Assembly (NCBI RefSeq): GCF_040729435.1
Contig: NZ_CP160398.1
Span: forward strand, 3,038,001-3,102,000
Source of the DNA: Pseudomonas sp. HOU2
GTDB taxonomy: Bacteria; Pseudomonadota; Gammaproteobacteria; Pseudomonadales; Pseudomonadaceae
Length of the DNA: 64,000 nucleotides
Direction of reading: 5' to 3'
The notes under the pieces are model-generated. The model saw nothing but the letters and a program-made list of their open reading frames with translations. It did no database searches and was not told the DNA's origin. This document shows positions 1 through 64,000 of this stretch, in pieces. Within the stretch, counting starts at the first letter, position 1. Each line of letters starts with the position of its first letter. The position numbers and the translations under genes are program-made.

Positions 1-74
1 CCCGCCACGATCCTGCCAGCAGCATCACGCCGCTGAATGCGGGTAAACTGGCGCCTTTCCTTGAGGAGCCTGCC

Positions 75-359
75 ATGAGCGAGCCGACAGACATCGACAA
101 CGACGAAGAAGAGTTCACCGAGGCGACGTTGATCGAAGCCATCGAGAACCAGATCGAAAGCGACAACCCGCCAGCGGCCAAGGCGACCTTCAACAAGCTG
201 ACCCTGGTGGGTGTCGAGCGTGAAGAGATCCTCAATCTGATGGCGCACGTGCTCGCCTACGAGATTGACGCGATGCTCGATGAAGACCGGGCGTTCGATA
301 CCCAGTGGTATGAAACCGCGCTGCGTGCGTTGCCTGAGTTGCCACCGGAAAAGCAGTAA
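75..359 (+). CDS. Small conserved acidic protein, function unknown
   Basis: The gene encodes 94 residues with a strongly acidic N-terminus (residues 1-30, mostly D and E) followed by a predicted helical body with no cysteines, signal peptide or membrane segment. A GAGGAG ribosome binding site lies about 7 bases before the ATG, which supports the start and the gene. It sits two genes upstream of cyaA, where Pseudomonas genomes carry small conserved hypothetical genes. I recognise no catalytic motif and assign no function. A soluble cytoplasmic protein is the only safe inference. Confidence 0.75.
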   Translation: MSEPTDIDNDEEEFTEATLIEAIENQIESDNPPAAKATFNKLTLVGVEREEILNLMAHVLAYEIDAMLDEDRAFDTQWYETALRALPELPPEKQ

Positions 360-382
360 CGCAAATTTTCCAGACTAGACTC

Positions 383-477
383 TGTGGCGAGGGAGCTTGC
401 TCCCGCTCGGCTGCGTAGCAGTCGTCAAGATTTTGGGGCCGCTACGCGCCCCAACGGGAGCAAGCTCCCTCGCCACA
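383..477. repeat. REP doublet (REPIN), GTGGCGAGGG class
   Basis: Two inverted copies of a unit reading TGTGGCGAGGGAGCTTGCTC face each other across a 45-base spacer that also contains short palindromes. The same unit recurs five more times in this window, always intergenic. Fluorescent pseudomonads are known to carry such REPINs, mobilised in trans by RAYT transposases; no RAYT gene is in this window. Confidence 0.9.
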
Positions 478-582
478 GACAGCATTCCAAGGCAAAAGCC
501 TGTTTCCGGCACTGGACATGCCGCAAAAGCGGGTTCACCTTAGGGGCGCTGTCGTCCAATTCCTAGAAAGTCTGGAGTCCTT

Positions 583-828
583 ATGTCGCTTACCCCTGAG
601 TTGGTTGCCGAACTGGAAGTCCTCGCACTCTTCAACCTGGACAGTTCCCAGGAAGGTTTGAAAATTCATCAGACCGCTGCCCCGAAACATATCGCCGCCG
701 CCAAACGCCTCTTCGAGAAAGAACTCACCGACCAGCCTGATGGCGGGTACCTGACCAGCCTGGGTCGCGATGCCGCGCAAAATGTGCAAACCGTGCTGAC
801 CATTCTGAGAGAGCAGGCAACCGCCTGA
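583..828 (+). CDS. TIGR02647 family protein
   Basis: The protein has 81 residues, is all-helical in appearance, and begins MSLTPELVAELEVLALFNL. It resembles the short Pseudomonas-restricted family catalogued as TIGR02647, sometimes labelled a DNA-binding protein without direct proof. A GGAG-like Shine-Dalgarno (tctggagtcctt) precedes the ATG. It stands alone between a REPIN and cyaA, with 180 bases before the latter. The family call is from memory of the sequence pattern; the biochemical role is unknown. Confidence 0.8.
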   Translation: MSLTPELVAELEVLALFNLDSSQEGLKIHQTAAPKHIAAAKRLFEKELTDQPDGGYLTSLGRDAAQNVQTVLTILREQATA

Positions 829-1009
829 TTTTTCCCGTCTTTGCCCACGGGAACTCCTGCCACGGGATTTCCGCGGGCCCACCTGGCACCACTGCTAAAA
901 ATCTGACGTCAAAAAACAAATTCAGCTTAAAAGTCCCGCTGCGCAAAGGCTAAACTGCCTCCCATTCCGAGACCTTATTCGTCCGGCCTGCGAGCCGGTT
1001 TGAGCTGAC

Positions 1010-3853
1010 ATGACGCGCACCCACGAAATCCGCCCCGACCTGGATGAAGGCATCGACCGCAAGGTACTCAGCCAGTTGCGTGCGCGTTTTCTCAAACTCA
1101 ATGAAGGCCGGCTCGGCCGGGCACTTGAAGGCTTGTCGACCCGCCAGCAAGGCGTATTGACCCTGCTGCCACTGTTCTTCCACGTCAATCACCCGCTGCT
1201 GCCGGGTTATGTCTCGGGCAGCACGCCAGCCGGGCTGTCCAATTACGAACCGGACGCCAATGCGCTGGCCGAAGCGCAGCGCCTGACCCGCTCGTTCTCC
1301 TACAAGCCACGCCACGGCAGCAACCCGCCACGGCCGATTCACGGTTTGTTCCTGATGGGCAGCCTTGGCACCCTGGCTCAGGCCGATCAGAGCGACATGG
1401 ACGTGTGGGTCTGCCATGCGCCAGACCTGACGGACAGCGAACTGGCGGAACTGAGCAAGAAATGTCAGCTGCTCGAGGCCTGGGCCGCGACCCAAGGCGC
1501 CGAGGCGCATTTCTTTCTGATCGACCCGGTGCGCTTCGTCAAAGGCGAACGCGACACCCAGCTCAGTTCCGAAAACTGCGGCAGCACTCAGCACTATCTG
1601 TTGCTGGACGAGTTTTATCGCACCGCGATCTGGCTGGCCGGGCGCACGCCGATCTGGTGGCTGGTGCCGGTCTACGAAGAACGCGCTTACGACCTGTACA
1701 CCCACACCTTGTTGTCCAAGCGCTTCATTCGAGCCGACGAGACGCTTGATCTCGGGCATCTGGCGACGATTCCGCCGGGCGAGTTCATCGGCGCCGGCCT
1801 GTGGCAGCTGTTCAAGGGCATCGAGTCGCCCTACAAGTCGGTGCTCAAGCTGTTGCTGACCGAGGTCTACGCCAGCGAACACCCGAACGTGCAGTGCCTG
1901 AGCCTGCGCTACAAGCAGGCTGTGTTCGCCAATCAGCTGGATCTGGATGAGCTCGATCCGTACATGGTGGTGTACCGACGCATCGAGGAATACCTCAGCG
2001 CCCGCAACGAGCCGGAGCGCCTGGAGCTGGTGCGTCGCGCGCTGTACCTGAAGGTCAACCGCAAGCTCACCGGCAACAGCCGCAGCCAGGGCTGGCAGCG
2101 TTCGCTATTGGAACGTCTGGCCAGCGAATGGCATTGGGATCAGCGCCAACTGGCTTTGCTCGACAGTCGCAGTCAGTGGAAAGTCCGTCAGGTCAGTGCC
2201 GAACGCCGCGCCTTGGTCAACGAACTCAATTACAGCTATCGCTTCCTGACCCAGTTTGCCCGCAGCGAACAGACCGTCAGCCTGATCAACAAGCGTGATC
2301 TGAACGTACTCGGTCGACGGTTATACGCCGCGTTCGAGCGCAAGGCCGACAAGGTCGAATTCATCAATCCCGGCATCGCCCCGGATCTGGCCGAAGACAC
2401 CCTGACCCTGGTGCAGTCGCCGAACAAGAAAGAGCCCGGGCAAACCCAGTGGGGTTTGTATAACGGCAGCCTCAACGCGCTGGAGTGGGAGCACTTCGCG
2501 CCGATCAAGCGCAGCCGCGAGCTGCTCGAACTGCTGACCTGGTGCCATCGCAACGGTGTGATCGACAGCAGCACCCGTCTGGCGCTGCATCCCGGCACCA
2601 GCGACATGAGCGAGTTCGAGCTGTTCAACCTGCTCGGCAGCCTGCAGCAATGCATCGCCCTGCCCTTGCCGACCGTCGCCGAAGAACCGCTGCTGCGCGC
2701 CGCCGTGCCGAGCGAAGTGCTGATGCTGGTCAACGTTGGCGTCGATCCGCTCAAGCATCACCGCGACCTGAATATCCTGATGACCACCGAGCGTACTGAC
2801 TCGCTGAGTTACGCCGGGGTGCGCGAAAACCTTGTGCTGACCCTCGATCAGGTCACGCTCAACAGCTGGAACGAGGTGCTGGTCAACCGTTTCGATGGCC
2901 CCCACGCATTGCTCGATTGCCTGCGCGACTACCTCAACAACCTGCCGCGCGGCCCGCAGCAGCCGTCATTGAAAGTGCGCTGCTTCTGCCACAACCGCGC
3001 ACAGTTCATTGCCCGGCGCGTCGAAGAAATCGTCGACACGGCGCAGAACCTGCTGCTCAGCGAGCTCAATCACCGCTACCTGATTCAGGTGCAACAGCAC
3101 TATCACGTGCTGGAACTGGTGCCGGGACAGGTCAACCATGTCGCTCTCGCCACGCTGCCGGCATTGCTCGATTATCTGGGCGAAGAACAGCCGCGCTACA
3201 GTCCGCTGCACCTGGATCCGATGGCACTGGAGGATCACGATCTCGCGCTGATCCTGCCGATGGGCCAGCCGGAATCGATTCAGGTGTTCTACCGGATCAG
3301 CGAGCAGCAGGCCGAACTGTACGTGCTGGATGAGTTCAACGCGCTGTGGCAACAGCATCTGCCGTATCACGACGAACAGAGCCTGCTGGTGCCGCTGCAA
3401 CGTTTCCTGCAATCGATCCAGTACCGACGTGAAGCGCTGTTGCCGATGGACGGCAGCCCGGCGGTCAGCCTCGACACCTTGTATTACCAGTTATTGCCTT
3501 CTGGCCCGGGGCGCGCGCGACGGGTCGAAGCACGGCCGGCGCCGCAGACACCGGTCAACAAACCGTTCTACGACGTGCAAGCGATCGTCGGCAAAGCGGC
3601 ACCGGGCGAGGTGCAAGTCACCTTGTATTGCAATCAACGAGAATTCAGCGAGCTGGAACATGGCGATCAGCTGTTCCACGTGGTCGCCCGGGAAATCGTC
3701 GAGCAGCGCCGCGAGACCGAGCGCTATCGCTGCTACATCACCGACCTGGACCTCTCGGGCCTGCTCGGTGATGGTCAGAGTTCAAGCAATTTGTATCTGC
3801 GCTACAAGGCCGACCTGGAGCGCGCCCTGAACGAGGCGCTCGAACAGGTCTGA
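1010..3853 (+). CDS. cyaA: Adenylate cyclase, class I
   Basis: This 947-residue protein is the expected length for class I (enterobacterial/Pseudomonas type) CyaA, which makes cyclic AMP from ATP in the cytoplasm. The N-terminal half carries the nucleotidyltransferase-like motif MGSLGTLAQADQSDMDVWV (about residues 116-134), whose Gly-Ser and paired Asp residues bind ATP and metal. The C-terminal half is the regulatory region of the family. Position next to rnk and cyaY matches other pseudomonads, where cAMP acts through Vfr/Crp. Translation starts at the ATG following TGAGCTGAC, with only a weak Shine-Dalgarno. No truncation is visible. Confidence 0.97.
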   Translation: MTRTHEIRPDLDEGIDRKVLSQLRARFLKLNEGRLGRALEGLSTRQQGVLTLLPLFFHVNHPLLPGYVSGSTPAGLSNYEPDANALAEAQRLTRSFSYKPRHGSNPPRPIHGLFLMGSLGTLAQADQSDMDVWVCHAPDLTDSELAELSKKCQLLEAWAATQGAEAHFFLIDPVRFVKGERDTQLSSENCGSTQHYLLLDEFYRTAIWLAGRTPIWWLVPVYEERAYDLYTHTLLSKRFIRADETLDLGHLATIPPGEFIGAGLWQLFKGIESPYKSVLKLLLTEVYASEHPNVQCLSLRYKQAVFANQLDLDELDPYMVVYRRIEEYLSARNEPERLELVRRALYLKVNRKLTGNSRSQGWQRSLLERLASEWHWDQRQLALLDSRSQWKVRQVSAERRALVNELNYSYRFLTQFARSEQTVSLINKRDLNVLGRRLYAAFERKADKVEFINPGIAPDLAEDTLTLVQSPNKKEPGQTQWGLYNGSLNALEWEHFAPIKRSRELLELLTWCHRNGVIDSSTRLALHPGTSDMSEFELFNLLGSLQQCIALPLPTVAEEPLLRAAVPSEVLMLVNVGVDPLKHHRDLNILMTTERTDSLSYAGVRENLVLTLDQVTLNSWNEVLVNRFDGPHALLDCLRDYLNNLPRGPQQPSLKVRCFCHNRAQFIARRVEEIVDTAQNLLLSELNHRYLIQVQQHYHVLELVPGQVNHVALATLPALLDYLGEEQPRYSPLHLDPMALEDHDLALILPMGQPESIQVFYRISEQQAELYVLDEFNALWQQHLPYHDEQSLLVPLQRFLQSIQYRREALLPMDGSPAVSLDTLYYQLLPSGPGRARRVEARPAPQTPVNKPFYDVQAIVGKAAPGEVQVTLYCNQREFSELEHGDQLFHVVAREIVEQRRETERYRCYITDLDLSGLLGDGQSSSNLYLRYKADLERALNEALEQV

Positions 3854-3860
3854 GGCGGGG

Positions 3861-4280
3861 TCACTCGCGGAATTCACCGCCGTTGGCCGGCTGCGATTCG
3901 ACTTCCAGCAAGGTCAGTTTCAGGGTCTTGCCGCCGGGCGCCGGCCAGTCGATGTGCTGACCGACCTTCAGGCCCAGCAGCGCGCTGCCGACCGGTGCGA
4001 GGATCGAGATCTTGCCCTCGTCGGCGTTGGCGTCCTTGGGATAGACCAGCGTCAGGTGGTAATCCTTGCCACTGCCTTCTTCGCGGCAGTGCACGCGAGA
4101 ATTCATGGTCACGACATCGGCGGGCACTTCATCGTGGCCGACCAGTGTATCGGCGCGGTCCAGTTCGGTTTGCAGCGCGATCACGCCCGGCGCAGCCTGG
4201 TCTTTCTCATTCAGGTTGTCGATCAAGCGCTCCAGACGTTGCACGTCCAGACGGGTAAGGGTGATGGAAGGTGCGGTCAT
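3861..4280 (-). CDS. rnk: Nucleoside diphosphate kinase regulator Rnk
   Basis: The protein has 139 residues, beginning MTAPSITLTRLDVQRLERLI. The start was chosen because an AAGGAG site lies 10 bases upstream of this ATG, while the earlier in-frame ATG has none. The N-terminal helical hairpin (about 1-45) and C-terminal GreA/GreB-like FKBP-fold domain, ending in the VGSALLGLKVGQHIDWPAPGG stretch around residues 103-123, fit Rnk, an anti-Gre factor that binds RNA polymerase and was first named for restoring Ndk levels. It converges on cyaA with only seven bases between the stop codons. Confidence 0.93.
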   Translation of the reverse strand: MTAPSITLTRLDVQRLERLIDNLNEKDQAAPGVIALQTELDRADTLVGHDEVPADVVTMNSRVHCREEGSGKDYHLTLVYPKDANADEGKISILAPVGSALLGLKVGQHIDWPAPGGKTLKLTLLEVESQPANGGEFRE

Positions 4281-4317
4281 GATCCGGGCAGACTCCTTTC
4301 TTCTGCACACAAAAAAA

Positions 4318-4349
4318 GCAAAACCCCGCCAAAAAAGACGGGGTTTTCA
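4318..4349 (-). terminator. Intrinsic terminator between DUF1289 gene and rnk
   Basis: AAAACCCCG and CGGGGTTTT arms pair around a short T/A-rich loop, with T-runs on either side. On the minus strand it would end the cyaY-DUF1289 transcript before rnk, so rnk probably has its own promoter within or after it. Confidence 0.75.
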
Positions 4350-4436
4350 CCAGGCCTCGATGGGTTGAGGCGTGTTCGGACACTATCACAGCTCAAAAAA
4401 TATACAAGTCACCTTCCAGACCGGAGGAGACGCCTT

Positions 4437-4529
4437 GTGGCGAGGGAGCTTGCTCCCGCTGGGGCGCGTAGCGGCCCTGAAATTCCTACGACTGCTGCGC
4501 AGCCGAGCGGGAGCAAGCTCCCTCGCCAC
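4437..4529. repeat. REP doublet (REPIN), GTGGCGAGGG class
   Basis: Inverted copies of GTGGCGAGGGAGCTTGCTCC flank a spacer of about 45 bases. It lies just past the stop codon of the DUF1289 gene and could act as a 3' end stabiliser for that transcript, which is the general effect known for REP sequences. Confidence 0.88.
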
Positions 4530-4537
4530 TAATCGGA

Positions 4538-4753
4538 TCAGGCATGTGATTTTCGTGCGGCAGCCTGCTGGCAGATGATCCGGCGGCGTTGATCGTCCGC
4601 CGAGCGCCACTCGCGAATATCCTCGACATGCCGCGCACAACCGAGGCAGACCTTCTGCTCGTCCAGCCGACACACGCCGGTGCACGGCGACGGCACCGCG
4701 GGGCTGACGTTGCTGTAGAGCGGTTTGGGTGGGCGCGGGGCAACCTCGGTCAC
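4538..4753 (-). CDS. DUF1289 domain-containing protein
   Basis: The product is 71 residues from a GTG start, placed two bases after the cyaY stop, which implies translational coupling. The DUF1289 signature is clear: SPCTGVCRLDEQKVCLGC near residues 20-37, followed by AR..EDIREW. The four cysteines (C-x3-C, C-x2-C) suggest a small metal or Fe-S site. The family is widespread in proteobacteria with no established function. Pairing with cyaY makes a role near iron-sulfur chemistry plausible, but that is inference from context. Confidence 0.85.
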   Translation of the reverse strand: MTEVAPRPPKPLYSNVSPAVPSPCTGVCRLDEQKVCLGCARHVEDIREWRSADDQRRRIICQQAAARKSHA

Positions 4754-4755
4754 GA

Positions 4756-5082
4756 TCAGATCTCTTCGAAATCCAGCTCGAGGCCGGCCTGGTCCTGGAC
4801 ACAACGAGCCAGCACTTCACCGAGCAACTCTTCGGACTTCTCGCAACTCCATTTGCCCGACTCTTCGTCGTAGTCGAAATGGAATCCACCGGAACGCGCT
4901 GCCAGCCACAGCTGACGCAGCGGCTCCTGGCGACTGATGATCAACTGGCTGCCGTTATCGAACTTGATGGTCATCATGCCGGCCGTGATCTCGATATCGT
5001 CGGCATGATCCTCCAGCAACTCTTCCAACGCCTGCTGGGTGGCATCGACCAGATCGTGGAAACGCGCTTCGGACAAACTCAT
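4756..5082 (-). CDS. cyaY: Iron donor protein CyaY (bacterial frataxin)
   Basis: The protein has 108 residues starting MSLSEARFHDLVDATQQALE; the ATG has a GAGGT site about 9 bases upstream, and longer upstream reading frame is REPIN sequence. The acidic first helix (EELLEDHADD, near 20-30) binds iron in frataxins, and the beta sheet carries NGSQLIISRQEP and the conserved QLWLAARSGGFHFDY around residues 58-72. CyaY modulates Fe-S cluster assembly on the IscS/IscU machinery. It is first in a two-gene unit with the DUF1289 gene. Confidence 0.95.
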   Translation of the reverse strand: MSLSEARFHDLVDATQQALEELLEDHADDIEITAGMMTIKFDNGSQLIISRQEPLRQLWLAARSGGFHFDYDEESGKWSCEKSEELLGEVLARCVQDQAGLELDFEEI

Positions 5083-5196
5083 TGTGGCAACCTCAAAAAA
5101 TGTCTGATCAGGCTCAAGCGCCGCAAGATACGGACGCTGCCGGCCGATTGCAAAGGATAACGACCAAGGGCCTGCCCGCCCATCAACACCGAACCC

Positions 5197-5287
5197 TGTG
5201 GGAGCGAGCCTGCTCGCGAATAGCGGTGTGTCTGGCAGTAAACATATCGGATGTGCCGGCCTCTTCGCGAGCAGGCTCGCTCCCACA
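5197..5287. repeat. REP doublet (REPIN), GGGAGCGAGC class
   Basis: Inverted copies of TGTGGGAGCGAGCCTGCTCG face each other over a 40-base spacer. This is the same REP family as the one interrupted by the IS110 element near 22-23.3 kb, and it still contains the intact CTCCCAC target half. It fills most of the 317-base gap between cyaY and lptM. Confidence 0.88.
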
Positions 5288-5359
5288 AGGCTCCAGGCGT
5301 ATTCAGGGAGCCCCGCCGGACGGAAACCCCCTCGCATAGGCAAGCTGCCGGGTGGCCGG

Positions 5360-5365
5360 TATACT
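5360..5365 (+). promoter_or_regulatory. Candidate -10 element for lptM-lysA-dapF
   Basis: A TATACT hexamer lies 35 bases before the lptM start codon. No good -35 hexamer is visible at 17 bases, so this is a weak call based on one match. Confidence 0.35.
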
Positions 5366-5399
5366 CCGGCGCAATTAACGCATTTTCAAGGATTTCGCC

Positions 5400-5573
5400 A
5401 TGAAGCGCCTGATCTCTTCCCTTGCTGCGCTCGTCGCGGTTGCCTGCCTCGTTTCGGCCTGTGGTCAAAAAGGCCCGCTGTACCTGCCGGATGACGATCA
5501 GGACCCGGCCGAGCAAGCCCAGTCTTCGCAGAAGCAGCCGTCCAAAGCTCACAAGCACGACGTTTACCAATAA
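5400..5573 (+). CDS. lptM: LptM/LppL (YifL-family) small lipoprotein
   Basis: The product is 57 residues. A basic start (MKR), a hydrophobic stretch and the lipobox LVSAC with Cys21 mark a lipoprotein signal. The mature part begins [10 protein letters not shown], the signature of the YifL/LptM family, recently shown in E. coli to bind the LptDE LPS translocon and assist its assembly. Pseudomonas annotations call it LppL. The rest is a polar tail. It starts 9 bases before lysA begins, ahead of lysA-dapF-DUF484-xerC, the same neighbourhood as in enterobacteria. Confidence 0.9.
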
Positions 5574-5582
5574 GGGATCGCC

Positions 5583-6830
5583 ATGGACGCTTTTAACTAC
5601 CGTGGCGGGGAGCTGTTCGCGGAAGGTGTGGCGCTGTCCGCCATCGCCGACCGCTTCGGCACGCCCACCTATGTTTATTCGCGCGCACACATCGAAGCCC
5701 AGTATCTGGCCTACGCCGATGCCCTGGCCGGCATGCCGCACCTGGTCTGCTACGCCGTCAAGGCCAACTCCAACCTCGGCGTGCTGAATGTCCTGGCCCG
5801 TCTCGGCGCCGGTTTCGATATCGTTTCCCGTGGCGAACTGGAACGTGTACTGGCCGCTGGCGGCAGTGCCGACAAGATCGTGTTCTCCGGCGTCGGCAAG
5901 ACCCGTGACGACATGCGTCGCGCGCTGGAAGTCGGCGTGCACTGCTTCAACGTCGAATCCACTGACGAACTCGAGCGCCTGCAAGTCGTGGCTGCCGAGC
6001 TGGGCGTTCGCGCGCCGATCTCGTTGCGCGTGAACCCGGACGTCGACGCCGGCACCCACCCGTACATTTCCACCGGTCTCAAAGAGAACAAGTTCGGCAT
6101 CGCCATTGCCGACGCCGAAGACGTGTATGTGCGTGCCGCGCACCTGCCGAACCTCGAAGTGATTGGTGTCGACTGCCACATCGGCTCGCAACTGACCAGC
6201 CTGCCACCATTCCTCGACGCCCTCGACCGTCTGCTGGATCTGGTCGACCGCCTCGGCGATTGCGGCATCCACCTGCGCCACATCGATCTCGGTGGTGGCC
6301 TGGGCGTGCGCTATCGCGATGAAGAGCCGCCATTGGCCGGCGACTACATCAAGGCCGTGCGTGAGCGTCTGAACGGGCGTGACCTGGCGCTGGTGTTCGA
6401 ACCGGGCCGCTTCATCGTCGCCAACGCCGGCGTGCTGCTGACCCAGGTCGAGTACCTCAAGCACACCGAACACAAGGATTTCGCCATCGTCGACGCGGCG
6501 ATGAACGACCTGATCCGCCCGGCGCTGTATCAGGCCTGGATGGACGTCACTGCGATCAAACCGCGTGACTCCGCTGCGCGCAAATACGACATCGTCGGCC
6601 CGATCTGCGAAACCGGCGATTTCCTCGCCAAGGATCGTGAGCTGGCGCTGGAAGAAGGCGACCTGCTGGCCGTGCATTCGGCCGGTGCCTACGGCTTCGT
6701 GATGAGTTCCAACTACAACACCCGTGGCCGTGCCGCTGAAGTGTTGGTAGACGGTGATCAGGTTTTTGAAGTGCGCCGCCGCGAAACCGTGGCCGAGCTG
6801 TTTGCCGGCGAAAGCCTGCTGCCGGAGTAA
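5583..6830 (+). CDS. lysA: Diaminopimelate decarboxylase
   Basis: This 415-residue PLP enzyme makes L-lysine from meso-diaminopimelate, the last step of lysine synthesis. The PLP lysine is K60 in CYAVKANSN, the glycine-rich phosphate loop is HIDLGGGLGV near 233-242, and EPGRFIVANAG and the catalytic cysteine motif CETGD follow in the C-terminal barrel. Length is normal. It begins 9 bases after the lptM stop and ends 3 bases before dapF, so the two lysine genes are probably cotranscribed and share substrate (dapF makes the meso form LysA uses). Confidence 0.97.
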   Translation: MDAFNYRGGELFAEGVALSAIADRFGTPTYVYSRAHIEAQYLAYADALAGMPHLVCYAVKANSNLGVLNVLARLGAGFDIVSRGELERVLAAGGSADKIVFSGVGKTRDDMRRALEVGVHCFNVESTDELERLQVVAAELGVRAPISLRVNPDVDAGTHPYISTGLKENKFGIAIADAEDVYVRAAHLPNLEVIGVDCHIGSQLTSLPPFLDALDRLLDLVDRLGDCGIHLRHIDLGGGLGVRYRDEEPPLAGDYIKAVRERLNGRDLALVFEPGRFIVANAGVLLTQVEYLKHTEHKDFAIVDAAMNDLIRPALYQAWMDVTAIKPRDSAARKYDIVGPICETGDFLAKDRELALEEGDLLAVHSAGAYGFVMSSNYNTRGRAAEVLVDGDQVFEVRRRETVAELFAGESLLPE

Positions 6831-6833
6831 CCC

Positions 6834-7664
6834 ATGCTGCTGCGTTTTACCAAAATGCACGGCCTGGGCAATGACTTCATGGTTCTCGACCTGGTCAGCC
6901 AGCACGCGCATATTCAGCCCAAGCACGCCAAGCAATGGGGCGACCGGCACACCGGTATCGGTTTCGACCAGTTGCTGATTGTCGAAGCGCCGAGCAACCC
7001 GGACGTGGATTTCCGCTACCGGATCTTCAACTCCGATGGCTCGGAAGTGGAACAGTGCGGCAACGGTGCACGCTGCTTCGCCCGCTTCGTTCTGGACAAG
7101 CGCCTGACCGCCAAGCGGCAGATTCGCGTCGAGACCAAGGGCGGCATCATCGAGCTGGACGTGCGTAACGACGGCCAGATCGGGGTGAACATGGGCGCGC
7201 CGCGTCTGGTGCCGGCGGACATTCCGTTCGACGCGCCGGCGCAGGCCAGCAGCTATCAGTTGGAAGTCGACGGCACCACGGTCGAACTGGCCGCCGTGTC
7301 CATGGGCAACCCGCACGCCGTATTGCGCGTGCAGGACATCAACAACGCACCGGTGCATGAACTGGGGCCGAAAATCGAACACCACCCGCGCTTCCCGGCA
7401 CGGGTCAATGTCGGTTTCATCCAGGTCATCGACCGCAACCGCGCGCAGTTGCGCGTCTGGGAACGCGGCGCCGGGGAAACCCAGGCCTGCGGCACCGGCG
7501 CTTGCGCCGCGGCTGTCGCGGCCATCAGCCAGGGGTGGATGGATTCGCCGCTGTTGATCGACCTGCCCGGCGGGCGTCTGTCCATTGAATGGGCAGGCCC
7601 TGGCCACCCGGTGCTGATGACCGGCCCGGCAGTGCGTGTATACGAAGGACAAGTGCGTCTTTGA
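6834..7664 (+). CDS. dapF: Diaminopimelate epimerase
   Basis: The enzyme is 276 residues and interconverts LL- and meso-diaminopimelate, supplying both lysine and peptidoglycan synthesis. The two catalytic cysteines are visible: C75 in EQCGNGARC and C219 in TQACGTGAC. The N-terminus [13 protein letters not shown] is the family signature for substrate binding. It is cofactor independent and cytoplasmic. The ATG follows the lysA stop after three bases, consistent with coupling. Confidence 0.97.
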
Positions 7665-7677
7665 GTGAGCAGAAGCC

Positions 7678-8403
7678 ATGACCGATAAGCCTCAGGTACC
7701 CGCCCGACAGTCCGACGAATCCGCGTCCGAGAGCCTGGAGGCGGCAGCGGTTGCCGCATACCTGGAGGCTCATCCGGACTTCTTCGTCGAGCACGAAGAA
7801 CTGCTGCCTGCCATGCGCATTCCTCATCAGCGCGGTGACACCGTATCGCTGGTCGAGCGGCAGATGAGCATCCTGCGCGACCGCAACATCGAGATGCGTC
7901 ATCGTCTCTCGCAGTTGATGGACGTCGCCCGCGACAACGACCGGCTGTTCGACAAGACCCGTCGCCTGATCCTGTCCCTGATGGATGCCGCCAGTCTGGA
8001 AGATGTGGTGATCAGCGTCGAAGACAGCCTGCGCCAGGACTTTCAGGTGCCTTTTGTCAGCCTGATCCTGCTCGGCGACAACCCGGCACCGGTCGGCCGC
8101 TGGGTCACCCACGCCGACGCGCAAACCGCGATCGGCGGGCTGCTCACCGAAGGCAAGAGCGTCAGCGGCACTCTGCGTGAACATGAACTGGACTTCCTGT
8201 TCGGCGAAGAGCAGCGCAAGCAGATCGGCTCCACAGCGGTGGTCGCGGTCAGCCATCAAGGCATCCACGGCATTCTCGCAATCGCCAGCCGTGATCCGCA
8301 GCATTACAAGAGTTCGGTCGGTACGCTGTTCCTCAGCTACATCGCCGAAGTCATGGGCCGCGTGCTGCCACGGGTCAACAGCTCCCTGCGCTCGGTACGC
8401 TGA
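7678..8403 (+). CDS. DUF484 family protein (YigA-like)
   Basis: The protein has 241 residues with the DUF484 pattern: [19 protein letters not shown] near residues 27-45, a helical linker [12 protein letters not shown], then a GAF-like domain from about 90 to 235. The family is soluble and of unknown function. It lies between dapF and xerC, as yigA does in E. coli, 14 bases after dapF and 2 bases before xerC, so it belongs to the same transcript. Any link to chromosome dimer resolution is only an inference from position. Confidence 0.9.
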
Positions 8404-8405
8404 AC

Positions 8406-9305
8406 ATGGAACGGCAACTGGACGCTTACTGCGAACACTTGCGCAGTGAGCGACAGGTGTCGCCGCACACCCTGTCGGCCTACCGCCGCGACCTCGATAA
8501 AGTCCTCGGCTGGTGCATCAAGCAGAATATCGGCAGTTGGGCGGCGCTGGATATTCAGCGTCTACGCAGCCTGATCGCCCGACTGCATGCGCAGGGTCAG
8601 TCGTCACGCAGTCTCGCCCGATTGCTTTCGGCGGTGCGCGGGCTCTATCACTATCTGAATCGCGAAGGTCTGTGCGACCACGACCCGGCGACCGGTCTGG
8701 CGCCGCCAAAAGGTGAACGGCGCCTGCCAAAAACCCTCGACACTGACCGTGCGTTGCAACTGCTGGAAGGTGCGGTCGAGGACGACTTTCTCGCTCGTCG
8801 TGATCAGGCGATTCTCGAACTGTTCTATTCCTCGGGCCTGCGCCTGTCCGAGCTGACCGGGCTCAATCTCGATCAGCTGGATCTGGCCGACGGCATGGTT
8901 CAGGTGCTCGGCAAGGGCAGCAAGACCCGCCTGCTGCCGGTCGGCAAAAAGGCGCGCGAAGCACTGGAGCAATGGCTGCCGCTGCGAGCCATGACCAACC
9001 CGGCCGACGACGCCGTATTCGTCAGCCAGCGAGGTCGGCGCCTCGGCCCACGGGCGATTCAGGTGCGGGTGAAACTGGCCGGCGAGCGCGAGCTGGGGCA
9101 GAACTTGCACCCGCACATGCTGCGGCACTCTTTCGCCAGCCACTTGCTGGAGTCCTCGCAGGACCTGCGCGCGGTGCAGGAACTGCTCGGCCACTCGGAC
9201 ATCAAGACCACGCAGATCTACACCCACCTGGACTTCCAGCACCTGGCGGCGGTCTACGACAGCGCCCACCCACGGGCCAAACGCAGCAAAGGCGACGATT
9301 CATGA
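8406..9305 (+). CDS. xerC: Tyrosine recombinase XerC
   Basis: The recombinase has 299 residues. The core-binding SAM-like domain spans about 1-95. The catalytic domain carries the full tyrosine recombinase set: R146 in [10 protein letters not shown]170 in LGKGSKTR, H237 and R240 in [10 protein letters not shown]263 in [11 protein letters not shown] and nucleophile Y272 in IYTHLDF. With XerD it resolves chromosome dimers at dif under FtsK control. In P. fluorescens the homologue (sss) is also known for phase variation and root colonisation. Its stop overlaps the next gene's ATG. Confidence 0.96.
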
Positions 9306-10009
9306 ACATCCAGTTGATCACCTTCGACCTCGACGACACCCTGTGGGACACCGCCCCGGTGATCGTCAGCGCCGAAGCGGTATTGCGCCAATGGCTGAGC
9401 GAACATGCACCGAACCTGGGTGCGGTGCCGGTGGAACACTTGTGGGCGATTCGCGAGCGGGTGCTGGCGAGCGAACCGGGCCTCAAGCATCGCATCAGCG
9501 CTTTGCGCCGACGGGTGTTGTTCCACGCACTGGAAGACGCTGGCTATGCCCATGGCGAAGCTTCCGAGCTGGCGGACAAGAGTTTTGAGGTGTTTTTGCA
9601 TGCACGGCATCAGATCGAAGTGTTCCCGGAGGTCGAACCGACCCTGGAAATCCTCGCCAATCATTACGCCCTCGGCGTGGTCACCAACGGCAACGCCGAC
9701 GTGCGCCGGTTGGGGCTGGCGGATTACTTCAAGTTTGCGCTGTGCGCGGAAGATATCGGCATCGCCAAACCGGACGCGCGCTTGTTTCACGAGGCGTTGC
9801 AGCGTGGTGGCGTGAGTGCTGAAGCGGCCGTGCACATTGGCGATCATCCTGGCGATGACATTGCCGGGGCGCAGCAGGCGGGCATGCGCGCGGTCTGGTT
9901 CAACCCCACGGGCAAGGTCTGGGAAGCCGAGCGACTGCCGGATGCGGAGGTCCGCAGCCTGACCGATTTGCCGGCAGTGCTCGCCCGCTGGAATGCCACC
10001 TCCAGCTGA
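9302..10009 (+). CDS. HAD-superfamily hydrolase (YigB-like phosphatase)
   Basis: The protein has 235 residues from an ATG that overlaps the xerC stop (ATGA). HAD motif I is FDLDDTLWD with nucleophile D9 and acid D11. Motif II is [11 protein letters not shown] near residue 127, and motifs III-IV are IAKPDARLF and [13 protein letters not shown]. The helical cap lies between motifs I and II. In E. coli the gene after xerC is yigB, a phosphatase acting on the riboflavin precursor ARPP and on FMN; the same position makes that the leading function here, though substrate cannot be read from the motifs. Confidence 0.9.
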
Positions 10010-10024
10010 CACACAACCTTTTTT

Positions 10025-10157
10025 TGTGGCGAGGGAGCTTGCTCCCGCTCGGCTGCGCAGCAGTCGTAAAACCAGCCAACACAATATTCCTGAAAAACTG
10101 CGCCTGCAGATTTTGGGGTCGCTTCGCGACCCAGCGGGAGCAAGCTCCCTCGCCACA
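10025..10157. repeat. REP doublet (REPIN), GTGGCGAGGG class, long spacer
   Basis: Inverted TGTGGCGAGGGAGCTTGCTC units are separated by about 85 bases, longer than in the sister copies. The spacer holds a second small palindrome, GGGTCGCTTCGCGACCC. Confidence 0.88.
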
Positions 10158-10190
10158 ATATCGCAGTGAACGAGCGCTTTTGTTTCAGGC

Positions 10191-10222
10191 ATGAAAAAGC
10201 CCGCAGCGACGGCGGGCTTTTT
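10191..10222. terminator. Bidirectional intrinsic terminator downstream of sutA
   Basis: AAAAAGCCCGC pairs with GCGGGCTTTTT (near-perfect, short loop). It lies between convergent transcripts from the lysA-xerC side and from sutA and can end both. Confidence 0.85.
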
Positions 10223-10242
10223 CAGCAAGCAGGTAGCACGCC

Positions 10243-10569
10243 TCAGATAGGGCGGCTGCCGTACTTGTTGTCCGGCTTCTTGGGCGGATCGGCGACCACG
10301 TTGGCCTCCACTTCCTGCACCTTGCCGCCGCGCGCAAGGAATTCTTCCATGGCCTTGGCCAGGGCGTCACGCTCCTTGTTCTTGGCTTCGATGCTCGGCA
10401 ACTCGTCTACCGACACCGCAGCCTTGGCTTTGCCTTTGGCAGCCGGGGCCGGCGTATCGTCACCGCCATCGTCGTCAGCAACGTCTTCCGCTGCTGCTTC
10501 CAGGCCTTCCTCGGCCTCGTCTTCGTCGCCTACTTCGAGGTCGTCGTTTTCCAGATCATCGTCGCTCAT
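10243..10569 (-). CDS. sutA: RNA polymerase-binding transcriptional regulator SutA
   Basis: The product is 108 residues. The N-terminal half is extremely acidic (DDDLENDDLEVGDEDEAEE) and low in complexity, the middle (SIEAKNKERDALAKAMEEFL, about 59-78) is helical, and the C-terminus ends KYGSRPI. This matches SutA of P. aeruginosa, an intrinsically disordered factor that binds RNA polymerase and raises transcription of growth-maintenance genes in slow growth. It is a single gene with a terminator directly behind it. Identification rests on composition, length and the GSRPI tail. Confidence 0.88.
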   Translation of the reverse strand: MSDDDLENDDLEVGDEDEAEEGLEAAAEDVADDDGGDDTPAPAAKGKAKAAVSVDELPSIEAKNKERDALAKAMEEFLARGGKVQEVEANVVADPPKKPDNKYGSRPI

Positions 10570-10671
10570 GTTCTACCTCATGACTTGCGAAAAGCAGATT
10601 AGTTATAGACCAGCTTTGGCGACTGTCGAAAGTCGCCGGAAAAAAATCGGTAACCGCTGGTGACCAACGGT

Positions 10672-11097
10672 TTACGCCCCTTCACCGTGCAGGGTGGCGA
10701 GGACTTTACGCGCACCGCCATGATCACGGTGCTCGCCCAGATAAACGCCTTGCCAGGTTCCCAGTGCCAGACGACCTGCCGAAACCGGCAGACTGATCTG
10801 GCAGCCAAGCACGCTGGCCTTGAAGTGCGCCGGGAGGTCGTCCAGGCCTTCGTCGTTATGCTCATAGCCGTCTGTTCCTTGTGGGATCAGACGATTGAAA
10901 AATCGTTCGAAGTCGCGACGGACCGCCGGATCGGCGTTCTCGTTGATGGTCAACGACGCCGAGGTATGCTGCAGCCACAAATGCAACAGACCGATCCGGC
11001 ACGCCTTGAGTTCAGGCAGGCCGGCGAGTAACTCGTCCGTTACCAGATGAAAGCCCCGGGGCCGTGCCCGCAGGGTTATCAGAGTCTGTTGCCACAT
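10672..11097 (-). CDS. YjbQ / UPF0047 family protein
   Basis: The protein has 141 residues starting [17 protein letters not shown]; a GCGGAGAA site lies just upstream, so the earlier ATG was rejected. The family signature [20 protein letters not shown] (about 44-63) and the [16 protein letters not shown] stretch near the C-terminus, with several conserved histidines, are present. The E. coli homologue shows weak thiamin phosphate synthase activity, but a physiological role is not established. It lies between sutA and amtB on the same strand. Confidence 0.9.
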
Positions 11098-11269
11098 ACA
11101 GTTCTCCGCACGTTCGGGGCGCATTCTAGCGCGCTCTGGGAAAAAACAAAGGCCCTAATATTCCTGCAATGATGTAAGCGATTGGCCGCAGAAAAACGCT
11201 TGTCGTAAACACGACCAAAGCCGTACGAAAAATCCTTTCAGCCACCACCTGAATGACAAATTCCAGACA

Positions 11270-11303
11270 AAAAAATGCCCGGCAAGCCGGGCAAGTTTTT
11301 TCG
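11270..11303 (-). terminator. Intrinsic terminator of glnK-amtB
   Basis: TGCCCGGC and GCCGGGCA form an eight-base perfect stem with a two-base loop, flanked by A- and T-runs, just past the amtB stop codon. Confidence 0.85.
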
Positions 11304-11313
11304 ATGCGCGTAC

Positions 11314-12651
11314 TTACAGGTTGTAGCCGCGTTCGTTGTGTTGTGCCAGGTCCAGACCCACTGCCTCTTCTTCCTCGGTCACACGCAGACCCATCACGGC
11401 GTCCAGGACCTTGAGGATGATGAAGGTGACGATTGCGGTGTAGATCACCGTGAAGCCGACGCCTTTGCACTGAATCCAGACTTGCGAAGCAATATCGGTC
11501 ACGGTGCCGAAGCCGCCCATGGCCGGTGCCGCGAACACACCGGTGAGGATCGCGCCGAGGATACCGCCGATACCGTGCACGCCGAAGGCATCCAGGGAGT
11601 CGTCATAGCCAAGTTTGCGTTTCAGGGTGGTGGCACAGAAGAAGCACACCACGCCTGCCGCCAGACCGATCACCAGTGCGCCCATCGGGCCAACGGTGCC
11701 CGCAGCCGGAGTGATCGCCACCAGACCGGCAACCACACCCGAAGCAATGCCCAGAGCGCTTGGTTTGCCGTGAGTGATCCACTCCGCGAACATCCAGCCC
11801 AGAGCCGCTGCAGCGGTTGCAATCTGAGTGACCAGCATCGCCATGCCGGCAGTGCCGTTGGCGGCTGCGGCGGAACCGGCGTTGAAGCCGAACCAGCCGA
11901 CCCACAGCATCGCCGCGCCCATCAGGGTGTAACCGAGGTTGTGCGGCGCCATCGGGGTGGTCGGGAAGCCTTTGCGCTTGCCCAGTACCAGGCACGCGAC
12001 CAGACCGGCGATACCGGCGTTGATATGCACCACGGTGCCGCCCGCGAAGTCGAGTACGCCCCAGTCCCACAGCAGGCCGCCATTACCGGACCAGACCATG
12101 TGTGCGATCGGCGCATAGACGAGGGTGAACCAGACGCCCATGAAGATCAGCATCGCGGAAAATTTCATTCGCTCGGCGAACGCACCGACGATCAGTGCCG
12201 GGGTGATGATCGCGAAAGTCATCTGGAAGGTGACGAACACCGCCTCCGGGAACAGCGCCGCGGGACCGGTCAGGCTTGAAGGCGTGACCCCGGCGAGGAA
12301 CGCCTTGCCCATGCCGCCGAAGAACGAGTTGAAGTTGACGACGCCCTGCTCCATGCCGGTGGTGTCGAACGCAATGCTGTAGCCATAAATGACCCACAGA
12401 ACGCTGATCAGACCGGTAATGGCGAAGCACTGCATCATCACCGAAAGAATGTTTTTCGAGCGCACCATGCCGCCGTAGAACAGCGCCAGGCCTGGAATGG
12501 TCATGAACAGCACGAGGGCTGTGGACGTCAGCATCCAGGCGGTATCGCCGGAATTGAGGACTGGAGGCGCCACCGGATCTGCCGCCATAGCCAGGCCGGG
12601 CATTACGATGGACAACAGGGCGCCTAGCCCTGCGAATTTACGCAGAGTCAT
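11314..12651 (-). CDS. amtB: Ammonium transporter AmtB
   Basis: The transporter has 445 residues. A cleavable signal (MTLRKFAGLGALLSIVMPGLA, ending AMA near residue 23) precedes eleven membrane segments, as in AmtB trimers that conduct ammonium/ammonia through the inner membrane. The conserved FYGGMVRSKN after TM1, and two pore regions with HxNAG (VHINAGIAG) and GVHGIGGILG, hold the twin histidines. An AGGAG site precedes the chosen ATG. It follows glnK by 37 bases, the classical glnK-amtB operon in which GlnK blocks AmtB when nitrogen is plentiful. Confidence 0.96.
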   Translation of the reverse strand: MTLRKFAGLGALLSIVMPGLAMAADPVAPPVLNSGDTAWMLTSTALVLFMTIPGLALFYGGMVRSKNILSVMMQCFAITGLISVLWVIYGYSIAFDTTGMEQGVVNFNSFFGGMGKAFLAGVTPSSLTGPAALFPEAVFVTFQMTFAIITPALIVGAFAERMKFSAMLIFMGVWFTLVYAPIAHMVWSGNGGLLWDWGVLDFAGGTVVHINAGIAGLVACLVLGKRKGFPTTPMAPHNLGYTLMGAAMLWVGWFGFNAGSAAAANGTAGMAMLVTQIATAAAALGWMFAEWITHGKPSALGIASGVVAGLVAITPAAGTVGPMGALVIGLAAGVVCFFCATTLKRKLGYDDSLDAFGVHGIGGILGAILTGVFAAPAMGGFGTVTDIASQVWIQCKGVGFTVIYTAIVTFIILKVLDAVMGLRVTEEEEAVGLDLAQHNERGYNL

Positions 12652-12688
12652 ATTGTTTTCTCCTGGGGCGTTGGGTTTGTGGCGGCGT

Positions 12689-13120
<432 letters not shown>

Positions 13121-13125
13121 CTACC

Positions 13126-13141
13126 TGCCCGACTGACGCCA
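13126..13141 (-). promoter_or_regulatory. Possible sigma-54 promoter of glnK (weak match)
   Basis: On the minus strand TGGCGTCAGTCGGGCA keeps the GG and GC pairs ten bases apart as in TGGCAC-N5-TTGC, about 100 bases before the glnK start, but lacks the TT at -15/-14. The whole 413-base gap from glnK to ubiK otherwise shows no gene. The call rests on expectation for glnK more than on match quality. Confidence 0.25.
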
Positions 13142-13440
13142 GCTAACCGCTGCCGACGAAACTCCCCGTCCCGCCTGCCGCACTGCATTCGTCACAGCGA
13201 CTGCATCAGTGCATGGGTCACTACCGACTAAGCAGAAAGCTTGCCATCTCGCCAAATTCCTCTGATTTCAATCTCTTGGCCGCTGCCGCAGGCGCCCGCG
13301 CAAAAAAGCCCCGACGGTTACGCACAACAACGGTGCGTTGCCGTCCGTCCGCCTGCGCGAAAAGCGTGCATCCGTGCCTGCGTCAATGACTATAGACACT
13401 GCGTGATACACTGCCCGCCACTGTTTACAGGACACATTCC

Positions 13441-13701
13441 ATGCTCGCGCCCAAAGACTTCCTCGACGCCCTGAGCGGCACCGCCTCCCGCCTGTTCAGC
13501 GGCGACACCCCGCTGCCCAAAGCCGAAATCGAAAGCCAGTTCAAGATGCTGCTGCAGAGTGCGTTCAGCAAACTCGACCTGGTCAGCCGCGAAGAATTTG
13601 ACAGTCAGATGGTTGTGTTGGCCCGCACCCGCGCTCGCCTCGAAAGCCTTGAGGCGAAAGTCGCAGAGCTGGAAGCCAAGCTGACGCCGCCGGCCGAGTA
13701 A
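13441..13701 (+). CDS. ubiK: Accessory factor UbiK
   Basis: The protein has 86 residues of the BMFP/YqiC family. An N-terminal amphipathic region (MLAPKDFLDALSGTASRLF) is followed by a C-terminal coiled coil (VLARTRARLESLEAKVAELEAKL, about 59-81) that trimerises. UbiK helps the Ubi complex (with UbiJ) in the late steps of ubiquinone synthesis at the membrane. It stands alone and is followed by a strong terminator, which implies a monocistronic transcript. Confidence 0.88.
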   Translation: MLAPKDFLDALSGTASRLFSGDTPLPKAEIESQFKMLLQSAFSKLDLVSREEFDSQMVVLARTRARLESLEAKVAELEAKLTPPAE

Positions 13702-13751
13702 GTCTGCAGACCCTGAGCCAAATGCCTTGAAATTTGCGAAAGAAATCAAAC

Positions 13752-13780
13752 CGCTCCTGCCGAGGCAGGAGCGGTTTCCG
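13752..13780 (+). terminator. Intrinsic terminator of ubiK
   Basis: CCGCTCCTGC pairs with GCAGGAGCGG around a four-base loop (CGAG) and is followed by TTT. The ten-base stem lies 50 bases after the ubiK stop. Confidence 0.8.
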
Positions 13781-13873
13781 TCAGACCAATCCTCTACAAC
13801 GAATTATTCCAACGGTCTCGCAGAAACTCGTACAGGCGAAAAGCCCATAACGCGATTCTGACGAGGCGCCACA

Positions 13874-14050
13874 TATGTTTAAGAAACTTAGACATACTTT
13901 GGCCCTCCTTGCGTGGGGCCAAACCTCCGATGCACTTTCCGGCGTACGAACACCTTCGGGACTACACGTGAGTATGTCCGCTAAGGCGGCCGGGTGTGGG
14001 TTCCCCGAATACAGCACCGGCACGGGTCTCACACCGTGTCGAGGAACATG
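13874..14050 (+). CDS. Possible 58-codon ORF in unassigned region
   Basis: An ATG with a GAGGCG site 6 bases upstream opens a 58-residue frame beginning MFKKLRHTLALLAWGQTSD, with two cysteines near the end (AAGCGF and TPCRGT). A basic start followed by LALLAW is signal-like but the hydrophobic run is short. I do not recognise the product. It may be a small protein, a leader peptide, or chance coding inside a structured RNA. Only the ribosome binding site and start support it. Confidence 0.35.
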
Positions 14051-14306
14051 AAGTCTTTACGCTCCCGGCCACACTTCGCGAATACTTCATGAGTGGGCAT
14101 CGTCATTGCGGATTTTATGACCGCCCTTAGAAAGCGATTTAAACAACTTGTATCAAGTCGTTAGGAGGCGCTAGCAACAGGACCGTTGCCCTCTTTCAAG
14201 CCCATCTGATACTTGCGCCAATGAGCAAACATGCATAACCTGACCCCACGTGAGTGTGTCCGCAAAGGATACGCAGGCCTTGGCCTCACCGAAGCCTGCA
14301 AACTGA
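14036..14306 (+). other. Unassigned structured intergenic region, candidate small RNA
   Basis: No known gene is recognisable between the ubiK terminator (13780) and comM (14465). The stretch contains local inverted repeats (ATGAAGT at 14048 with ACTTCAT ending 14090; GCAAC with GTTGC near 14176-14192) and ends in a factor-independent terminator on the plus strand 130 bases before comM. A promoter was not identified. A small RNA, or an attenuated comM leader, would explain the layout; both are inference. Confidence 0.4.
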
Positions 14307-14334
14307 AAACCGTCTACTCAAGGCGGTTTTTTTT
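14307..14334 (+). terminator. Intrinsic terminator upstream of comM
   Basis: AAACCGTC pairs with GGCGGTTT over eight pairs (one G-T) with a nine-base loop and runs into eight consecutive T residues on the plus strand. No assigned gene precedes it, so something unannotated is presumably transcribed toward it. Confidence 0.75.
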
Positions 14335-14464
14335 CGCCTCGAAATTGGTTGATTACTTTCCCGCAACATTCAGTGAAAGTTCGCTCCCGCCTGATCGTCC
14401 TTCCCCAACTACCCTTCAAAAACCCGCAGGAAGCGGCCCCCCCGATTCAGCTCAAGGAACGACC

Positions 14465-15958
14465 ATGTCCCTCTCCATCGTCCACAGTCGCGCCCAGATT
14501 GGCGTGGATGCTCCCGCTGTCACTGTCGAAGTTCATCTGGCCAACGGTCTGCCGTCGCTGACCATGGTCGGCCTGCCCGAGGCGGCGGTGAAGGAGAGCA
14601 AGGATCGGGTGCGCAGCGCGATCATCAATTCCGGGCTGCAGTTTCCGGCACGGCGGATCACTTTGAATCTGGCGCCGGCGGATCTGCCCAAGGATGGCGG
14701 GCGCTTTGATCTGGCGATTGCCCTGGGGATTCTGTCGGCGAGTGTGCAGGTGCCGTGTCTGACGCTGGATGATGTGGAATGTCTGGGTGAATTGGCGTTG
14801 TCCGGCGCTGTGCGGCCGGTGCGCGGGGTGTTGCCGGCGGCGCTGGCGGCGCGCAAGGCCGGAAGGGCGCTGGTGGTGCCGCGGGCGAATGCCGAGGAGG
14901 CTTGCCTGGCGTCGGGGTTGAAAGTGTTTGCGGTGGATCATCTGCTGGAAGCAGTGGCGCATTTCAACGGGCACACGCCGGTCGAGCCTTATGTCTCGGA
15001 CGGGCTTATCCATGCGGCGAAACCTTATCCCGACCTCAATGAAGTGCAAGGACAGATGGCCGCGAAACGGGCGCTGCTGATTGCGGCGGCGGGCGCGCAC
15101 AACCTGTTGTTCAGTGGGCCACCGGGAACGGGCAAGACACTGTTGGCCAGTCGATTGCCGGGGCTACTGCCACCATTGTCCGAATGCGAAGCCCTTGAGG
15201 TCGCAGCGATTCAATCGGTCGCCAGCGGCGTGCCACTGACTCATTGGCCACAGCGGCCGTTTCGCCAGCCGCACCATTCTGCATCCGGTCCAGCGCTGGT
15301 CGGTGGCAGCTCGAAACCGCAACCCGGCGAAATCACCCTCGCCCACCACGGCGTGCTGTTTCTCGACGAGCTGCCGGAGTTTGATCGCAAGGTGCTTGAA
15401 GTGCTGCGCGAGCCGCTGGAATCCGGGCACATCGTGATCGCCCGAGCTAGGGATCGCGTGCGTTTTCCGGCACGTTTCCAGTTGGTCGCAGCAATGAACC
15501 CCTGCCCCTGTGGATATCTTGGCGAGCCGAGCGGCAAGTGCTCGTGTACACCGGACATGGTGCAGCGCTACCGCAACAAGCTATCGGGGCCGTTGCTGGA
15601 TCGGATCGATCTGCACCTGACGGTGGCGCGGGAAGCGACGGCGCTGAATCCGGCAGTGAAGCCAGGCGAGGACAGCGCCAGTGCGGCAGCCGTGGTGGCC
15701 GAGGCGCGGGAACGCCAGCAAAAGCGTCAGCGTTGTGCCAATGCGTTCCTCGATCTGCCAGGCCTGAAGCGGCACTGCCAGTTATCCACAGCCGATGAGA
15801 AATGGCTGGAGTCAGCGTGTGAACGGCTGACCTTGTCACTACGCTCAGCCCATCGTTTGCTCAAGGTCGCCAGAACCCTGGCAGACCTTGAGCAAGTCGA
15901 TGCAATCAGCCGTAAGCATCTGGCCGAGGCGCTGCAGTACCGTCCGGCGACGCCTTAG
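14465..15958 (+). CDS. comM: ComM-type AAA+ helicase (YifB, Mg chelatase subunit D/I family)
   Basis: The protein has 497 residues beginning MSLSIVHSRAQIGVDAPAV, with AAGGAAC before the ATG; the frame continues upstream but through non-coding sequence. An N-terminal Lon-like domain (about 20-145) precedes the AAA+ core with Walker A FSGPPGTGKTLLASRLPG (near 219-236), Walker B VLFLDELPEF and the four-cysteine insert NPCPCGYLGEPSGKCSC. ComM homologues are hexameric helicases driving branch migration during natural transformation; the family is often mislabelled magnesium chelatase. Length matches. Confidence 0.95.
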   Translation: MSLSIVHSRAQIGVDAPAVTVEVHLANGLPSLTMVGLPEAAVKESKDRVRSAIINSGLQFPARRITLNLAPADLPKDGGRFDLAIALGILSASVQVPCLTLDDVECLGELALSGAVRPVRGVLPAALAARKAGRALVVPRANAEEACLASGLKVFAVDHLLEAVAHFNGHTPVEPYVSDGLIHAAKPYPDLNEVQGQMAAKRALLIAAAGAHNLLFSGPPGTGKTLLASRLPGLLPPLSECEALEVAAIQSVASGVPLTHWPQRPFRQPHHSASGPALVGGSSKPQPGEITLAHHGVLFLDELPEFDRKVLEVLREPLESGHIVIARARDRVRFPARFQLVAAMNPCPCGYLGEPSGKCSCTPDMVQRYRNKLSGPLLDRIDLHLTVAREATALNPAVKPGEDSASAAAVVAEARERQQKRQRCANAFLDLPGLKRHCQLSTADEKWLESACERLTLSLRSAHRLLKVARTLADLEQVDAISRKHLAEALQYRPATP

Positions 15959-17169
15959 TGCTCGGTCAAATCAACCAGCGGCGTCTGCCGCACTTCGGTT
16001 TCACGCCCGGCCTGGATTTCGCTCACGCGCTTCAACGCATTATCCACAGCACCTTTGTCTTCCAGCAGGCTGTAGCTGATCTGAAACTGTTGGCTGGCCT
16101 TTGGCGCAATGGTCGGCACCATATTCAGCGGACGCTGATAGCGGCGGTTGTAGGAAAAGCTGGTGCCTGGCTCAAGGCCCGTGACATAGCCCTGCCCTTG
16201 GGTGTCGGTGTTTTTCCACAGGGAAAACACTGGCAGCTGTTGAGTATTGAAGCCAACAGAGACACCGAGGCTGCCAGCCTTGTTGTGCAAAACAGTCAGG
16301 GTTTCACCTTTGGCGTCGGCGTAAGGCACGACGTTATAGACGGTTTCGTCGTAGTCCTTGGTTGGACCACGATATGTCTGCCAATCTGTCAACTCGGCTT
16401 TGGCCTTGTCGTTGAATGGCGAGACCTGTTTCACCGGCGCCGCGAACCGTGCACCCTGCTCGAGGAACGGCGTGCTGAAGTTGCTGTGATACAGCGCCTG
16501 GTATTCCTTCGGATAATCGCCGTTGTTGGTCAGCGTATCGTTGAGGGCAAAGCGCACGCTGCCCGGCTCGGTGACCAGCTCAGTGACGACCGAGAAGTCG
16601 ACTTTCTTGAAGGCCTGCTCCTTCAGTTCGCCGCGCAGGCTGATGGCGTACGGCGGCTTCTCATCAATGTGCACGGTAACGCTGCTGGCCGGGATGTTGG
16701 CGGCGCGGCCGTGCAGGGTCAGCAACTCGCCATTGTCCATACCGGGATGGCCGACCCATTCGTAACCGCAGCGGGTCACGAGTTCATTGAAGCCTTCCAG
16801 CCAGCCCAGACCACCGCGCCCATTGAGTTCGATGAAGGCCGGGTTGACGACTTCCTTGACCGGCGAATCCCATCCCATGCGCACGTTGCCGACAGACGCC
16901 TGCAGGACATTCATGCCACGGGTCGGCACCACCGAGAGTTTCATCGTGCCGTTATCGATATCGACGATGCTGACACCTTCCTGTCGCCCTCCGTGCAAGG
17001 TGCGCAGGCTGACGGAGAAAGGTTTGGCGGTTTTCACCCCGAGCTGTTCACTGGTGATCGTCCAGTTTTGCGCGGGCTTGTTGGTATCGAGGAGGACGTA
17101 ATCCCAGGCAAGGGCATGGGAAGCAGCAGAGAGTGCGCCGACGGCAACGGCGAATTTGAGCGGGGTCAT
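15955..17169 (-). CDS. Secreted DUF4432 / aldose 1-epimerase-like protein
   Basis: The product is 404 residues. A signal peptide (MTPLKFAVAVGALSAASHALA) is predicted to be cleaved near residue 21, placing the protein in the periplasm. The body has the galactose mutarotase-like fold features of DUF4432 proteins: VVPTRGMNVLQASVG, GGLGWLEGFNELVTRCGYEW, HGRAANIPAS and YHSNFSTPFLEQGA. These proteins bind sugars but their substrates are mostly unknown. The gene overlaps the comM stop by four bases in convergent orientation. The start has an AAAGG site 9 bases upstream. Confidence 0.85.
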   Translation of the reverse strand: MTPLKFAVAVGALSAASHALAWDYVLLDTNKPAQNWTITSEQLGVKTAKPFSVSLRTLHGGRQEGVSIVDIDNGTMKLSVVPTRGMNVLQASVGNVRMGWDSPVKEVVNPAFIELNGRGGLGWLEGFNELVTRCGYEWVGHPGMDNGELLTLHGRAANIPASSVTVHIDEKPPYAISLRGELKEQAFKKVDFSVVTELVTEPGSVRFALNDTLTNNGDYPKEYQALYHSNFSTPFLEQGARFAAPVKQVSPFNDKAKAELTDWQTYRGPTKDYDETVYNVVPYADAKGETLTVLHNKAGSLGVSVGFNTQQLPVFSLWKNTDTQGQGYVTGLEPGTSFSYNRRYQRPLNMVPTIAPKASQQFQISYSLLEDKGAVDNALKRVSEIQAGRETEVRQTPLVDLTEH

Positions 17170-17278
17170 GGCAGCAGCCTTTATTGGAGTTGTGCCATTT
17201 TTATAGCGCTGCGGAAACGTTTCAGCAAGTGCAATGGAGCTTGCGATCGTGTGATTTACCAAGAATTCGCGAGGATCC

Positions 17279-17371
17279 ATTCGCGAGCAAGCTCGCTCCC
17301 ACAGGGATCTCGGGTGTTCACAGAATCTGTGATTCACGTCGGAAACTGTGGGAGCGAGCTTGCTCGCGAAA
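17279..17371. repeat. REP pair, GGGAGCGAGC class, reversed arrangement
   Basis: Two copies of the CTGTGGGAGCGAGCTTGCTC unit occur with their palindromic parts pointing outward, opposite to the inward arrangement in the other doublets. Both copies contain the exact sequence occupied by the IS110 element at 22-23.2 kb, here uninterrupted. Confidence 0.85.
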
Positions 17372-17388
17372 GCTATATCAAGGCTGTA

Positions 17389-19365
17389 TCAACGGAAGCG
17401 ATCAACCTCAGAACGCAAATCCGCCGCCAGCTTCTCCAGCTCTTTCGCAGTCACGGCAAGGTTCGACACCACCTCACGCTGCTCACTGTTGGCCAAGGCA
17501 ATGCTCTGCAAGTTACTGCTCAGCAAAGTAGCCGTACTGCTCTGCTCCTGCGTCGCCGTTGTAATCGCGGCAAACTGCTGCCCCGCCGAGCGGCTCTGCT
17601 CGTCGATCCGCGCCAGCGCCGAGGCAACATTGGCGTTACGCGACAGGCCTTCCTGCATCAGCAGGTTGCCCTGCTCCATGGTGCTGATGGCGTTGCCGGT
17701 TTCCTGCTGGATGCTGTGGATCATCCCGGAAATCTCATCGGTCGCCTGACGGGTGCGCGACGCCAGGTTGCGCACTTCATCAGCCACCACGGCAAAACCA
17801 CGGCCCTGTTCGCCGGCCCGCGCCGCTTCAATCGCCGCGTTGAGCGCCAGCAGGTTGGTCTGTTCGGCAATCGAAGTGATCACACTGACGATGCCGCCAA
17901 TTTCCTGAGAGCGCTGACCCAGCGTGTTGATCACGGACGCCGTGGTGTTCAACGCGCCAGCGATCTGCTCCAGCGAGGAAGACGCGTCCTCCATCGAGCT
18001 GCGACCGATCTGCGTCTGCTGAGCGTTTTCCTGGGCCAGACGCTGGGTGGCCCCCATGTTGTCGGCGATGTTCAGCGAGGTGGCGCTGAACTCTTCAACT
18101 GCGCCGGCCATGCTGGTGATTTCGCCGGACTGCTGTTCCATGCCTTCGTACGCGCCGCCGGACAAACCGGACAGCGCCTGAGCGCGGCTGTTGACCTCTT
18201 CCGAAGAACGACGGATGTGCTCGACCATGGTCGACAGCGCCTGGCTCATCTGGTTGAACGCGCGCGACAGCTGACCGATTTCGTCGTTGCTCGCTACGTT
18301 CAGGCGCACGCTCAGATCACCGGCGCCCAGCGCTTCGGCCTGACGCACCAGATCGCCCAGCGGTTGCAGCTTGCTGCGCAGCAGCCACATCGCCGCCCCC
18401 ACCGCGATCAGCATCGCCAGCAGGCTGCCGATGGCGAGTTGGGTGCCGACGCTCCAGGTCACCGCGCGAATCTCGGATTTCGGCATGCTCGCCACCACCG
18501 ACCACGGCCCGCCGTCGAACGGTACGGCGATGCTGTAGAAATCTTCAGCGGTGTCGCTCCAGAACTCACCTTTGCCCGGTTTCGCCGCCAGACCCTTGAT
18601 CACCGGAACGGCCTGATCCAACGCTTGTACACCGGCCGGGGCGACCAGCCATTTGTTTTGCTCATCGAGCAACGCCAGCGAACCGTTCTGGCCGATACGG
18701 AAGCGCTTGAGGTTGGCGAACTGGGCGTTCTGCGCATCGGTGTAGTCGAAGCCGACGAACAGCACCGCAATCACCTTGCCGCTGCCGTCGCGCACTGGCG
18801 TGTACTGAGTCATGTAGGAGCGGTCGAACAGCAAGGCGCGACCGACATAACCTTGGCCTGCCATCAACTTCGCATAGGCCGGGTGGGCGTGGTCGAGCAA
18901 GGTGCCGATCGCACGAGTGCCGTCCTGCTTGGTCAGGGAAGTGCTGACGCGCACGAAGTCTTCGCCGCTGCGCACGAACAGGGTGGCGACCCCAGCGGTC
19001 ATCTGCTTGAACTCGTCGACTTCCTTGAAGTTGTTGTTCAACACTTCGCTGCCCAGGTGCAGGCCCGGCGTCTGGGTGCCAGCGACACTCACCGGTTCAT
19101 CCGGGTGAATGCTCAGGCCGGCACTGAAGCGCTTTTCGAACAACCCGCTCAGACGCTGGGTGCTTTCGCGCAGCGTGCCGTGGAAGGTACTCAACTGGTC
19201 GGCCAGCAGTCGCGCCTCACTGGCGAGGTGTTCTTCACGGGTGGCAAGGTTGGCGGTATCCAGCGAACGCAGGGCGAACACCGTACTGCCACTGATGACA
19301 ATCGCAAGAATCACGGCGAGCGCAAGACCCAGCTGCGAGGCGATCCGGGCACGAGGTTGAGACAT
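17389..19365 (-). CDS. Methyl-accepting chemotaxis protein, Cache-type sensor
   Basis: The receptor has 658 residues; AGGAG precedes the chosen ATG. TM1 (about 12-34) is followed by a roughly 260-residue periplasmic domain of the Cache_3-Cache_2 type ([49 protein letters not shown]). TM2 lies near 310-330, then HAMP, then a signalling domain with the hairpin tip [19 protein letters not shown] and [15 protein letters not shown]. It controls CheA through CheW. Receptors with this sensor in pseudomonads include ones for organic acids such as malate, but the ligand cannot be read here. Confidence 0.93.
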
Positions 19366-19551
19366 GGACAGCTCCTGGCCGAGCCACCGGATCCTCCCTG
19401 ATCGCAGCAATTGCTCGGAATGTTCTAATAATGGGGGTGAATCGTGGCAACCGGCACGGCGGTTCCACATGCTCATTTTCGGCGGTGAATGCGAATACTT
19501 GAGTAAATAGCGGGGTTATGGCCCGAGGCCGGCATTGTGCGGGCTCGAACG

Positions 19552-20472
19552 TCAGCTCAAGCGCTTGACCACCGGCAACGCCATGGCGCGCACTTCGCCT
19601 TGCAGGAAGTCGCTGAGACGGCGCAAACGTTCACCTCCCGGACGGGTTTTTGGCCACACCAGGTAATAATTCAGTCCGCTGGCGACGGCAGTCGGCCACG
19701 GCAGACTCAAGCGTCCCTGCGCGACATCCTCGGCGACCATCAGCAGATCGCCCATCGACACACCGTAGCCTCGGGCGGCGGCGATCATGCCCAATTCCAG
19801 GGTATCGAACACCTGCCCGCCCTTGAGCGACACCTGATCGGACAGGCCCATGTGCTCCAGCCAACTGCGCCAGTCGCGCCGGTCCGGGGTCGGGTGCAGC
19901 AGTTCGGTGGAGGCCAGGCGTGCGACATCCCACGGCTGGTCATTCAGCAGATTCGGCGCACCCACTGGAATCAGCTCTTCCGGAAACAACAGGCTGGCCT
20001 CCCAGTCCGGCGGAAAATGCCCGTCACTCAGCAGCACGGCGCAGTCGAACGGTTCATTGTTGAAATCCACCGAGTCCACATCCATCCAGGCGCTGGTCAG
20101 TTGCACTTCGTTGCCCGGTTGCAGATGACGAAAGCGACTGAGCCGCGCCAGCAACCAGCGCATGGTCAGGGTCGACGGCGCTTTCATGCGCAGGATGTCG
20201 TCTTCGGCGCGCAAGGTGTTGCAAGCGCGCTCTAGGGCCGCAAAACCGTCACGGATCCCCGGCAACAGCATGCGCGCTGACTCGGTCAGTTGCAGGTTGC
20301 GTCCGCTGCGATGAAACAGCTTGCAGGCGAAATGCTCTTCAAGCGTGCGAATGTGCCGACTCACCGCACTCTGGGTAATCGACAGCTCTTCGGCGGCGCG
20401 GGTGAACGAACTGTGCCGCGCCGCCGCTTCGAATGCGCGCAGGGCATACAAGGGAGGGAGACGACGGGACAT
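19552..20472 (-). CDS. LysR-family transcriptional regulator (GcvA-like)
   Basis: The regulator has 306 residues. The winged helix-turn-helix occupies about 6-65 (LRAFEAAARHSSFTRAAEEL, ITQSAVSRHIRTLEE), with the GcvA-subgroup start MSRRLPPLYALRAFEAA. The effector domain follows from about 95. It is divergent from the MATE transporter gene with 146 bases between, the usual arrangement for a LysR protein controlling its neighbour, and the same pair occurs in P. aeruginosa (recalled as PA5293-PA5294). Its ligand is unknown. Confidence 0.92.
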   Translation of the reverse strand: MSRRLPPLYALRAFEAAARHSSFTRAAEELSITQSAVSRHIRTLEEHFACKLFHRSGRNLQLTESARMLLPGIRDGFAALERACNTLRAEDDILRMKAPSTLTMRWLLARLSRFRHLQPGNEVQLTSAWMDVDSVDFNNEPFDCAVLLSDGHFPPDWEASLLFPEELIPVGAPNLLNDQPWDVARLASTELLHPTPDRRDWRSWLEHMGLSDQVSLKGGQVFDTLELGMIAAARGYGVSMGDLLMVAEDVAQGRLSLPWPTAVASGLNYYLVWPKTRPGGERLRRLSDFLQGEVRAMALPVVKRLS

Positions 20473-20618
20473 TCAGAAAGCTCCTATAGCGGGTTGTGGC
20501 CAACTTAGCAGAATCTGCTCAGGATGAGTTTTAATCATGCCACCCATCCTTTTTATCCCTTTGTGCGAAAGCGTTTAAGCGCCGAGAATCGACGGTTCCC
20601 TGTTCCCTCTTTTTATGA

Positions 20619-22025
20619 ATGGTGATGACCATGCAGCATCCCGTGCGTACCGAACTCTGGGCCATCCTGCGGCTGGCAGGGCCGTTGATCGCTTCACAGT
20701 TGGCGCACATGCTGATGGTGCTGACCGACACCCTGATGATGGCGCGCCTGAGTCCCGAAGCGCTGGCCGGTGGCGGTCTTGGCGCGGCGAGCTATTCGTT
20801 CGTGTCGATTTTCTGCATCGGCGTGATCGCGGCGGTCGGCACCCTGGTGGCGATCCGTCAGGGCGCCGGCGACATCATCGGCGCGGCACGCCTGACCCAG
20901 GCCGGGTTGTGGCTGGCGTGGCTGATGGCGCTGGGCGCCGGGCTGCTGCTGTGGAATCTGAAACCGGTGTTGCTGCTGTTCGGCCAGACCGAAACCAACG
21001 TCAACGCCGCCGGGCAATTCCTCATCGCCCTGCCCTTCGCCCTGCCCGGCTATCTGAGTTTCATGGCCCTGCGCGGCTTCACCAGTGCGATCGGCCGGGC
21101 GACACCGGTAATGGTCATCAGCCTCGGCGGCACCGTGGCCAACTTCCTGCTCAACTACGCATTGATCACCGGCATGTTCGGTCTGCCGAAACTGGGGCTG
21201 ACCGGCATCGGTCTGGTCACCGCGATCGTGGCCAATTGCATGGCGCTGGCGCTGGCCTGGCACATTCGTCGGCACCCGGCGTATGACGCTTATCCAATAC
21301 GCGCCGGTCTGTCGCGGCCAAATCGTCAGTACCTGAAAGAACTGTGGCGCCTCGGCCTGCCGATTGGCGGCACCTACGCCGTGGAAGTCGGACTGTTTGC
21401 CTTCGCGGCGCTGTGCATGGGCACCATGGGCAGCACGCAACTCGGCGCACACCAGATCGCTCTGCAGATCGTTTCGGTGGCGTTCATGGTGCCGGCGGGC
21501 ATGTCGTATGCGATCACCATGCGCGTCGGCCAGCATTACGGCGCCGGGCAACTGAGCGATGCGCGGATGTCCGGGCGGGTCGGCATCGTCTTTGGTGCGG
21601 TGGTGATGCTGGGTTTCGCCATGGTGTTCTGGCTGCTGCCGAATCAACTGGTCGGGCTGTTCCTCGACCATAACGACCCGGCGTTTGCCGAGGTGATTCG
21701 TCTGGCCGTAAGCCTGTTGGCGGTGGCCGCGTGGTTCGAGCTGTTCGACGGTACGCAGACCATCGCCATGGGCTGTATCCGTGGGCTCAAAGACGCGAAA
21801 ACCACGTTTCTGGTCGGGCTCGGCTGCTACTGGCTGATCGGCGCGCCGGCGGCGTGGTGGATGGCGTTTCACCTGCATTGGGGGCCGACTGGCGTCTGGT
21901 GGGGGCTGGCGCTGGGGCTCGCGTGTGCGGCGGTGAGTTTGACGCTGGCGTTTGAATGGAAGATGAAGCAGATGATTCGGCTGGAGCCGCAATCTCGAGG
22001 CTTCAACATCCCTCAACCTGAATGA
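20619..22025 (+). CDS. MATE-family multidrug efflux transporter (NorM type)
   Basis: The transporter has 468 residues with twelve membrane segments. The MATE pattern is visible at the N-terminus (LRLAGPLIASQLAHMLMVLTD) and in the second bundle (LWRLGLPIGGTYAVEVGLF, GAHQIALQIVSVAFMVPAG). NorM-type pumps export cationic drugs and dyes against sodium or proton. ATGs at 20619, 20625 and 20631 are all possible starts and none has a strong Shine-Dalgarno, so the first dozen bases are uncertain. It is divergent from a LysR regulator. Confidence 0.93.
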   Translation: MVMTMQHPVRTELWAILRLAGPLIASQLAHMLMVLTDTLMMARLSPEALAGGGLGAASYSFVSIFCIGVIAAVGTLVAIRQGAGDIIGAARLTQAGLWLAWLMALGAGLLLWNLKPVLLLFGQTETNVNAAGQFLIALPFALPGYLSFMALRGFTSAIGRATPVMVISLGGTVANFLLNYALITGMFGLPKLGLTGIGLVTAIVANCMALALAWHIRRHPAYDAYPIRAGLSRPNRQYLKELWRLGLPIGGTYAVEVGLFAFAALCMGTMGSTQLGAHQIALQIVSVAFMVPAGMSYAITMRVGQHYGAGQLSDARMSGRVGIVFGAVVMLGFAMVFWLLPNQLVGLFLDHNDPAFAEVIRLAVSLLAVAAWFELFDGTQTIAMGCIRGLKDAKTTFLVGLGCYWLIGAPAAWWMAFHLHWGPTGVWWGLALGLACAAVSLTLAFEWKMKQMIRLEPQSRGFNIPQPE

Positions 22026-22039
22026 AGTTTCCCTGTGGG

Positions 22040-22072
22040 AGATTCTATGTTGCTCAGCAACCCTAGAATCTC
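22040..22072 (-). repeat. Right-end hairpin of the IS110 element
   Basis: AGATTCTA (22040-22047) and TAGAATCT (22064-22071) are exact inverted repeats around an inner GTTGC/GCAAC stem. The hairpin spans the transposase stop codon and includes the core dinucleotide at the REP junction. Confidence 0.75.
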
Positions 22073-23006
22073 AAACTGATCGGTATTCGCCCTGATTCTT
22101 CATCAGGGCGAATGCCACTCGGCAGAGCTTGCGAGCAAGAGCTACCAATGCCTGTGTTTTCGAGAAGCCTCTGGCCAGGTAAGACTCGTAAAAAGGCTTC
22201 CACTTGGTTGAGCGACACGCCGCCATTGCGGCGTTGTAGGCTAATCGACGGATCTCCGGATCTCCTTTTTTGCTCAGGAACCTCGGGCCGTTCTTTTTCC
22301 CCGAATCGTCCACCGTCAGATCCATACCCAAAAACGCGATGAACGCGTCGCTGTTGGCAAAGTCACCGCGCATATAGGTCGTTGCCAACCCAGTCGCAGT
22401 CAGCTCTCCCACGCCCTCGATTGCTTTGCAGCGGCCAATATTGTCATCAATACCGGCCTCTTTGCTGACTTTGCGCAGCAGGTTTTGAATGACCTTGTCG
22501 GATCGCTCGAATGCCTTTTGCTGAGCCGTACGTTCTTTCTTCAGCAAGGGTTCATCGGCCCAGCTCAACATCAGACCCGTATGGTTCTGAATCAGCGTCG
22601 CGCGTCTGTGCAGCAAGCTTTTCAGTACGGTGTAGGCTTTAGGAGGCGGGTTCCAAAGCCGCAGTTTGCTTTGTTCATTCGTCAGATAGCGTGCGAGCAC
22701 GCGTGCATCGCATGGATCATTTTTGGCTCGCTGACCGACACCGCGACGATAGTGGCTGACTCGATAAGCATCCACCACATAGACCTGATGTCCCATCGCA
22801 TGAGCCAGATCAACAGTCTCCAAATGGTAGATATTGGTGGCTTCGACAGCGATAGCGCTTTGCGCGGGCAGAGTTTTGAGCCAACGTTTGAGGGCGGCAC
22901 GATCATTCTTGACCGCTTCAATGGTTTCCAGGTCGGCGCGATAGACAACGATTTCGGCCTTGGCGATATCGATACCAACAACCGTCTGCGAAGTAAGGAT
23001 TGTCAT
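22071..23006 (-). CDS. IS110-family transposase (DEDD recombinase)
   Basis: The recombinase has 311 residues. The N-terminal RuvC-like DEDD domain shows D13 in VVGIDIAKAEI, E55 in AVEATNIYH and D97/D100 in KNDPCDARVLARYL. The C-terminal Tnp domain (Transposase_20) has IEGVGELTATGLATTY (196-211) and AFIAFLGMDL, then SGKKNGPRFLSKKGDPEIRR, in which S245 is the likely nucleophilic serine by analogy with IS621. A GAGGA site 8 bases before the ATG supports the start. The gene reads in the same direction as the proE-like gene upstream and could be expressed by read-through as well as from its own left end. Confidence 0.95.
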   Translation of the reverse strand: MTILTSQTVVGIDIAKAEIVVYRADLETIEAVKNDRAALKRWLKTLPAQSAIAVEATNIYHLETVDLAHAMGHQVYVVDAYRVSHYRRGVGQRAKNDPCDARVLARYLTNEQSKLRLWNPPPKAYTVLKSLLHRRATLIQNHTGLMLSWADEPLLKKERTAQQKAFERSDKVIQNLLRKVSKEAGIDDNIGRCKAIEGVGELTATGLATTYMRGDFANSDAFIAFLGMDLTVDDSGKKNGPRFLSKKGDPEIRRLAYNAAMAACRSTKWKPFYESYLARGFSKTQALVALARKLCRVAFALMKNQGEYRSV

Positions 23007-23046
23007 GACGAATCCTCGGAGCTAGGGTTTAAGAGCTTGTTGGGGT

Positions 23047-23190
23047 CTACCGTTGCGCTGGCTTGTCTCTGTCGTCGGTTTACCGATGAATTCCTTATTG
23101 GCGCTTTGGGTAGAAGGGGCGGGACGAGAAGTCTCCCACGGTCTGTACTGGTCAGAGTCAGAATCGAGTCTGTAGTCCCGCCCACCCCTT
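23047..23190 (-). ncRNA. Predicted IS110 bridge RNA (target and donor loops)
   Basis: Transcribed 5' of the transposase, this stretch can form two long stem-loops. Loop 1 is closed by GGGCGGGAC (23183-23175) with GTCCCGCCC (23125-23117) and contains CAGACTCG (23172-23165), close to the left target CAAGCTCG, and GTGGGAG (23139-23133), the exact complement of core plus right target CTCCCAC. Loop 2 is closed by GGTAG/CTACC and GCGC/GCGC arms (23101-23113 with 23047-23058) and holds GGAAT (23094-23090), like the donor end AGAAT, and ACAAG (23066-23062), the exact complement of core plus right donor CTTGT. This is the layout of the IS621 bridge RNA. Exact transcript ends are not determined. Confidence 0.8.
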
Positions 23191-23301
23191 CAAGTCTAAA
23201 CATACAAGCGAGCTTGCTCGCGAAAGCGGTGTACCTGACACATGTATATTGAACGTGTGGCCGCCTTCGCGAGCAAGCTCGCTCCCACAGGGGTTATGTG
23301 T

Positions 23302-24975
23302 TCAGCTCACGATTTCGAGGGCTGGCTGCTGGCTGGCACCAAACGTCAGGTACTCCACCAGTTCCGCCAACGGCAACGGCCGGCTGATCAGATAACCCTG
23401 CACCTGATCACAGCCAAACCCGCGCAGCAGTTCAAGTTGCTCCGGTGTTTCGACCCCTTCCGCGACCACTTCCAGATGCAGGTTGTGCGCGAGGTTGATC
23501 ATCGCGTGCACCAGTTTGCGATTCTCTTCGCGCTGTTCCATGCCGCCGACAAAGCTTTTGTCGATCTTCAGCAAGGTGATCGGCAAGCTGTTGAGGTGCA
23601 CGAATGACGAGAAACCGGTGCCGAAGTCATCCAGCGAGAAACGCACGCCGAGGCGGCCGAGGGCGTCCATGGTCTGTTTGACCAGATCGCTGCGGCGCAT
23701 GACGGCGGTTTCTGTGAGTTCAAATTCCAGCCACTGCGCCTCGACCCCACGCTCGGCAATCAATCGACTGAGGGTCGGTAGCAACTGGCTGTCCTGAAAC
23801 TGGCGGAACGACAAATTGATCGCCATGTGCAGCGCCGGCAGCCCGCGCTCGCGCAGCGCCTGCATGTCGCGCAGGGCGCGGGAAATCACCCAGTAACCCA
23901 GCGGCACGATCAACCCGCTCTGCTCGGCCAATGGCACGAATTCGCTCGGCGGCAACAGACCGCGTTCGCCATGGCGCCAGCGCACCAGCGCTTCGAGACC
24001 GACGATTTGCCCGTCCGCCAGATTCAGCCGTGGCTGGTAGTGCAACTCCAGTTCATCGCGACGCAGGGCCCGGCGCAGTTCGCTTTCGAGGTCGGCCATG
24101 CTCCGTGCGTTGCGGTTGATGCGCTCGTTAAAAATATGGAAAGTACAGCCCTGCGTGCTCTTGGCCTGCTGCATGGCGATGTGCGCATGCCACATCAGCG
24201 GATCGGCGCCGCCCTGCGCACGGGCATGGGCGATGCCGAGACTGGAGCCGATCAACAGGCTTTCGCCATCGACCCAATACGGTTCGGACAGGGCTTCGGT
24301 GATGCGTTCGGCCATCCACTCGGCGCGTTGCGGCGCACGGCGGGTGTCGATCAGCAGGGCAAATTCGTCGCTGCCCAGCCGCGCCAGTTGATCACCGGCC
24401 TCGAGCTGGCTTTTCAACCGCGCCACGACTTGCAGGATCAGCCGGTCGCCGGCCTGATGGCCGAGGGCGTCGTTGGCGTGGCGGAAGTTGTCGAGATCGA
24501 GATGCCCGAGGGCCAGGCCGCGCCCGTCGTTTTCCGCGAGGCGCGCCGCCAGCAGGGTCTGAAAACCCTGACGGTTGGCGATGCCGGTCAGCGGATCCTG
24601 TTCGGCCAGGCGTTGCAGAGTATTTTCGAGAACGCCGCGTTCACGCACGTGGCGCAGGCAGCGGCGCAGCATATCTGCGTCGAGCGCGTCGAACACCAGC
24701 CAGTCGCTGACGCCAACCGGCGCGGTAGCCGGTTCGTGTTCCAGCAGCAGCACCGTCGGCAGGCTGCAACGACCCGGGGCCGGCTGCAACGCAGGAATGG
24801 TCAACAACACCGCGTGGCGATTGTCTTCGAACAGACTGCTGACCGACTCCCAGCTCGGCGCGCTGATCAGCACCGCCGCGCTCCCCAACGGAGCCAGACA
24901 CTCGCGCAATAACGCTGTCCACGCTGGCTCTTCGGCCAGTAGCAGCAAACGCAAGGGTTCGACAGGCGTAGACAA
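23302..24975 (-). CDS. c-di-GMP phosphodiesterase, degenerate GGDEF plus EAL (ProE-like)
   Basis: The protein has 557 residues with no membrane segment. An N-terminal receiver-like region (1-118) lacks an obvious phosphoacceptor motif. A GGDEF domain (about 125-285) has the altered signature GSDEF (201-205). The EAL domain (about 295-545) is complete: EAL at 328-330, NLSFRQF, ELTETAVMRR, DDFGTGFSSF, KIDKSFV and VVAEGVETPEQ. It therefore should hydrolyse c-di-GMP and favour low biofilm matrix. In P. aeruginosa the gene between the MATE transporter and rep is PA5295 (proE), a very active phosphodiesterase; position and domains agree. Confidence 0.9.
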   Translation of the reverse strand: MSTPVEPLRLLLLAEEPAWTALLRECLAPLGSAAVLISAPSWESVSSLFEDNRHAVLLTIPALQPAPGRCSLPTVLLLEHEPATAPVGVSDWLVFDALDADMLRRCLRHVRERGVLENTLQRLAEQDPLTGIANRQGFQTLLAARLAENDGRGLALGHLDLDNFRHANDALGHQAGDRLILQVVARLKSQLEAGDQLARLGSDEFALLIDTRRAPQRAEWMAERITEALSEPYWVDGESLLIGSSLGIAHARAQGGADPLMWHAHIAMQQAKSTQGCTFHIFNERINRNARSMADLESELRRALRRDELELHYQPRLNLADGQIVGLEALVRWRHGERGLLPPSEFVPLAEQSGLIVPLGYWVISRALRDMQALRERGLPALHMAINLSFRQFQDSQLLPTLSRLIAERGVEAQWLEFELTETAVMRRSDLVKQTMDALGRLGVRFSLDDFGTGFSSFVHLNSLPITLLKIDKSFVGGMEQREENRKLVHAMINLAHNLHLEVVAEGVETPEQLELLRGFGCDQVQGYLISRPLPLAELVEYLTFGASQQPALEIVS

Positions 24976-25237
24976 GCTAGCTCCCTAGACTCTGCAATGA
25001 TGTGGGCGGGGCATTATGCCGTTGCGCGCAACAATGACCAAATGACAACGGTTATCAAAACGTTATTTTGTGTCACGAATGAGTACATTAGCCGCAAAAT
25101 CACCGCGCATCCTCCGCGAAAGTAACAAAACCGGCAAATTTGAATCGCGTGGTGCGTCACAAGTCGGAGAGAGCAGCACAAATCGCTGAGCCTGTTAAAA
25201 TGCCGGCCCATTTCGTCAACGACTCCCGAATTTTCGT

Positions 25238-27247
25238 ATGTCCCGACTCAATCCCCGGCAGCAAGAAGCCGTGAACTACGTCGGCGGCCCTCTATTGGTG
25301 CTCGCCGGCGCCGGCTCCGGCAAGACCAGCGTGATCACCCGCAAGATCGCGCACCTGATCCAGAACTGCGGCATCCGCGCCCAGTACATCGTCGCCATGA
25401 CCTTTACCAACAAGGCTGCGCGCGAGATGAAAGAGCGGGTCGGCACCTTGCTGCGTGCCGGCGAAGGTCGCGGCCTGACGGTCTGCACCTTCCACAACCT
25501 GGGCCTGAACATCATCCGCAAGGAGCATGTGCGGCTGGGCTACAAACCCGGTTTCTCGATCTTCGACGAGACCGACGTCAAAGCCCTGATGACCGACATC
25601 ATGCAGAAGGAATACGCAGGCGACGACGGCGTCGACGAGATCAAGAACATGATCGGCGCCTGGAAAAACGACCTGATCCTGCCGGCCCAGGCGCTGGAAA
25701 ACGCGCGCAATCCGAAAGAACAGACCGCTGCCATCGTCTACACCCACTACCAGCGCACGCTGAAAGCGTTCAACGCGGTGGACTTCGACGACCTGATCCT
25801 GCTGCCGGTAAAGCTCTTCGAAGAACACGCCGACATTCTCGAAAAGTGGCAGAACAAGGTGCGTTACCTGCTGGTCGACGAATATCAGGACACCAACGCC
25901 AGCCAGTACCTGCTGGTGAAGATGCTGATCGGTAAGCGCAACCAGTTCACCGTGGTGGGCGACGACGACCAGTCGATCTACGCCTGGCGTGGTGCGCGGC
26001 CGGAAAACCTGATGCTGCTCAAGGACGATTACCCTTCGCTGAAAGTAGTAATGCTCGAGCAGAACTACCGCTCCACCAGCCGCATCCTGCGCTGCGCCAA
26101 CGTGCTGATCTCGAACAACCCGCACGAATTCGAAAAGCAGCTGTGGAGCGAGATGGGTCACGGTGACGAGATCCGCGTGATCCGCTGCCGTAACGAGGAC
26201 GCCGAAGCCGAGCGCGTGGCCATGGAAATCCTCAGCCTGCACTTGCGCACCGACCGTCCGTACAGCGATTTCGCGATCCTCTATCGCGGCAACTACCAGG
26301 CCAAACTGATCGAGCTGAAGTTACAGCACCACCAGGTGCCGTACCGCCTGAGCGGTGGCAACAGCTTCTTCGGCCGCCAGGAAGTGAAGGACCTGATGGC
26401 CTACTTCCGCCTGATCGTGAACCCGGACGACGACAACGCCTTCCTGCGGGTGATCAACGTGCCGCGCCGGGAAATCGGCTCCACGACCCTGGAAAAACTC
26501 GGCAACTACGCCACCGAACGCAAGATCTCGATGTACGCCGCCACCGACGAAATCGGTCTGGGCGAACATCTGGACAGCCGCTTCACCGATCGCCTGGCGC
26601 GCTTCAAGCGCTTCATGGACAAGGTGCGCGAGCAGTGCGCTGGCGAAGACCCGATCTCGGCCCTGCGCAGCATGGTCATGGACATCGACTACGAGAACTG
26701 GCTGCGCACCAACAGTTCCAGCGACAAGGCTGCGGACTACCGGATGAGCAACGTCTGGTTCCTGATCGAAGCCTTGAAGAACACCCTGGAAAAAGACGAA
26801 GACGGCGAGATGACCGTCGAGGACGCCATCGGCAAACTGGTCCTGCGCGACATGCTCGAGCGTCAGCAGGAAGAAGAGGACGGCGCCGAAGGCGTGCAGA
26901 TGATGACCCTGCATGCGTCCAAGGGCCTGGAATTCCCTTACGTGTTCATCATGGGCATGGAAGAGGAAATCCTCCCGCACCGCTCCAGCATCGAAGCCGA
27001 CACCATCGAGGAGGAACGCCGCCTGGCCTACGTGGGCATCACCCGCGCCCGTCAGACCCTGGCGTTCACCTTCGCCGCCAAACGCAAACAGTACGGCGAA
27101 ATCATCGACTGCGCGCCCAGTCGCTTCCTCGATGAACTGCCGCCGGACGACCTGGCGTGGGAAGGCAACGACGACACACCCACCGAAGTCAAAGCCGTGC
27201 GCGGCAATAGCGCATTGGCTGATATACGCGCGATGTTAAAGCGCTAG
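25238..27247 (+). CDS. rep: ATP-dependent DNA helicase Rep
   Basis: The helicase has 669 residues, the length of Rep. UvrD/Rep superfamily 1A motifs are in order: Q motif MSRLNPRQQEAV, Walker A LAGAGSGKTS (22-31), motif II LLVDEYQDTN, motif III VVGDDDQSIYAWRGA, motif IV LEQNYRST, motif V MTLHASKGLEFPYVF and motif VI EERRLAYVGITRA. It unwinds DNA 3' to 5' ahead of replication forks and removes bound proteins. It is divergent from the proE-like gene with a 262-base gap. Confidence 0.97.
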   Translation: MSRLNPRQQEAVNYVGGPLLVLAGAGSGKTSVITRKIAHLIQNCGIRAQYIVAMTFTNKAAREMKERVGTLLRAGEGRGLTVCTFHNLGLNIIRKEHVRLGYKPGFSIFDETDVKALMTDIMQKEYAGDDGVDEIKNMIGAWKNDLILPAQALENARNPKEQTAAIVYTHYQRTLKAFNAVDFDDLILLPVKLFEEHADILEKWQNKVRYLLVDEYQDTNASQYLLVKMLIGKRNQFTVVGDDDQSIYAWRGARPENLMLLKDDYPSLKVVMLEQNYRSTSRILRCANVLISNNPHEFEKQLWSEMGHGDEIRVIRCRNEDAEAERVAMEILSLHLRTDRPYSDFAILYRGNYQAKLIELKLQHHQVPYRLSGGNSFFGRQEVKDLMAYFRLIVNPDDDNAFLRVINVPRREIGSTTLEKLGNYATERKISMYAATDEIGLGEHLDSRFTDRLARFKRFMDKVREQCAGEDPISALRSMVMDIDYENWLRTNSSSDKAADYRMSNVWFLIEALKNTLEKDEDGEMTVEDAIGKLVLRDMLERQQEEEDGAEGVQMMTLHASKGLEFPYVFIMGMEEEILPHRSSIEADTIEEERRLAYVGITRARQTLAFTFAAKRKQYGEIIDCAPSRFLDELPPDDLAWEGNDDTPTEVKAVRGNSALADIRAMLKR

Positions 27248-27272
27248 AATTGACCACTTTTTTAAAGATTAG

Positions 27273-27875
<603 letters not shown>

Positions 27876-27893
27876 AGCCACACCGCAGCCCCC

Positions 27894-27988
27894 CTGTAGG
27901 AGCTGTCGAGTGCAACGAGGCTGCGATCTTTTGATCCTGATTTTTAGAATCAACCTCAACAGATCGCAGCGTGCCGCAGCGCCTACAG
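27894..27988. repeat. REP-like doublet, TAGGAGCTG/GATCGCAG class
   Basis: CTGTAGGAGCTG...GAGGCTGCGATC is mirrored by GATCGCAGCGTGCCGCAGCGCCTACAG. The left half is less regular than other copies. It lies between convergent xpt and the acetyl-CoA hydrolase/transferase gene. Confidence 0.75.
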
Positions 27989-28003
27989 GTTTGCGGTAGA
28001 CGA

Positions 28004-29926
<1,923 letters not shown>

Positions 29927-30017
29927 CTGAAGCCTCCTGCCCGTTCCGTGAATAGGGGTAGACCGAGCTTGCCTCGACTTTGCTGCAAAGGACAGCGAAA
30001 GCCGTGAATCGCAGGCA

Positions 30018-30048
30018 CAAAAAAACCGTCCGAAGACGGTTTTTTTCG
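30018..30048. terminator. Bidirectional intrinsic terminator after cytochrome c5 gene
   Basis: AAAAAAACCGTC pairs with GACGGTTTTTTT around a four-base loop. It lies 14 bases after the cytochrome gene stop codon. Confidence 0.85.
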
Positions 30049-30061
30049 TCAGAAGCGCGGC

Positions 30062-30490
30062 TTATTTCAGGCCGGACATCTTCTGGATCGCGCCCTTCAA
30101 CTCGTCATCCGAGCAGTCGGCGCAGGTGCCTTTAGGTGGCATCGAGTTCAGGCCGGTGATGGCTTTGGCCAGCAGGCCGTCGAGGCCGCCCTGATGGTCG
30201 GCGCGGTCTTTCCAGGCCGCTGCGTCACCGATTTTCGGTGCGCCCAGCAGGCCGGTACCGTGGCAAGCGTTGCAATGTTTTGCAATCACTTCATCAGGGG
30301 TTTTCGCCCCACCACCTCCGCCAGCGGCGGCAGCGACTTCCATGCCCTTGCATTCCTGCCCCTGAACACACACCTGGCCGACCGGCTCGAGGCGCTTGGC
30401 AATGTCGTCATTCGTCGCAGCTTGAGCGCTGACAGCCCAGAGGGCCAGTACGGTTGCTGGTGCGGCCAGCATTTTCATAATTAGGTTCAC
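30062..30490 (-). CDS. cycB: Cytochrome c5
   Basis: The protein has 142 residues from a GTG start, chosen because a TGAGGGTG site sits just upstream while later ATGs are too far from it. The signal peptide ends AQA (residue 24), giving a periplasmic protein. One haem c is attached at CNACH (C73, C76, H77), with M117 in NSMPPKGTC the likely axial ligand and C123/C126 forming the c5-type disulfide. It is a small electron carrier; a glycine-rich linker (57-61) separates a two-cysteine N-terminal segment from the haem domain. Confidence 0.92.
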   Translation of the reverse strand: MNLIMKMLAAPATVLALWAVSAQAATNDDIAKRLEPVGQVCVQGQECKGMEVAAAAGGGGGAKTPDEVIAKHCNACHGTGLLGAPKIGDAAAWKDRADHQGGLDGLLAKAITGLNSMPPKGTCADCSDDELKGAIQKMSGLK

Positions 30491-30659
30491 GCGTTCACCC
30501 TCAATGGTGGCTATTCACGCCTGCGGCCACGGTTCGCAGGCGGGCGCAAGTATAGCGGGTAGCCCGCCACACTGAAACAACCCCATAGTCGAAGGGGTTA
30601 TACCGCGCTGTGGAAAACTCTGCGGACGCCTTTGCCGTCATGGTCTGGCGCCTCTCTGT

Positions 30660-31208
30660 TTAAAAATTCGCCGGCGTGGCTGCGCTGATTAGTCGCGCAG
30701 GCGCGTCGAACGGATTACGGAAACGATGCGGCTTGGTACTTTCAAAGTAGTAGCTGTCGCCGGCTTCGAGAATAAAAGTTTCCAGACCCACCACCAGTTC
30801 CAGACGCCCTTCCACCAGAATCCCGGTTTCCTCGCCTTCATGGGTGAGCATTTCTTCGCCGGTATCAGCGCCCGGCGGGTAGATTTCGTTGAGAAACGCG
30901 ATAGCCCGGCTCGGGTGCGCGCGGCCAACCAGTTTCATGGTCACGGCGCCGTCGGAAATGTCGATCAGCTCGTTGGCCTTGTAGACGATCTGAGTCGGGA
31001 CTTCCTGCAGGATTTCTTCGGAAAAGAACTCGACCATGGACATGGGAATCCCGCCCAGAACCTTCCTCAGCGAACTGATCGAAGGACTGACGCTGTTCTT
31101 TTCGATCATCGAAATAGTGCTGTTGGTGACGCCCGCGCGTTTGGCGAGTTCACGCTGGGAAAGCCCTTTGAGCTTGCGGATCGATTGCAGTCGTTCACCG
31201 ACGTCCAA
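30660..31208 (-). CDS. pauR: XRE-cupin regulator of polyamine catabolism PauR
   Basis: The regulator has 182 residues. The N-terminal helix-turn-helix spans about 4-58 (LSQRELAKRAGVTNSTISMI), and the C-terminal cupin spans about 108-178 (PPGADTGEEMLTHEGEETGI). The pattern and position next to the dad genes match PauR of P. aeruginosa, which represses the pau (putrescine, cadaverine, spermidine) genes and is released by polyamines. Two likely targets, the pauB-type oxidase and the pauC/kauB-type dehydrogenase, are in this window. The stop is at 30660. Confidence 0.87.
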   Translation of the reverse strand: MDVGERLQSIRKLKGLSQRELAKRAGVTNSTISMIEKNSVSPSISSLRKVLGGIPMSMVEFFSEEILQEVPTQIVYKANELIDISDGAVTMKLVGRAHPSRAIAFLNEIYPPGADTGEEMLTHEGEETGILVEGRLELVVGLETFILEAGDSYYFESTKPHRFRNPFDAPARLISAATPANF

Positions 31209-31296
31209 GGCGGGAGCCTCCTGATGTTGTAAGAATATTGAGCGTTATCATGGCGACAGCGTTCAGTATTTACAACACTTGGTCCCCGCAGTGGCT

Positions 31297-32370
31297 TCAA
31301 CCCTCGGAATAGAGCCTTGGCACCCGGCGCAGGTTGCAGAAGATCTGGTACGGAATGGTGTCCGCCCACTGCGCCACTTCACTGGCGAGGATGTTTTTGC
31401 CCCACAGTTCGACGGTAGAACCGAGGTCCGCTTCCGGCACATCGGTGAGGTCGATACACAGCATGTCCATCGACACACGGCCAAGAATCCGGCTGCGCTT
31501 GCCGGCCACCAGAACCGGCGTGCCGGTCGGTGCCTGACGCGGGTAGCCGTCGGCATAACCCATGGCGACCACGCCGATGCGCATCGGCTTGTCGGTGATG
31601 AATTTGGCGCCGTAGCCGATCGGCTCGCCGGCGGGCAGTTCACGCACGCAGATGACTTTCGATTCGAGGGTCATCACTGGCTGCAGACGCTCGGCCACGG
31701 CGTTGGCTTCTTCGAACGGCGTGGCGCCGTAGAGCATGATGCCCGGGCGCACCCAGTCGCTGTGAATCTGCGGCCAACCGAGCACCGCCGGCGAGTTGCG
31801 CAGGCTGACTTCAGCCGCCAGGCCCTGACGCGCCGCCTCGAATACCGCGACCTGATCGGCACTGCTCTGCTCATGCAGTTCATCAGCACGAGCGAAGTGG
31901 CTCATCAGCACGATCTTCGCCACTTTGCCGCTGGCCAGCAGACGCTGGTAGGCCGCCGCGTAATCCTTCGGATGCAGGCCCACACGGTGCATGCCGGAAT
32001 CGAGCTTGAGCCACACGGTGATCGGTTTGCTCAGGGCAGCCTGCTCGATCGCTTCGAGTTGCCACAGCGAATGCACCACGGTCCAGAAATCATGCTCGAC
32101 GATCAGCGCCAGCTCATCGGCTTCGAAGATCCCTTCGAGCAGCAGCACCGGGGCCTTGATGCCGGCCGCGCGCAGCTCCAGCGCTTCTTCGATGCAGGCG
32201 ACGGCAAACCCGTCGGCCTCGTTTTCCAGCGCCTGGGCGCAGCGCACCGCACCATGACCGTAGGCATCAGCCTTGATCACAGCCAGCGCCTTGGCGCCGG
32301 TGACTTCGCGGGCAATTCGGTAGTTGTGACGCAGGGCTTCTAGGTCGATCAGGGCACGGGCAGGACGCAT
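31297..32370 (-). CDS. dadX: Alanine racemase, catabolic type (DadX)
   Basis: The enzyme has 357 residues and interconverts L- and D-alanine. The PLP lysine is K33 in [12 protein letters not shown]; the second-base tyrosine lies in EPIGYGAKF, and [13 protein letters not shown] is the family C-terminal motif. Downstream of dadA and ridA in the same direction, it is the catabolic racemase: it makes the D-alanine that DadA then oxidises. A terminator-like hairpin lies between ridA and this gene, so expression may be partly uncoupled. Confidence 0.93.
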
Positions 32371-32400
32371 GGCGGCAGACTTCTAGGCGGTCATGGAAAT

Positions 32401-32446
32401 AAAAAACCGGCGCCGACTGACGACGTGAACCGCCAACAGCGCCGGG
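32401..32446 (-). terminator. Terminator-like hairpin between ridA and dadX
   Basis: CCGGCGC (32445-32439 on the minus strand) pairs with GCGCCGG (32413-32407) around a long loop and runs into six T residues. It could end or attenuate the dadA-ridA transcript before dadX. Confidence 0.6.
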
Positions 32447-32466
32447 AGAGGGATCTTTACAACGGG

Positions 32467-32820
32467 TTACGGCAGCGCGGCGACGATAGAGATTTCTACC
32501 AGAATGCTCGGCTTGGCCATCTTCGCTTCGACGGTGGCGCGAGCCGGAGCAGCACCTTTGGGCAGCCACTGATCCCACACCGAGTTCATCCCGGCAAAGT
32601 GCGCCTCGATGTCATTCAGGTAGATCGTTGCCGACAGCAGATGCTGCTTGTCAGTCCCGGCCAGATCCAGCAAACGCTCGATGTTGGCGAGCACGTCGCG
32701 GGTCTGCTGTTCGACCCCGGCGTCGAAGTCGTCGCCGACCTGCCCGGCCAGATACACGGTGCCGTTATGGGTGACGATCTGACTCATGCGCTCATTGGTG
32801 AGCTGGCGCTGGATTGCCAT
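32467..32820 (-). CDS. RidA family protein of the dad operon
   Basis: The protein has 117 residues of the YjgF/YER057c/UK114 fold. The conserved R of APARATVEA and E of VEISIV frame the active site at trimer interfaces. RidA proteins hydrolyse reactive enamine/imine intermediates, and D-amino acid oxidation by DadA makes 2-iminoacids, so the neighbour explains the role. The start overlaps the 3' end of dadA by 29 bases. A second, more canonical RidA is encoded after spoT. Confidence 0.92.
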
Positions 32821-34096
32821 GTTTTGCGGACTCCTGAGGCTTGTTGCCGTAACGGGAAATATCGAGGCCTTCGGCGCTGATCTGCGGTTTTTTCTTCGCC
32901 ATCAGATCGGCCAGCAAACGACCGGAACCGCACGCCATGGTCCAACCCAGGGTGCCGTGACCGGTGTTGAGGAACAGGTTCTTGAACGGCGTGGCGCCCA
33001 CGATCGGTGTGCCGTCCGGGGTAGTCGGACGCAGACCGGTCCAGAAGCTCGCCTCGGCCAGATTGCCGCCCTGAGGATAAAGGTCGTTGACAATCATCTC
33101 CAGGGTTTCGCGCCGACGCGGGTTCAGCGACAGGTCAAAACCGGCGATCTCCGCCATGCCGCCGACGCGGATGCGGTTGTCGAAACGGGTGATCGCGACC
33201 TTGTAGGTCTCGTCGAGAATGGTCGACGTCGGGGCCATGTCCGGGTTGGTGATCGGCACGGTCAGCGAGTAACCCTTGAGCGGATACACCGGCGCCTTGA
33301 TGCCTAGCGGCTTGAGCAGTTGCGGTGAGTAGCTGCCGAGGGCCAGCACGTAGCGATCAGCGGTTTCCAGCTTGCCGTCGATCCATACACCGTTGATGCG
33401 GTCACCGGCGTAGTCGAGGCGCTGGATGTCCTGACCGAAGCGGAATTCCACACCGAGTTTCACGGCCATTTCCGCCAGGCGCGTGGTGAACATCTGGCAA
33501 TCGCCGGTCTGGTCGTTCGGCAGACGCAGGGCGCCGGCGAGGATGTCGGTGACATTGGCCAGGGCCGGCTCGACGCGGGCAATACCGGCGCGGTCGAGGA
33601 CTTCAAACGGCACGCCGGATTCTTTCAGCACGGCGATGTCCTTGGCGGCGCCATCGAGCTGTGCCTGAGTGCGGAACAGTTGCGTGGTGCCGAGGCTGCG
33701 GCCTTCGTAGGCGATGCCGGTTTCGGCGCGCAGTTCATCGAGGCAGTCGCGACTGTACTCGGACAGACGCACCATGCGCTCCTTGTTCACCGCGTAACGG
33801 CTGGCGGTGCAGTTGCGCAGCATCTGCGCCATCCACAGGTACTGATCGATGTCGGCAGTGGCCTTGATCGCCAGCGGCGCGTGGCGCTGCAACAGCCACT
33901 TGATGGCCTTGAGCGGCACGCCCGGTGCGGCCCACGGCGAGGCATAACCCGGCGACACCTGGCCGGCGTTGGCGAAACTGGTCTCCATGGCCACGGCTGG
34001 CTGCCGGTCGACCACCACCACTTCAAACCCGGCACGGGCCAGATAGTAAGCACTGGCGGTACCGATGACGCCGCTACCCAAGACCATTACGCGCAT
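32792..34096 (-). CDS. dadA: D-amino acid dehydrogenase small subunit
   Basis: The flavoprotein has 434 residues. The FAD dinucleotide fold opens the chain ([20 protein letters not shown]), and the C-terminal [19 protein letters not shown] is typical of DadA. The later of two ATGs was taken because AGGGA lies 7 bases before it. It oxidises D-alanine and other D-amino acids to 2-oxoacids plus ammonia, feeding electrons to the membrane quinone pool. It heads the dadA-ridA-dadX unit and is divergent from the Lrp-type activator, with which it shares a 157-base control region. Confidence 0.96.
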
Positions 34097-34253
34097 TTTT
34101 GTATCCCTCATCGCGGCAGGGGCCGCGTACGTCTGTTGTTAGAGCAATGATGCGCGCAGTGTAAAAAAGAATGGCCAGTGCATTTCACTATATAAGCGCC
34201 TATATTTGGCGACAATTCTCGGCAAAAACCCTTTTCACGGAGGCGCATCCCCT

Positions 34254-34742
34254 ATGCGTACCAACACTCAGACCAAACGTGAGCTGGACAAGATCGACCG
34301 CAACATCTTGCGGATCCTGCAGGCGGACGGGCGCATATCGTTTACCGAACTCGGGGAAAAGGTCGGCCTGTCCACCACGCCATGTACGGAGCGGGTGCGG
34401 CGGCTGGAGCGCGAGGGGATCATCATGGGCTACAACGCCCGGCTCAATCCGCAGCATTTGAAGGGTAGCCTGCTGGTGTTCGTCGAGATCAGTCTGGATT
34501 ACAAATCCGGCGACACGTTCGAGGAGTTCCGCCGCGCGGTGCTGAAACTGCCGCACGTGCTGGAATGCCACCTGGTGTCAGGGGATTTCGACTATCTGGT
34601 GAAGGCGCGGATTTCCGAGATGGCCTCGTACCGCAAGCTGCTGGGCGACATTCTGTTGAAGCTGCCGCATGTGCGTGAGTCGAAGAGCTATATCGTGATG
34701 GAAGAGGTGAAGGAGAGTCTGAGCCTGCCGATTCCGGACTGA
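34254..34742 (+). CDS. dadR: Lrp/AsnC-family regulator (DadR)
   Basis: The regulator has 162 residues. The helix-turn-helix (about 12-60, ILQADGRISFTELGEKVGLS) precedes the RAM ligand-binding domain (from about 75, LVFVEISLDYKS; HLVSGDFDYLVKARI). GGAGG lies ten bases before the chosen ATG. In P. aeruginosa the divergent Lrp (DadR) activates dadA-dadX in response to L-alanine; the same arrangement is seen here. It may also act as a general Lrp. Confidence 0.93.
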   Translation: MRTNTQTKRELDKIDRNILRILQADGRISFTELGEKVGLSTTPCTERVRRLEREGIIMGYNARLNPQHLKGSLLVFVEISLDYKSGDTFEEFRRAVLKLPHVLECHLVSGDFDYLVKARISEMASYRKLLGDILLKLPHVRESKSYIVMEEVKESLSLPIPD

Positions 34743-34767
34743 GATTTGTGCTGCCTGATCCGGCCCC

Positions 34768-34857
34768 ATCGCTGGCAAGCCAGCTCCCACAGGTTCAGTG
34801 GTTAGCACATATTCTGTGAGCGACAACGATCACTGTGGGAGCTGGCTTGCCAGCGAT
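34768..34857. repeat. REP doublet (REPIN), GCTGGCAAGCC class
   Basis: ATCGCTGGCAAGCCAGCTCC and its inverted copy flank a 40-base spacer. This is a distinct REP family in the window (three copies, all between 34 and 44 kb). It shares the CTCCCACAG end with the GGGAGCGAGC class. Confidence 0.88.
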
Positions 34858-34885
34858 TGGGTCGACTCGGTTCACCGCAATTGCG

Positions 34886-35239
34886 TTAAACCAGCACCTG
34901 CCGATTCGAGGCCATGTACTCGAAGATTTGCTTTTCTACGCGCGGGTGAATCAACTCCACTGGCCCCCGCCCGTTCGGGCACGGCAGGGTTTTGGTGGTA
35001 CCGAACAGGCGGCAAATCAACGGCCGCTCGCCATACACCGTGCAGCCATTCGGCCCCAGGTGCACACAGTTCAACTCATCCATCGCCGCATCCTGCTCGG
35101 CGCGGGTCTTGCGCGGCAGGCGGGCCATTTCTTCCGGCGAAGTGGTCACCGGTCCACAGCAGTCATGGCAGCCGGGCACGCACTCGAATGAGGGGATCTG
35201 CTGACGCAGGGCGCGGATTGTCTGGCGGTTGCAACTCAT
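34886..35239 (-). CDS. YkgJ-family cysteine cluster protein
   Basis: The protein has 117 residues from MSCNRQTIRALRQ. The YkgJ pattern of eight or more cysteines is visible: CVPGCHDCCGPV near 19-30, CVHLGPNGCTVYGERPLICRLFG (about 58-80) and a last Cys in LPCPNGRG. Such proteins bind a metal, probably zinc or iron, and are sometimes linked to flagellin lysine methylation in other bacteria. Function here is unknown. The ATG has only a weak ribosome binding site, so a slightly earlier start is possible. Confidence 0.82.
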   Translation of the reverse strand: MSCNRQTIRALRQQIPSFECVPGCHDCCGPVTTSPEEMARLPRKTRAEQDAAMDELNCVHLGPNGCTVYGERPLICRLFGTTKTLPCPNGRGPVELIHPRVEKQIFEYMASNRQVLV

Positions 35240-35386
35240 TGAAACGGTGACCGACGTGAAATAGGCGGCAATTGTGCCGCAAACGCCGTGATCCAGACAG
35301 CAATGGCCGACCAGTGTTGCCCGTCTTCGGGCGTGCGGCTTATGCTCCGTCAAATTTTCTCGACACTCAGCCGTTGGACGATGCCC

Positions 35387-36697
35387 ATGAATGCCCGCGC
35401 CCGAACCTTCGCGAGCCAACCCCACGTTGCCTCTTACTATGCCGCCAGCAGCCTGCCACAGCCTGACCATCCGGTGCTGCAAGGCGAAGTGATTGCCGAC
35501 GTGTGCGTGGTCGGCGGCGGCTTCTCCGGGTTGAACACCGCGCTGGAACTGGCTGAACGCGGCCTCAGCGTGGTATTGCTGGAAGCGCACCGCATCGGCT
35601 GGGGCGCCAGCGGCCGTAACGGCGGACAGTTGATTCGCGGGGTCGGTCACGGCCTCGATCAGTTCGCCAACATTATCGGTGCCGACGGCGTGCGCCAGAT
35701 GAAACTGATGGGCCTGGAAGCGGTGGAAATCGTCCACCGGCGCGTCGAGCGTTTCCAGATCCAGTGCGATCTGACTTGGGGCTACTGCGATCTCGCCAAC
35801 AAGCCTGCCGATCTCGAAGGCTTTGCCGAAGACGCCGAAGAGCTGCGCAGTCTTGGCTATCGCTACGAAACCCGTCTGCTCCAGGCCAACGAGATGCACA
35901 CCGTGGTCGGCTCCAAGCGTTATGTCGGCGGCTTGATCGACATGGGTTCCGGGCATTTGCATCCGCTGAATCTGGCGCTGGGCGAAGCCGCCGCTGCGCA
36001 GCAACTGGGCGTGCATTTGTTCGAGCAATCAGCGGTGACGCGTATCGAGTACGGCCCCGAGGTTCGCGTCCACACCGCTCGAGGTTCAGTGCGGGCGAAA
36101 ACGCTGGTGCTGGGCTGCAACGCTTATCTCAACGGTCTCAACCCGCAACTGAGCGGCAAAGTACTGCCCGCCGGCAGTTACATCATCGCGACCGAACCGC
36201 TTTCCGCAGAACTGGCGCACAGCCTGCTCCCGCAAAATATGGCGGTCTGCGACCAGCGCGTGGCGCTGGATTATTACCGGCTCTCGGCGGATCGCCGACT
36301 GCTGTTCGGCGGCGCCTGCCATTACTCGGGGCGCGATCCGAAAGACATCGGCGCCTACATGCAGCCGAAGATGCTTGAAGTGTTTCCGCAACTGGCCGGA
36401 GTGAAGATCGACTATCAATGGGGCGGGATGATCGGCATCGGCGCCAACCGTCTGCCGCAGATTGGCCGTCTCGCTGATCAGCCGAACGTGTATTACGCCC
36501 AGGCCTATTCCGGGCACGGCGTGAATGCCACGCACCTGGCGGGCAAACTGCTGGCCGAGGCGATCAGCGGGCAACACAGCGGCGGGGTCGATCTGTTTGC
36601 CAAGGTGCCGCACATCACCTTCCCCGGCGGCAAGCATCTGCGCTCGCCGCTGCTGGCGTTGGGGATGTTGTGGCATCGGCTCAAAGAGTTGGCCTGA
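35387..36697 (+). CDS. FAD-dependent oxidoreductase, gamma-glutamylpolyamine oxidase type (PauB-like)
   Basis: The flavoenzyme has 436 residues with a DAO fold. The FAD-binding motif is VCVVGGGFSGLNTALELAE (about 40-58), followed by GWGASGRNGGQLI and the C-terminal AQAYSGHGVNATHLAGKLLAE. It matches PuuB/OrdL-type enzymes that oxidise gamma-glutamylated putrescine and relatives; in P. aeruginosa PA5309 (pauB4) lies next to the Lrp gene. ATGs at 35381 and 35387 are both possible. The aldehyde it would make is a substrate for the aldehyde dehydrogenase at 41.8-43.3 kb. Confidence 0.88.
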   Translation: MNARARTFASQPHVASYYAASSLPQPDHPVLQGEVIADVCVVGGGFSGLNTALELAERGLSVVLLEAHRIGWGASGRNGGQLIRGVGHGLDQFANIIGADGVRQMKLMGLEAVEIVHRRVERFQIQCDLTWGYCDLANKPADLEGFAEDAEELRSLGYRYETRLLQANEMHTVVGSKRYVGGLIDMGSGHLHPLNLALGEAAAAQQLGVHLFEQSAVTRIEYGPEVRVHTARGSVRAKTLVLGCNAYLNGLNPQLSGKVLPAGSYIIATEPLSAELAHSLLPQNMAVCDQRVALDYYRLSADRRLLFGGACHYSGRDPKDIGAYMQPKMLEVFPQLAGVKIDYQWGGMIGIGANRLPQIGRLADQPNVYYAQAYSGHGVNATHLAGKLLAEAISGQHSGGVDLFAKVPHITFPGGKHLRSPLLALGMLWHRLKELA

Positions 36698-36723
36698 GGT
36701 TTTTGCTGCGTCTTTGAAGCCGC

Positions 36724-36815
36724 CATCGCTGGCAAGCCAGCTCCCACAGGTTTTTGCGGCGAATACAAATATTGTGAACACCAAAAATACTGTGGGAGCT
36801 GGCTTGCCAGCGATG
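36724..36815. repeat. REP doublet (REPIN), GCTGGCAAGCC class
   Basis: Inverted ATCGCTGGCAAGCCAGCTCC units lie across a 40-base spacer, between the oxidoreductase gene and the convergent DUF1127 gene. Confidence 0.88.
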
Positions 36816-36839
36816 AAGCCCGCAAGAACAATACAGATC

Positions 36840-37085
36840 TCAGATCCGCCAGAACGGTTTCAACCCCTCCTCCTGCGCCTGCTCCCGGGTCAACCCGATA
36901 TCCTTGAGCTGCTCCGGCGTCAGGTTCAACAGCGCCTTGCGCGTGTGCAGACGATGCCAGAACAGGCCCCAGCGACTCAGGCCGGACGGCGCGTTGCGCA
37001 TGGCGCTATTCCATGCACTGTCCTCCTGCCCTGCCGCCAGTTCCTGACTGTGTAACGTCAGCCGCACATCGCTCAAGCCGTTCAT
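36840..37085 (-). CDS. DUF1127 domain-containing small protein
   Basis: The protein has 81 residues. The C-terminal half carries the DUF1127 (YjiS-like) pattern: WHRLHTRKALLNLTPEQLKDIGLTREQA (about 43-70), an arginine-rich helix then LTxEQLxDIGL. Small DUF1127 proteins in other bacteria affect phosphate and carbon metabolism and some bind RNA. A GGAG site precedes the ATG. It is divergent from the MocR regulator gene, which may control it. Confidence 0.85.
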   Translation of the reverse strand: MNGLSDVRLTLHSQELAAGQEDSAWNSAMRNAPSGLSRWGLFWHRLHTRKALLNLTPEQLKDIGLTREQAQEEGLKPFWRI

Positions 37086-37147
37086 TTTTGTCGCTCCTGT
37101 TTACTTGGGTAGCCAGAGATTCCATGATGCGCGGGACGGCAAAAGCA

Positions 37148-37229
37148 TTACAGATTCAAAGCATCTGTATTAACTCCATACAGATTTGCCGTTTCTGCGT
37201 CTGAATCACCGATTTCTGCCGCATCTGTA
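37148..37229. promoter_or_regulatory. Operator-like ATCTGTA repeats between DUF1127 gene and mocR gene
   Basis: Four copies of the heptamer ATCTGTA occur in alternating orientation (TACAGAT at 37149-37155, ATCTGTA at 37163-37169, TACAGAT at 37179-37185, ATCTGTA at 37223-37229). MocR/GntR regulators bind paired repeats of this kind in their own promoters, so these are likely sites of the adjacent gene product. Confidence 0.6.
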
Positions 37230-37264
37230 CTGGTTTAACGAATCACCTGCATCGAGGCAGTGCC

Positions 37265-38686
37265 ATGACCCTGTATGTGAACCTCGCCGAGCTACTCGGC
37301 ACCCGCATCGAACAAGGCTTCTACCGTCCTGGCGATCGCCTGCCTTCGGTGCGCGCCTTGAGCGTAGAACATGGGGTCAGCCTGAGCACGGTGCAGCAGG
37401 CTTATCGCATGCTTGAAGACAGTGGTCTGGCGACACCGAAACCCAAGTCCGGCTACTTCGTGCCGGTGGGCCGCGAGCTACCGGAGCTGCCTGCGGTCGG
37501 GCGCCCGGCGCAGCGGCCGGTGGAGATTTCGCAGTGGGATCAGGTACTGGAGCTGATTCGCGCGGTGCCGCGCAAGGACGTGGTGCAACTGGGTCGCGGC
37601 ATGCCCGACGTGACAACGCCCACCATGAAACCACTGCTGCGCGGACTGGCGCGGATCAGCCGTCGCCAGGACATGCCCGGTCTGTATTACGACAACATCC
37701 ACGGCACCCTCGAACTGCGCGAACAGATCGCCCGACTGATGCTCGATTCCGGCTGCCAGTTGAGCGCCAGCGAGCTGGTGATCACCACCGGTTGTCATGA
37801 AGCGCTGTCCACCAGCATCCACGCGATCTGCGAGCCGGGCGACATCGTCGCGGTGGATTCGCCGAGCTTTCATGGCGCCATGCAGACGCTCAAAGGGCTG
37901 GGCATGAAAGCCCTGGAAATCCCCACCGATCCACTGACCGGCATCAGCCTCGAAGCGCTGGAACTGGCGCTGGAGCAATGGCCGATCAAGGTCATCCAGA
38001 TCACGCCCAACTGCAACAATCCGCTCGGCTACATCATGCCGGAGGCGCGCAAACGCGCGTTGTTGACGCTGGCGCAGCGTTTCGACGTGGCGATCATCGA
38101 GGACGATGTGTATGGCGAACTGGCCTACACCTATCCGCGTCCGCGCACGATCAAGTCCTTCGACGAGGATGATCGCGTGCTGCTGTGCAGTTCGTTTTCC
38201 AAAACCCTGGCGCCAGGACTACGCATTGGTTGGGTCGCGCCGGGACGGTATCTGGAACGGGTGCTGCACATGAAATACATCAGCACCGGCTCCACCGCGC
38301 CACAACCACAAATTGCCATTGCCGAATTTCTCAAGGGTGGCTACTTCGAACCGCACTTGCGGCGGATGCGCACTCAATATCAGCGCAATCGCGACGTCAT
38401 GATCGACTGGGTCACCCGCTACTTCCCGGCCGGCACTCGCGCCAGCCGTCCACAGGGCAGCTTCATGCTCTGGGTCGAATTGCCGGAAGGTTTCGATACG
38501 CTGAAACTCAATCGTGCGTTGCATGACCAAGGCGTACAGATTGCCGTGGGCAGCATCTTTTCCGCCTCGGGCAAGTACCGCAATTGCCTGCGAATGAACT
38601 ACGCTGCCAAACCGACACCGCAGATCGAAGATGCGGTGCGCAAGGTCGGCGCAGCAGCAATCAGATTGCTGGCCGAAACCGACTGA
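37265..38686 (+). CDS. MocR-type transcriptional regulator (GntR-aminotransferase fusion)
   Basis: The protein has 473 residues. The GntR winged helix (about 1-72, LPSVRALSVEHGVSLSTVQQ) is fused to a fold-type I aminotransferase domain (about 100-470). The PLP aspartate and lysine regions are visible: IIEDDVYGELAYT and SSFSKTLAPGLRIGW with the Schiff-base lysine in SFSKT. MocR proteins use PLP and an amine or amino acid as signal, commonly for vitamin B6, GABA or taurine genes. The target and effector here are unknown; the divergent DUF1127 gene is one candidate. Confidence 0.93.
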   Translation: MTLYVNLAELLGTRIEQGFYRPGDRLPSVRALSVEHGVSLSTVQQAYRMLEDSGLATPKPKSGYFVPVGRELPELPAVGRPAQRPVEISQWDQVLELIRAVPRKDVVQLGRGMPDVTTPTMKPLLRGLARISRRQDMPGLYYDNIHGTLELREQIARLMLDSGCQLSASELVITTGCHEALSTSIHAICEPGDIVAVDSPSFHGAMQTLKGLGMKALEIPTDPLTGISLEALELALEQWPIKVIQITPNCNNPLGYIMPEARKRALLTLAQRFDVAIIEDDVYGELAYTYPRPRTIKSFDEDDRVLLCSSFSKTLAPGLRIGWVAPGRYLERVLHMKYISTGSTAPQPQIAIAEFLKGGYFEPHLRRMRTQYQRNRDVMIDWVTRYFPAGTRASRPQGSFMLWVELPEGFDTLKLNRALHDQGVQIAVGSIFSASGKYRNCLRMNYAAKPTPQIEDAVRKVGAAAIRLLAETD

Positions 38687-38746
38687 CCTTTTTCCAGTGA
38701 TCAGCGTCCATATGCCGACCTTAGCAGCCGACCGGAACGTTCCTAC

Positions 38747-40315
38747 GTGAGCTTCAGACAGCCCCTACTCGCTTTGCTGATGTTCGCCTCGCTCCTGAGC
38801 GGCTGCGCCAGCCTTGATGTACCCCGTGAGCCGAGCCAGGCCTTGCCGGCGGCGAAGTCCAGCTTCGGCCGCTCGATCCAGGCCCAGGCCGCGCCCTATC
38901 AGGGCCGTTCCGGCTTCCGCTTGCTGTCCAACAGCACCGAGGCGTTCACCGCTCGCGCCGAGCTGATCCGCAATGCACAAACCAGCCTCGACTTGCAGTA
39001 CTACATCGTCCATGACGGCGTCAGCACGCGGATGCTGGTGGAGGAACTGCTCAAGGCCGCCGACCGTGGCGTGCGCGTACGCATCCTGCTCGACGACACC
39101 ACCAGCGATGGTCTGGACACGATCATCGCCACGCTGGCGGCGCACCCACAGATCCAGATTCGCCTGTTCAATCCGCTGCACCTGGGCCGCAGCACTGGCG
39201 TGACCCGCGCCGCCGGACGCCTGTTCAATCTGTCGCTGCAACACCGGCGCATGCACAACAAGTTGTGGCTGGCGGACAACAGCGTGGCGATCGTCGGCGG
39301 ACGCAATCTGGGCGACGAATATTTCGATGCCGAGCCGAACCTGAATTTCACCGACATCGACATGCTCAGCGTGGGACCTGTGGCCGAGCAACTCGGACAC
39401 AGTTTCGACCAGTACTGGAACAGCGCGCTGAGCAAGCCGATCGACGAATTCCTCTCCAGCCAGCCGAGCGCCAAGGACCTGCAGAACACCCGCACGCGCC
39501 TGGAGGAGTCGCTGGAGGAAACTCGCAAACAGAACCATGCGCTGTATCAGCAGTTGATGACTTTCAAGACCGCGCCACGCATGGATATCTGGCGCAAGGA
39601 ACTGATCTGGGCCTGGAACCAGGCGCTGTGGGACGCACCGAGCAAGGTGCTGGCCAAGGACGAACCGGACCCGCAACTGCTGCTGACCACGCAACTGGCG
39701 CCGGAGCTACGTGGCGTCAGCAAAGAGCTGATCATGATCTCGGCGTACTTCGTACCCGGCCAGCCGGGACTGGTGTACCTGACCGGGCGTGCCGACGCCG
39801 GGGTCTCGGTAAGCCTGCTGACCAACTCACTGGAAGCCACCGATGTGCCGGCGGTACACGGCGGTTATGCGCCTTATCGCAAGGCGCTGCTGGAGCACGG
39901 GGTGAAACTGTATGAGCTGCGCCGTCAGCCTGGGGATAACTATGGCAGCGGCCCGCATCTGTTCTACAGCAAGTCTTTCCGTGGTTCGGATTCCAGTCTG
40001 CACAGCAAGGCGATGATTTTCGACCGGCAGAAAGCATTCATCGGCTCGTTCAATTTCGACCCGCGCTCGGTATTGTGGAACACCGAAGTCGGGGTTCTGG
40101 TGGACAGCCCGGAACTGGCCGAACATGTGCGCGAACTGGCGCTGCAAGGCATGGCGCCGGCCCTGAGTTATCAGGCGAAACTGCAGGATGGCAAGATTGT
40201 CTGGGTGACCGAGGACAACGGCCAGATGCACACGCTGACCAAGGAACCGGGGAGCTGGTGGCGGCGCTTCAATGCTTGGTTCAGCACCAGCGTCGGCCTC
40301 GAGCGGATGCTTTGA
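38747..40315 (+). CDS. Phospholipase D-family lipoprotein
   Basis: The product is 522 residues from a GTG start. A lipoprotein signal ends in LLSGC with Cys20. Two HKD motifs define the PLD superfamily: HNKLWLADNSVAIVGGRN (near 167-184) and HSKAMIFDRQKAFIGSFN (near 421-438). Enzymes of this type hydrolyse or transfer phosphatidyl groups, as in cardiolipin synthesis; a membrane-anchored role facing the periplasm is expected. In P. aeruginosa a PLD-type gene is recalled near this locus. The substrate is unknown. Confidence 0.9.
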   Translation: MSFRQPLLALLMFASLLSGCASLDVPREPSQALPAAKSSFGRSIQAQAAPYQGRSGFRLLSNSTEAFTARAELIRNAQTSLDLQYYIVHDGVSTRMLVEELLKAADRGVRVRILLDDTTSDGLDTIIATLAAHPQIQIRLFNPLHLGRSTGVTRAAGRLFNLSLQHRRMHNKLWLADNSVAIVGGRNLGDEYFDAEPNLNFTDIDMLSVGPVAEQLGHSFDQYWNSALSKPIDEFLSSQPSAKDLQNTRTRLEESLEETRKQNHALYQQLMTFKTAPRMDIWRKELIWAWNQALWDAPSKVLAKDEPDPQLLLTTQLAPELRGVSKELIMISAYFVPGQPGLVYLTGRADAGVSVSLLTNSLEATDVPAVHGGYAPYRKALLEHGVKLYELRRQPGDNYGSGPHLFYSKSFRGSDSSLHSKAMIFDRQKAFIGSFNFDPRSVLWNTEVGVLVDSPELAEHVRELALQGMAPALSYQAKLQDGKIVWVTEDNGQMHTLTKEPGSWWRRFNAWFSTSVGLERML

Positions 40316-40321
40316 AAAAGC

Positions 40322-40398
40322 AAAAGATCGCAGCCTGCGGCAGCTCCTACAGGGAAAACGCATTCCAGTGTAGGAGCTGCCGCAGGCTGCGATCTTTT
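40322..40398. repeat. REP-like doublet, GATCGCAGCCTGCGGCAGC class
   Basis: AAAAGATCGCAGCCTGCGGC and its inverted copy meet over a 20-base spacer, separating the convergent PLD and MFS genes. Pairing is almost perfect over 33 bases, so it could also act as a bidirectional terminator. Confidence 0.85.
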
Positions 40399-40402
40399 GA
40401 CC

Positions 40403-41545
40403 TTAAGCCGTTTGCGCCGCCCCGAATGCACCTTGGCGCATCAGCAGAATCACCAATCCAAACGCCCCCGCCGCCATCAACAACGGCAACGCATGCCCGC
40501 TGATCCACTGACTGCCCGCCCCCGCCAGCAAAGGCCCGATCAGACAACCCACACCCCACAGCTGCGCAATGTGCGCATTGGCCCGCACCAGCGCATCGTC
40601 GCGATAACGCTCGCCGATCAGGATCAGCGACAGAGTGAACAAGCCACCGGCACTGGCCCCGAACAACACCCACAACGGCCAGATCAGCAGCGTATCGATC
40701 AGCATTGGAATCGCCAGGCTCGACAGCATCAGGATCACTGCGCAACCGGTGAACAACGTGCGTCGCGACAGATAATCCGCCAACGCGCCAATCGGCAGCT
40801 GCAGCAGCGCGTCGCCGACCACCACGGTGCTGACCATCGCCAACGCAATCTCGGCGGTGAAGCCCTGCTGCAGGCAATACACCGGCAACAACGTGAGGAT
40901 CATCGCCTCGAACGCGGCGAACAGTGACACCGCCCAGGCAATCGCCGGCAGCTCGCGGGCAAAACCCCACAGATCGCTGAACGTCACGCTGCTGGACTCA
41001 CTGCTCGGCGCACCGCTGCGGCCCATCAACAGCAATGGCGAAACCGTCAGCAGCCCGACCCCGACCCAGAACCCATAATCATGTTCAGTGCCCAGCGCGC
41101 CCAGCAGCAGCGGACCAGACAGTTGGCTCAATGCATAACTGCTGCCATACAGAGCGACCAGGCGCCCGCGCCAGTTCTCCACTACCAACTGGTTGATCCA
41201 GCTCTCGCCGAGGATGAATACGATGGTCAGAATCACCCCGATCATCAGGCGCAGCACCAGCCATACCGGATAACTCGGCAACAGCGCCAGCAAGCCGATC
41301 GACAACGCCCCGGCCCACAGGCACAGGCGCATGAGGTTGGCGGTGCCGAAACGTGCCGCCAGATGACTGGAAATCTTCGCCCCCAGCAACACGCCAATGG
41401 CCGGCATCGCCGCCATCACACCGATGGCAAAAGAACCGTAACCCCAGCCCTCCAGGCGCAACGACACCAGCGGCATGCTGACCCCCAGGGCCAGACCGAC
41501 ACTCAAGACAGACGCCAACACGGCGAAATACGTCGCCCAACGCAT
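40403..41545 (-). CDS. MFS transporter
   Basis: The transporter has 380 residues and twelve membrane segments, starting MRWATYFAVLASVLSVGLAL after an AGGAG site; the longer frame upstream is repeat sequence. The family motif appears in ALADYLSRRTLF between TM6 and TM8 and ISSHLAARFG between TM2 and TM3. Short MFS proteins of this YcaD/major facilitator type lack known substrates. In PAO1 an MFS gene also precedes the kauB gene, so polyamine or aminoacid transport is possible but unproven. Confidence 0.9.
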   Translation of the reverse strand: MRWATYFAVLASVLSVGLALGVSMPLVSLRLEGWGYGSFAIGVMAAMPAIGVLLGAKISSHLAARFGTANLMRLCLWAGALSIGLLALLPSYPVWLVLRLMIGVILTIVFILGESWINQLVVENWRGRLVALYGSSYALSQLSGPLLLGALGTEHDYGFWVGVGLLTVSPLLLMGRSGAPSSESSSVTFSDLWGFARELPAIAWAVSLFAAFEAMILTLLPVYCLQQGFTAEIALAMVSTVVVGDALLQLPIGALADYLSRRTLFTGCAVILMLSSLAIPMLIDTLLIWPLWVLFGASAGGLFTLSLILIGERYRDDALVRANAHIAQLWGVGCLIGPLLAGAGSQWISGHALPLLMAAGAFGLVILLMRQGAFGAAQTA

Positions 41546-41590
41546 GGTCCACGCTCCTGTGGATATTTTTATGTGCGCCACAAAACCAAA

Positions 41591-41737
41591 TGTGGGAGCA
41601 AACCCTGTAGTGAGGGGATTCATCCCGACAGGTCGCGCAGCGACCTCAAAACCTGCACCATCAGATGCAATGGTTTTGCGACTGCTTCGCAGCCGATCGG
41701 GGATAAATCCCCTCACCACAGAGACTTGCTCCCACAG
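41591..41737. repeat. Nested composite REP structure
   Basis: An outer inverted pair (TGTGGGAGCAAAC with TTGCTCCCACA) encloses a second one (TAGTGAGGGGATTCATCCC with GGGATAAATCCCCTCACCA), which encloses GGTCGCGCAGCGACC. Three levels of dyad symmetry mark a composite of two REP families. Confidence 0.8.
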
Positions 41738-41788
41738 GGAGCTCTGTTCGATTCGGGAGCCTGATTCACTCAGGCTCCCATCAACGAT

Positions 41789-43282
41789 TTACAGCTTGAT
41801 CCACGTCGCTTTCAGCTCGGTGTACTTGTCGAACGCGTGCAGCGACTTGTCGCGACCGTTGCCCGACTGCTTGAAGCCGCCGAACGGTGCGGTCATGTCG
41901 CCACCGTCGTACTGGTTGACCCACACGCTGCCGGCGCGCAGCGCTTTGGCAGTCAGGTGCGCCTTGGAGATGTCCTGAGTCCATACCGCGGCGGCCAGGC
42001 CATACGGCGTGTCGTTGGCGATCTGGATCGCTTCTTCGGCGGTATCGAAGGCGATGACCGACAGCACCGGGCCGAAGATCTCTTCCTGAGCGATCTTCAT
42101 CGCGTTGCTCACACCGTCGAAAATCGTCGGCTCGACGTAAGTACCGCCGGTTTCCTGGAGGATGCGCTTGCCGCCCGCCACCAGTTTGGCGCCATCGCTG
42201 TGACCGGATTCGATGTACGACAGCACGGTGTTCATCTGCTGGGTATCGACCAGCGCACCAACGTTGGTCGCCGGATCCAGCGGGTTGCCCGGCTTCCAGG
42301 TTTTCAGCGCCTCAATCACCATCGGCAGGAATTTGTCCTTGATCGAACGCTCGACCAGCAGACGCGAACCGGCGGTGCAGACTTCGCCCTGGTTGAAGGC
42401 AATGGCACTGGCGGCGGATTCGGCAGCGGCTTGCAGGTCCGGCGCATCGGCGAAGACGATGTTCGGGCTCTTGCCGCCGGCTTCCAGCCACACGCGCTTC
42501 ATGTTCGATTCGCCGGAGTAGATCATCAGCTGCTTGGCGATCTTGGTCGAACCGGTGAACACCAGGGTGTCGACATCGTTGTGCAGCGCCAGCGCCTTGC
42601 CAACGGTGTGGCCGTAGCCCGGCAGCACGTTGAGCACGCCTTTTGGAATGCCGGCCTCAACGGCCAGCGCAGCGATGCGGATGGCGGTCAGCGGGGACTT
42701 TTCCGACGGCTTGAGGATCACCGAGTTACCGGTCGACAGCGCCGGGCCGAGTTTCCAGCAGGCCATCATCAACGGGAAGTTCCACGGCACGATGGCGCCG
42801 ACCACGCCCACCGGCTCGCGGGTCACCAGACCCAGTTGATCGTGCGGCGTGGCGGCGACTTCGTCGTAGATCTTGTCGATCGCCTCACCGCTCCAGCTCA
42901 GCGCTTGCGCCGCGCCCGGGACGTCGATGTACAGCGAGTCGCTGATCGGCTTGCCCATGTCGAGGGTTTCGAGCAACGCCAGCTCTTCAGCGTGCTGCTT
43001 AAGCAGGCTGGCGAAACGAATCATGGTGGCTTTGCGTTTGGTCGGCGCCAGGCGCGACCAAACGCCGGAATTGAAGGTGGCGCGGGCGTTTTCCACGGCG
43101 CGCTGGGCGTCGGCGGCATCACAGCTGGCGATCTTGCCCAGCAGACGGCCATCGACCGGACTGATGCACTCGAAAGTCTCGCCGGAGACGGCGTCGGTGT
43201 ATTCGCCGTTGAGGTAGGCACGGCCTTCGATCTTCAGGTCGCGAGCACGTTGTTCCCAATCGGCACGAGTCAGGGTGGTCAT
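41789..43282 (-). CDS. Aldehyde dehydrogenase for polyamine/aminoaldehyde oxidation (PauC/KauB)
   Basis: The enzyme has 497 residues, the standard ALDH length. Catalytic C302 lies in FNQGEVCTAG and E267 in WLEAGGKSPN, and VFTGSTKIAKQ is the NAD(P) loop. The sequence and the location near the pau-type oxidase match KauB/PauC of pseudomonads, which oxidises 4-guanidinobutyraldehyde and gamma-glutamyl aminoaldehydes from arginine and polyamine breakdown. AGGAGGA sits just upstream of the ATG. PauR is the expected regulator. Confidence 0.9.
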   Translation of the reverse strand: MTTLTRADWEQRARDLKIEGRAYLNGEYTDAVSGETFECISPVDGRLLGKIASCDAADAQRAVENARATFNSGVWSRLAPTKRKATMIRFASLLKQHAEELALLETLDMGKPISDSLYIDVPGAAQALSWSGEAIDKIYDEVAATPHDQLGLVTREPVGVVGAIVPWNFPLMMACWKLGPALSTGNSVILKPSEKSPLTAIRIAALAVEAGIPKGVLNVLPGYGHTVGKALALHNDVDTLVFTGSTKIAKQLMIYSGESNMKRVWLEAGGKSPNIVFADAPDLQAAAESAASAIAFNQGEVCTAGSRLLVERSIKDKFLPMVIEALKTWKPGNPLDPATNVGALVDTQQMNTVLSYIESGHSDGAKLVAGGKRILQETGGTYVEPTIFDGVSNAMKIAQEEIFGPVLSVIAFDTAEEAIQIANDTPYGLAAAVWTQDISKAHLTAKALRAGSVWVNQYDGGDMTAPFGGFKQSGNGRDKSLHAFDKYTELKATWIKL

Positions 43283-43516
43283 TCGAGTGTCCTCCTCTTG
43301 TTGAATAGAGCGCCGCGTTCTTCGCGGTCGTCTTCAGGAATGCTGCCCGGCCAGCCTGCTTTTCGGCCCAAGGCACCCGCCACCCTAAACCAGCGGCCGG
43401 GGTTGTTTCAATATATTTGACATAAGCGCGCCATACGCCCTTGCGGTGTTCATTTTAATAAACATAGACTTTGACCCTTTCAAGCCACCGCGCCGTCATC
43501 ACGGGAGAAAACAACA

Positions 43517-43879
43517 ATGAACATCCAGAACGTCGTCGACATCAGCCTGACCAGCAGCGAAGCCGAACGCTATCGCCCGGACCCGGCCAAAGTGCTCAAG
43601 GGCGACCCAGAGCAAGCGGTGTTCAATCAGTACGACAGCCCTTGTGGGCAAATGGGTGTTGGCGTGTGGGAAGGCGCGGTCGGGCAGTGGACGGTGAACT
43701 ACACCGAGCATGAATACTGCGAAATCCTGCAGGGGGTCTCGGTGTTGCGTGACAGCGATGGCAATGCCAAGACCTTGCGTGTTGGCGATCGCTTTGTGAT
43801 TCCGGCCGGCTTTCGCGGCACCTGGGAAGTGCTGGAGGCTTGCCGCAAGATCTATGTGATCTTTGAACAGAAGGCCTGA
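43517..43879 (+). CDS. Cupin domain protein (DUF861 type)
   Basis: The protein has 120 residues forming a single cupin barrel. Typical elements are VGQWTVNYTEHEYCEILQG (54-72) and VGDRFVIPAGFRGTWEVLE (88-106), the second beginning the GDxxxxPxG motif. It resembles the DUF861/(S)-ureidoglycine aminohydrolase-like cupins often paired with amino acid catabolic genes; metal binding is uncertain because few histidines are present. It is divergent from the aldehyde dehydrogenase with 234 bases between, so it may belong to the same regulon. Confidence 0.85.
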   Translation: MNIQNVVDISLTSSEAERYRPDPAKVLKGDPEQAVFNQYDSPCGQMGVGVWEGAVGQWTVNYTEHEYCEILQGVSVLRDSDGNAKTLRVGDRFVIPAGFRGTWEVLEACRKIYVIFEQKA

Positions 43880-43903
43880 GTCTTCCGCTGGCTGATCTGG
43901 CCC

Positions 43904-43995
43904 TATCGCTGGCAAGCCAGCTCCCACAGGTTTTGTGGTGAACACAAATTTTGTGCATACCGGCGATCATTGTGGGAGCTGGCTTGCCAGCGATG
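43904..43995. repeat. REP doublet (REPIN), GCTGGCAAGCC class
   Basis: TATCGCTGGCAAGCCAGCTC and its inverted copy lie across about 40 bases, between the cupin gene and the rpmG terminator. Confidence 0.88.
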
Positions 43996-44030
43996 AGGCC
44001 CGACGAGACACCGCAGAAATCCGAGGCAAC

Positions 44031-44066
44031 AAAAAAGGCCCGTATCGTGAGATACGGGCCTTTTTC
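44031..44066. terminator. Bidirectional intrinsic terminator of rpmB-rpmG
   Basis: AAAAAGGCCCGTATC pairs with GATACGGGCCTTTTT around GTGA. It is a very strong hairpin 20 bases past the rpmG stop codon. Confidence 0.9.
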
Positions 44067-44085
44067 GTAAGTCGGGAAAAATCAA

Positions 44086-44241
44086 TTACTTGATTTTGCC
44101 TTCCTTGTAGATCACGTGCTTGCGAACAACCGGATCATATTTCTTGATCTCGATTTTGTCCGGAGTAGTACGCTTGTTCTTGTCGGTAGTGTAGAAGTGA
44201 CCAGTACCGGCGCTCGAGATCAAACGAATCAATTCACGCAT
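44086..44241 (-). CDS. rpmG: 50S ribosomal protein L33
   Basis: The protein has 51 residues, [20 protein letters not shown] at the N-terminus and [18 protein letters not shown] at the end, the length and pattern of bacterial L33. It lacks the CxxC zinc ribbon of the alternative C+ form, so it is the zinc-free type. It sits 11 bases after rpmB, the normal rpmB-rpmG operon, and is followed by a strong terminator. Confidence 0.97.
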
Positions 44242-44252
44242 GATTAGCTCCC

Positions 44253-44486
44253 TTAAATCTTGCCATCGCGGCGAAGTTCGGCGAGCACGACACTGATGCC
44301 ACGCTTGTCGATGATGCGCATGCCTTTGGCAGATACGCGCAGACGCACAAAACGTTTCTCTTCTTCAACCCAGAAGCGGTGATGCTGCAGGTTCGGCAGG
44401 AAACGACGACGGGTTTTGTTGTTTGCGTGGGAAATGTTATTCCCGGTTACCGGACCCTTACCGGTAACTTGACATACTCTCGACAT
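44253..44486 (-). CDS. rpmB: 50S ribosomal protein L28
   Basis: The protein has 77 residues beginning [20 protein letters not shown], with the conserved [19 protein letters not shown] and [15 protein letters not shown]. It is basic, binds 23S rRNA in the large subunit, and is first in the rpmB-rpmG operon. A good sigma-70 promoter lies about 150 bases upstream, leaving a leader of about 140 bases. Confidence 0.97.
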
Positions 44487-44510
44487 GCCTCAGCCCTCTA
44501 AAACCACATG

Positions 44511-44531
44511 CCCAACCCGGCATGGGTTGGC
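44511..44531 (-). promoter_or_regulatory. Hairpin in the rpmB mRNA leader
   Basis: GCCAACCC and GGGTTGGG arms form a seven-base stem with a five-base loop 25 bases before rpmB. A second perfect palindrome (GGCGCC-A-GGCGCC) lies at 44552-44564. Ribosomal protein leaders often carry autoregulatory structure; that role is inference. Confidence 0.4.
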
Positions 44532-44634
44532 CGCTTAATCTCTCAGTCATTTGGCGCCAGGCGCCGCGTTTCTTTAGAGGTCTTACCGGCTACACCTACA
44601 GTGAAGGAACCGGGCCCCTAGAAAAGAGCGCTGC

Positions 44635-44663
44635 TTTATACCAGAAAGACCGGGGTGCAACAA
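44635..44663 (-). promoter_or_regulatory. Sigma-70 promoter of rpmB-rpmG
   Basis: On the minus strand TTGTTG (44663-44658), a 17-base spacer and TATAAA (44640-44635) give a good promoter. The 445-base gap between rpmB and the SBP gene otherwise shows no gene. Confidence 0.6.
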
Positions 44664-44931
44664 CAATGGATGTGCAATCAACCGGCAAAAAGGCGCATTT
44701 TCCACCTGCGGACGCTTTGGATAAAGGCTGAGGCGAGTTTTGACCACTCGTCGCAGAAAACCGCCCTTACCGACGTTTCTGACTTTTCGCAGCGCGTCGC
44801 GGTCAGAAAAACGCCACTGACCTGCCCCAAAAATACAAAAAGGGGATAGTCATTTGCAATCCAGCCCTCTAGGGTAACCCTTTTCCAGACTGCACCTGCA
44901 GATGGCCTTCGATCTGTAAAGGAAGCCGACC

Positions 44932-46518
44932 ATGCGCCTCGCTGCCCTACCCCTGTTGCTCGCCCCGCTTCTGCTGAGCCCCCTGGCCCAGGCCGCCGCC
45001 CTGAGCGTCTGCACCGAGGCCAGCCCCGAAGGGTTCGACGTGGTGCAATACAACTCGCTGACCACCACCAACGCTTCGGCCGACGTGCTGATGAACCGCC
45101 TGGTGGACTTCGACACCGCCAGCGGCAAAGTCGTGCCGAGCCTGGCCGATAGCTGGGAAGTCAGCCCCGACGGTCTCAGTTACGTGTTCAAACTGCACCC
45201 GCAGGTGAAGTTTCACAGCACTGACTATTTCAAACCAAGCCGTACGCTGACCGCTGAAGACGTCAAATTCAGCTTCGACCGCATGCTCGATCCGGCCAAC
45301 CCATGGCACAAAGTCGCGCAAAGCGGCTTCCCGCACGCTCAATCCATGCAGTTGCCGGCGCTGATCAAGAAGATCGACGCGCTCGACCCGCTGACCGTGC
45401 GCTTTACCCTCGACCACCCGGATTCGACGTTCCTCGCGACCCTGAGCATGGGTTTCGCCTCCATCTATTCCGCCGAATATGCGGACAAGCTGCTCAAGGC
45501 CGATGCGACCGACAAGCTCAACAGCCAGCCGATCGGCACCGGTCCGTTTGTGTTCACGCGCTTCCAGAAAGACGCTTCGGTGCGCTACCGGGCCAACCCG
45601 GACTACTTTGGCGGCAAGCCGGCGGTCGATCCGCTGATCTTCGCCATCACCCCGGATGCCAACGTGCGCCTGCAAAAGCTGCGGCGCAACGAGTGCCAGA
45701 TCGCTCTGTCGCCAAAACCGCTGGACGTGAAGGCTGCGCAGGAAGAGCCGACGCTGAAAGTAGAAAAGACTGACGCGTTCATGACCGCTTTCGTCGGCAT
45801 CAACAGCCAGCACCCACCGTTGGACAAACCGGAAGTCCGCCAGGCGATCAACCTCGCTTTCGACAAGGCCAACTACGTCAAAGCCGTGTTCGAAGATACC
45901 GCCGAACCCGCCAACGGCCCTTACCCGCCGAACACCTGGAGCTACGCGAAGAACCTGCCGGGCTATCCGCACGACGTGGCCAAAGCCAAGGCGTTGCTGG
46001 CCAAGGCCGGACTCAAGGACGGCTTCCAGACCACCATCTGGACGCGTCCGTCCGGCAGTCTGCTTAATCCGAATCCGAGTCTGGGCGCCCAGTTGCTGCA
46101 ATCGGACTTGGCGGAAATCGGCATTCAGGCGGAAATCCGCGTGATCGAGTGGGGCGAACTGATCCGCCGCGCCAAGGCTGGCGAGCATGACCTGCTGTTC
46201 ATGGGCTGGGCCGGCGACAACGGCGACCCGGACAACTTCCTCACGCCGCAGTTTTCCTGCGCGGCGGTCAAGTCCGGCACCAACTTCGCCCGCTACTGCA
46301 ATGCCGATCTGGACAAGCTGATCAGCGCCGGCAAGACCACCAGCGAACAGGGCGTGCGCACCAAGCTGTACGAACAGGCGCAGGCGCAGATTCAGCAGCA
46401 GGCGCTGTGGCTGCCACTGGCGCATCCGACCGCCTATGCACTGACGCGCAAGGATGTGCAGGGTTATTCGGTTAGTCCGTTCGGGCGGCAGGACTACTCG
46501 AAGGTCAACCTGAAATAA
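44932..46518 (+). CDS. Peptide ABC transporter substrate-binding protein (DppA-like)
   Basis: The protein has 528 residues with a cleavable signal (MRLAALPLLLAPLLLSPLAQ, cut after AQA). The SBP family 5 signature is present: ASADVLMNRLVDFDTASGKV then PSLADSWEVSPDGLSYVFKL (about 60-80) and the C-terminal LWLPLAHPTAYALTRKDVQGY. It delivers di- or oligopeptides to a DppBCDF-type permease in the inner membrane. No permease genes are adjacent, so it must use one encoded elsewhere. Orthologues occur at this locus after rpmB in other pseudomonads. A GGAAG site precedes the ATG. Confidence 0.93.
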   Translation: MRLAALPLLLAPLLLSPLAQAAALSVCTEASPEGFDVVQYNSLTTTNASADVLMNRLVDFDTASGKVVPSLADSWEVSPDGLSYVFKLHPQVKFHSTDYFKPSRTLTAEDVKFSFDRMLDPANPWHKVAQSGFPHAQSMQLPALIKKIDALDPLTVRFTLDHPDSTFLATLSMGFASIYSAEYADKLLKADATDKLNSQPIGTGPFVFTRFQKDASVRYRANPDYFGGKPAVDPLIFAITPDANVRLQKLRRNECQIALSPKPLDVKAAQEEPTLKVEKTDAFMTAFVGINSQHPPLDKPEVRQAINLAFDKANYVKAVFEDTAEPANGPYPPNTWSYAKNLPGYPHDVAKAKALLAKAGLKDGFQTTIWTRPSGSLLNPNPSLGAQLLQSDLAEIGIQAEIRVIEWGELIRRAKAGEHDLLFMGWAGDNGDPDNFLTPQFSCAAVKSGTNFARYCNADLDKLISAGKTTSEQGVRTKLYEQAQAQIQQQALWLPLAHPTAYALTRKDVQGYSVSPFGRQDYSKVNLK

Positions 46519-46543
46519 CCCACGTTACTGTGGGAAAAACCTC

Positions 46544-46638
46544 TGTGGCGAGGGAGCTTGCTCCCGCTTGAGTGCGCAGCGCTCACAAGCTTTTCAGGGC
46601 CGCTGCGCAGCCCGGCGGGAGCAAGCTCCCTCGCCACA
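46544..46638. repeat. REP doublet (REPIN), GTGGCGAGGG class
   Basis: Inverted TGTGGCGAGGGAGCTTGCTC units with a 45-base spacer separate the convergent SBP and radC genes. Confidence 0.88.
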
Positions 46639-46656
46639 AGAGTGCACTTCTGCGTT

Positions 46657-47331
46657 TTACATCCAGCCGCACTCCGCCATCGACAACGGCTCACCGTCGC
46701 CGATGATGAAGTGATCCAGAACCCGCACATCAATCAGGTCCAGCGCTTTCTGCAAGCGCTTGGTCAGCTGTCGATCCGCCTGGCTCGGATCGCTGTTCCC
46801 CGACGGGTGGTTGTGGCAAAGAATCACCGCCGCCGCGTTGTTGGCCAATGCGCGTTTCACCACTTCCCGAGGATGTACGCTGGTGTTGTCGATCGAGCCG
46901 CGAAACAGCGCCTCGAACGTCAGCACTTGATGCTTGGAGTCGAGAAACAGGCAGCCAAACACCTCGTGTGGCTCGTGGCGCAGCATGGATTTCAGGTAAT
47001 CGCGAACGGCTTTCGGGTTTTCCAGCGCCGTTTTTTCGCGTGAGCGCTCGGCCAGGTGCCGCCTGTTCATTTCCTGAGCGGCCTGCAATTGGGCAAATTT
47101 TGCAGGCCCCAGGCCCAACTCTCTGCTGAATGCTTCCAGATCGGCCTCAAGCAGCAAACGCAGACTGCCAAACTGATTCAACAGATGTCGCGCCAGATCT
47201 ACTGCGCTTTTTCCCGCCACTCCAGTGCGCAAAAATATTGCCAGCAACTCGGCGTCCGAAAGACTCGCCGAACCTTGTTCCAATAACCGTTCCCGCGGCC
47301 GTTCCGCCGCAGGCCAATCGCGAATACTCAT
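46657..47331 (-). CDS. radC: RadC/YicR family JAB domain protein
   Basis: The protein has 224 residues starting [20 protein letters not shown]; an AAGGA site lies 6 bases before this second ATG, while it is too close to the first. The N-terminal helix-hairpin-helix region (about 20-100) precedes an MPN/JAB domain whose zinc motif is complete: H173 and H175 in [10 protein letters not shown] and D186. The family was named for a supposed DNA repair role later disproved, and its real function is unclear. It is divergent from coaBC. Confidence 0.94.
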
Positions 47332-47466
47332 ACACATTCCTTGTCTGTGGGCGCCGCTGTTCCGTAGCGGTCGCTGTGATATCGTAGCCCATCTTTTTTG
47401 CGGGCGAATTCACCCTGGGGAGGGGGTTTCGCCACGTATGTCACCCACGAAATGAAAGGCAGACCT

Positions 47467-48675
47467 ATGCAGCGGCTGTATCGGAAACGCATCGTTCTGG
47501 GCGTCGGCGGCGGCATTGCGGCCTACAAGAGCGCCGATCTGGTTCGTCGCCTGATCGACCAGGGCGCCGAAGTGCGCGTGGTCATGACCCATGGCGGCGC
47601 CGAGTTCATCACCCCGCTGACCATGCAAGCGCTGTCCGGGCACCCGGTTCACCTCGACTTGCTCGACCCGGCCGCCGAAGCGGCCATGGGCCACATCGAG
47701 CTGGCCAAGTGGGCCGATCTGGTTTTGATCGCCCCCGCCACCGCCGACCTGATTGCGCGTCTGGCCCAAGGCATCGCCAACGATTTGCTGACCACCCTGG
47801 TGCTGGCCACCGACGCCGTGGTGGCGGTCGCGCCGGCGATGAACCAGGCCATGTGGCGCGACCCGGCGACCCAGGCCAACCTGCAACTTCTGGAAAGCCG
47901 TGGCCTGAAGACCTTCGGCCCGGCCTCCGGCAGCCAGGCCTGCGGCGACGTCGGCATGGGCCGGATGATGGAAGCCACCGATCTGGCGCAGTGCGCGGCG
48001 GATTGCTTCCAGCGTCAGGCGCTGACCGGCAAGCACGTGGTGATCACCGCTGGCCCGACTCAGGAAAACATCGACCCGGTGCGCTACATCACCAACCACA
48101 GCTCCGGGAAAATGGGCTTCGCCCTCGCTGAAGCCGCGGTGGAAGCCGGCGCCCGCGTCACGCTGATCAGCGGCCCGGTGCACCTGCCGACGCCGGATCG
48201 CGTCACGCGCATCGACGTGGTCAGTGCCCGCGACATGCTCGCAGCGTGCGAATCTGCGATCCCGTGTGATGTGTTCATCGCCTCGGCAGCAGTGGCGGAC
48301 TACCGCCCGGAAGTGGTTGCCCCGCAAAAACTCAAGAAAGACCCTACAAGCGGCGACGGCTTCGTCCTGCAAATGGTGCGCAACCCGGACATCCTGGCCA
48401 CCATCGCGACCCGCCCCGACCGTCCGTTCAGTGTCGGCTTCGCCGCCGAGACCGAACACCTGCTCGACTACGCTGCACGCAAGCTGAAAGACAAGAATCT
48501 CGATCTGATCGTCGCCAACGACGTCGCCAACCCGAGCATCGGTTTCAACAGCGAAGAAAACGCCTGCAGCGTGATCGACCGAGAGCTTCACGCCACTGTT
48601 TTCGCCCAGACCAGCAAGAGCAAGATCGCTCGCCAACTGGTCACTTTTATCGCCGAACGTCTGAACCAGGTTTAA
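47467..48675 (+). CDS. coaBC: Bifunctional phosphopantothenoylcysteine decarboxylase / phosphopantothenate-cysteine ligase
   Basis: The enzyme has 402 residues and carries two steps of coenzyme A synthesis. The N-terminal CoaC flavoprotein (about 1-190) shows [20 protein letters not shown], the histidine of [11 protein letters not shown] and APAMNQAMW (PAMN loop). The CoaB part (about 190-402) shows [20 protein letters not shown] for nucleotide binding and [15 protein letters not shown]. The ATG at 47467 (GAAAGGC upstream) fits the usual N-terminus; one at 47452 is also in frame. dut follows after 5 bases, as in most proteobacteria. Confidence 0.96.
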
Positions 48676-48680
48676 TTTAC

Positions 48681-49136
48681 ATGCACGCTTTGCAAGCCAA
48701 GATCCTCGACCCACGCATCGGCACTGAATTCCCGCTGCCGCAATACGCCACCCCGGGCTCCGCCGGCCTCGACCTGCGCGCCATGCTGGAGCAGGACATC
48801 GTGATCAAGCCGGGTGAAACCGTACTGATCCCTACCGGTCTGTCGGTCTACATCGGCGACCCGAACCTCGCCGCACTGATCCTGCCGCGCTCGGGCATGG
48901 GCCACAAGCACGGCATCGTGCTGGGCAACCTCGTCGGCCTGATCGACTCGGATTACCAGGGCCCGCTGATGGTGTCGTGCTGGAACCGTGGTCAGAACGA
49001 CTTCACCATGACCGTCGGCGAGCGTCTGGCGCAACTGGTGCTAGTGCCGGTAGTGCAGGCGCACTTCGAAATGGTGGAAGAGTTCGTCGAAACCGAGCGC
49101 GGCGCGGGCGGCTTTGGCCATACCGGCACCAAATAA
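48681..49136 (+). CDS. dut: dUTP diphosphatase
   Basis: The enzyme has 151 residues and converts dUTP to dUMP and pyrophosphate, keeping uracil out of DNA and feeding dTMP synthesis. The trimeric dUTPase motifs are all there: [12 protein letters not shown] (1), [21 protein letters not shown] (2-3, about 72-92), [22 protein letters not shown] (4) and the C-terminal arm [10 protein letters not shown] (5). It is downstream of and probably cotranscribed with coaBC. Confidence 0.97.
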
Positions 49137-49151
49137 ACGGATATACATCAT

Positions 49152-49245
49152 TGTGGCGAGGGAGCTTGCTCCCGCTGGGCTGCGCAGCAGACCCAAAATC
49201 TTGTGGGCGCTGCGCACCCAAGCGGGAGCAAGCTCCCTCGCCACA
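49152..49245. repeat. REP doublet (REPIN), GTGGCGAGGG class
   Basis: Inverted TGTGGCGAGGGAGCTTGCTC units with a 45-base spacer lie 16 bases after the dut stop codon. Confidence 0.88.
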
Positions 49246-49445
49246 AAAAATGCGCTACATCGGCAGCAGGTTTTAGCACCGAAAATCAAGGTTTTGCCGG
49301 CCACAAGCCACGCCAGCCGAGGCGTCATGGCCCTTTCACACCACGAACTCTCTGTGGAAAACGCCGTCATACCCTTCAGTTTGAGCCTGCCGTCGAGTGA
49401 ATCGTCGGTGTGTCCCGCCACTTTCGAGATGGAGCATTTGTGCAG

Positions 49446-50843
49446 ATGAGCACCCCCGCCAAGATCGCCCCGAAGCTTCCCGACAGCATCTTCCGCGCCT
49501 ATGACATTCGCGGCACCGTGCCGGAATTCCTCAATGCCGAAACCGCCTACTGGATCGGCCGCGCCATTGGCTCGCAGAGCCTGGCCCAGGGCGAACCGAA
49601 CGTCTCAGTCGGTCGTGACGGTCGCCTGTCCGGCCCGGAGCTGGTTGCAGAACTGATCCGTGGTATCGCCGAAAGCGGCTGCCACGTCAGCGACGTTGGT
49701 CTGGTGCCGACGCCGGCGCTGTATTACGCGGCCAACGTGCTGGCAGGTAAATCCGGCGTGATGCTCACCGGTAGCCACAACCCGTCGAACTACAACGGCT
49801 TCAAGATCGTCATTGCCGGCGACACCCTCGCCAACGAACAGATCCAGGTGCTGCACGAGCGCATCAAGACCAACGACCTGACCAGCGGTCAGGGCAGCGT
49901 GACTCAGGTCGAAATCCTCGACCGCTACACCACCGAAATCGTCAAGGACGTCAAACTGGCCCGACGCCTGAAAGTCGTGGTCGACTGCGGCAACGGCGCG
50001 GCCGGCGTAATCGCTCCGCAACTGATCGAAGCGCTGAACTGCGAAGTCATTCCGCTGTTCTGCGAAGTCGACGGCAACTTCCCCAACCATCACCCGGACC
50101 CGGGCAAGCCCGAGAACCTCGTCGACCTGATCGCCAAGGTCAAGGAAACCAACGCCGACATCGGTCTGGCCTTCGACGGTGATGGCGACCGCGTCGGCGT
50201 AGTGACCAACACGGGGAGCATCGTCTACCCCGACCGTCTGCTGATGCTGTTCGCCCGCGACGTGGTGGCGCGCAACCCGGACGCGGAAATCATCTTCGAC
50301 GTCAAATGCACCCGCCGCCTGGTGCCGCTGATCAAGGAATACGGTGGTCGCCCGCTAATGTGGAAGACCGGTCATTCGTTGATCAAAAAGAAAATGAAAC
50401 AATCCGGTGCTCTATTGGCCGGTGAGATGAGCGGGCACATCTTCTTCAAGGAGCGCTGGTTCGGTTTCGACGACGGTATCTACAGCGCCGCACGCCTGCT
50501 GGAGATCCTCAGCCAGGAAAAATCCACCGCCGAAGAGCTGTTTGCGACCTTCCCGAACGATATTTCTACGCCGGAAATCAATATCCATGTGACCGAAGAG
50601 AGCAAATTCAGCATCATTGATGCACTGCACGACGCACAGTGGGGCCCAGGCGCCGACCTGACCACCATCGACGGCGTGCGAGTCGATTACGCCAAAGGCT
50701 GGGGCCTGGTGCGCGCCTCCAACACCACACCGGTGCTGGTGCTGCGTTTCGAGGCCGATGACGAGGCAGAACTTGCGCGTATCAAGGCTGTGTTCCACGC
50801 CCAGCTGAAACGCGTCGCACCTGATCTCCAACTACCGTTCTGA
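49446..50843 (+). CDS. algC: Phosphomannomutase/phosphoglucomutase AlgC
   Basis: The enzyme has 465 residues, matching AlgC. The phosphoserine is S110 in LTGSHNPSNYNGFK; the metal loop is FDGDGDRVGVV; the sugar loop is GEMSGHIFF; and the phosphate loop is VRASNTTPVLVLR. It interconverts the 6- and 1-phosphates of mannose and glucose, supplying alginate, LPS and rhamnolipid sugars. The start fits the known AlgC N-terminus (STPAKIAPKLPDSIFRAYDI), although GGAG is 13 bases away and an in-frame ATG at 49410 exists. argB follows after 17 bases. Confidence 0.96.
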   Translation: MSTPAKIAPKLPDSIFRAYDIRGTVPEFLNAETAYWIGRAIGSQSLAQGEPNVSVGRDGRLSGPELVAELIRGIAESGCHVSDVGLVPTPALYYAANVLAGKSGVMLTGSHNPSNYNGFKIVIAGDTLANEQIQVLHERIKTNDLTSGQGSVTQVEILDRYTTEIVKDVKLARRLKVVVDCGNGAAGVIAPQLIEALNCEVIPLFCEVDGNFPNHHPDPGKPENLVDLIAKVKETNADIGLAFDGDGDRVGVVTNTGSIVYPDRLLMLFARDVVARNPDAEIIFDVKCTRRLVPLIKEYGGRPLMWKTGHSLIKKKMKQSGALLAGEMSGHIFFKERWFGFDDGIYSAARLLEILSQEKSTAEELFATFPNDISTPEINIHVTEESKFSIIDALHDAQWGPGADLTTIDGVRVDYAKGWGLVRASNTTPVLVLRFEADDEAELARIKAVFHAQLKRVAPDLQLPF

Positions 50844-50860
50844 TTCACCCGGAGCCCTGA

Positions 50861-51766
<906 letters not shown>

Positions 51767-51778
51767 TAGCTGAAACGC

Positions 51779-51866
51779 AAAAGATCGCAGCCTGCGGCAG
51801 CTCCTGCAAAAGCAAATTTCGTGTGTATGAAATTTCTGTAGGAGCTGACGAAGTCTGCGATCTTTT
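51779..51866. repeat. REP-like doublet, GATCGCAGCCTGCGGCAGC class
   Basis: AAAAGATCGCAGCCTGCGGC is mirrored by TAGGAGCTGACGAAGTCTGCGATCTTTT with some mismatches. It is 12 bases after the argB stop and may double as its terminator. Confidence 0.8.
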
Positions 51867-51969
51867 TTACGCCTGCAAGAAGCGTCTGACTCCACTCAGC
51901 GAAACGTCCGACATCTCCTAAGAACAAATCGCCCTAGGATCTTCCCTGAACCCACAGGAGATCTTCCCC

Positions 51970-52182
51970 ATGCAAAAAGACCGCGTACCGTACGGCAGCG
52001 ATGTTTCCGCAGGCACCTATGAATGTGCAGACTGCGGACGCGAGTATTCCAATCAGTCGAAAACTTCACTGCCGCCCTGCCCTGACTACCAACCCAGCAC
52101 CCACGTGCTCAATGGCTGGAACATCCTGGCGGGCCAGGGCGACGCTGCTGCCGATCCGTATCCGGGCCAATCTTCCAAATAA
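51970..52182 (+). CDS. Small zinc-ribbon-like protein, function unknown
   Basis: The protein has 70 residues. A rubredoxin-like start, YECADCGREYSNQSKTSLPP, is followed by CPDY, so three of the four expected metal cysteines are present and the fourth is replaced by tyrosine; H45 might complete a site. The C-terminus is polar. AGGAG lies 9 bases before the ATG. It precedes two unknown genes on the same strand with a 16-base gap, which suggests one transcript. I assign no function. Confidence 0.72.
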   Translation: MQKDRVPYGSDVSAGTYECADCGREYSNQSKTSLPPCPDYQPSTHVLNGWNILAGQGDAAADPYPGQSSK

Positions 52183-52198
52183 ACAAGGGAGACGAGCC

Positions 52199-52771
52199 AT
52201 GCAGATATCTTTCAATATCGACGCGGACGCTTTCGAGCAGGAACAAAAGGAACCGGTCAAAAAGACCCTGCGTATCGGCGACGCGGAAATTGCCAACGCT
52301 CTTCAGCGCATCGCCAAGGCCAGTCTGACCGAATACCTGAAAATGCTGGTCGAGGGCGGAATGCCCAGCCGGGCCGATGAGGCCAAGCAGGATCGCCTGC
52401 TGTACCTGATTCAAAGCTATTTCGGACAGACCTTGCCGACGGAATCGCAAATCTCGACGATCTTCCAGCTGACTCAAAGCCAAAGCAAAACCCTGCTGAA
52501 AAACACCGTGTCGCGCTTTCGCAATCAGCTCGACGACATCCTGCAGCACAGCATGCGTGCGGTCGTCGCCTCTGCGGAGCACGCGAAAGATGTCTATCTG
52601 GTGGTCATCAGTTCGGACGTGATTCGCGATGAGCTGAACATGCTGATCACGCAAAACGAACCAACGTTCAAACCCATCATCAAGCGCAAAGGCAGCGCCG
52701 GACAGTTTGAGATCAGCGAGGACTCTCACGATTTGTTGTGCGCAACGCTGGGCCTCAATGCCGTTCAGTGA
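52199..52771 (+). CDS. Unknown soluble helical protein of a small accessory cluster
   Basis: The protein has 190 residues, with no signal or membrane segment. The start MQISFNIDADAFEQEQKEPV has a strong AAGGGAG site, while the longer frame upstream overlaps the previous gene. Residues about 25-60 look like a short helical module (IANALQRIAKASLTEYLKML), and ESQISTIFQLTQSQSKTLLK (about 80-99) looks like a helix-turn-helix. The C-terminal half is mixed alpha/beta. I do not recognise the family. It overlaps the following membrane protein gene by 14 bases, implying coupled expression and a possible partnership. Confidence 0.7.
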   Translation: MQISFNIDADAFEQEQKEPVKKTLRIGDAEIANALQRIAKASLTEYLKMLVEGGMPSRADEAKQDRLLYLIQSYFGQTLPTESQISTIFQLTQSQSKTLLKNTVSRFRNQLDDILQHSMRAVVASAEHAKDVYLVVISSDVIRDELNMLITQNEPTFKPIIKRKGSAGQFEISEDSHDLLCATLGLNAVQ

Positions 52772-53141
52772 CATCGTCGCGGTCAGCGGCTTGCTGCTGA
52801 CCCTGACCACTTTTCTGTTCAACCTGGCTTGGCCGAAGCTGACAGAGGCCATGGCGCAGGATGAATATCAGTCAGGTCTTCAGGCCAGAAAGCGCAGCAG
52901 GGAAAAGGTCATAAGGGCGTTGTTGAGCTGTGCATTGCCGCTGACGTGCGCCTTTGCTGCGCTGTTTTACGTCAACTTGCCGGCTGCGGTGCGGATAATT
53001 CGCAGCAGCACGCTGGATCTGTGGGATTTTGATGTTGATCGCACGTTGTATGTGATGGTGGTGCTGGCGTTGCTGGCGTTTGCGCTGATCAACGTAGAGT
53101 TGACCCTTAAACTGCTGAAAAAATGGCGAAAGCTGCGTTAA
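52758..53141 (+). CDS. Unknown three-helix membrane protein
   Basis: The protein has 127 residues. Three hydrophobic segments are predicted: about 5-26 (IVAVSGLLLTLTTFLFNLAW), 53-74 (RALLSCALPLTCAFAALFYV) and 97-117 (LYVMVVLALLAFALINVEL), with a basic 28-residue loop after the first and a KKWRKLR tail. The ATG lies inside the 3' end of the preceding gene (14-base overlap), typical of translationally coupled partners. No family is recognised. A strong terminator follows, closing the cluster. Confidence 0.7.
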   Translation: MPFSDIVAVSGLLLTLTTFLFNLAWPKLTEAMAQDEYQSGLQARKRSREKVIRALLSCALPLTCAFAALFYVNLPAAVRIIRSSTLDLWDFDVDRTLYVMVVLALLAFALINVELTLKLLKKWRKLR

Positions 53142-53151
53142 ACCTCAAACA

Positions 53152-53185
53152 AAAGACCCCGTTCAGCCTGACTGAACGGGGTCTT
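53152..53185 (+). terminator. Intrinsic terminator of the unknown cluster
   Basis: AAAGACCCCGTTCAG and CTGAACGGGGTCTT pair perfectly over 14 bases with a five-base loop, 11 bases after the stop codon. Confidence 0.88.
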
Positions 53186-53200
53186 CCACTGTGAATCACT

Positions 53201-53294
53201 TGTGGCGAGGGAGCTTGCTCCCGCTGGGCTGCGAAGCGGCCCCAAAATATTGTGAGCGCTGCGCACTCAAGCGGGAGCAAGCTCCCTCGCCACA
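53201..53294. repeat. REP doublet (REPIN), GTGGCGAGGG class
   Basis: Inverted TGTGGCGAGGGAGCTTGCTC units with a spacer of about 45 bases lie between the cluster terminator and the 3' end of pyrE. Confidence 0.88.
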
Positions 53295-53309
53295 AAAGCG
53301 CCTAGGCCA

Positions 53310-53954
53310 TCAGACGCCGAACTGCGCGCGGTACGCTTCCACGGCTGGCAGATGCTGCTTGAGCTGCGGATCGTCGGCGAGGAATTCCAGCACCTGGTTC
53401 AGCGAAACAATGCTGATCACCGGAATACCGAAGTCACGCTCAACTTCCTGGATTGCCGACAACTCGCCGTTGCCACGCTCCTGACGGTTCAGGGCGATCA
53501 GCACGCCGGCGGCCTTGGCGCCGTCCTGCGAGGCGATGATCTGCATCACTTCGCGGATCGCGGTGCCGGCGGTGATCACGTCGTCGATGATCAGCACGTC
53601 ACCGGTCAGCGGTGCGCCGACCAGGCTGCCGCCTTCGCCGTGGGCCTTGGCTTCCTTGCGGTTGAAGCACCATGGCAGGTCGCGGTCGTGATGTTCGGCC
53701 AGCGCGACAGCGGTGGTCGCTGCCAGCGGGATGCCTTTGTAGGCCGGGCCAAACAGCACGTCGAAGGGAATGCCGCTTTCGGCAATGGCTGCCGCGTAGA
53801 AACGCCCCAGCTGCGCCAGGGCCGAACCCGAGTTGAACAGGCCGGCATTGAAGAAGTAAGGACTGGTGCGCCCGGACTTCAGGGTGAACTCACCGAAGCG
53901 CAAAACGCCGCGATCGATGGCAAAACGAATGAAATCGCGCTGATACGCTTGCAT
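53310..53954 (-). CDS. pyrE: Orotate phosphoribosyltransferase
   Basis: The enzyme has 214 residues and makes OMP from orotate and PRPP in pyrimidine synthesis. The PRPP loop is [16 protein letters not shown] (about 119-134), the flexible catalytic loop contains [12 protein letters not shown], and [11 protein letters not shown] binds substrate. The start [13 protein letters not shown] fits the family; the ribosome binding site is weak and the codons upstream are a G/T-rich run. It is divergent from crc with only 82 bases between. Confidence 0.96.
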
Positions 53955-54000
53955 GAAAAAAACCCCAAATACCACGGATTTAGCTAATTAGCTTGACGCC

Positions 54001-54013
54001 GTGTATCATACAC
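54001..54013. promoter_or_regulatory. Palindrome between pyrE and crc
   Basis: GTGTAT-C-ATACAC is a perfect 13-base dyad in the 82-base divergent promoter region, 24 bases before crc. It is a possible operator for either gene; no regulator is suggested by the sequence. Confidence 0.45.
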
Positions 54014-54036
54014 GCACGCGATTTTTGGGGCCATTT

Positions 54037-54816
54037 ATGCGGATCATCAGTGTGAACGTCAATGGTATTCAGGCTGCAGTCGAGCGTGGTTTGCTCAGTT
54101 GGCTGCAAGCACAGAATGCCGACGTCATCTGCCTGCAGGACACCCGTGCCTCCGCCTTTGAACTGGATGACCCAGCCTTCCAACTGGATGGCTACTTCCT
54201 TTATGCCTGCGATGCTGAAGTCCCTGCCCAAGGCGGCGTGGCTTTGTATTCGCGGTTGCAACCGAAGGCTGTCATCAGCGGTCTCGGTTTCGAGACGGCC
54301 GACCGCTACGGGCGCTACCTGCAAGCAGATTTCGACAAAGTCAGTATTGCCACCTTGCTGCTTCCTTCGGGGATGAACGGCGATGAGGACTTGAACCAGA
54401 AGTTCAAGCTCATGGACGACTTCGGCAAGTACCTGGACAAGCAGCGGCGTAAACGTCGCGAGTACATTTATTGTGGCTCGCTGTACGTTGCGCAGCAGAA
54501 GCTCGACATCAAGAACTGGCGCGACAGTCAGCAATCCCCGGGCTTCCTGGCGCCAGAACGCGCCTGGATGGACGAGATTGTCGGCAACATGGGCTATGTC
54601 GATGCCCTGCGCGAAGTCAGCCGCGAAGGCGACCAGTACAGCTGGTGGCCGGACAACGAACAGGCCGAGATGCTCAATCTGGGCTGGCGCTTCGACTACC
54701 AGCTGCTGACCCCAGGCCTGCGTCGCTTCGTACGCAGCGCACGCCTGCCGCGGCAGCCACGGTTCTCGCAGCACGCGCCGCTGATCGTCGACTACGACTG
54801 GACGCTGACCATCTAA
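54037..54816 (+). CDS. crc: Catabolite repression control protein Crc
   Basis: The protein has 259 residues, the standard Crc length, with an endonuclease/exonuclease/phosphatase fold (MRIISVNVNGIQAAVERGL, ICLQDTRASAFE, SQHAPLIVDYDW). Pseudomonas Crc has lost nuclease activity; it acts with Hfq to block translation of catabolic mRNAs carrying A-rich motifs, and is relieved by CrcZ-type RNAs. Many genes in this window (amino acid and polyamine catabolism) are the kind it controls. The ATG at 54037 fits other Crc proteins. Confidence 0.97.
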   Translation: MRIISVNVNGIQAAVERGLLSWLQAQNADVICLQDTRASAFELDDPAFQLDGYFLYACDAEVPAQGGVALYSRLQPKAVISGLGFETADRYGRYLQADFDKVSIATLLLPSGMNGDEDLNQKFKLMDDFGKYLDKQRRKRREYIYCGSLYVAQQKLDIKNWRDSQQSPGFLAPERAWMDEIVGNMGYVDALREVSREGDQYSWWPDNEQAEMLNLGWRFDYQLLTPGLRRFVRSARLPRQPRFSQHAPLIVDYDWTLTI

Positions 54817-54838
54817 GCGTCGATTTGTCGTTAAAAAA

Positions 54839-54873
54839 ATGCCCGTATCGCGAGATACGGGCATTTTTTTTAT
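54839..54873. terminator. Intrinsic terminator between crc and gltS
   Basis: AAATGCCCGTATC pairs with GATACGGGCATTT around GCGA with flanking A and T runs; it serves both convergent genes. Confidence 0.9.
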
Positions 54874-54897
54874 GCCGCGCCTTAAGCAGCCCAGACC

Positions 54898-56106
54898 TCA
54901 GACGGCGACAAAAAACGGCAAGGCCAGATAAAGCTTGATGACGATCACGTTGATGATGTCGATGAAGAATGCACCAACCATCGGCACCACCAGAAACGCA
55001 AGCTGCGAAGGCCCGAAACGCTGCGTCACCGCCTGCATGTTGGCAATGGCCGTTGGCGTTGCGCCCAGGCCAAAACCGCAATGCCCCGCCGCCAGGACCG
55101 CCGCGTCGTAGTTACTGCCCATCACTCTGAATGTCACAAAAATCGCAAACAGCGCCATGACCAACGTTTGCGCAGCCAGGATGATGAATATCGGCAGTGC
55201 CAACGCTGCCAGATCCCAGAGCTTGAGAGACATCAAGGCAATTGCCAGAAACAGCGACAGGCTGACATTGCCCAGCACCGACACTTCACGCTCGAATACC
55301 TGATACAGGCCCAGCGCCGACAGCCCGTTACGTAGCACCACTCCCACGAACAAAACGCAGACAAACGTCGGCAACTCGAATGCGGTTCCGTGCAGAAAGC
55401 CATTCAGCAGATTGCCAGCCAATAAACTGACCGCAATCAGAGCCAGGGTCTCGATAAACGAAAAGGGCGTGATCGAACGCTCCTTGTTCGGCTGCTCAAA
55501 ACCCTTTGGCACCCGTGGCGTTTGTTGAGGCTGGCAACCGGGCACCGCAACGCGCTTGATGAGCAGGCGAGCCACCGGCCCACCTATCAAACCGCCCAGG
55601 ACCAGGCCGAAGGTTGCCGAGGCGATTGCAAGCTCGGAGGCCGAAGCAAGGCCGTACTTTTCACTGAATACCGTGCCCCACGCCGCCCCCGTACCGTGAC
55701 CGCCCGCAAGCGTGATCGAACCCGTCAGGAGCCCCATCAACGGATCAAGACCCAGCGTTTTGGCAAGGCCGATGCCCAAAGCGTTCTGAACCACCAGAAG
55801 CCCGGTAACCGCCAGTAGAAATATGCCGACTACGCGACCACCCTTTTTCAGGCTGGCAAAGTCTGCGCTCAAACCGATTGTGGCAAAGAATGCCAACATC
55901 AACGGCGTCTGCAGTGAAGTATCGAATCTGATTTCCATATCAAAAGTTCGCAATATCAATAAACCCAGCGCAACCACCAATCCACCGGCGACGGGTTCAG
56001 GAATATTGTAATTACGCAGAAATCCGACTCGTGCAGTAAGTCCGCGCCCCAGTAATAGCACCAGAGAGGCGGCCACGAGCGTTCCATAAAAATCGAGCTG
56101 GATCAT
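54898..56106 (-). CDS. gltS: Sodium/glutamate symporter GltS
   Basis: The symporter has 402 residues and two repeats of five membrane segments. The GGxxG signature of the ESS family is present in the pore loops (TLAGGHGTGAAWG, about 134-146, and AAGHCGFGLGATP near 336-348). It takes up glutamate with sodium through the inner membrane. The ribosome binding site before ATG is weak. The gene is followed by a terminator shared with crc and preceded by a 390-base AT-rich stretch that probably holds its promoter. Confidence 0.94.
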   Translation of the reverse strand: MIQLDFYGTLVAASLVLLLGRGLTARVGFLRNYNIPEPVAGGLVVALGLLILRTFDMEIRFDTSLQTPLMLAFFATIGLSADFASLKKGGRVVGIFLLAVTGLLVVQNALGIGLAKTLGLDPLMGLLTGSITLAGGHGTGAAWGTVFSEKYGLASASELAIASATFGLVLGGLIGGPVARLLIKRVAVPGCQPQQTPRVPKGFEQPNKERSITPFSFIETLALIAVSLLAGNLLNGFLHGTAFELPTFVCVLFVGVVLRNGLSALGLYQVFEREVSVLGNVSLSLFLAIALMSLKLWDLAALALPIFIILAAQTLVMALFAIFVTFRVMGSNYDAAVLAAGHCGFGLGATPTAIANMQAVTQRFGPSQLAFLVVPMVGAFFIDIINVIVIKLYLALPFFVAV

Positions 56107-56430
56107 TGGGGTTATTCTTGGCTATATATTCATCAGGCGCACTTTTTACCCGTGCACGCCTATTGAATCGGCTGACTGTCTCAACACTGATTGATTTGGA
56201 ATTCAAGGACCTTCGATGGCTTGAATATATCGAGATATTTCTGAAGCAACGTTACGCGGAGCAACCTTAACAACCGACAAGTCCTGTTGCCAAGGACTGA
56301 GATCGTGTTAAAGCATTGCAGTTGTGACTAAAAGTGTAAGAGTTAAATATATAAAAATTATCGACTACCGCTTGTCGTAGGTAGAACTTCTCCTACACGA
56401 AAGAGTAATTATTCGAGTTGCAAAAACACA
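56107..56430. other. AT-rich intergenic stretch upstream of gltS
   Basis: No gene is supported here. The DNA is clearly richer in A and T than its surroundings (for example TAAATATATAAAAATTATCG near 56345) and has short dyads such as GTCCTGTTGCCAAGGAC near 56280. It separates gltS from the convergent-side DUF4870 gene and is a likely regulatory region or a relic of foreign DNA. Confidence 0.5.
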
Positions 56431-56460
56431 AATGCCCTGACAAGTCAGGGCATTTACATT
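56431..56460 (-). terminator. Intrinsic terminator after DUF4870 gene
   Basis: AAATGCCCTGAC pairs with GTCAGGGCATTT around a two-base loop. It is about 37 bases beyond the DUF4870 stop codon on its strand. Confidence 0.8.
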
Positions 56461-56496
56461 AAAACTTTGCGAGTCACGGAGGCTTTGCATTGATCG

Positions 56497-56865
56497 TTAT
56501 TTGACCAGTCGCCAAGTGAATGGATAACGGTAGGGAAAGCCTTCGTTCGCCTTCACCCCGGCGATGATCGTCAGCACCAATGCGCCGATGGCCAGCAGGC
56601 CGAGCAAGAAAAAGCCGATGATCAACACCATCAGCAGCAGACAGATCGCGGCAGCAATCGCCACGGTGATCTGAAAATTCAGCGCTTCCTTGCCCTGAGC
56701 GTCGATGAACGGGTCGGTTTCGCGCTTCATCTGCCACAGGATCAACGGCCCGATCAGGTTACCGAACGGAATCCAGATCCCCAGCAAGGCGGACAAGTGA
56801 CAAAACATCGCCCATTGGCGAACCTCCTGGCTCGGCTTGGGCAGCAACTCTTGCTCATCACTCAT
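56497..56865 (-). CDS. DUF4870 domain-containing membrane protein
   Basis: The protein has 122 residues with the pattern of this short membrane family: QWAMFCHLSALLGIWIPFGN (17-36), LIGPLILWQMKRETDPFIDA, GKEALNFQITVAI, then two hydrophobic helices (about 70-105) and GVKANEGFPYRYPFTWRL. Such proteins lie in the inner membrane and have no known activity. A strong AAGGAGG site precedes the ATG. It follows rph by 29 bases and is probably cotranscribed with it. Confidence 0.87.
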   Translation of the reverse strand: MSDEQELLPKPSQEVRQWAMFCHLSALLGIWIPFGNLIGPLILWQMKRETDPFIDAQGKEALNFQITVAIAAAICLLLMVLIIGFFLLGLLAIGALVLTIIAGVKANEGFPYRYPFTWRLVK

Positions 56866-56894
56866 CGCGTCCTCCTTGCGGGTTACGAACCTGC

Positions 56895-57617
56895 TCAGTC
56901 GGCCAGTGCAGCCTTTTGCAGTTCGAAGATTTCGTTCATGCCTTTCTTCGCCAGTTCCAGCATGGCGTTCAGATCTTCAGGCTGGAACGGCGCGCCTTCG
57001 GCGGTGCCCTGGACTTCGATGAAGCCACCGGTGCTGGTCATCACCACGTTGAGGTCAGTCTCGGCGGCGGAATCTTCAAGATAGTCCAGATCCAGCACCG
57101 GCTCACCCTGATACATGCCGACCGACACCGCGCCGATCATTTGCTTGAGCGGGTCGCCGCCTTTCAGGCCGCCGCGCTTCTTGATCACTTTCAGTGCATC
57201 GACCAGGGCAACCATCGCGCCGGTGATGGAGGCGGTGCGGGTGCCGCCGTCAGCCTGGATCACGTCGCAATCGACGTACAGGGTGACGTCGCCCAGCTTG
57301 GACATGTCCAGCGCAGCGCGCAGCGAACGGCCGATCAGGCGCTGGATTTCCAGGGTGCGACCGCCCTGCTTGCCACGGCTGGCTTCACGCTGGTTACGCT
57401 CGCCGGTAGCGCGCGGCAGCATGCCGTACTCGGCGGTCAACCAGCCCTGACCTTGCCCTTTCAGGAAGCGCGGCACGCCGTTTTCGACGCTGACGGTGCA
57501 GATGACTTTGGTATCACCGAATTCGACCAGTACGGATCCCTCGGCGTGTTTGGTGTAGTTGCGGGTAATGCGGATCGAGCGGAGCTGATCGGCAGCGCGA
57601 CCACTTGGACGTTTCAT
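56895..57617 (-). CDS. rph: Ribonuclease PH
   Basis: The enzyme has 240 residues beginning [20 protein letters not shown], the conserved N-terminus. It trims tRNA 3' ends by phosphorolysis. The RNase PH fold features include [16 protein letters not shown] [20 protein letters not shown] (about 36-55), [20 protein letters not shown] for RNA binding and [19 protein letters not shown] with the catalytic aspartates. It is intact, unlike the frameshifted gene in E. coli K-12. It is divergent from yicC. Confidence 0.97.
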
Positions 57618-57887
57618 AGGGAATACCTGTACTGGGGACGGAAAACTGCCGAGCATTATAGAGCGCTGCACCGCGCCTGGGCACGGGTTAAAAATTCCAA
57701 CCGTCGACCCAGGGCCCTGAAACACGCATAACCGACGGCCTGCAGCCCTTTGTCACACCGTGTGTTTGGGCGCATCCGCCGCACTGCGCTACAATCCTGC
57801 GCCTTTGCTGCCAGTCGGCTTAAATTCATTGATATCGAGCCCGCGGAACATCCCTTCTGCGCCGATCTGCATTGCGAGGTCACCGCC

Positions 57888-59382
<1,495 letters not shown>

Positions 59383-59549
59383 TCAACTCTTCCCAAAACC
59401 GCTGCAAGGGCTTTACATTGGTGCTTGCAGCGCGTTGAAGGGTCTGGTCAAAAAATCAGCGCTTCCCTAATCGCTGGTGATTTTTTAAACTGCTCAGTCC
59501 GCTCGCCCAACCGGGCAGCGCGCATATTGCATTCGCTCCGAGGAATACC

Positions 59550-59813
59550 ATGGCCCGCGTAACCGTTGAAGACTGCCTAGAACACGTGGAAAACCGCTTT
59601 GAGCTGGTCATGCTCTCTACCAAGCGTGCCCGTCAACTGGCCACCGGCGGCAAAGAGCCACTGGTCCAGTGGGAAAACGACAAGCCGACCGTTGTCGCCC
59701 TGCGTGAAATCGCAGAAGGCCTGATGAGCTACGAGTTCATCGCCGAGCAGGAAATCGTCCACGAAGACCCGGTCTTCGCTGCGTTCGAGGACGAGTCCAA
59801 CGAGGCCGTCTAA
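59550..59813 (+). CDS. rpoZ: RNA polymerase omega subunit
   Basis: The subunit has 87 residues, starting [20 protein letters not shown] with the conserved [20 protein letters not shown]. Omega stabilises the beta-prime subunit and forms part of a ppGpp binding site. GAGG lies 8 bases before the ATG. A 167-base gap after gmk may carry its promoter. It is followed after 57 bases by spoT, whose product controls ppGpp. Confidence 0.97.
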
Positions 59814-59870
59814 GCCTATGCCTGGTCGACGTAGCACGGCGCGGGAACACAGCCTACGGCAGGAGTCATC

Positions 59871-61976
59871 ATGCCGAGCATAGACGCCCTCGCCGATCGC
59901 TTATCGACCTACCTCGGCAACGACCAGGTCAACCTGGTCCGCCGAGCGTATTTCTACGCCGAACAAGCCCATGACGGTCAGCGCCGTCGCAGCGGCGAGG
60001 CGTACGTCACGCATCCTCTTGCAGTGGCGAATATTCTTGCCGACATGCACATGGACCATCAGAGCCTGATGGCTGCGATGCTGCATGACGTGATCGAAGA
60101 CACCGGTATCGCCAAAGAAGCGCTGCAAGCGCAGTTCGGTGAAACCGTGGCCGAACTGGTCGACGGGGTCAGCAAACTGACCCAGATGAACTTCGAGACC
60201 AAGGCCGAGGCCCAGGCCGAAAACTTCCAGAAGATGGCCATGGCCATGGCGCGCGACATTCGCGTGATCCTGGTCAAACTCGCCGACCGCCTGCACAACA
60301 TGCGCACGCTGGAAGTGCTGTCCGGGGAAAAACGCCGCCGGATCGCCAAGGAAACCCTCGAAATCTACGCGCCCATCGCCAACCGGCTGGGCATGCACGC
60401 GATTCGTATCGAATTCGAAGACCTCGGCTTCAAGGCGATGCACCCGATGCGTTCGGCGCGGATCTACCAGGCGGTCAAGCGCGCCCGGGGCAACCGCAAG
60501 GAAATCGTCAACAAGATCGAAGAGTCCCTCGGCCATTGCCTCGCGATCGACGGCATCCAGGGCGAAGTCAGCGGTCGTCAGAAACACCTCTACGGCATCT
60601 ACAAGAAAATGCGCGGCAAGCGTCGGGCCTTCAACGAGATCATGGACGTCTATGCGTTCCGGATCATCGTCGACAAGGTCGATACCTGCTACCGCGTGCT
60701 GGGTGCTGTGCATAATTTGTACAAACCGTTGCCGGGGCGCTTCAAGGATTACATCGCGATCCCCAAGGCCAACGGCTATCAGTCGCTGCACACCACGCTG
60801 TTCGGCATGCACGGCGTGCCGATCGAGATCCAGATCCGCACCCGCGAAATGGAAGAGATGGCCAATAACGGCATTGCCGCCCACTGGCTGTACAAATCCA
60901 GCGGGGACGAGCAGCCGAAAGGCACTCACGCCCGCGCCCGCCAGTGGGTCAAAGGCGTGCTGGAAATGCAGCAACGTGCCGGCAACTCGCTGGAATTCAT
61001 CGAGAGCGTGAAGATCGACCTGTTCCCGGACGAGGTCTACGTGTTCACGCCCAAAGGCCGGATCATGGAGCTGCCCAAAGGCTCCACGGCGGTCGACTTC
61101 GCCTACGCGGTGCACACCGACGTCGGCAACAGCTGCATCGCCTGCCGGATCAACCGCCGACTCGCACCGCTGTCCGAACCGCTGCAAAGCGGCTCCACGG
61201 TCGAGATCGTCAGCGCCCCTGGCGCGCGGCCGAACCCGGCGTGGCTCAACTTCGTGGTCACCGGCAAGGCCCGTACGCACATCCGCCATGCACTGAAACT
61301 GCAGCGCCGCTCCGAATCCATCAGCCTTGGCGAACGCCTGCTGAACAAAGTGCTCAACGGTTTCGACAGCTCGCTGGAGAAGATCCCGGCCGAGCGCGTC
61401 AAGGCGATGCTCAGCGAATACCGGCTGGAATTGATCGAAGACCTGCTCGAAGACATTGGCCTGGGCAACCGCATGGCCTATGTCGTGGCGCGCCGTCTGC
61501 TCGGCGAAGGCGAACAGCTGCCAAGCCCGGAAGGCCCGCTGGCGATTCGTGGTACCGAAGGTCTGGTCCTGAGCTATGCCAAGTGCTGCACACCGATCCC
61601 CGGCGACCCGATTGTCGGGCACCTGTCGGCGGGCAAAGGCATGGTCGTGCACCTGGACAACTGCCGCAACATCAGCGAAATCCGGCACAACCCGGAAAAA
61701 TGCATCCAGCTCTCGTGGGCCAAGGATGTCACCGGCGAATTCAACGTCGAGCTGCGCGTCGAGCTGGAGCACCAGCGCGGCCTGATCGCCCTGCTGGCCA
61801 GCAGCGTCAACGCGGCCGACGGCAATATCGAGAAAATCAGCATGGACGAGCGCGATGGCCGCATCAGCGTCGTCCAGCTGGTGGTCAGCGTCCACGACCG
61901 TGTGCACCTGGCCCGCGTGATCAAGAAACTGCGCGCCCTGACCGGGGTCATCCGCATCACCCGCATGCGTGCCTAA
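59871..61976 (+). CDS. spoT: Bifunctional (p)ppGpp synthetase/hydrolase SpoT
   Basis: The enzyme has 701 residues. The HD hydrolase domain (about 25-180) is intact with H72-D73 in MLHDVIEDTG, so ppGpp breakdown is expected. The synthetase domain (about 220-350) has YAFRIIVDKVDTCYRVLG and FKDYIAIPKANGYQSLHTT. A TGS domain (about 385-445), a helical and zinc-finger region (YAKCCTPIPGD) and a C-terminal ACT domain (about 625-701) follow. It sets ppGpp in response to carbon, iron and fatty acid starvation. Confidence 0.97.
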   Translation: MPSIDALADRLSTYLGNDQVNLVRRAYFYAEQAHDGQRRRSGEAYVTHPLAVANILADMHMDHQSLMAAMLHDVIEDTGIAKEALQAQFGETVAELVDGVSKLTQMNFETKAEAQAENFQKMAMAMARDIRVILVKLADRLHNMRTLEVLSGEKRRRIAKETLEIYAPIANRLGMHAIRIEFEDLGFKAMHPMRSARIYQAVKRARGNRKEIVNKIEESLGHCLAIDGIQGEVSGRQKHLYGIYKKMRGKRRAFNEIMDVYAFRIIVDKVDTCYRVLGAVHNLYKPLPGRFKDYIAIPKANGYQSLHTTLFGMHGVPIEIQIRTREMEEMANNGIAAHWLYKSSGDEQPKGTHARARQWVKGVLEMQQRAGNSLEFIESVKIDLFPDEVYVFTPKGRIMELPKGSTAVDFAYAVHTDVGNSCIACRINRRLAPLSEPLQSGSTVEIVSAPGARPNPAWLNFVVTGKARTHIRHALKLQRRSESISLGERLLNKVLNGFDSSLEKIPAERVKAMLSEYRLELIEDLLEDIGLGNRMAYVVARRLLGEGEQLPSPEGPLAIRGTEGLVLSYAKCCTPIPGDPIVGHLSAGKGMVVHLDNCRNISEIRHNPEKCIQLSWAKDVTGEFNVELRVELEHQRGLIALLASSVNAADGNIEKISMDERDGRISVVQLVVSVHDRVHLARVIKKLRALTGVIRITRMRA

Positions 61977-62000
61977 TTCACACCTAACAAGGAGTCATAC

Positions 62001-62381
62001 ATGACCAAGACCGTTATCACCAGCGACAAGGCCCCAGCCGCCATCGGTACCTACTCTCAGGCGATCAAGGCCGGCAACACTGTCTACATGTCGGGTCAGA
62101 TCCCCCTGGACCCAAAGACCATGGAACTGGTTGAAGGCTTCGAAGCCCAGACCGTCCAGGTGTTCGAGAACCTCAAAGCCGTGGCTGAAGCCGCTGGCGG
62201 TTCGTTCAAGGACATCGTCAAGCTGAACATCTTCCTCACCGACCTGAGCCACTTCGCCAAGGTCAACGAGATCATGGGCAAGTACTTCGATCAGCCGTAC
62301 CCGGCTCGCGCCGCCATCGGCGTTGCTGCCCTGCCGAAAGGTTCGCAAGTCGAAATGGATGCCATCCTGGTCATCGAGTAA
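62001..62381 (+). CDS. ridA: RidA family enamine/imine deaminase
   Basis: The protein has 126 residues, the length of canonical RidA. Conserved elements are [20 protein letters not shown] (10-29), [14 protein letters not shown] and the active-site arginine in [20 protein letters not shown]. It hydrolyses 2-aminoacrylate and similar reactive intermediates from serine and threonine dehydration. AAGGAG precedes the ATG. It follows spoT by 24 bases, as in other pseudomonads and in E. coli relatives. Confidence 0.95.
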
Positions 62382-62454
62382 TGCATACGGCGCAGCCTTC
62401 AAACGCTGCGCCGACTGCTCTGCGGTAAAGAAAAGGTTTTGAAAGGATTCCACC

Positions 62455-63195
62455 ATGCGCAAAGCGTTTGCTCTCTCGCTGCTCGCCATTTTCCTCGGCG
62501 GCTGTGCCAGCGACCCCGCCGACCGTGACATCAGCGGCACCTGGATCAACCAGGTGGCGATCGACGCTGCTGCCAAGGGCGGCCCCCTGCGCGAAGCGCT
62601 TCAGGCCTATGGCCCGAACCTGGAGTGGGACGTCAACACCAAGGCCGGTCAGGCCCGCTACACCAACGGTTTCGAGAACGTCGAAGGACGGCTGCAGGGC
62701 GAACAGTCCGGCGCCTGGAAAGTCGACTTCTATGGCAGCTCCGGCAGTGAGCTGAAACGCGATGGCGGCCGGATGAAACAAGCCGCCACCGAAAACGAAC
62801 CCGACCAGTTGTTCGACCGCGCGCAAATCCCAGTGCCGGAAGGCGCACCGATTGGCGCCAGCTTCGAACGCGCACTGTATTCAGCCTACCTGGGCGGCAG
62901 CTGGAAGATTGCCAGCGGCGACGGCGAAGGCAACACCGTGCAGTTCCAGGCCGATGGCCAGGTCTCCGGCCTGCCCGGCGCCGACCGCTATGCCCTGTGC
63001 CTGGCAGGCGACTGCGCCTCGATGAACAGCGACCACGACAGCATGTGGCTGCAACTCAACGGCCAGGGCAACAACTGGATCTTTGCCCGCAAAGGCAAGG
63101 CGCTGGAGATCTTCCAGGCGGTGAACAGCGCACTGGCGGATGAAATGCCGCAGTTCACCCCGGGTGAGCGCAAGTGGTTGCTTGAGAAGCAGTAA
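62455..63195 (+). CDS. Conserved lipoprotein, function unknown
   Basis: The product is 246 residues. The signal MRKAFALSLLAIFLGGC ends in a lipobox with Cys17, so the mature protein should be lipidated and anchored in the outer or inner membrane. The mature part has two similar-looking beta-rich halves (about 40-120 and 125-230), the second with a CLAGDC cysteine pair that could form a disulfide. A GAAAGGA site precedes the ATG. I recognise no enzymatic motif. The gene stands between ridA and the convergent epimerase gene. Confidence 0.82.
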   Translation: MRKAFALSLLAIFLGGCASDPADRDISGTWINQVAIDAAAKGGPLREALQAYGPNLEWDVNTKAGQARYTNGFENVEGRLQGEQSGAWKVDFYGSSGSELKRDGGRMKQAATENEPDQLFDRAQIPVPEGAPIGASFERALYSAYLGGSWKIASGDGEGNTVQFQADGQVSGLPGADRYALCLAGDCASMNSDHDSMWLQLNGQGNNWIFARKGKALEIFQAVNSALADEMPQFTPGERKWLLEKQ

Positions 63196-63218
63196 CCGCG
63201 CCTGAGAACAATATGACC

Positions 63219-63310
63219 CTGTGGGAGCGGGCTTGCCCGCGATGAGGCCATCAGACTCGACGCTTTAGTTGACTGCCAGGCCGCCATCGCGGGCAAGCCC
63301 GCTCCCACAG
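63219..63310. repeat. REP doublet (REPIN), GGGAGCGGGCTTGCCCGC class
   Basis: CTGTGGGAGCGGGCTTGCCC and its inverted copy flank a 40-base spacer. Only one copy of this class is in the window. It shares the CTCCCACAG end with the class carrying the IS110 element. Confidence 0.88.
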
Positions 63311-63330
63311 TGGTTTGTGGCGTTAGAAGG

Positions 63331-64000
63331 TCAGCATTTGCCTTCAAGAATCGCCGCATAACCTTCGCGATAACTCGGATACTTCGGTGTCCAGCCCAGC
63401 GCCTTCGCCCGGGCATTGCTGCAGCGCTTGCTGCCGGTGCGGCGTACGCTGGCGTCTTCCGCCCAATCGGTGACACCCAGATACTCGCGCAACCAGGCGA
63501 CCACCTCGGCCAACGGTGCAGGCGCGTCGTCCACACCGATATAGATATCCTGCAATGGCTCGCCGCGATGAGCCGCCTGCAGCAGAAACGCCATCAGCCC
63601 TGCTGCGTCATCAGCGTGAATGCGATTGCCGTACAGCGGCGGCTCGACCGCCACCCGATAACCGCGACGCACCTGGGTCAACAGCCATTCACGACCCGGA
63701 CCGTAAATGCCGGTCAGGCGCACGATGCTCGCCGGGATACCGCTGTTCAGCGCCACTTGCTCGGCCTCAAGCATCACGCGCCCGGAGTATCCGCTGGCGA
63801 CGGTCGCTGAATGCTCGTCGACCCATTCCCCTTCCTGCTGCCCGTACACGCTGCTGCTGGAAACGAAGATCAGCCGATCAGGCGTCTGCCCGTAGTCGTC
63901 CAACCAACTCAGTACATTCTGCAAACCCTGCACGTAAGCCGCACGATAACCGGCCTCATCGTGATCGGTGGCCGCCGCGCAATACACCAGGTAATCCACC
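63331..64000 (-). CDS. NAD-dependent epimerase/dehydratase (SDR), 5' end outside window
   Basis: About 223 C-terminal residues are present; the N-terminal nucleotide-binding glycine motif lies beyond the window edge. Extended SDR features are visible: LIFVSSSSVYGQQEGEWVDE with the active-site serine, GYSGRVMLEAE with an unusual sequence where YxxxK is expected (YSGRVMLE), and IVRLTGIYGPGR. It resembles YeeZ-type SDR proteins of unknown substrate, recalled next to the spoT-ridA region in PAO1 (PA5341). It is convergent with the lipoprotein gene. Confidence 0.85.
   Translation of the reverse strand, partial: VDYLVYCAAATDHDEAGYRAAYVQGLQNVLSWLDDYGQTPDRLIFVSSSSVYGQQEGEWVDEHSATVASGYSGRVMLEAEQVALNSGIPASIVRLTGIYGPGREWLLTQVRRGYRVAVEPPLYGNRIHADDAAGLMAFLLQAAHRGEPLQDIYIGVDDAPAPLAEVVAWLREYLGVTDWAEDASVRRTGSKRCSNARAKALGWTPKYPSYREGYAAILEGKC

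Follow-up and report, generated by a model that had tools for sequence, protein, structure and literature searches.

A REP-seeking IS110-type element of Pseudomonas and the evidence that a predicted bridge RNA, with a left guide that follows the occupied REP, probably selects its landing site

How an insertion element finds the same point of a repeated sequence again and again is the question raised by an IS110-type element lying in a REP of Pseudomonas sp. HOU2, within the 64,000-nucleotide stretch of contig NZ_CP160398.1 analyzed here (the window). An earlier note, made from the sequence by itself, had proposed that the noncoding left end of the element holds the target-binding loop of a bridge RNA whose guides match the occupied REP. 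This interpretation was supported, and we consider it highly probable, from sequence comparisons, that the element selects its landing site by bridge RNA base pairing in the manner of IS621. Feature coordinates are collected in the table.

The host genome (6.05 Mb, one contig) contains seven full copies of the element and one truncated left end, all with the same guide, and all eight insertions occur in REPs at the same point. The full copies have identical ends and an identical length of 1,165 bp, and in 7/7 the element is bordered on both sides by CT and then by the REP halves, as expected for insertion at an IS110 core dinucleotide; the window copy is arranged as CAAGCTCG / CT / element / CT / CCCAC. 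A second, related element is present in two copies, with matching left-end DNA 78% identical. Searching plasmids with the element returned relatives of less than 60% identity only, and the element is described here without an ISfinder name.

The transposase scored above the cut-off for both Pfam domains (PF01548 and PF02371) and at 167.3 bits (cut-off 140) against NCBIfam NF033542, "IS110 family RNA-guided transposase", and has the RuvC-like DEDD domain and the C-terminal Tnp domain with conserved serine that define the IS110 family (IS110 group). The catalytic residues D11, E60, D102, D105 and S241 reported for IS621 in the portion of PMC11208158 surveyed align to D13, E55, D97, D100 and S235, which are invariant in 16/16 aligned relatives. 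The ends are also those of the IS110 group, with 200 nt from the element start to the ATG and 29 nt from the stop codon to the right core; a right noncoding end of 29 nt and guides upstream of tnp place the element outside the IS1111 (seekRNA) group.

Table. Features of the element and of its predicted bridge RNA; positions are those of the window.
Feature	Position	Strand	Basis or remark
IS110-type insertion element, 1,165 bp	22042..23206	-	between two CT cores; flanks are REP halves
Core dinucleotide CT, left copy	23207..23208	-	
Core dinucleotide CT, right copy	22040..22041	-	
Left target CAAGCTCG, one half of the interrupted REP	23209..23216	-	
Core plus right target CTCCCAC, the other REP half	22035..22041	-	
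DEDD/Ser transposase (recombinase), 311 aa	22071..23006	-	PF01548 + PF02371; NF033542; 27% identity to IS621
Left-end region, likely encoding a bridge RNA (predicted extent)	23010..23206	-	sequence and alignment fold
Left target guide (LTG) CAGACTCG; effective part 23165-23171, 7 nt	23165..23172	-	covaries with target in relatives
Right target guide (RTG) GTGGGAG	23133..23139	-	exact complement of core plus right target
Predicted handshake guide, A then C, directly 3′ of RTG	23131..23132	-	placed like IS621 handshake guides 81-82 (PMC11208158, as surveyed)
Target-loop outer stem, 5′ arm GGGCGGGAC	23175..23183	-	also in alignment fold
Target-loop outer stem, 3′ arm GTCCCGCCC	23117..23125	-	also in alignment fold
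Inner stem-loop separating LTG from RTG, TCTGACT ... AGTACAGA	23142..23162	-	alignment helix 3; compensatory UA-CG 4/36, CG-UA 1/36
Predicted donor-binding loop, closed by GCGC/GCGC	23055..23104	-	helix 4, stem in 36/36 rows
Predicted left donor guide ATAAGGAAT (donor CATAGAAT)	23090..23098	-	role from position
Predicted right donor guide ACAAG (donor CTTGT)	23062..23066	-	role from position
Right end AACATAGAAT (left donor)	22042..22051	-	contains AACATA, inverted-repeat partner of TATGTT at 23199-23204

Both guide matches described in the earlier note were found as described: the RTG is an exact 7-base reverse complement of the core plus right target, and the LTG matches the left target at 6/8 bases plus one G-T wobble. 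The stem said to close the loop is present, with its 3′ arm lying beyond the interval 23133-23183 that had been assigned to the loop, and the guides are displayed, not in a simple hairpin, but in an internal loop with the inner stem TCTGACT/AGTACAGA (23162-23156/23149-23142) between them. This inner stem is paired in 99.2% of cells among 36 relatives, and two of its seven pairs are changed on both sides. A bridge RNA of the IS621 type is expected to display such an internal loop, in which the LTG can pair with one strand of the target and the RTG with the other, and the genuine IS621 sequence, to which the note had likened the guides, has its parts in the identical order.

The left guide had been read as eight bases. 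Positions -7 to -1 agree with the target in 126-157/165 insertions, whereas position -8 agrees in 29/165 only, and the 8-nt reading was dropped; since base -8 is untracked in relatives, the effective match is 5/7 plus one wobble for the window copy and 6/7 for the other copies. In all 16 insertions carrying the window guide, a guide A faces the REP G at -5 as a mismatch, and just one of the two guide bases that follow the LTG (AT) matches the CT core. A perfect home target for the guide was looked for and rejected, as CAGACTCGCTCCCAC occurs 0 times in the host genome and 0-3 times per genome across the 16 genomes searched. When the left end was shuffled 20,000 times with dinucleotides preserved (a wobble scored as half, and a hairpin not demanded), the exact 7-mer arose in 224 shuffles, and the 7-mer together with a left guide of at least 6.5/8 lying up to 50 nt 5′ of it in 17/20,000.

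The truncated left end (G000:C1:5724035-5724130) is cut exactly after the RTG GTGGGAG and continues directly into REP sequence (CGAGCTTGCTCGCG). As the DNA of the guide is that of the REP head, this junction could reflect 7-base microhomology or targeting of guide DNA by the recombinase. The possibility that guide DNA is repeatedly targeted was considered and rejected, since such a breakpoint was found in 1/398 genomes, the host itself, and 7-base microhomology explains it equally well.

The fold of the left end was derived from an alignment of 36 of 63 distinct left ends and comprises an outer helix, the target-binding stem, the inner stem between the guides and the donor-loop stem. Across 23 counted pairs, 99.4% of cells are paired versus 41-56% when partners are slid, a figure that is favored by derivation of the structure from the same alignment as was scored. 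Three pairs are changed on both sides (reached by 23/500 shuffles) and 21 cells show such changes (0/500 shuffles). The covariation score of 0.113 was reached by 0/500 shuffles, but a slide of +1 gives 0.116; further pair types are fewer than in all 500 shuffles, and 15/23 pairs never vary. The RNA thus shows modest internal covariation. In the RNAalifold output the RTG was additionally folded into a small hairpin, and the donor loop gained one further pair; 7/30 pairs were omitted from scoring, those of the RTG hairpin on the grounds that a guide has to be unpaired. Single-sequence folding gave a z of only -1.84, and the inner stem as such, seen in the alignment fold, was absent from it. No Rfam 15 family matches the left end at the gathering score, and at an E-value of 1 Rfam gave no bridge RNA family and four microRNA matches far under their thresholds. 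Elsewhere in the window, at 4312-4417, Rfam identified a Pseudomonas rnk leader RNA (73.7 bits).

A predicted donor-binding loop with partial matches to the RE-LE junction is also present. The donor ends and the loop are near-invariant across relatives, and the donor-loop stem is unvaried in 36/36 rows and therefore without covariation support. The element ends carry a subterminal inverted repeat, AACATA/TATGTT (22046-22051/23199-23204), which exceeds the three bases given for the IS110 repeat in the part of PMC11208160 surveyed: all 74 elements with AACATA have TATGTT, and the 87 elements with ACCATA have TATGGT (71) or TATGCT (16). At the right end, another inverted repeat (22049-22061) overlaps or just precedes CATAGAAT; its letters vary among relatives (GTTGC/GCAAC, TTGCAGGG/CCCTGCAA, GTTTGGGG/CCCCAAAC), and in some none is seen by eye.

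Guides and flanking targets were then compared in relatives, as the earlier note had proposed. In a survey of the genus, 52/398 genomes, the host included, had a transposase match at E ≤1e-50; insertions were taken from these 52 genomes, from 80 of 148 relatives in the genome collection and from 60 further copies. With at most five candidates scored per genome, this non-exhaustive set comprised 165 unique insertions, among which 28 left-guide strings were read, 21 of them distinct as 8-mers. Omitted from loci L001-L190 were 11 loci lacking the left-end motif (L014-L020, REP matches only; L072, L095, L099 and L102, transposase loci), 15 duplicate insertions and five with N, a short flank or no readable guide. 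Copies were counted as separate insertions, some of which may not be independent events, and CT on the left in 165/165 follows from construction of the search motif. Elements are about 1,163-1,192 bp nearly throughout, with one of 1,091 bp; in Pseudomonas sp. KNUC1026 six (L101, L115-L117, L119 and L121) are 1,369 bp by end motifs, with a left guide match of 8/8.

Left guides change with their targets while the left-end fold is kept. Guide AAAGCCAG goes with majority target CAAGCCAG, as it does in 2/2 copies of the related element in the host genome, and the majority targets of guides AAGGCTCG, AAAGCTCG, AAAGCCCG and AAAGCCGG are CAGGCTCG, CAAGCTCG, CAAGCCCG and CAAGCCGG, respectively; guide ACAATTCG goes with majority targets ending ATTCG, and guides AAGCCGCC and GAGCCTGG with majority targets AAGCCGCC and GAGCCTGG. 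For the 28 guide strings at best offset, mean pairing with majority targets is 6.43/8 (permuted 5.19, SD 0.13; reached by 0/20,000); for the 21 distinct 8-base guides it is 6.36 (permuted 4.58, SD 0.20; 0/20,000). The register of two guide families was chosen post hoc, and one fixed register, applied to 22 guides, gives an equal outcome (6.09 versus permuted 4.56; 0/20,000). When similarity over the remainder of the left end was controlled for, a partial Mantel test on the 63 distinct left ends gave r=0.55 (0/2,000). In 241 close pairs whose members have different guides and targets, and which are not independent of one another, own pairing exceeded swapped pairing in 225, tied in 13 and was worse in three. 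This guide-target covariation is what would be predicted for the LTG of an IS621-type bridge RNA.

The pattern is one of majorities. The majority target of its own guide is occupied in 128/165 insertions, whereas 37/165 lie elsewhere, so that unchanged loops at different targets, which the earlier note had named as evidence against its reading, do occur in a minority. The majority-target share is 15/16 for the window guide and 23/29, 11/14 and 7/8 for others, with low shares of 9/14 for one guide and 2/5 for two guides; for 9/28 guide strings the own majority target is not the best or tied best of 14.

The right half behaves differently from the left. Right target CTCCCAC is found in 152/161 insertions with a known right target, and together with RTG GTGGGAG in 146/161. 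Outside Pseudomonas the right target is CTCCTAC in all four insertions, with RTG GTAGGAG in three and GTGGGAG, forming a wobble, in the fourth; RTG GTGAGAG, with one mismatch, occurs in six insertions of one genome. The RTG is near-invariant, with three compensatory cases. The right guide is near-constant because the REP head CTCCCAC is near-constant, and the left guide is variable because the REP stem is variable.

REPs are palindromic, and a protein might recognize their DNA alone, by sequence or as a hairpin, the left-end structure then acting as a 5′-UTR that regulates how the transposase is expressed. Such a role was proposed for ISPpu9, in which tnp translation is influenced by the structure of the 5′-UTR and by two sRNAs (PMC8450116, as surveyed). 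We judge recognition by protein alone very unlikely for the window element, since the left guide tracks the left target even when the remainder of the left end is controlled for, elements that are 83-88% identical in DNA occupy different REP stems, each matching its own guide (for example L045/L128, L009/L086, L028/L030 and L045/L124), and the REP isoform occupied can be predicted from one base of the guide. Regulation and guidance are, moreover, not mutually exclusive.

That guide base is the one at -6, and its effect can be read within single genomes. Free REPs of the host genome comprise 142 of the CAAG isoform (CAAGCTCG, reading CAAGCTCGCTCCCAC) versus 37 of the CAGG isoform (CAGGCTCG, reading CAGGCTCGCTCCCAC); the sum of 179 agrees with a separate count. 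REPs occupied under the window guide CAGACTCG, which has G at -6, are seven CAGG and one CAAG, the latter being the window copy (CAGG/CAAG 7/1 occupied versus 37/142 free; odds ratio 26.9, Fisher p=1.8e-4). In genome G254, a near-identical element lies in CAGG in 2/2 cases, with 43 CAGG and 182 CAAG in the free pool. Across all 16 genomes with G-at--6 guides, 38/42 insertions are in CAGG (expected 29.3; 9/200,000 simulations), and across all seven genomes with A-at--6 guides, 2/16 are (expected 7.5; p=4e-4). Insertions at neither CAGG nor CAAG (3, 5 and 2) were outside this within-genome test. An earlier partial test (30/32 and 0/10) had omitted 11 G and six A insertions, two of each contrary; in the test that replaced it, REPs were counted in the remaining 10 genomes and all insertions were entered.

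The G-at--6 excess has p=0.025 without the host genome and p=0.17 without the host genome and G254; it leans on these two because CAGG makes up almost the whole REP pool in most of the other genomes, and several genomes, with free pools 96-100% CAGG, carry little information. In genome G290, with a pool of 297 CAGG and 1,126 CAAG, two G-at--6 copies are both in CAAG. For the TAAAGCTCGTC guide family, which is shifted by one base and would pair better with CAAG, 14/16 insertions are in CAGG (expected 11.5, p=0.11) in a register set after the data had been seen, and this family runs counter to simple pairing. A guide G at -6 likely favors CAGG REPs over the commoner CAAG REPs in the host genome, and the CAGG preference could come partly from REP context or from the make-up of the REP pool when the insertions took place. 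G290 also contains a natural one-base guide variant pair, L189 and L190, which are 99.3% identical, differ at guide -6 (A versus G) and both lie in CAAG.

These counts bear on whether guide-target similarity could be chance or shared ancestry. The loop and REPs are GC-rich, related elements in related genomes meet the same REPs and have guides and hosts in common, and the pools made up almost wholly of CAGG add little. Such an origin is contradicted by the shuffles, the permutations, the partial Mantel test and an in-genome preference against the commoner REP, and we regard it as extremely improbable.

The window copy is the sole CAAG case among the eight host insertions and sits in a REP pair, where recombination is easy; it might belong to a guided element and yet owe its CAAG position to homologous exchange or gene conversion among REPs rather than to guided insertion. 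We think this rather unlikely, since the G-T wobble at -6 suffices: IS621 mismatches its natural target at position 4, through a non-canonical rG:dT pair, and mostly uses the target with that wobble (129/173 sites), and off-targets with one or two mismatches are reported for it, all in the portion of PMC11208160 surveyed. On the guided reading, the window copy would have entered the CAAG site directly, permitted by the wobble.

By analogy with IS621, the left end would be transcribed into a bridge RNA and bound by the recombinase, the donor loop would pair with the donor, and a handshake step would lead to serine-mediated strand exchange at CT. Beyond this, we lean on balance toward the view that REP-seeking IS110 elements evolve mainly by change of the left guide, with the RTG and recombinase locked to the constant REP head and the left guide tracking the diverging stem base by base, one base deciding which REP isoform is colonized, and that the REP pool of a genome may serve as an in vivo read-out of bridge RNA specificity.

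The family provides many natural insertions into a repeat with one guided variable half and one near-constant half, and unhit sites in the same genome form the control, so that wobble and mismatch tolerance in nature become directly countable. It also directs attention to recombinases that share 27% identity with IS621 and go with right guides of seven bases; published specificity work, as far as surveyed, concerns mainly IS621 in E. coli. In the literature on bridge RNA, IS110, REP and REPIN, surveyed as titles and abstract openings and as passages of main texts, a within-genome REP-isoform preference was not found in titles or abstract openings. The element belongs to a published kind and the observation is largely explained by a known mechanism; what the analysis adds is a test, inside one genome, of a single base of the guide.

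Among known systems, as described in the passages of the cited papers surveyed, bridge RNAs were reported with covariation over 5,511 target-ncRNA pairs (PMC11208160), and structure and handshake guides in PMC11208158. E. coli IS621 shares with the window element the CT core, the REP target, a left end starting TGTAT, a DEDD + Ser recombinase and a target loop followed by a donor loop between left end and transposase, and its LTG and RTG likewise face each other in an internal loop (PMC11208160). It differs in its protein (27% identity), its REP family and guides, and its RTG of 4 bp (PMC11208160), where that of the window element matches seven bases. ISCro4, whose transposase structure is solved, was compared by transposase alone (E 6.4e-19). 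REP insertion in Pseudomonas has been described for ISPpu9, ISPpu10 and ISPa11 (PMC1525189). ISPpu9 and ISPpu10 of P. putida, of the IS110 family and compared here by published description, have 2-bp direct repeats and lie at one point of Pseudomonas REPs in 7/7 copies each (PMC1525189); ISPpu9 is reported to have sRNAs of ~180 nt and a 244-nt 5′-UTR, for which regulation, not guidance, was proposed (PMC8450116). ISPa11 of P. aeruginosa, in the IS1111 group, is seekRNA-guided and also targets Pseudomonas REPs, but its guide RNA lies downstream of tnp (PMC11187229), whereas the guides of the window element lie upstream, as in IS621.
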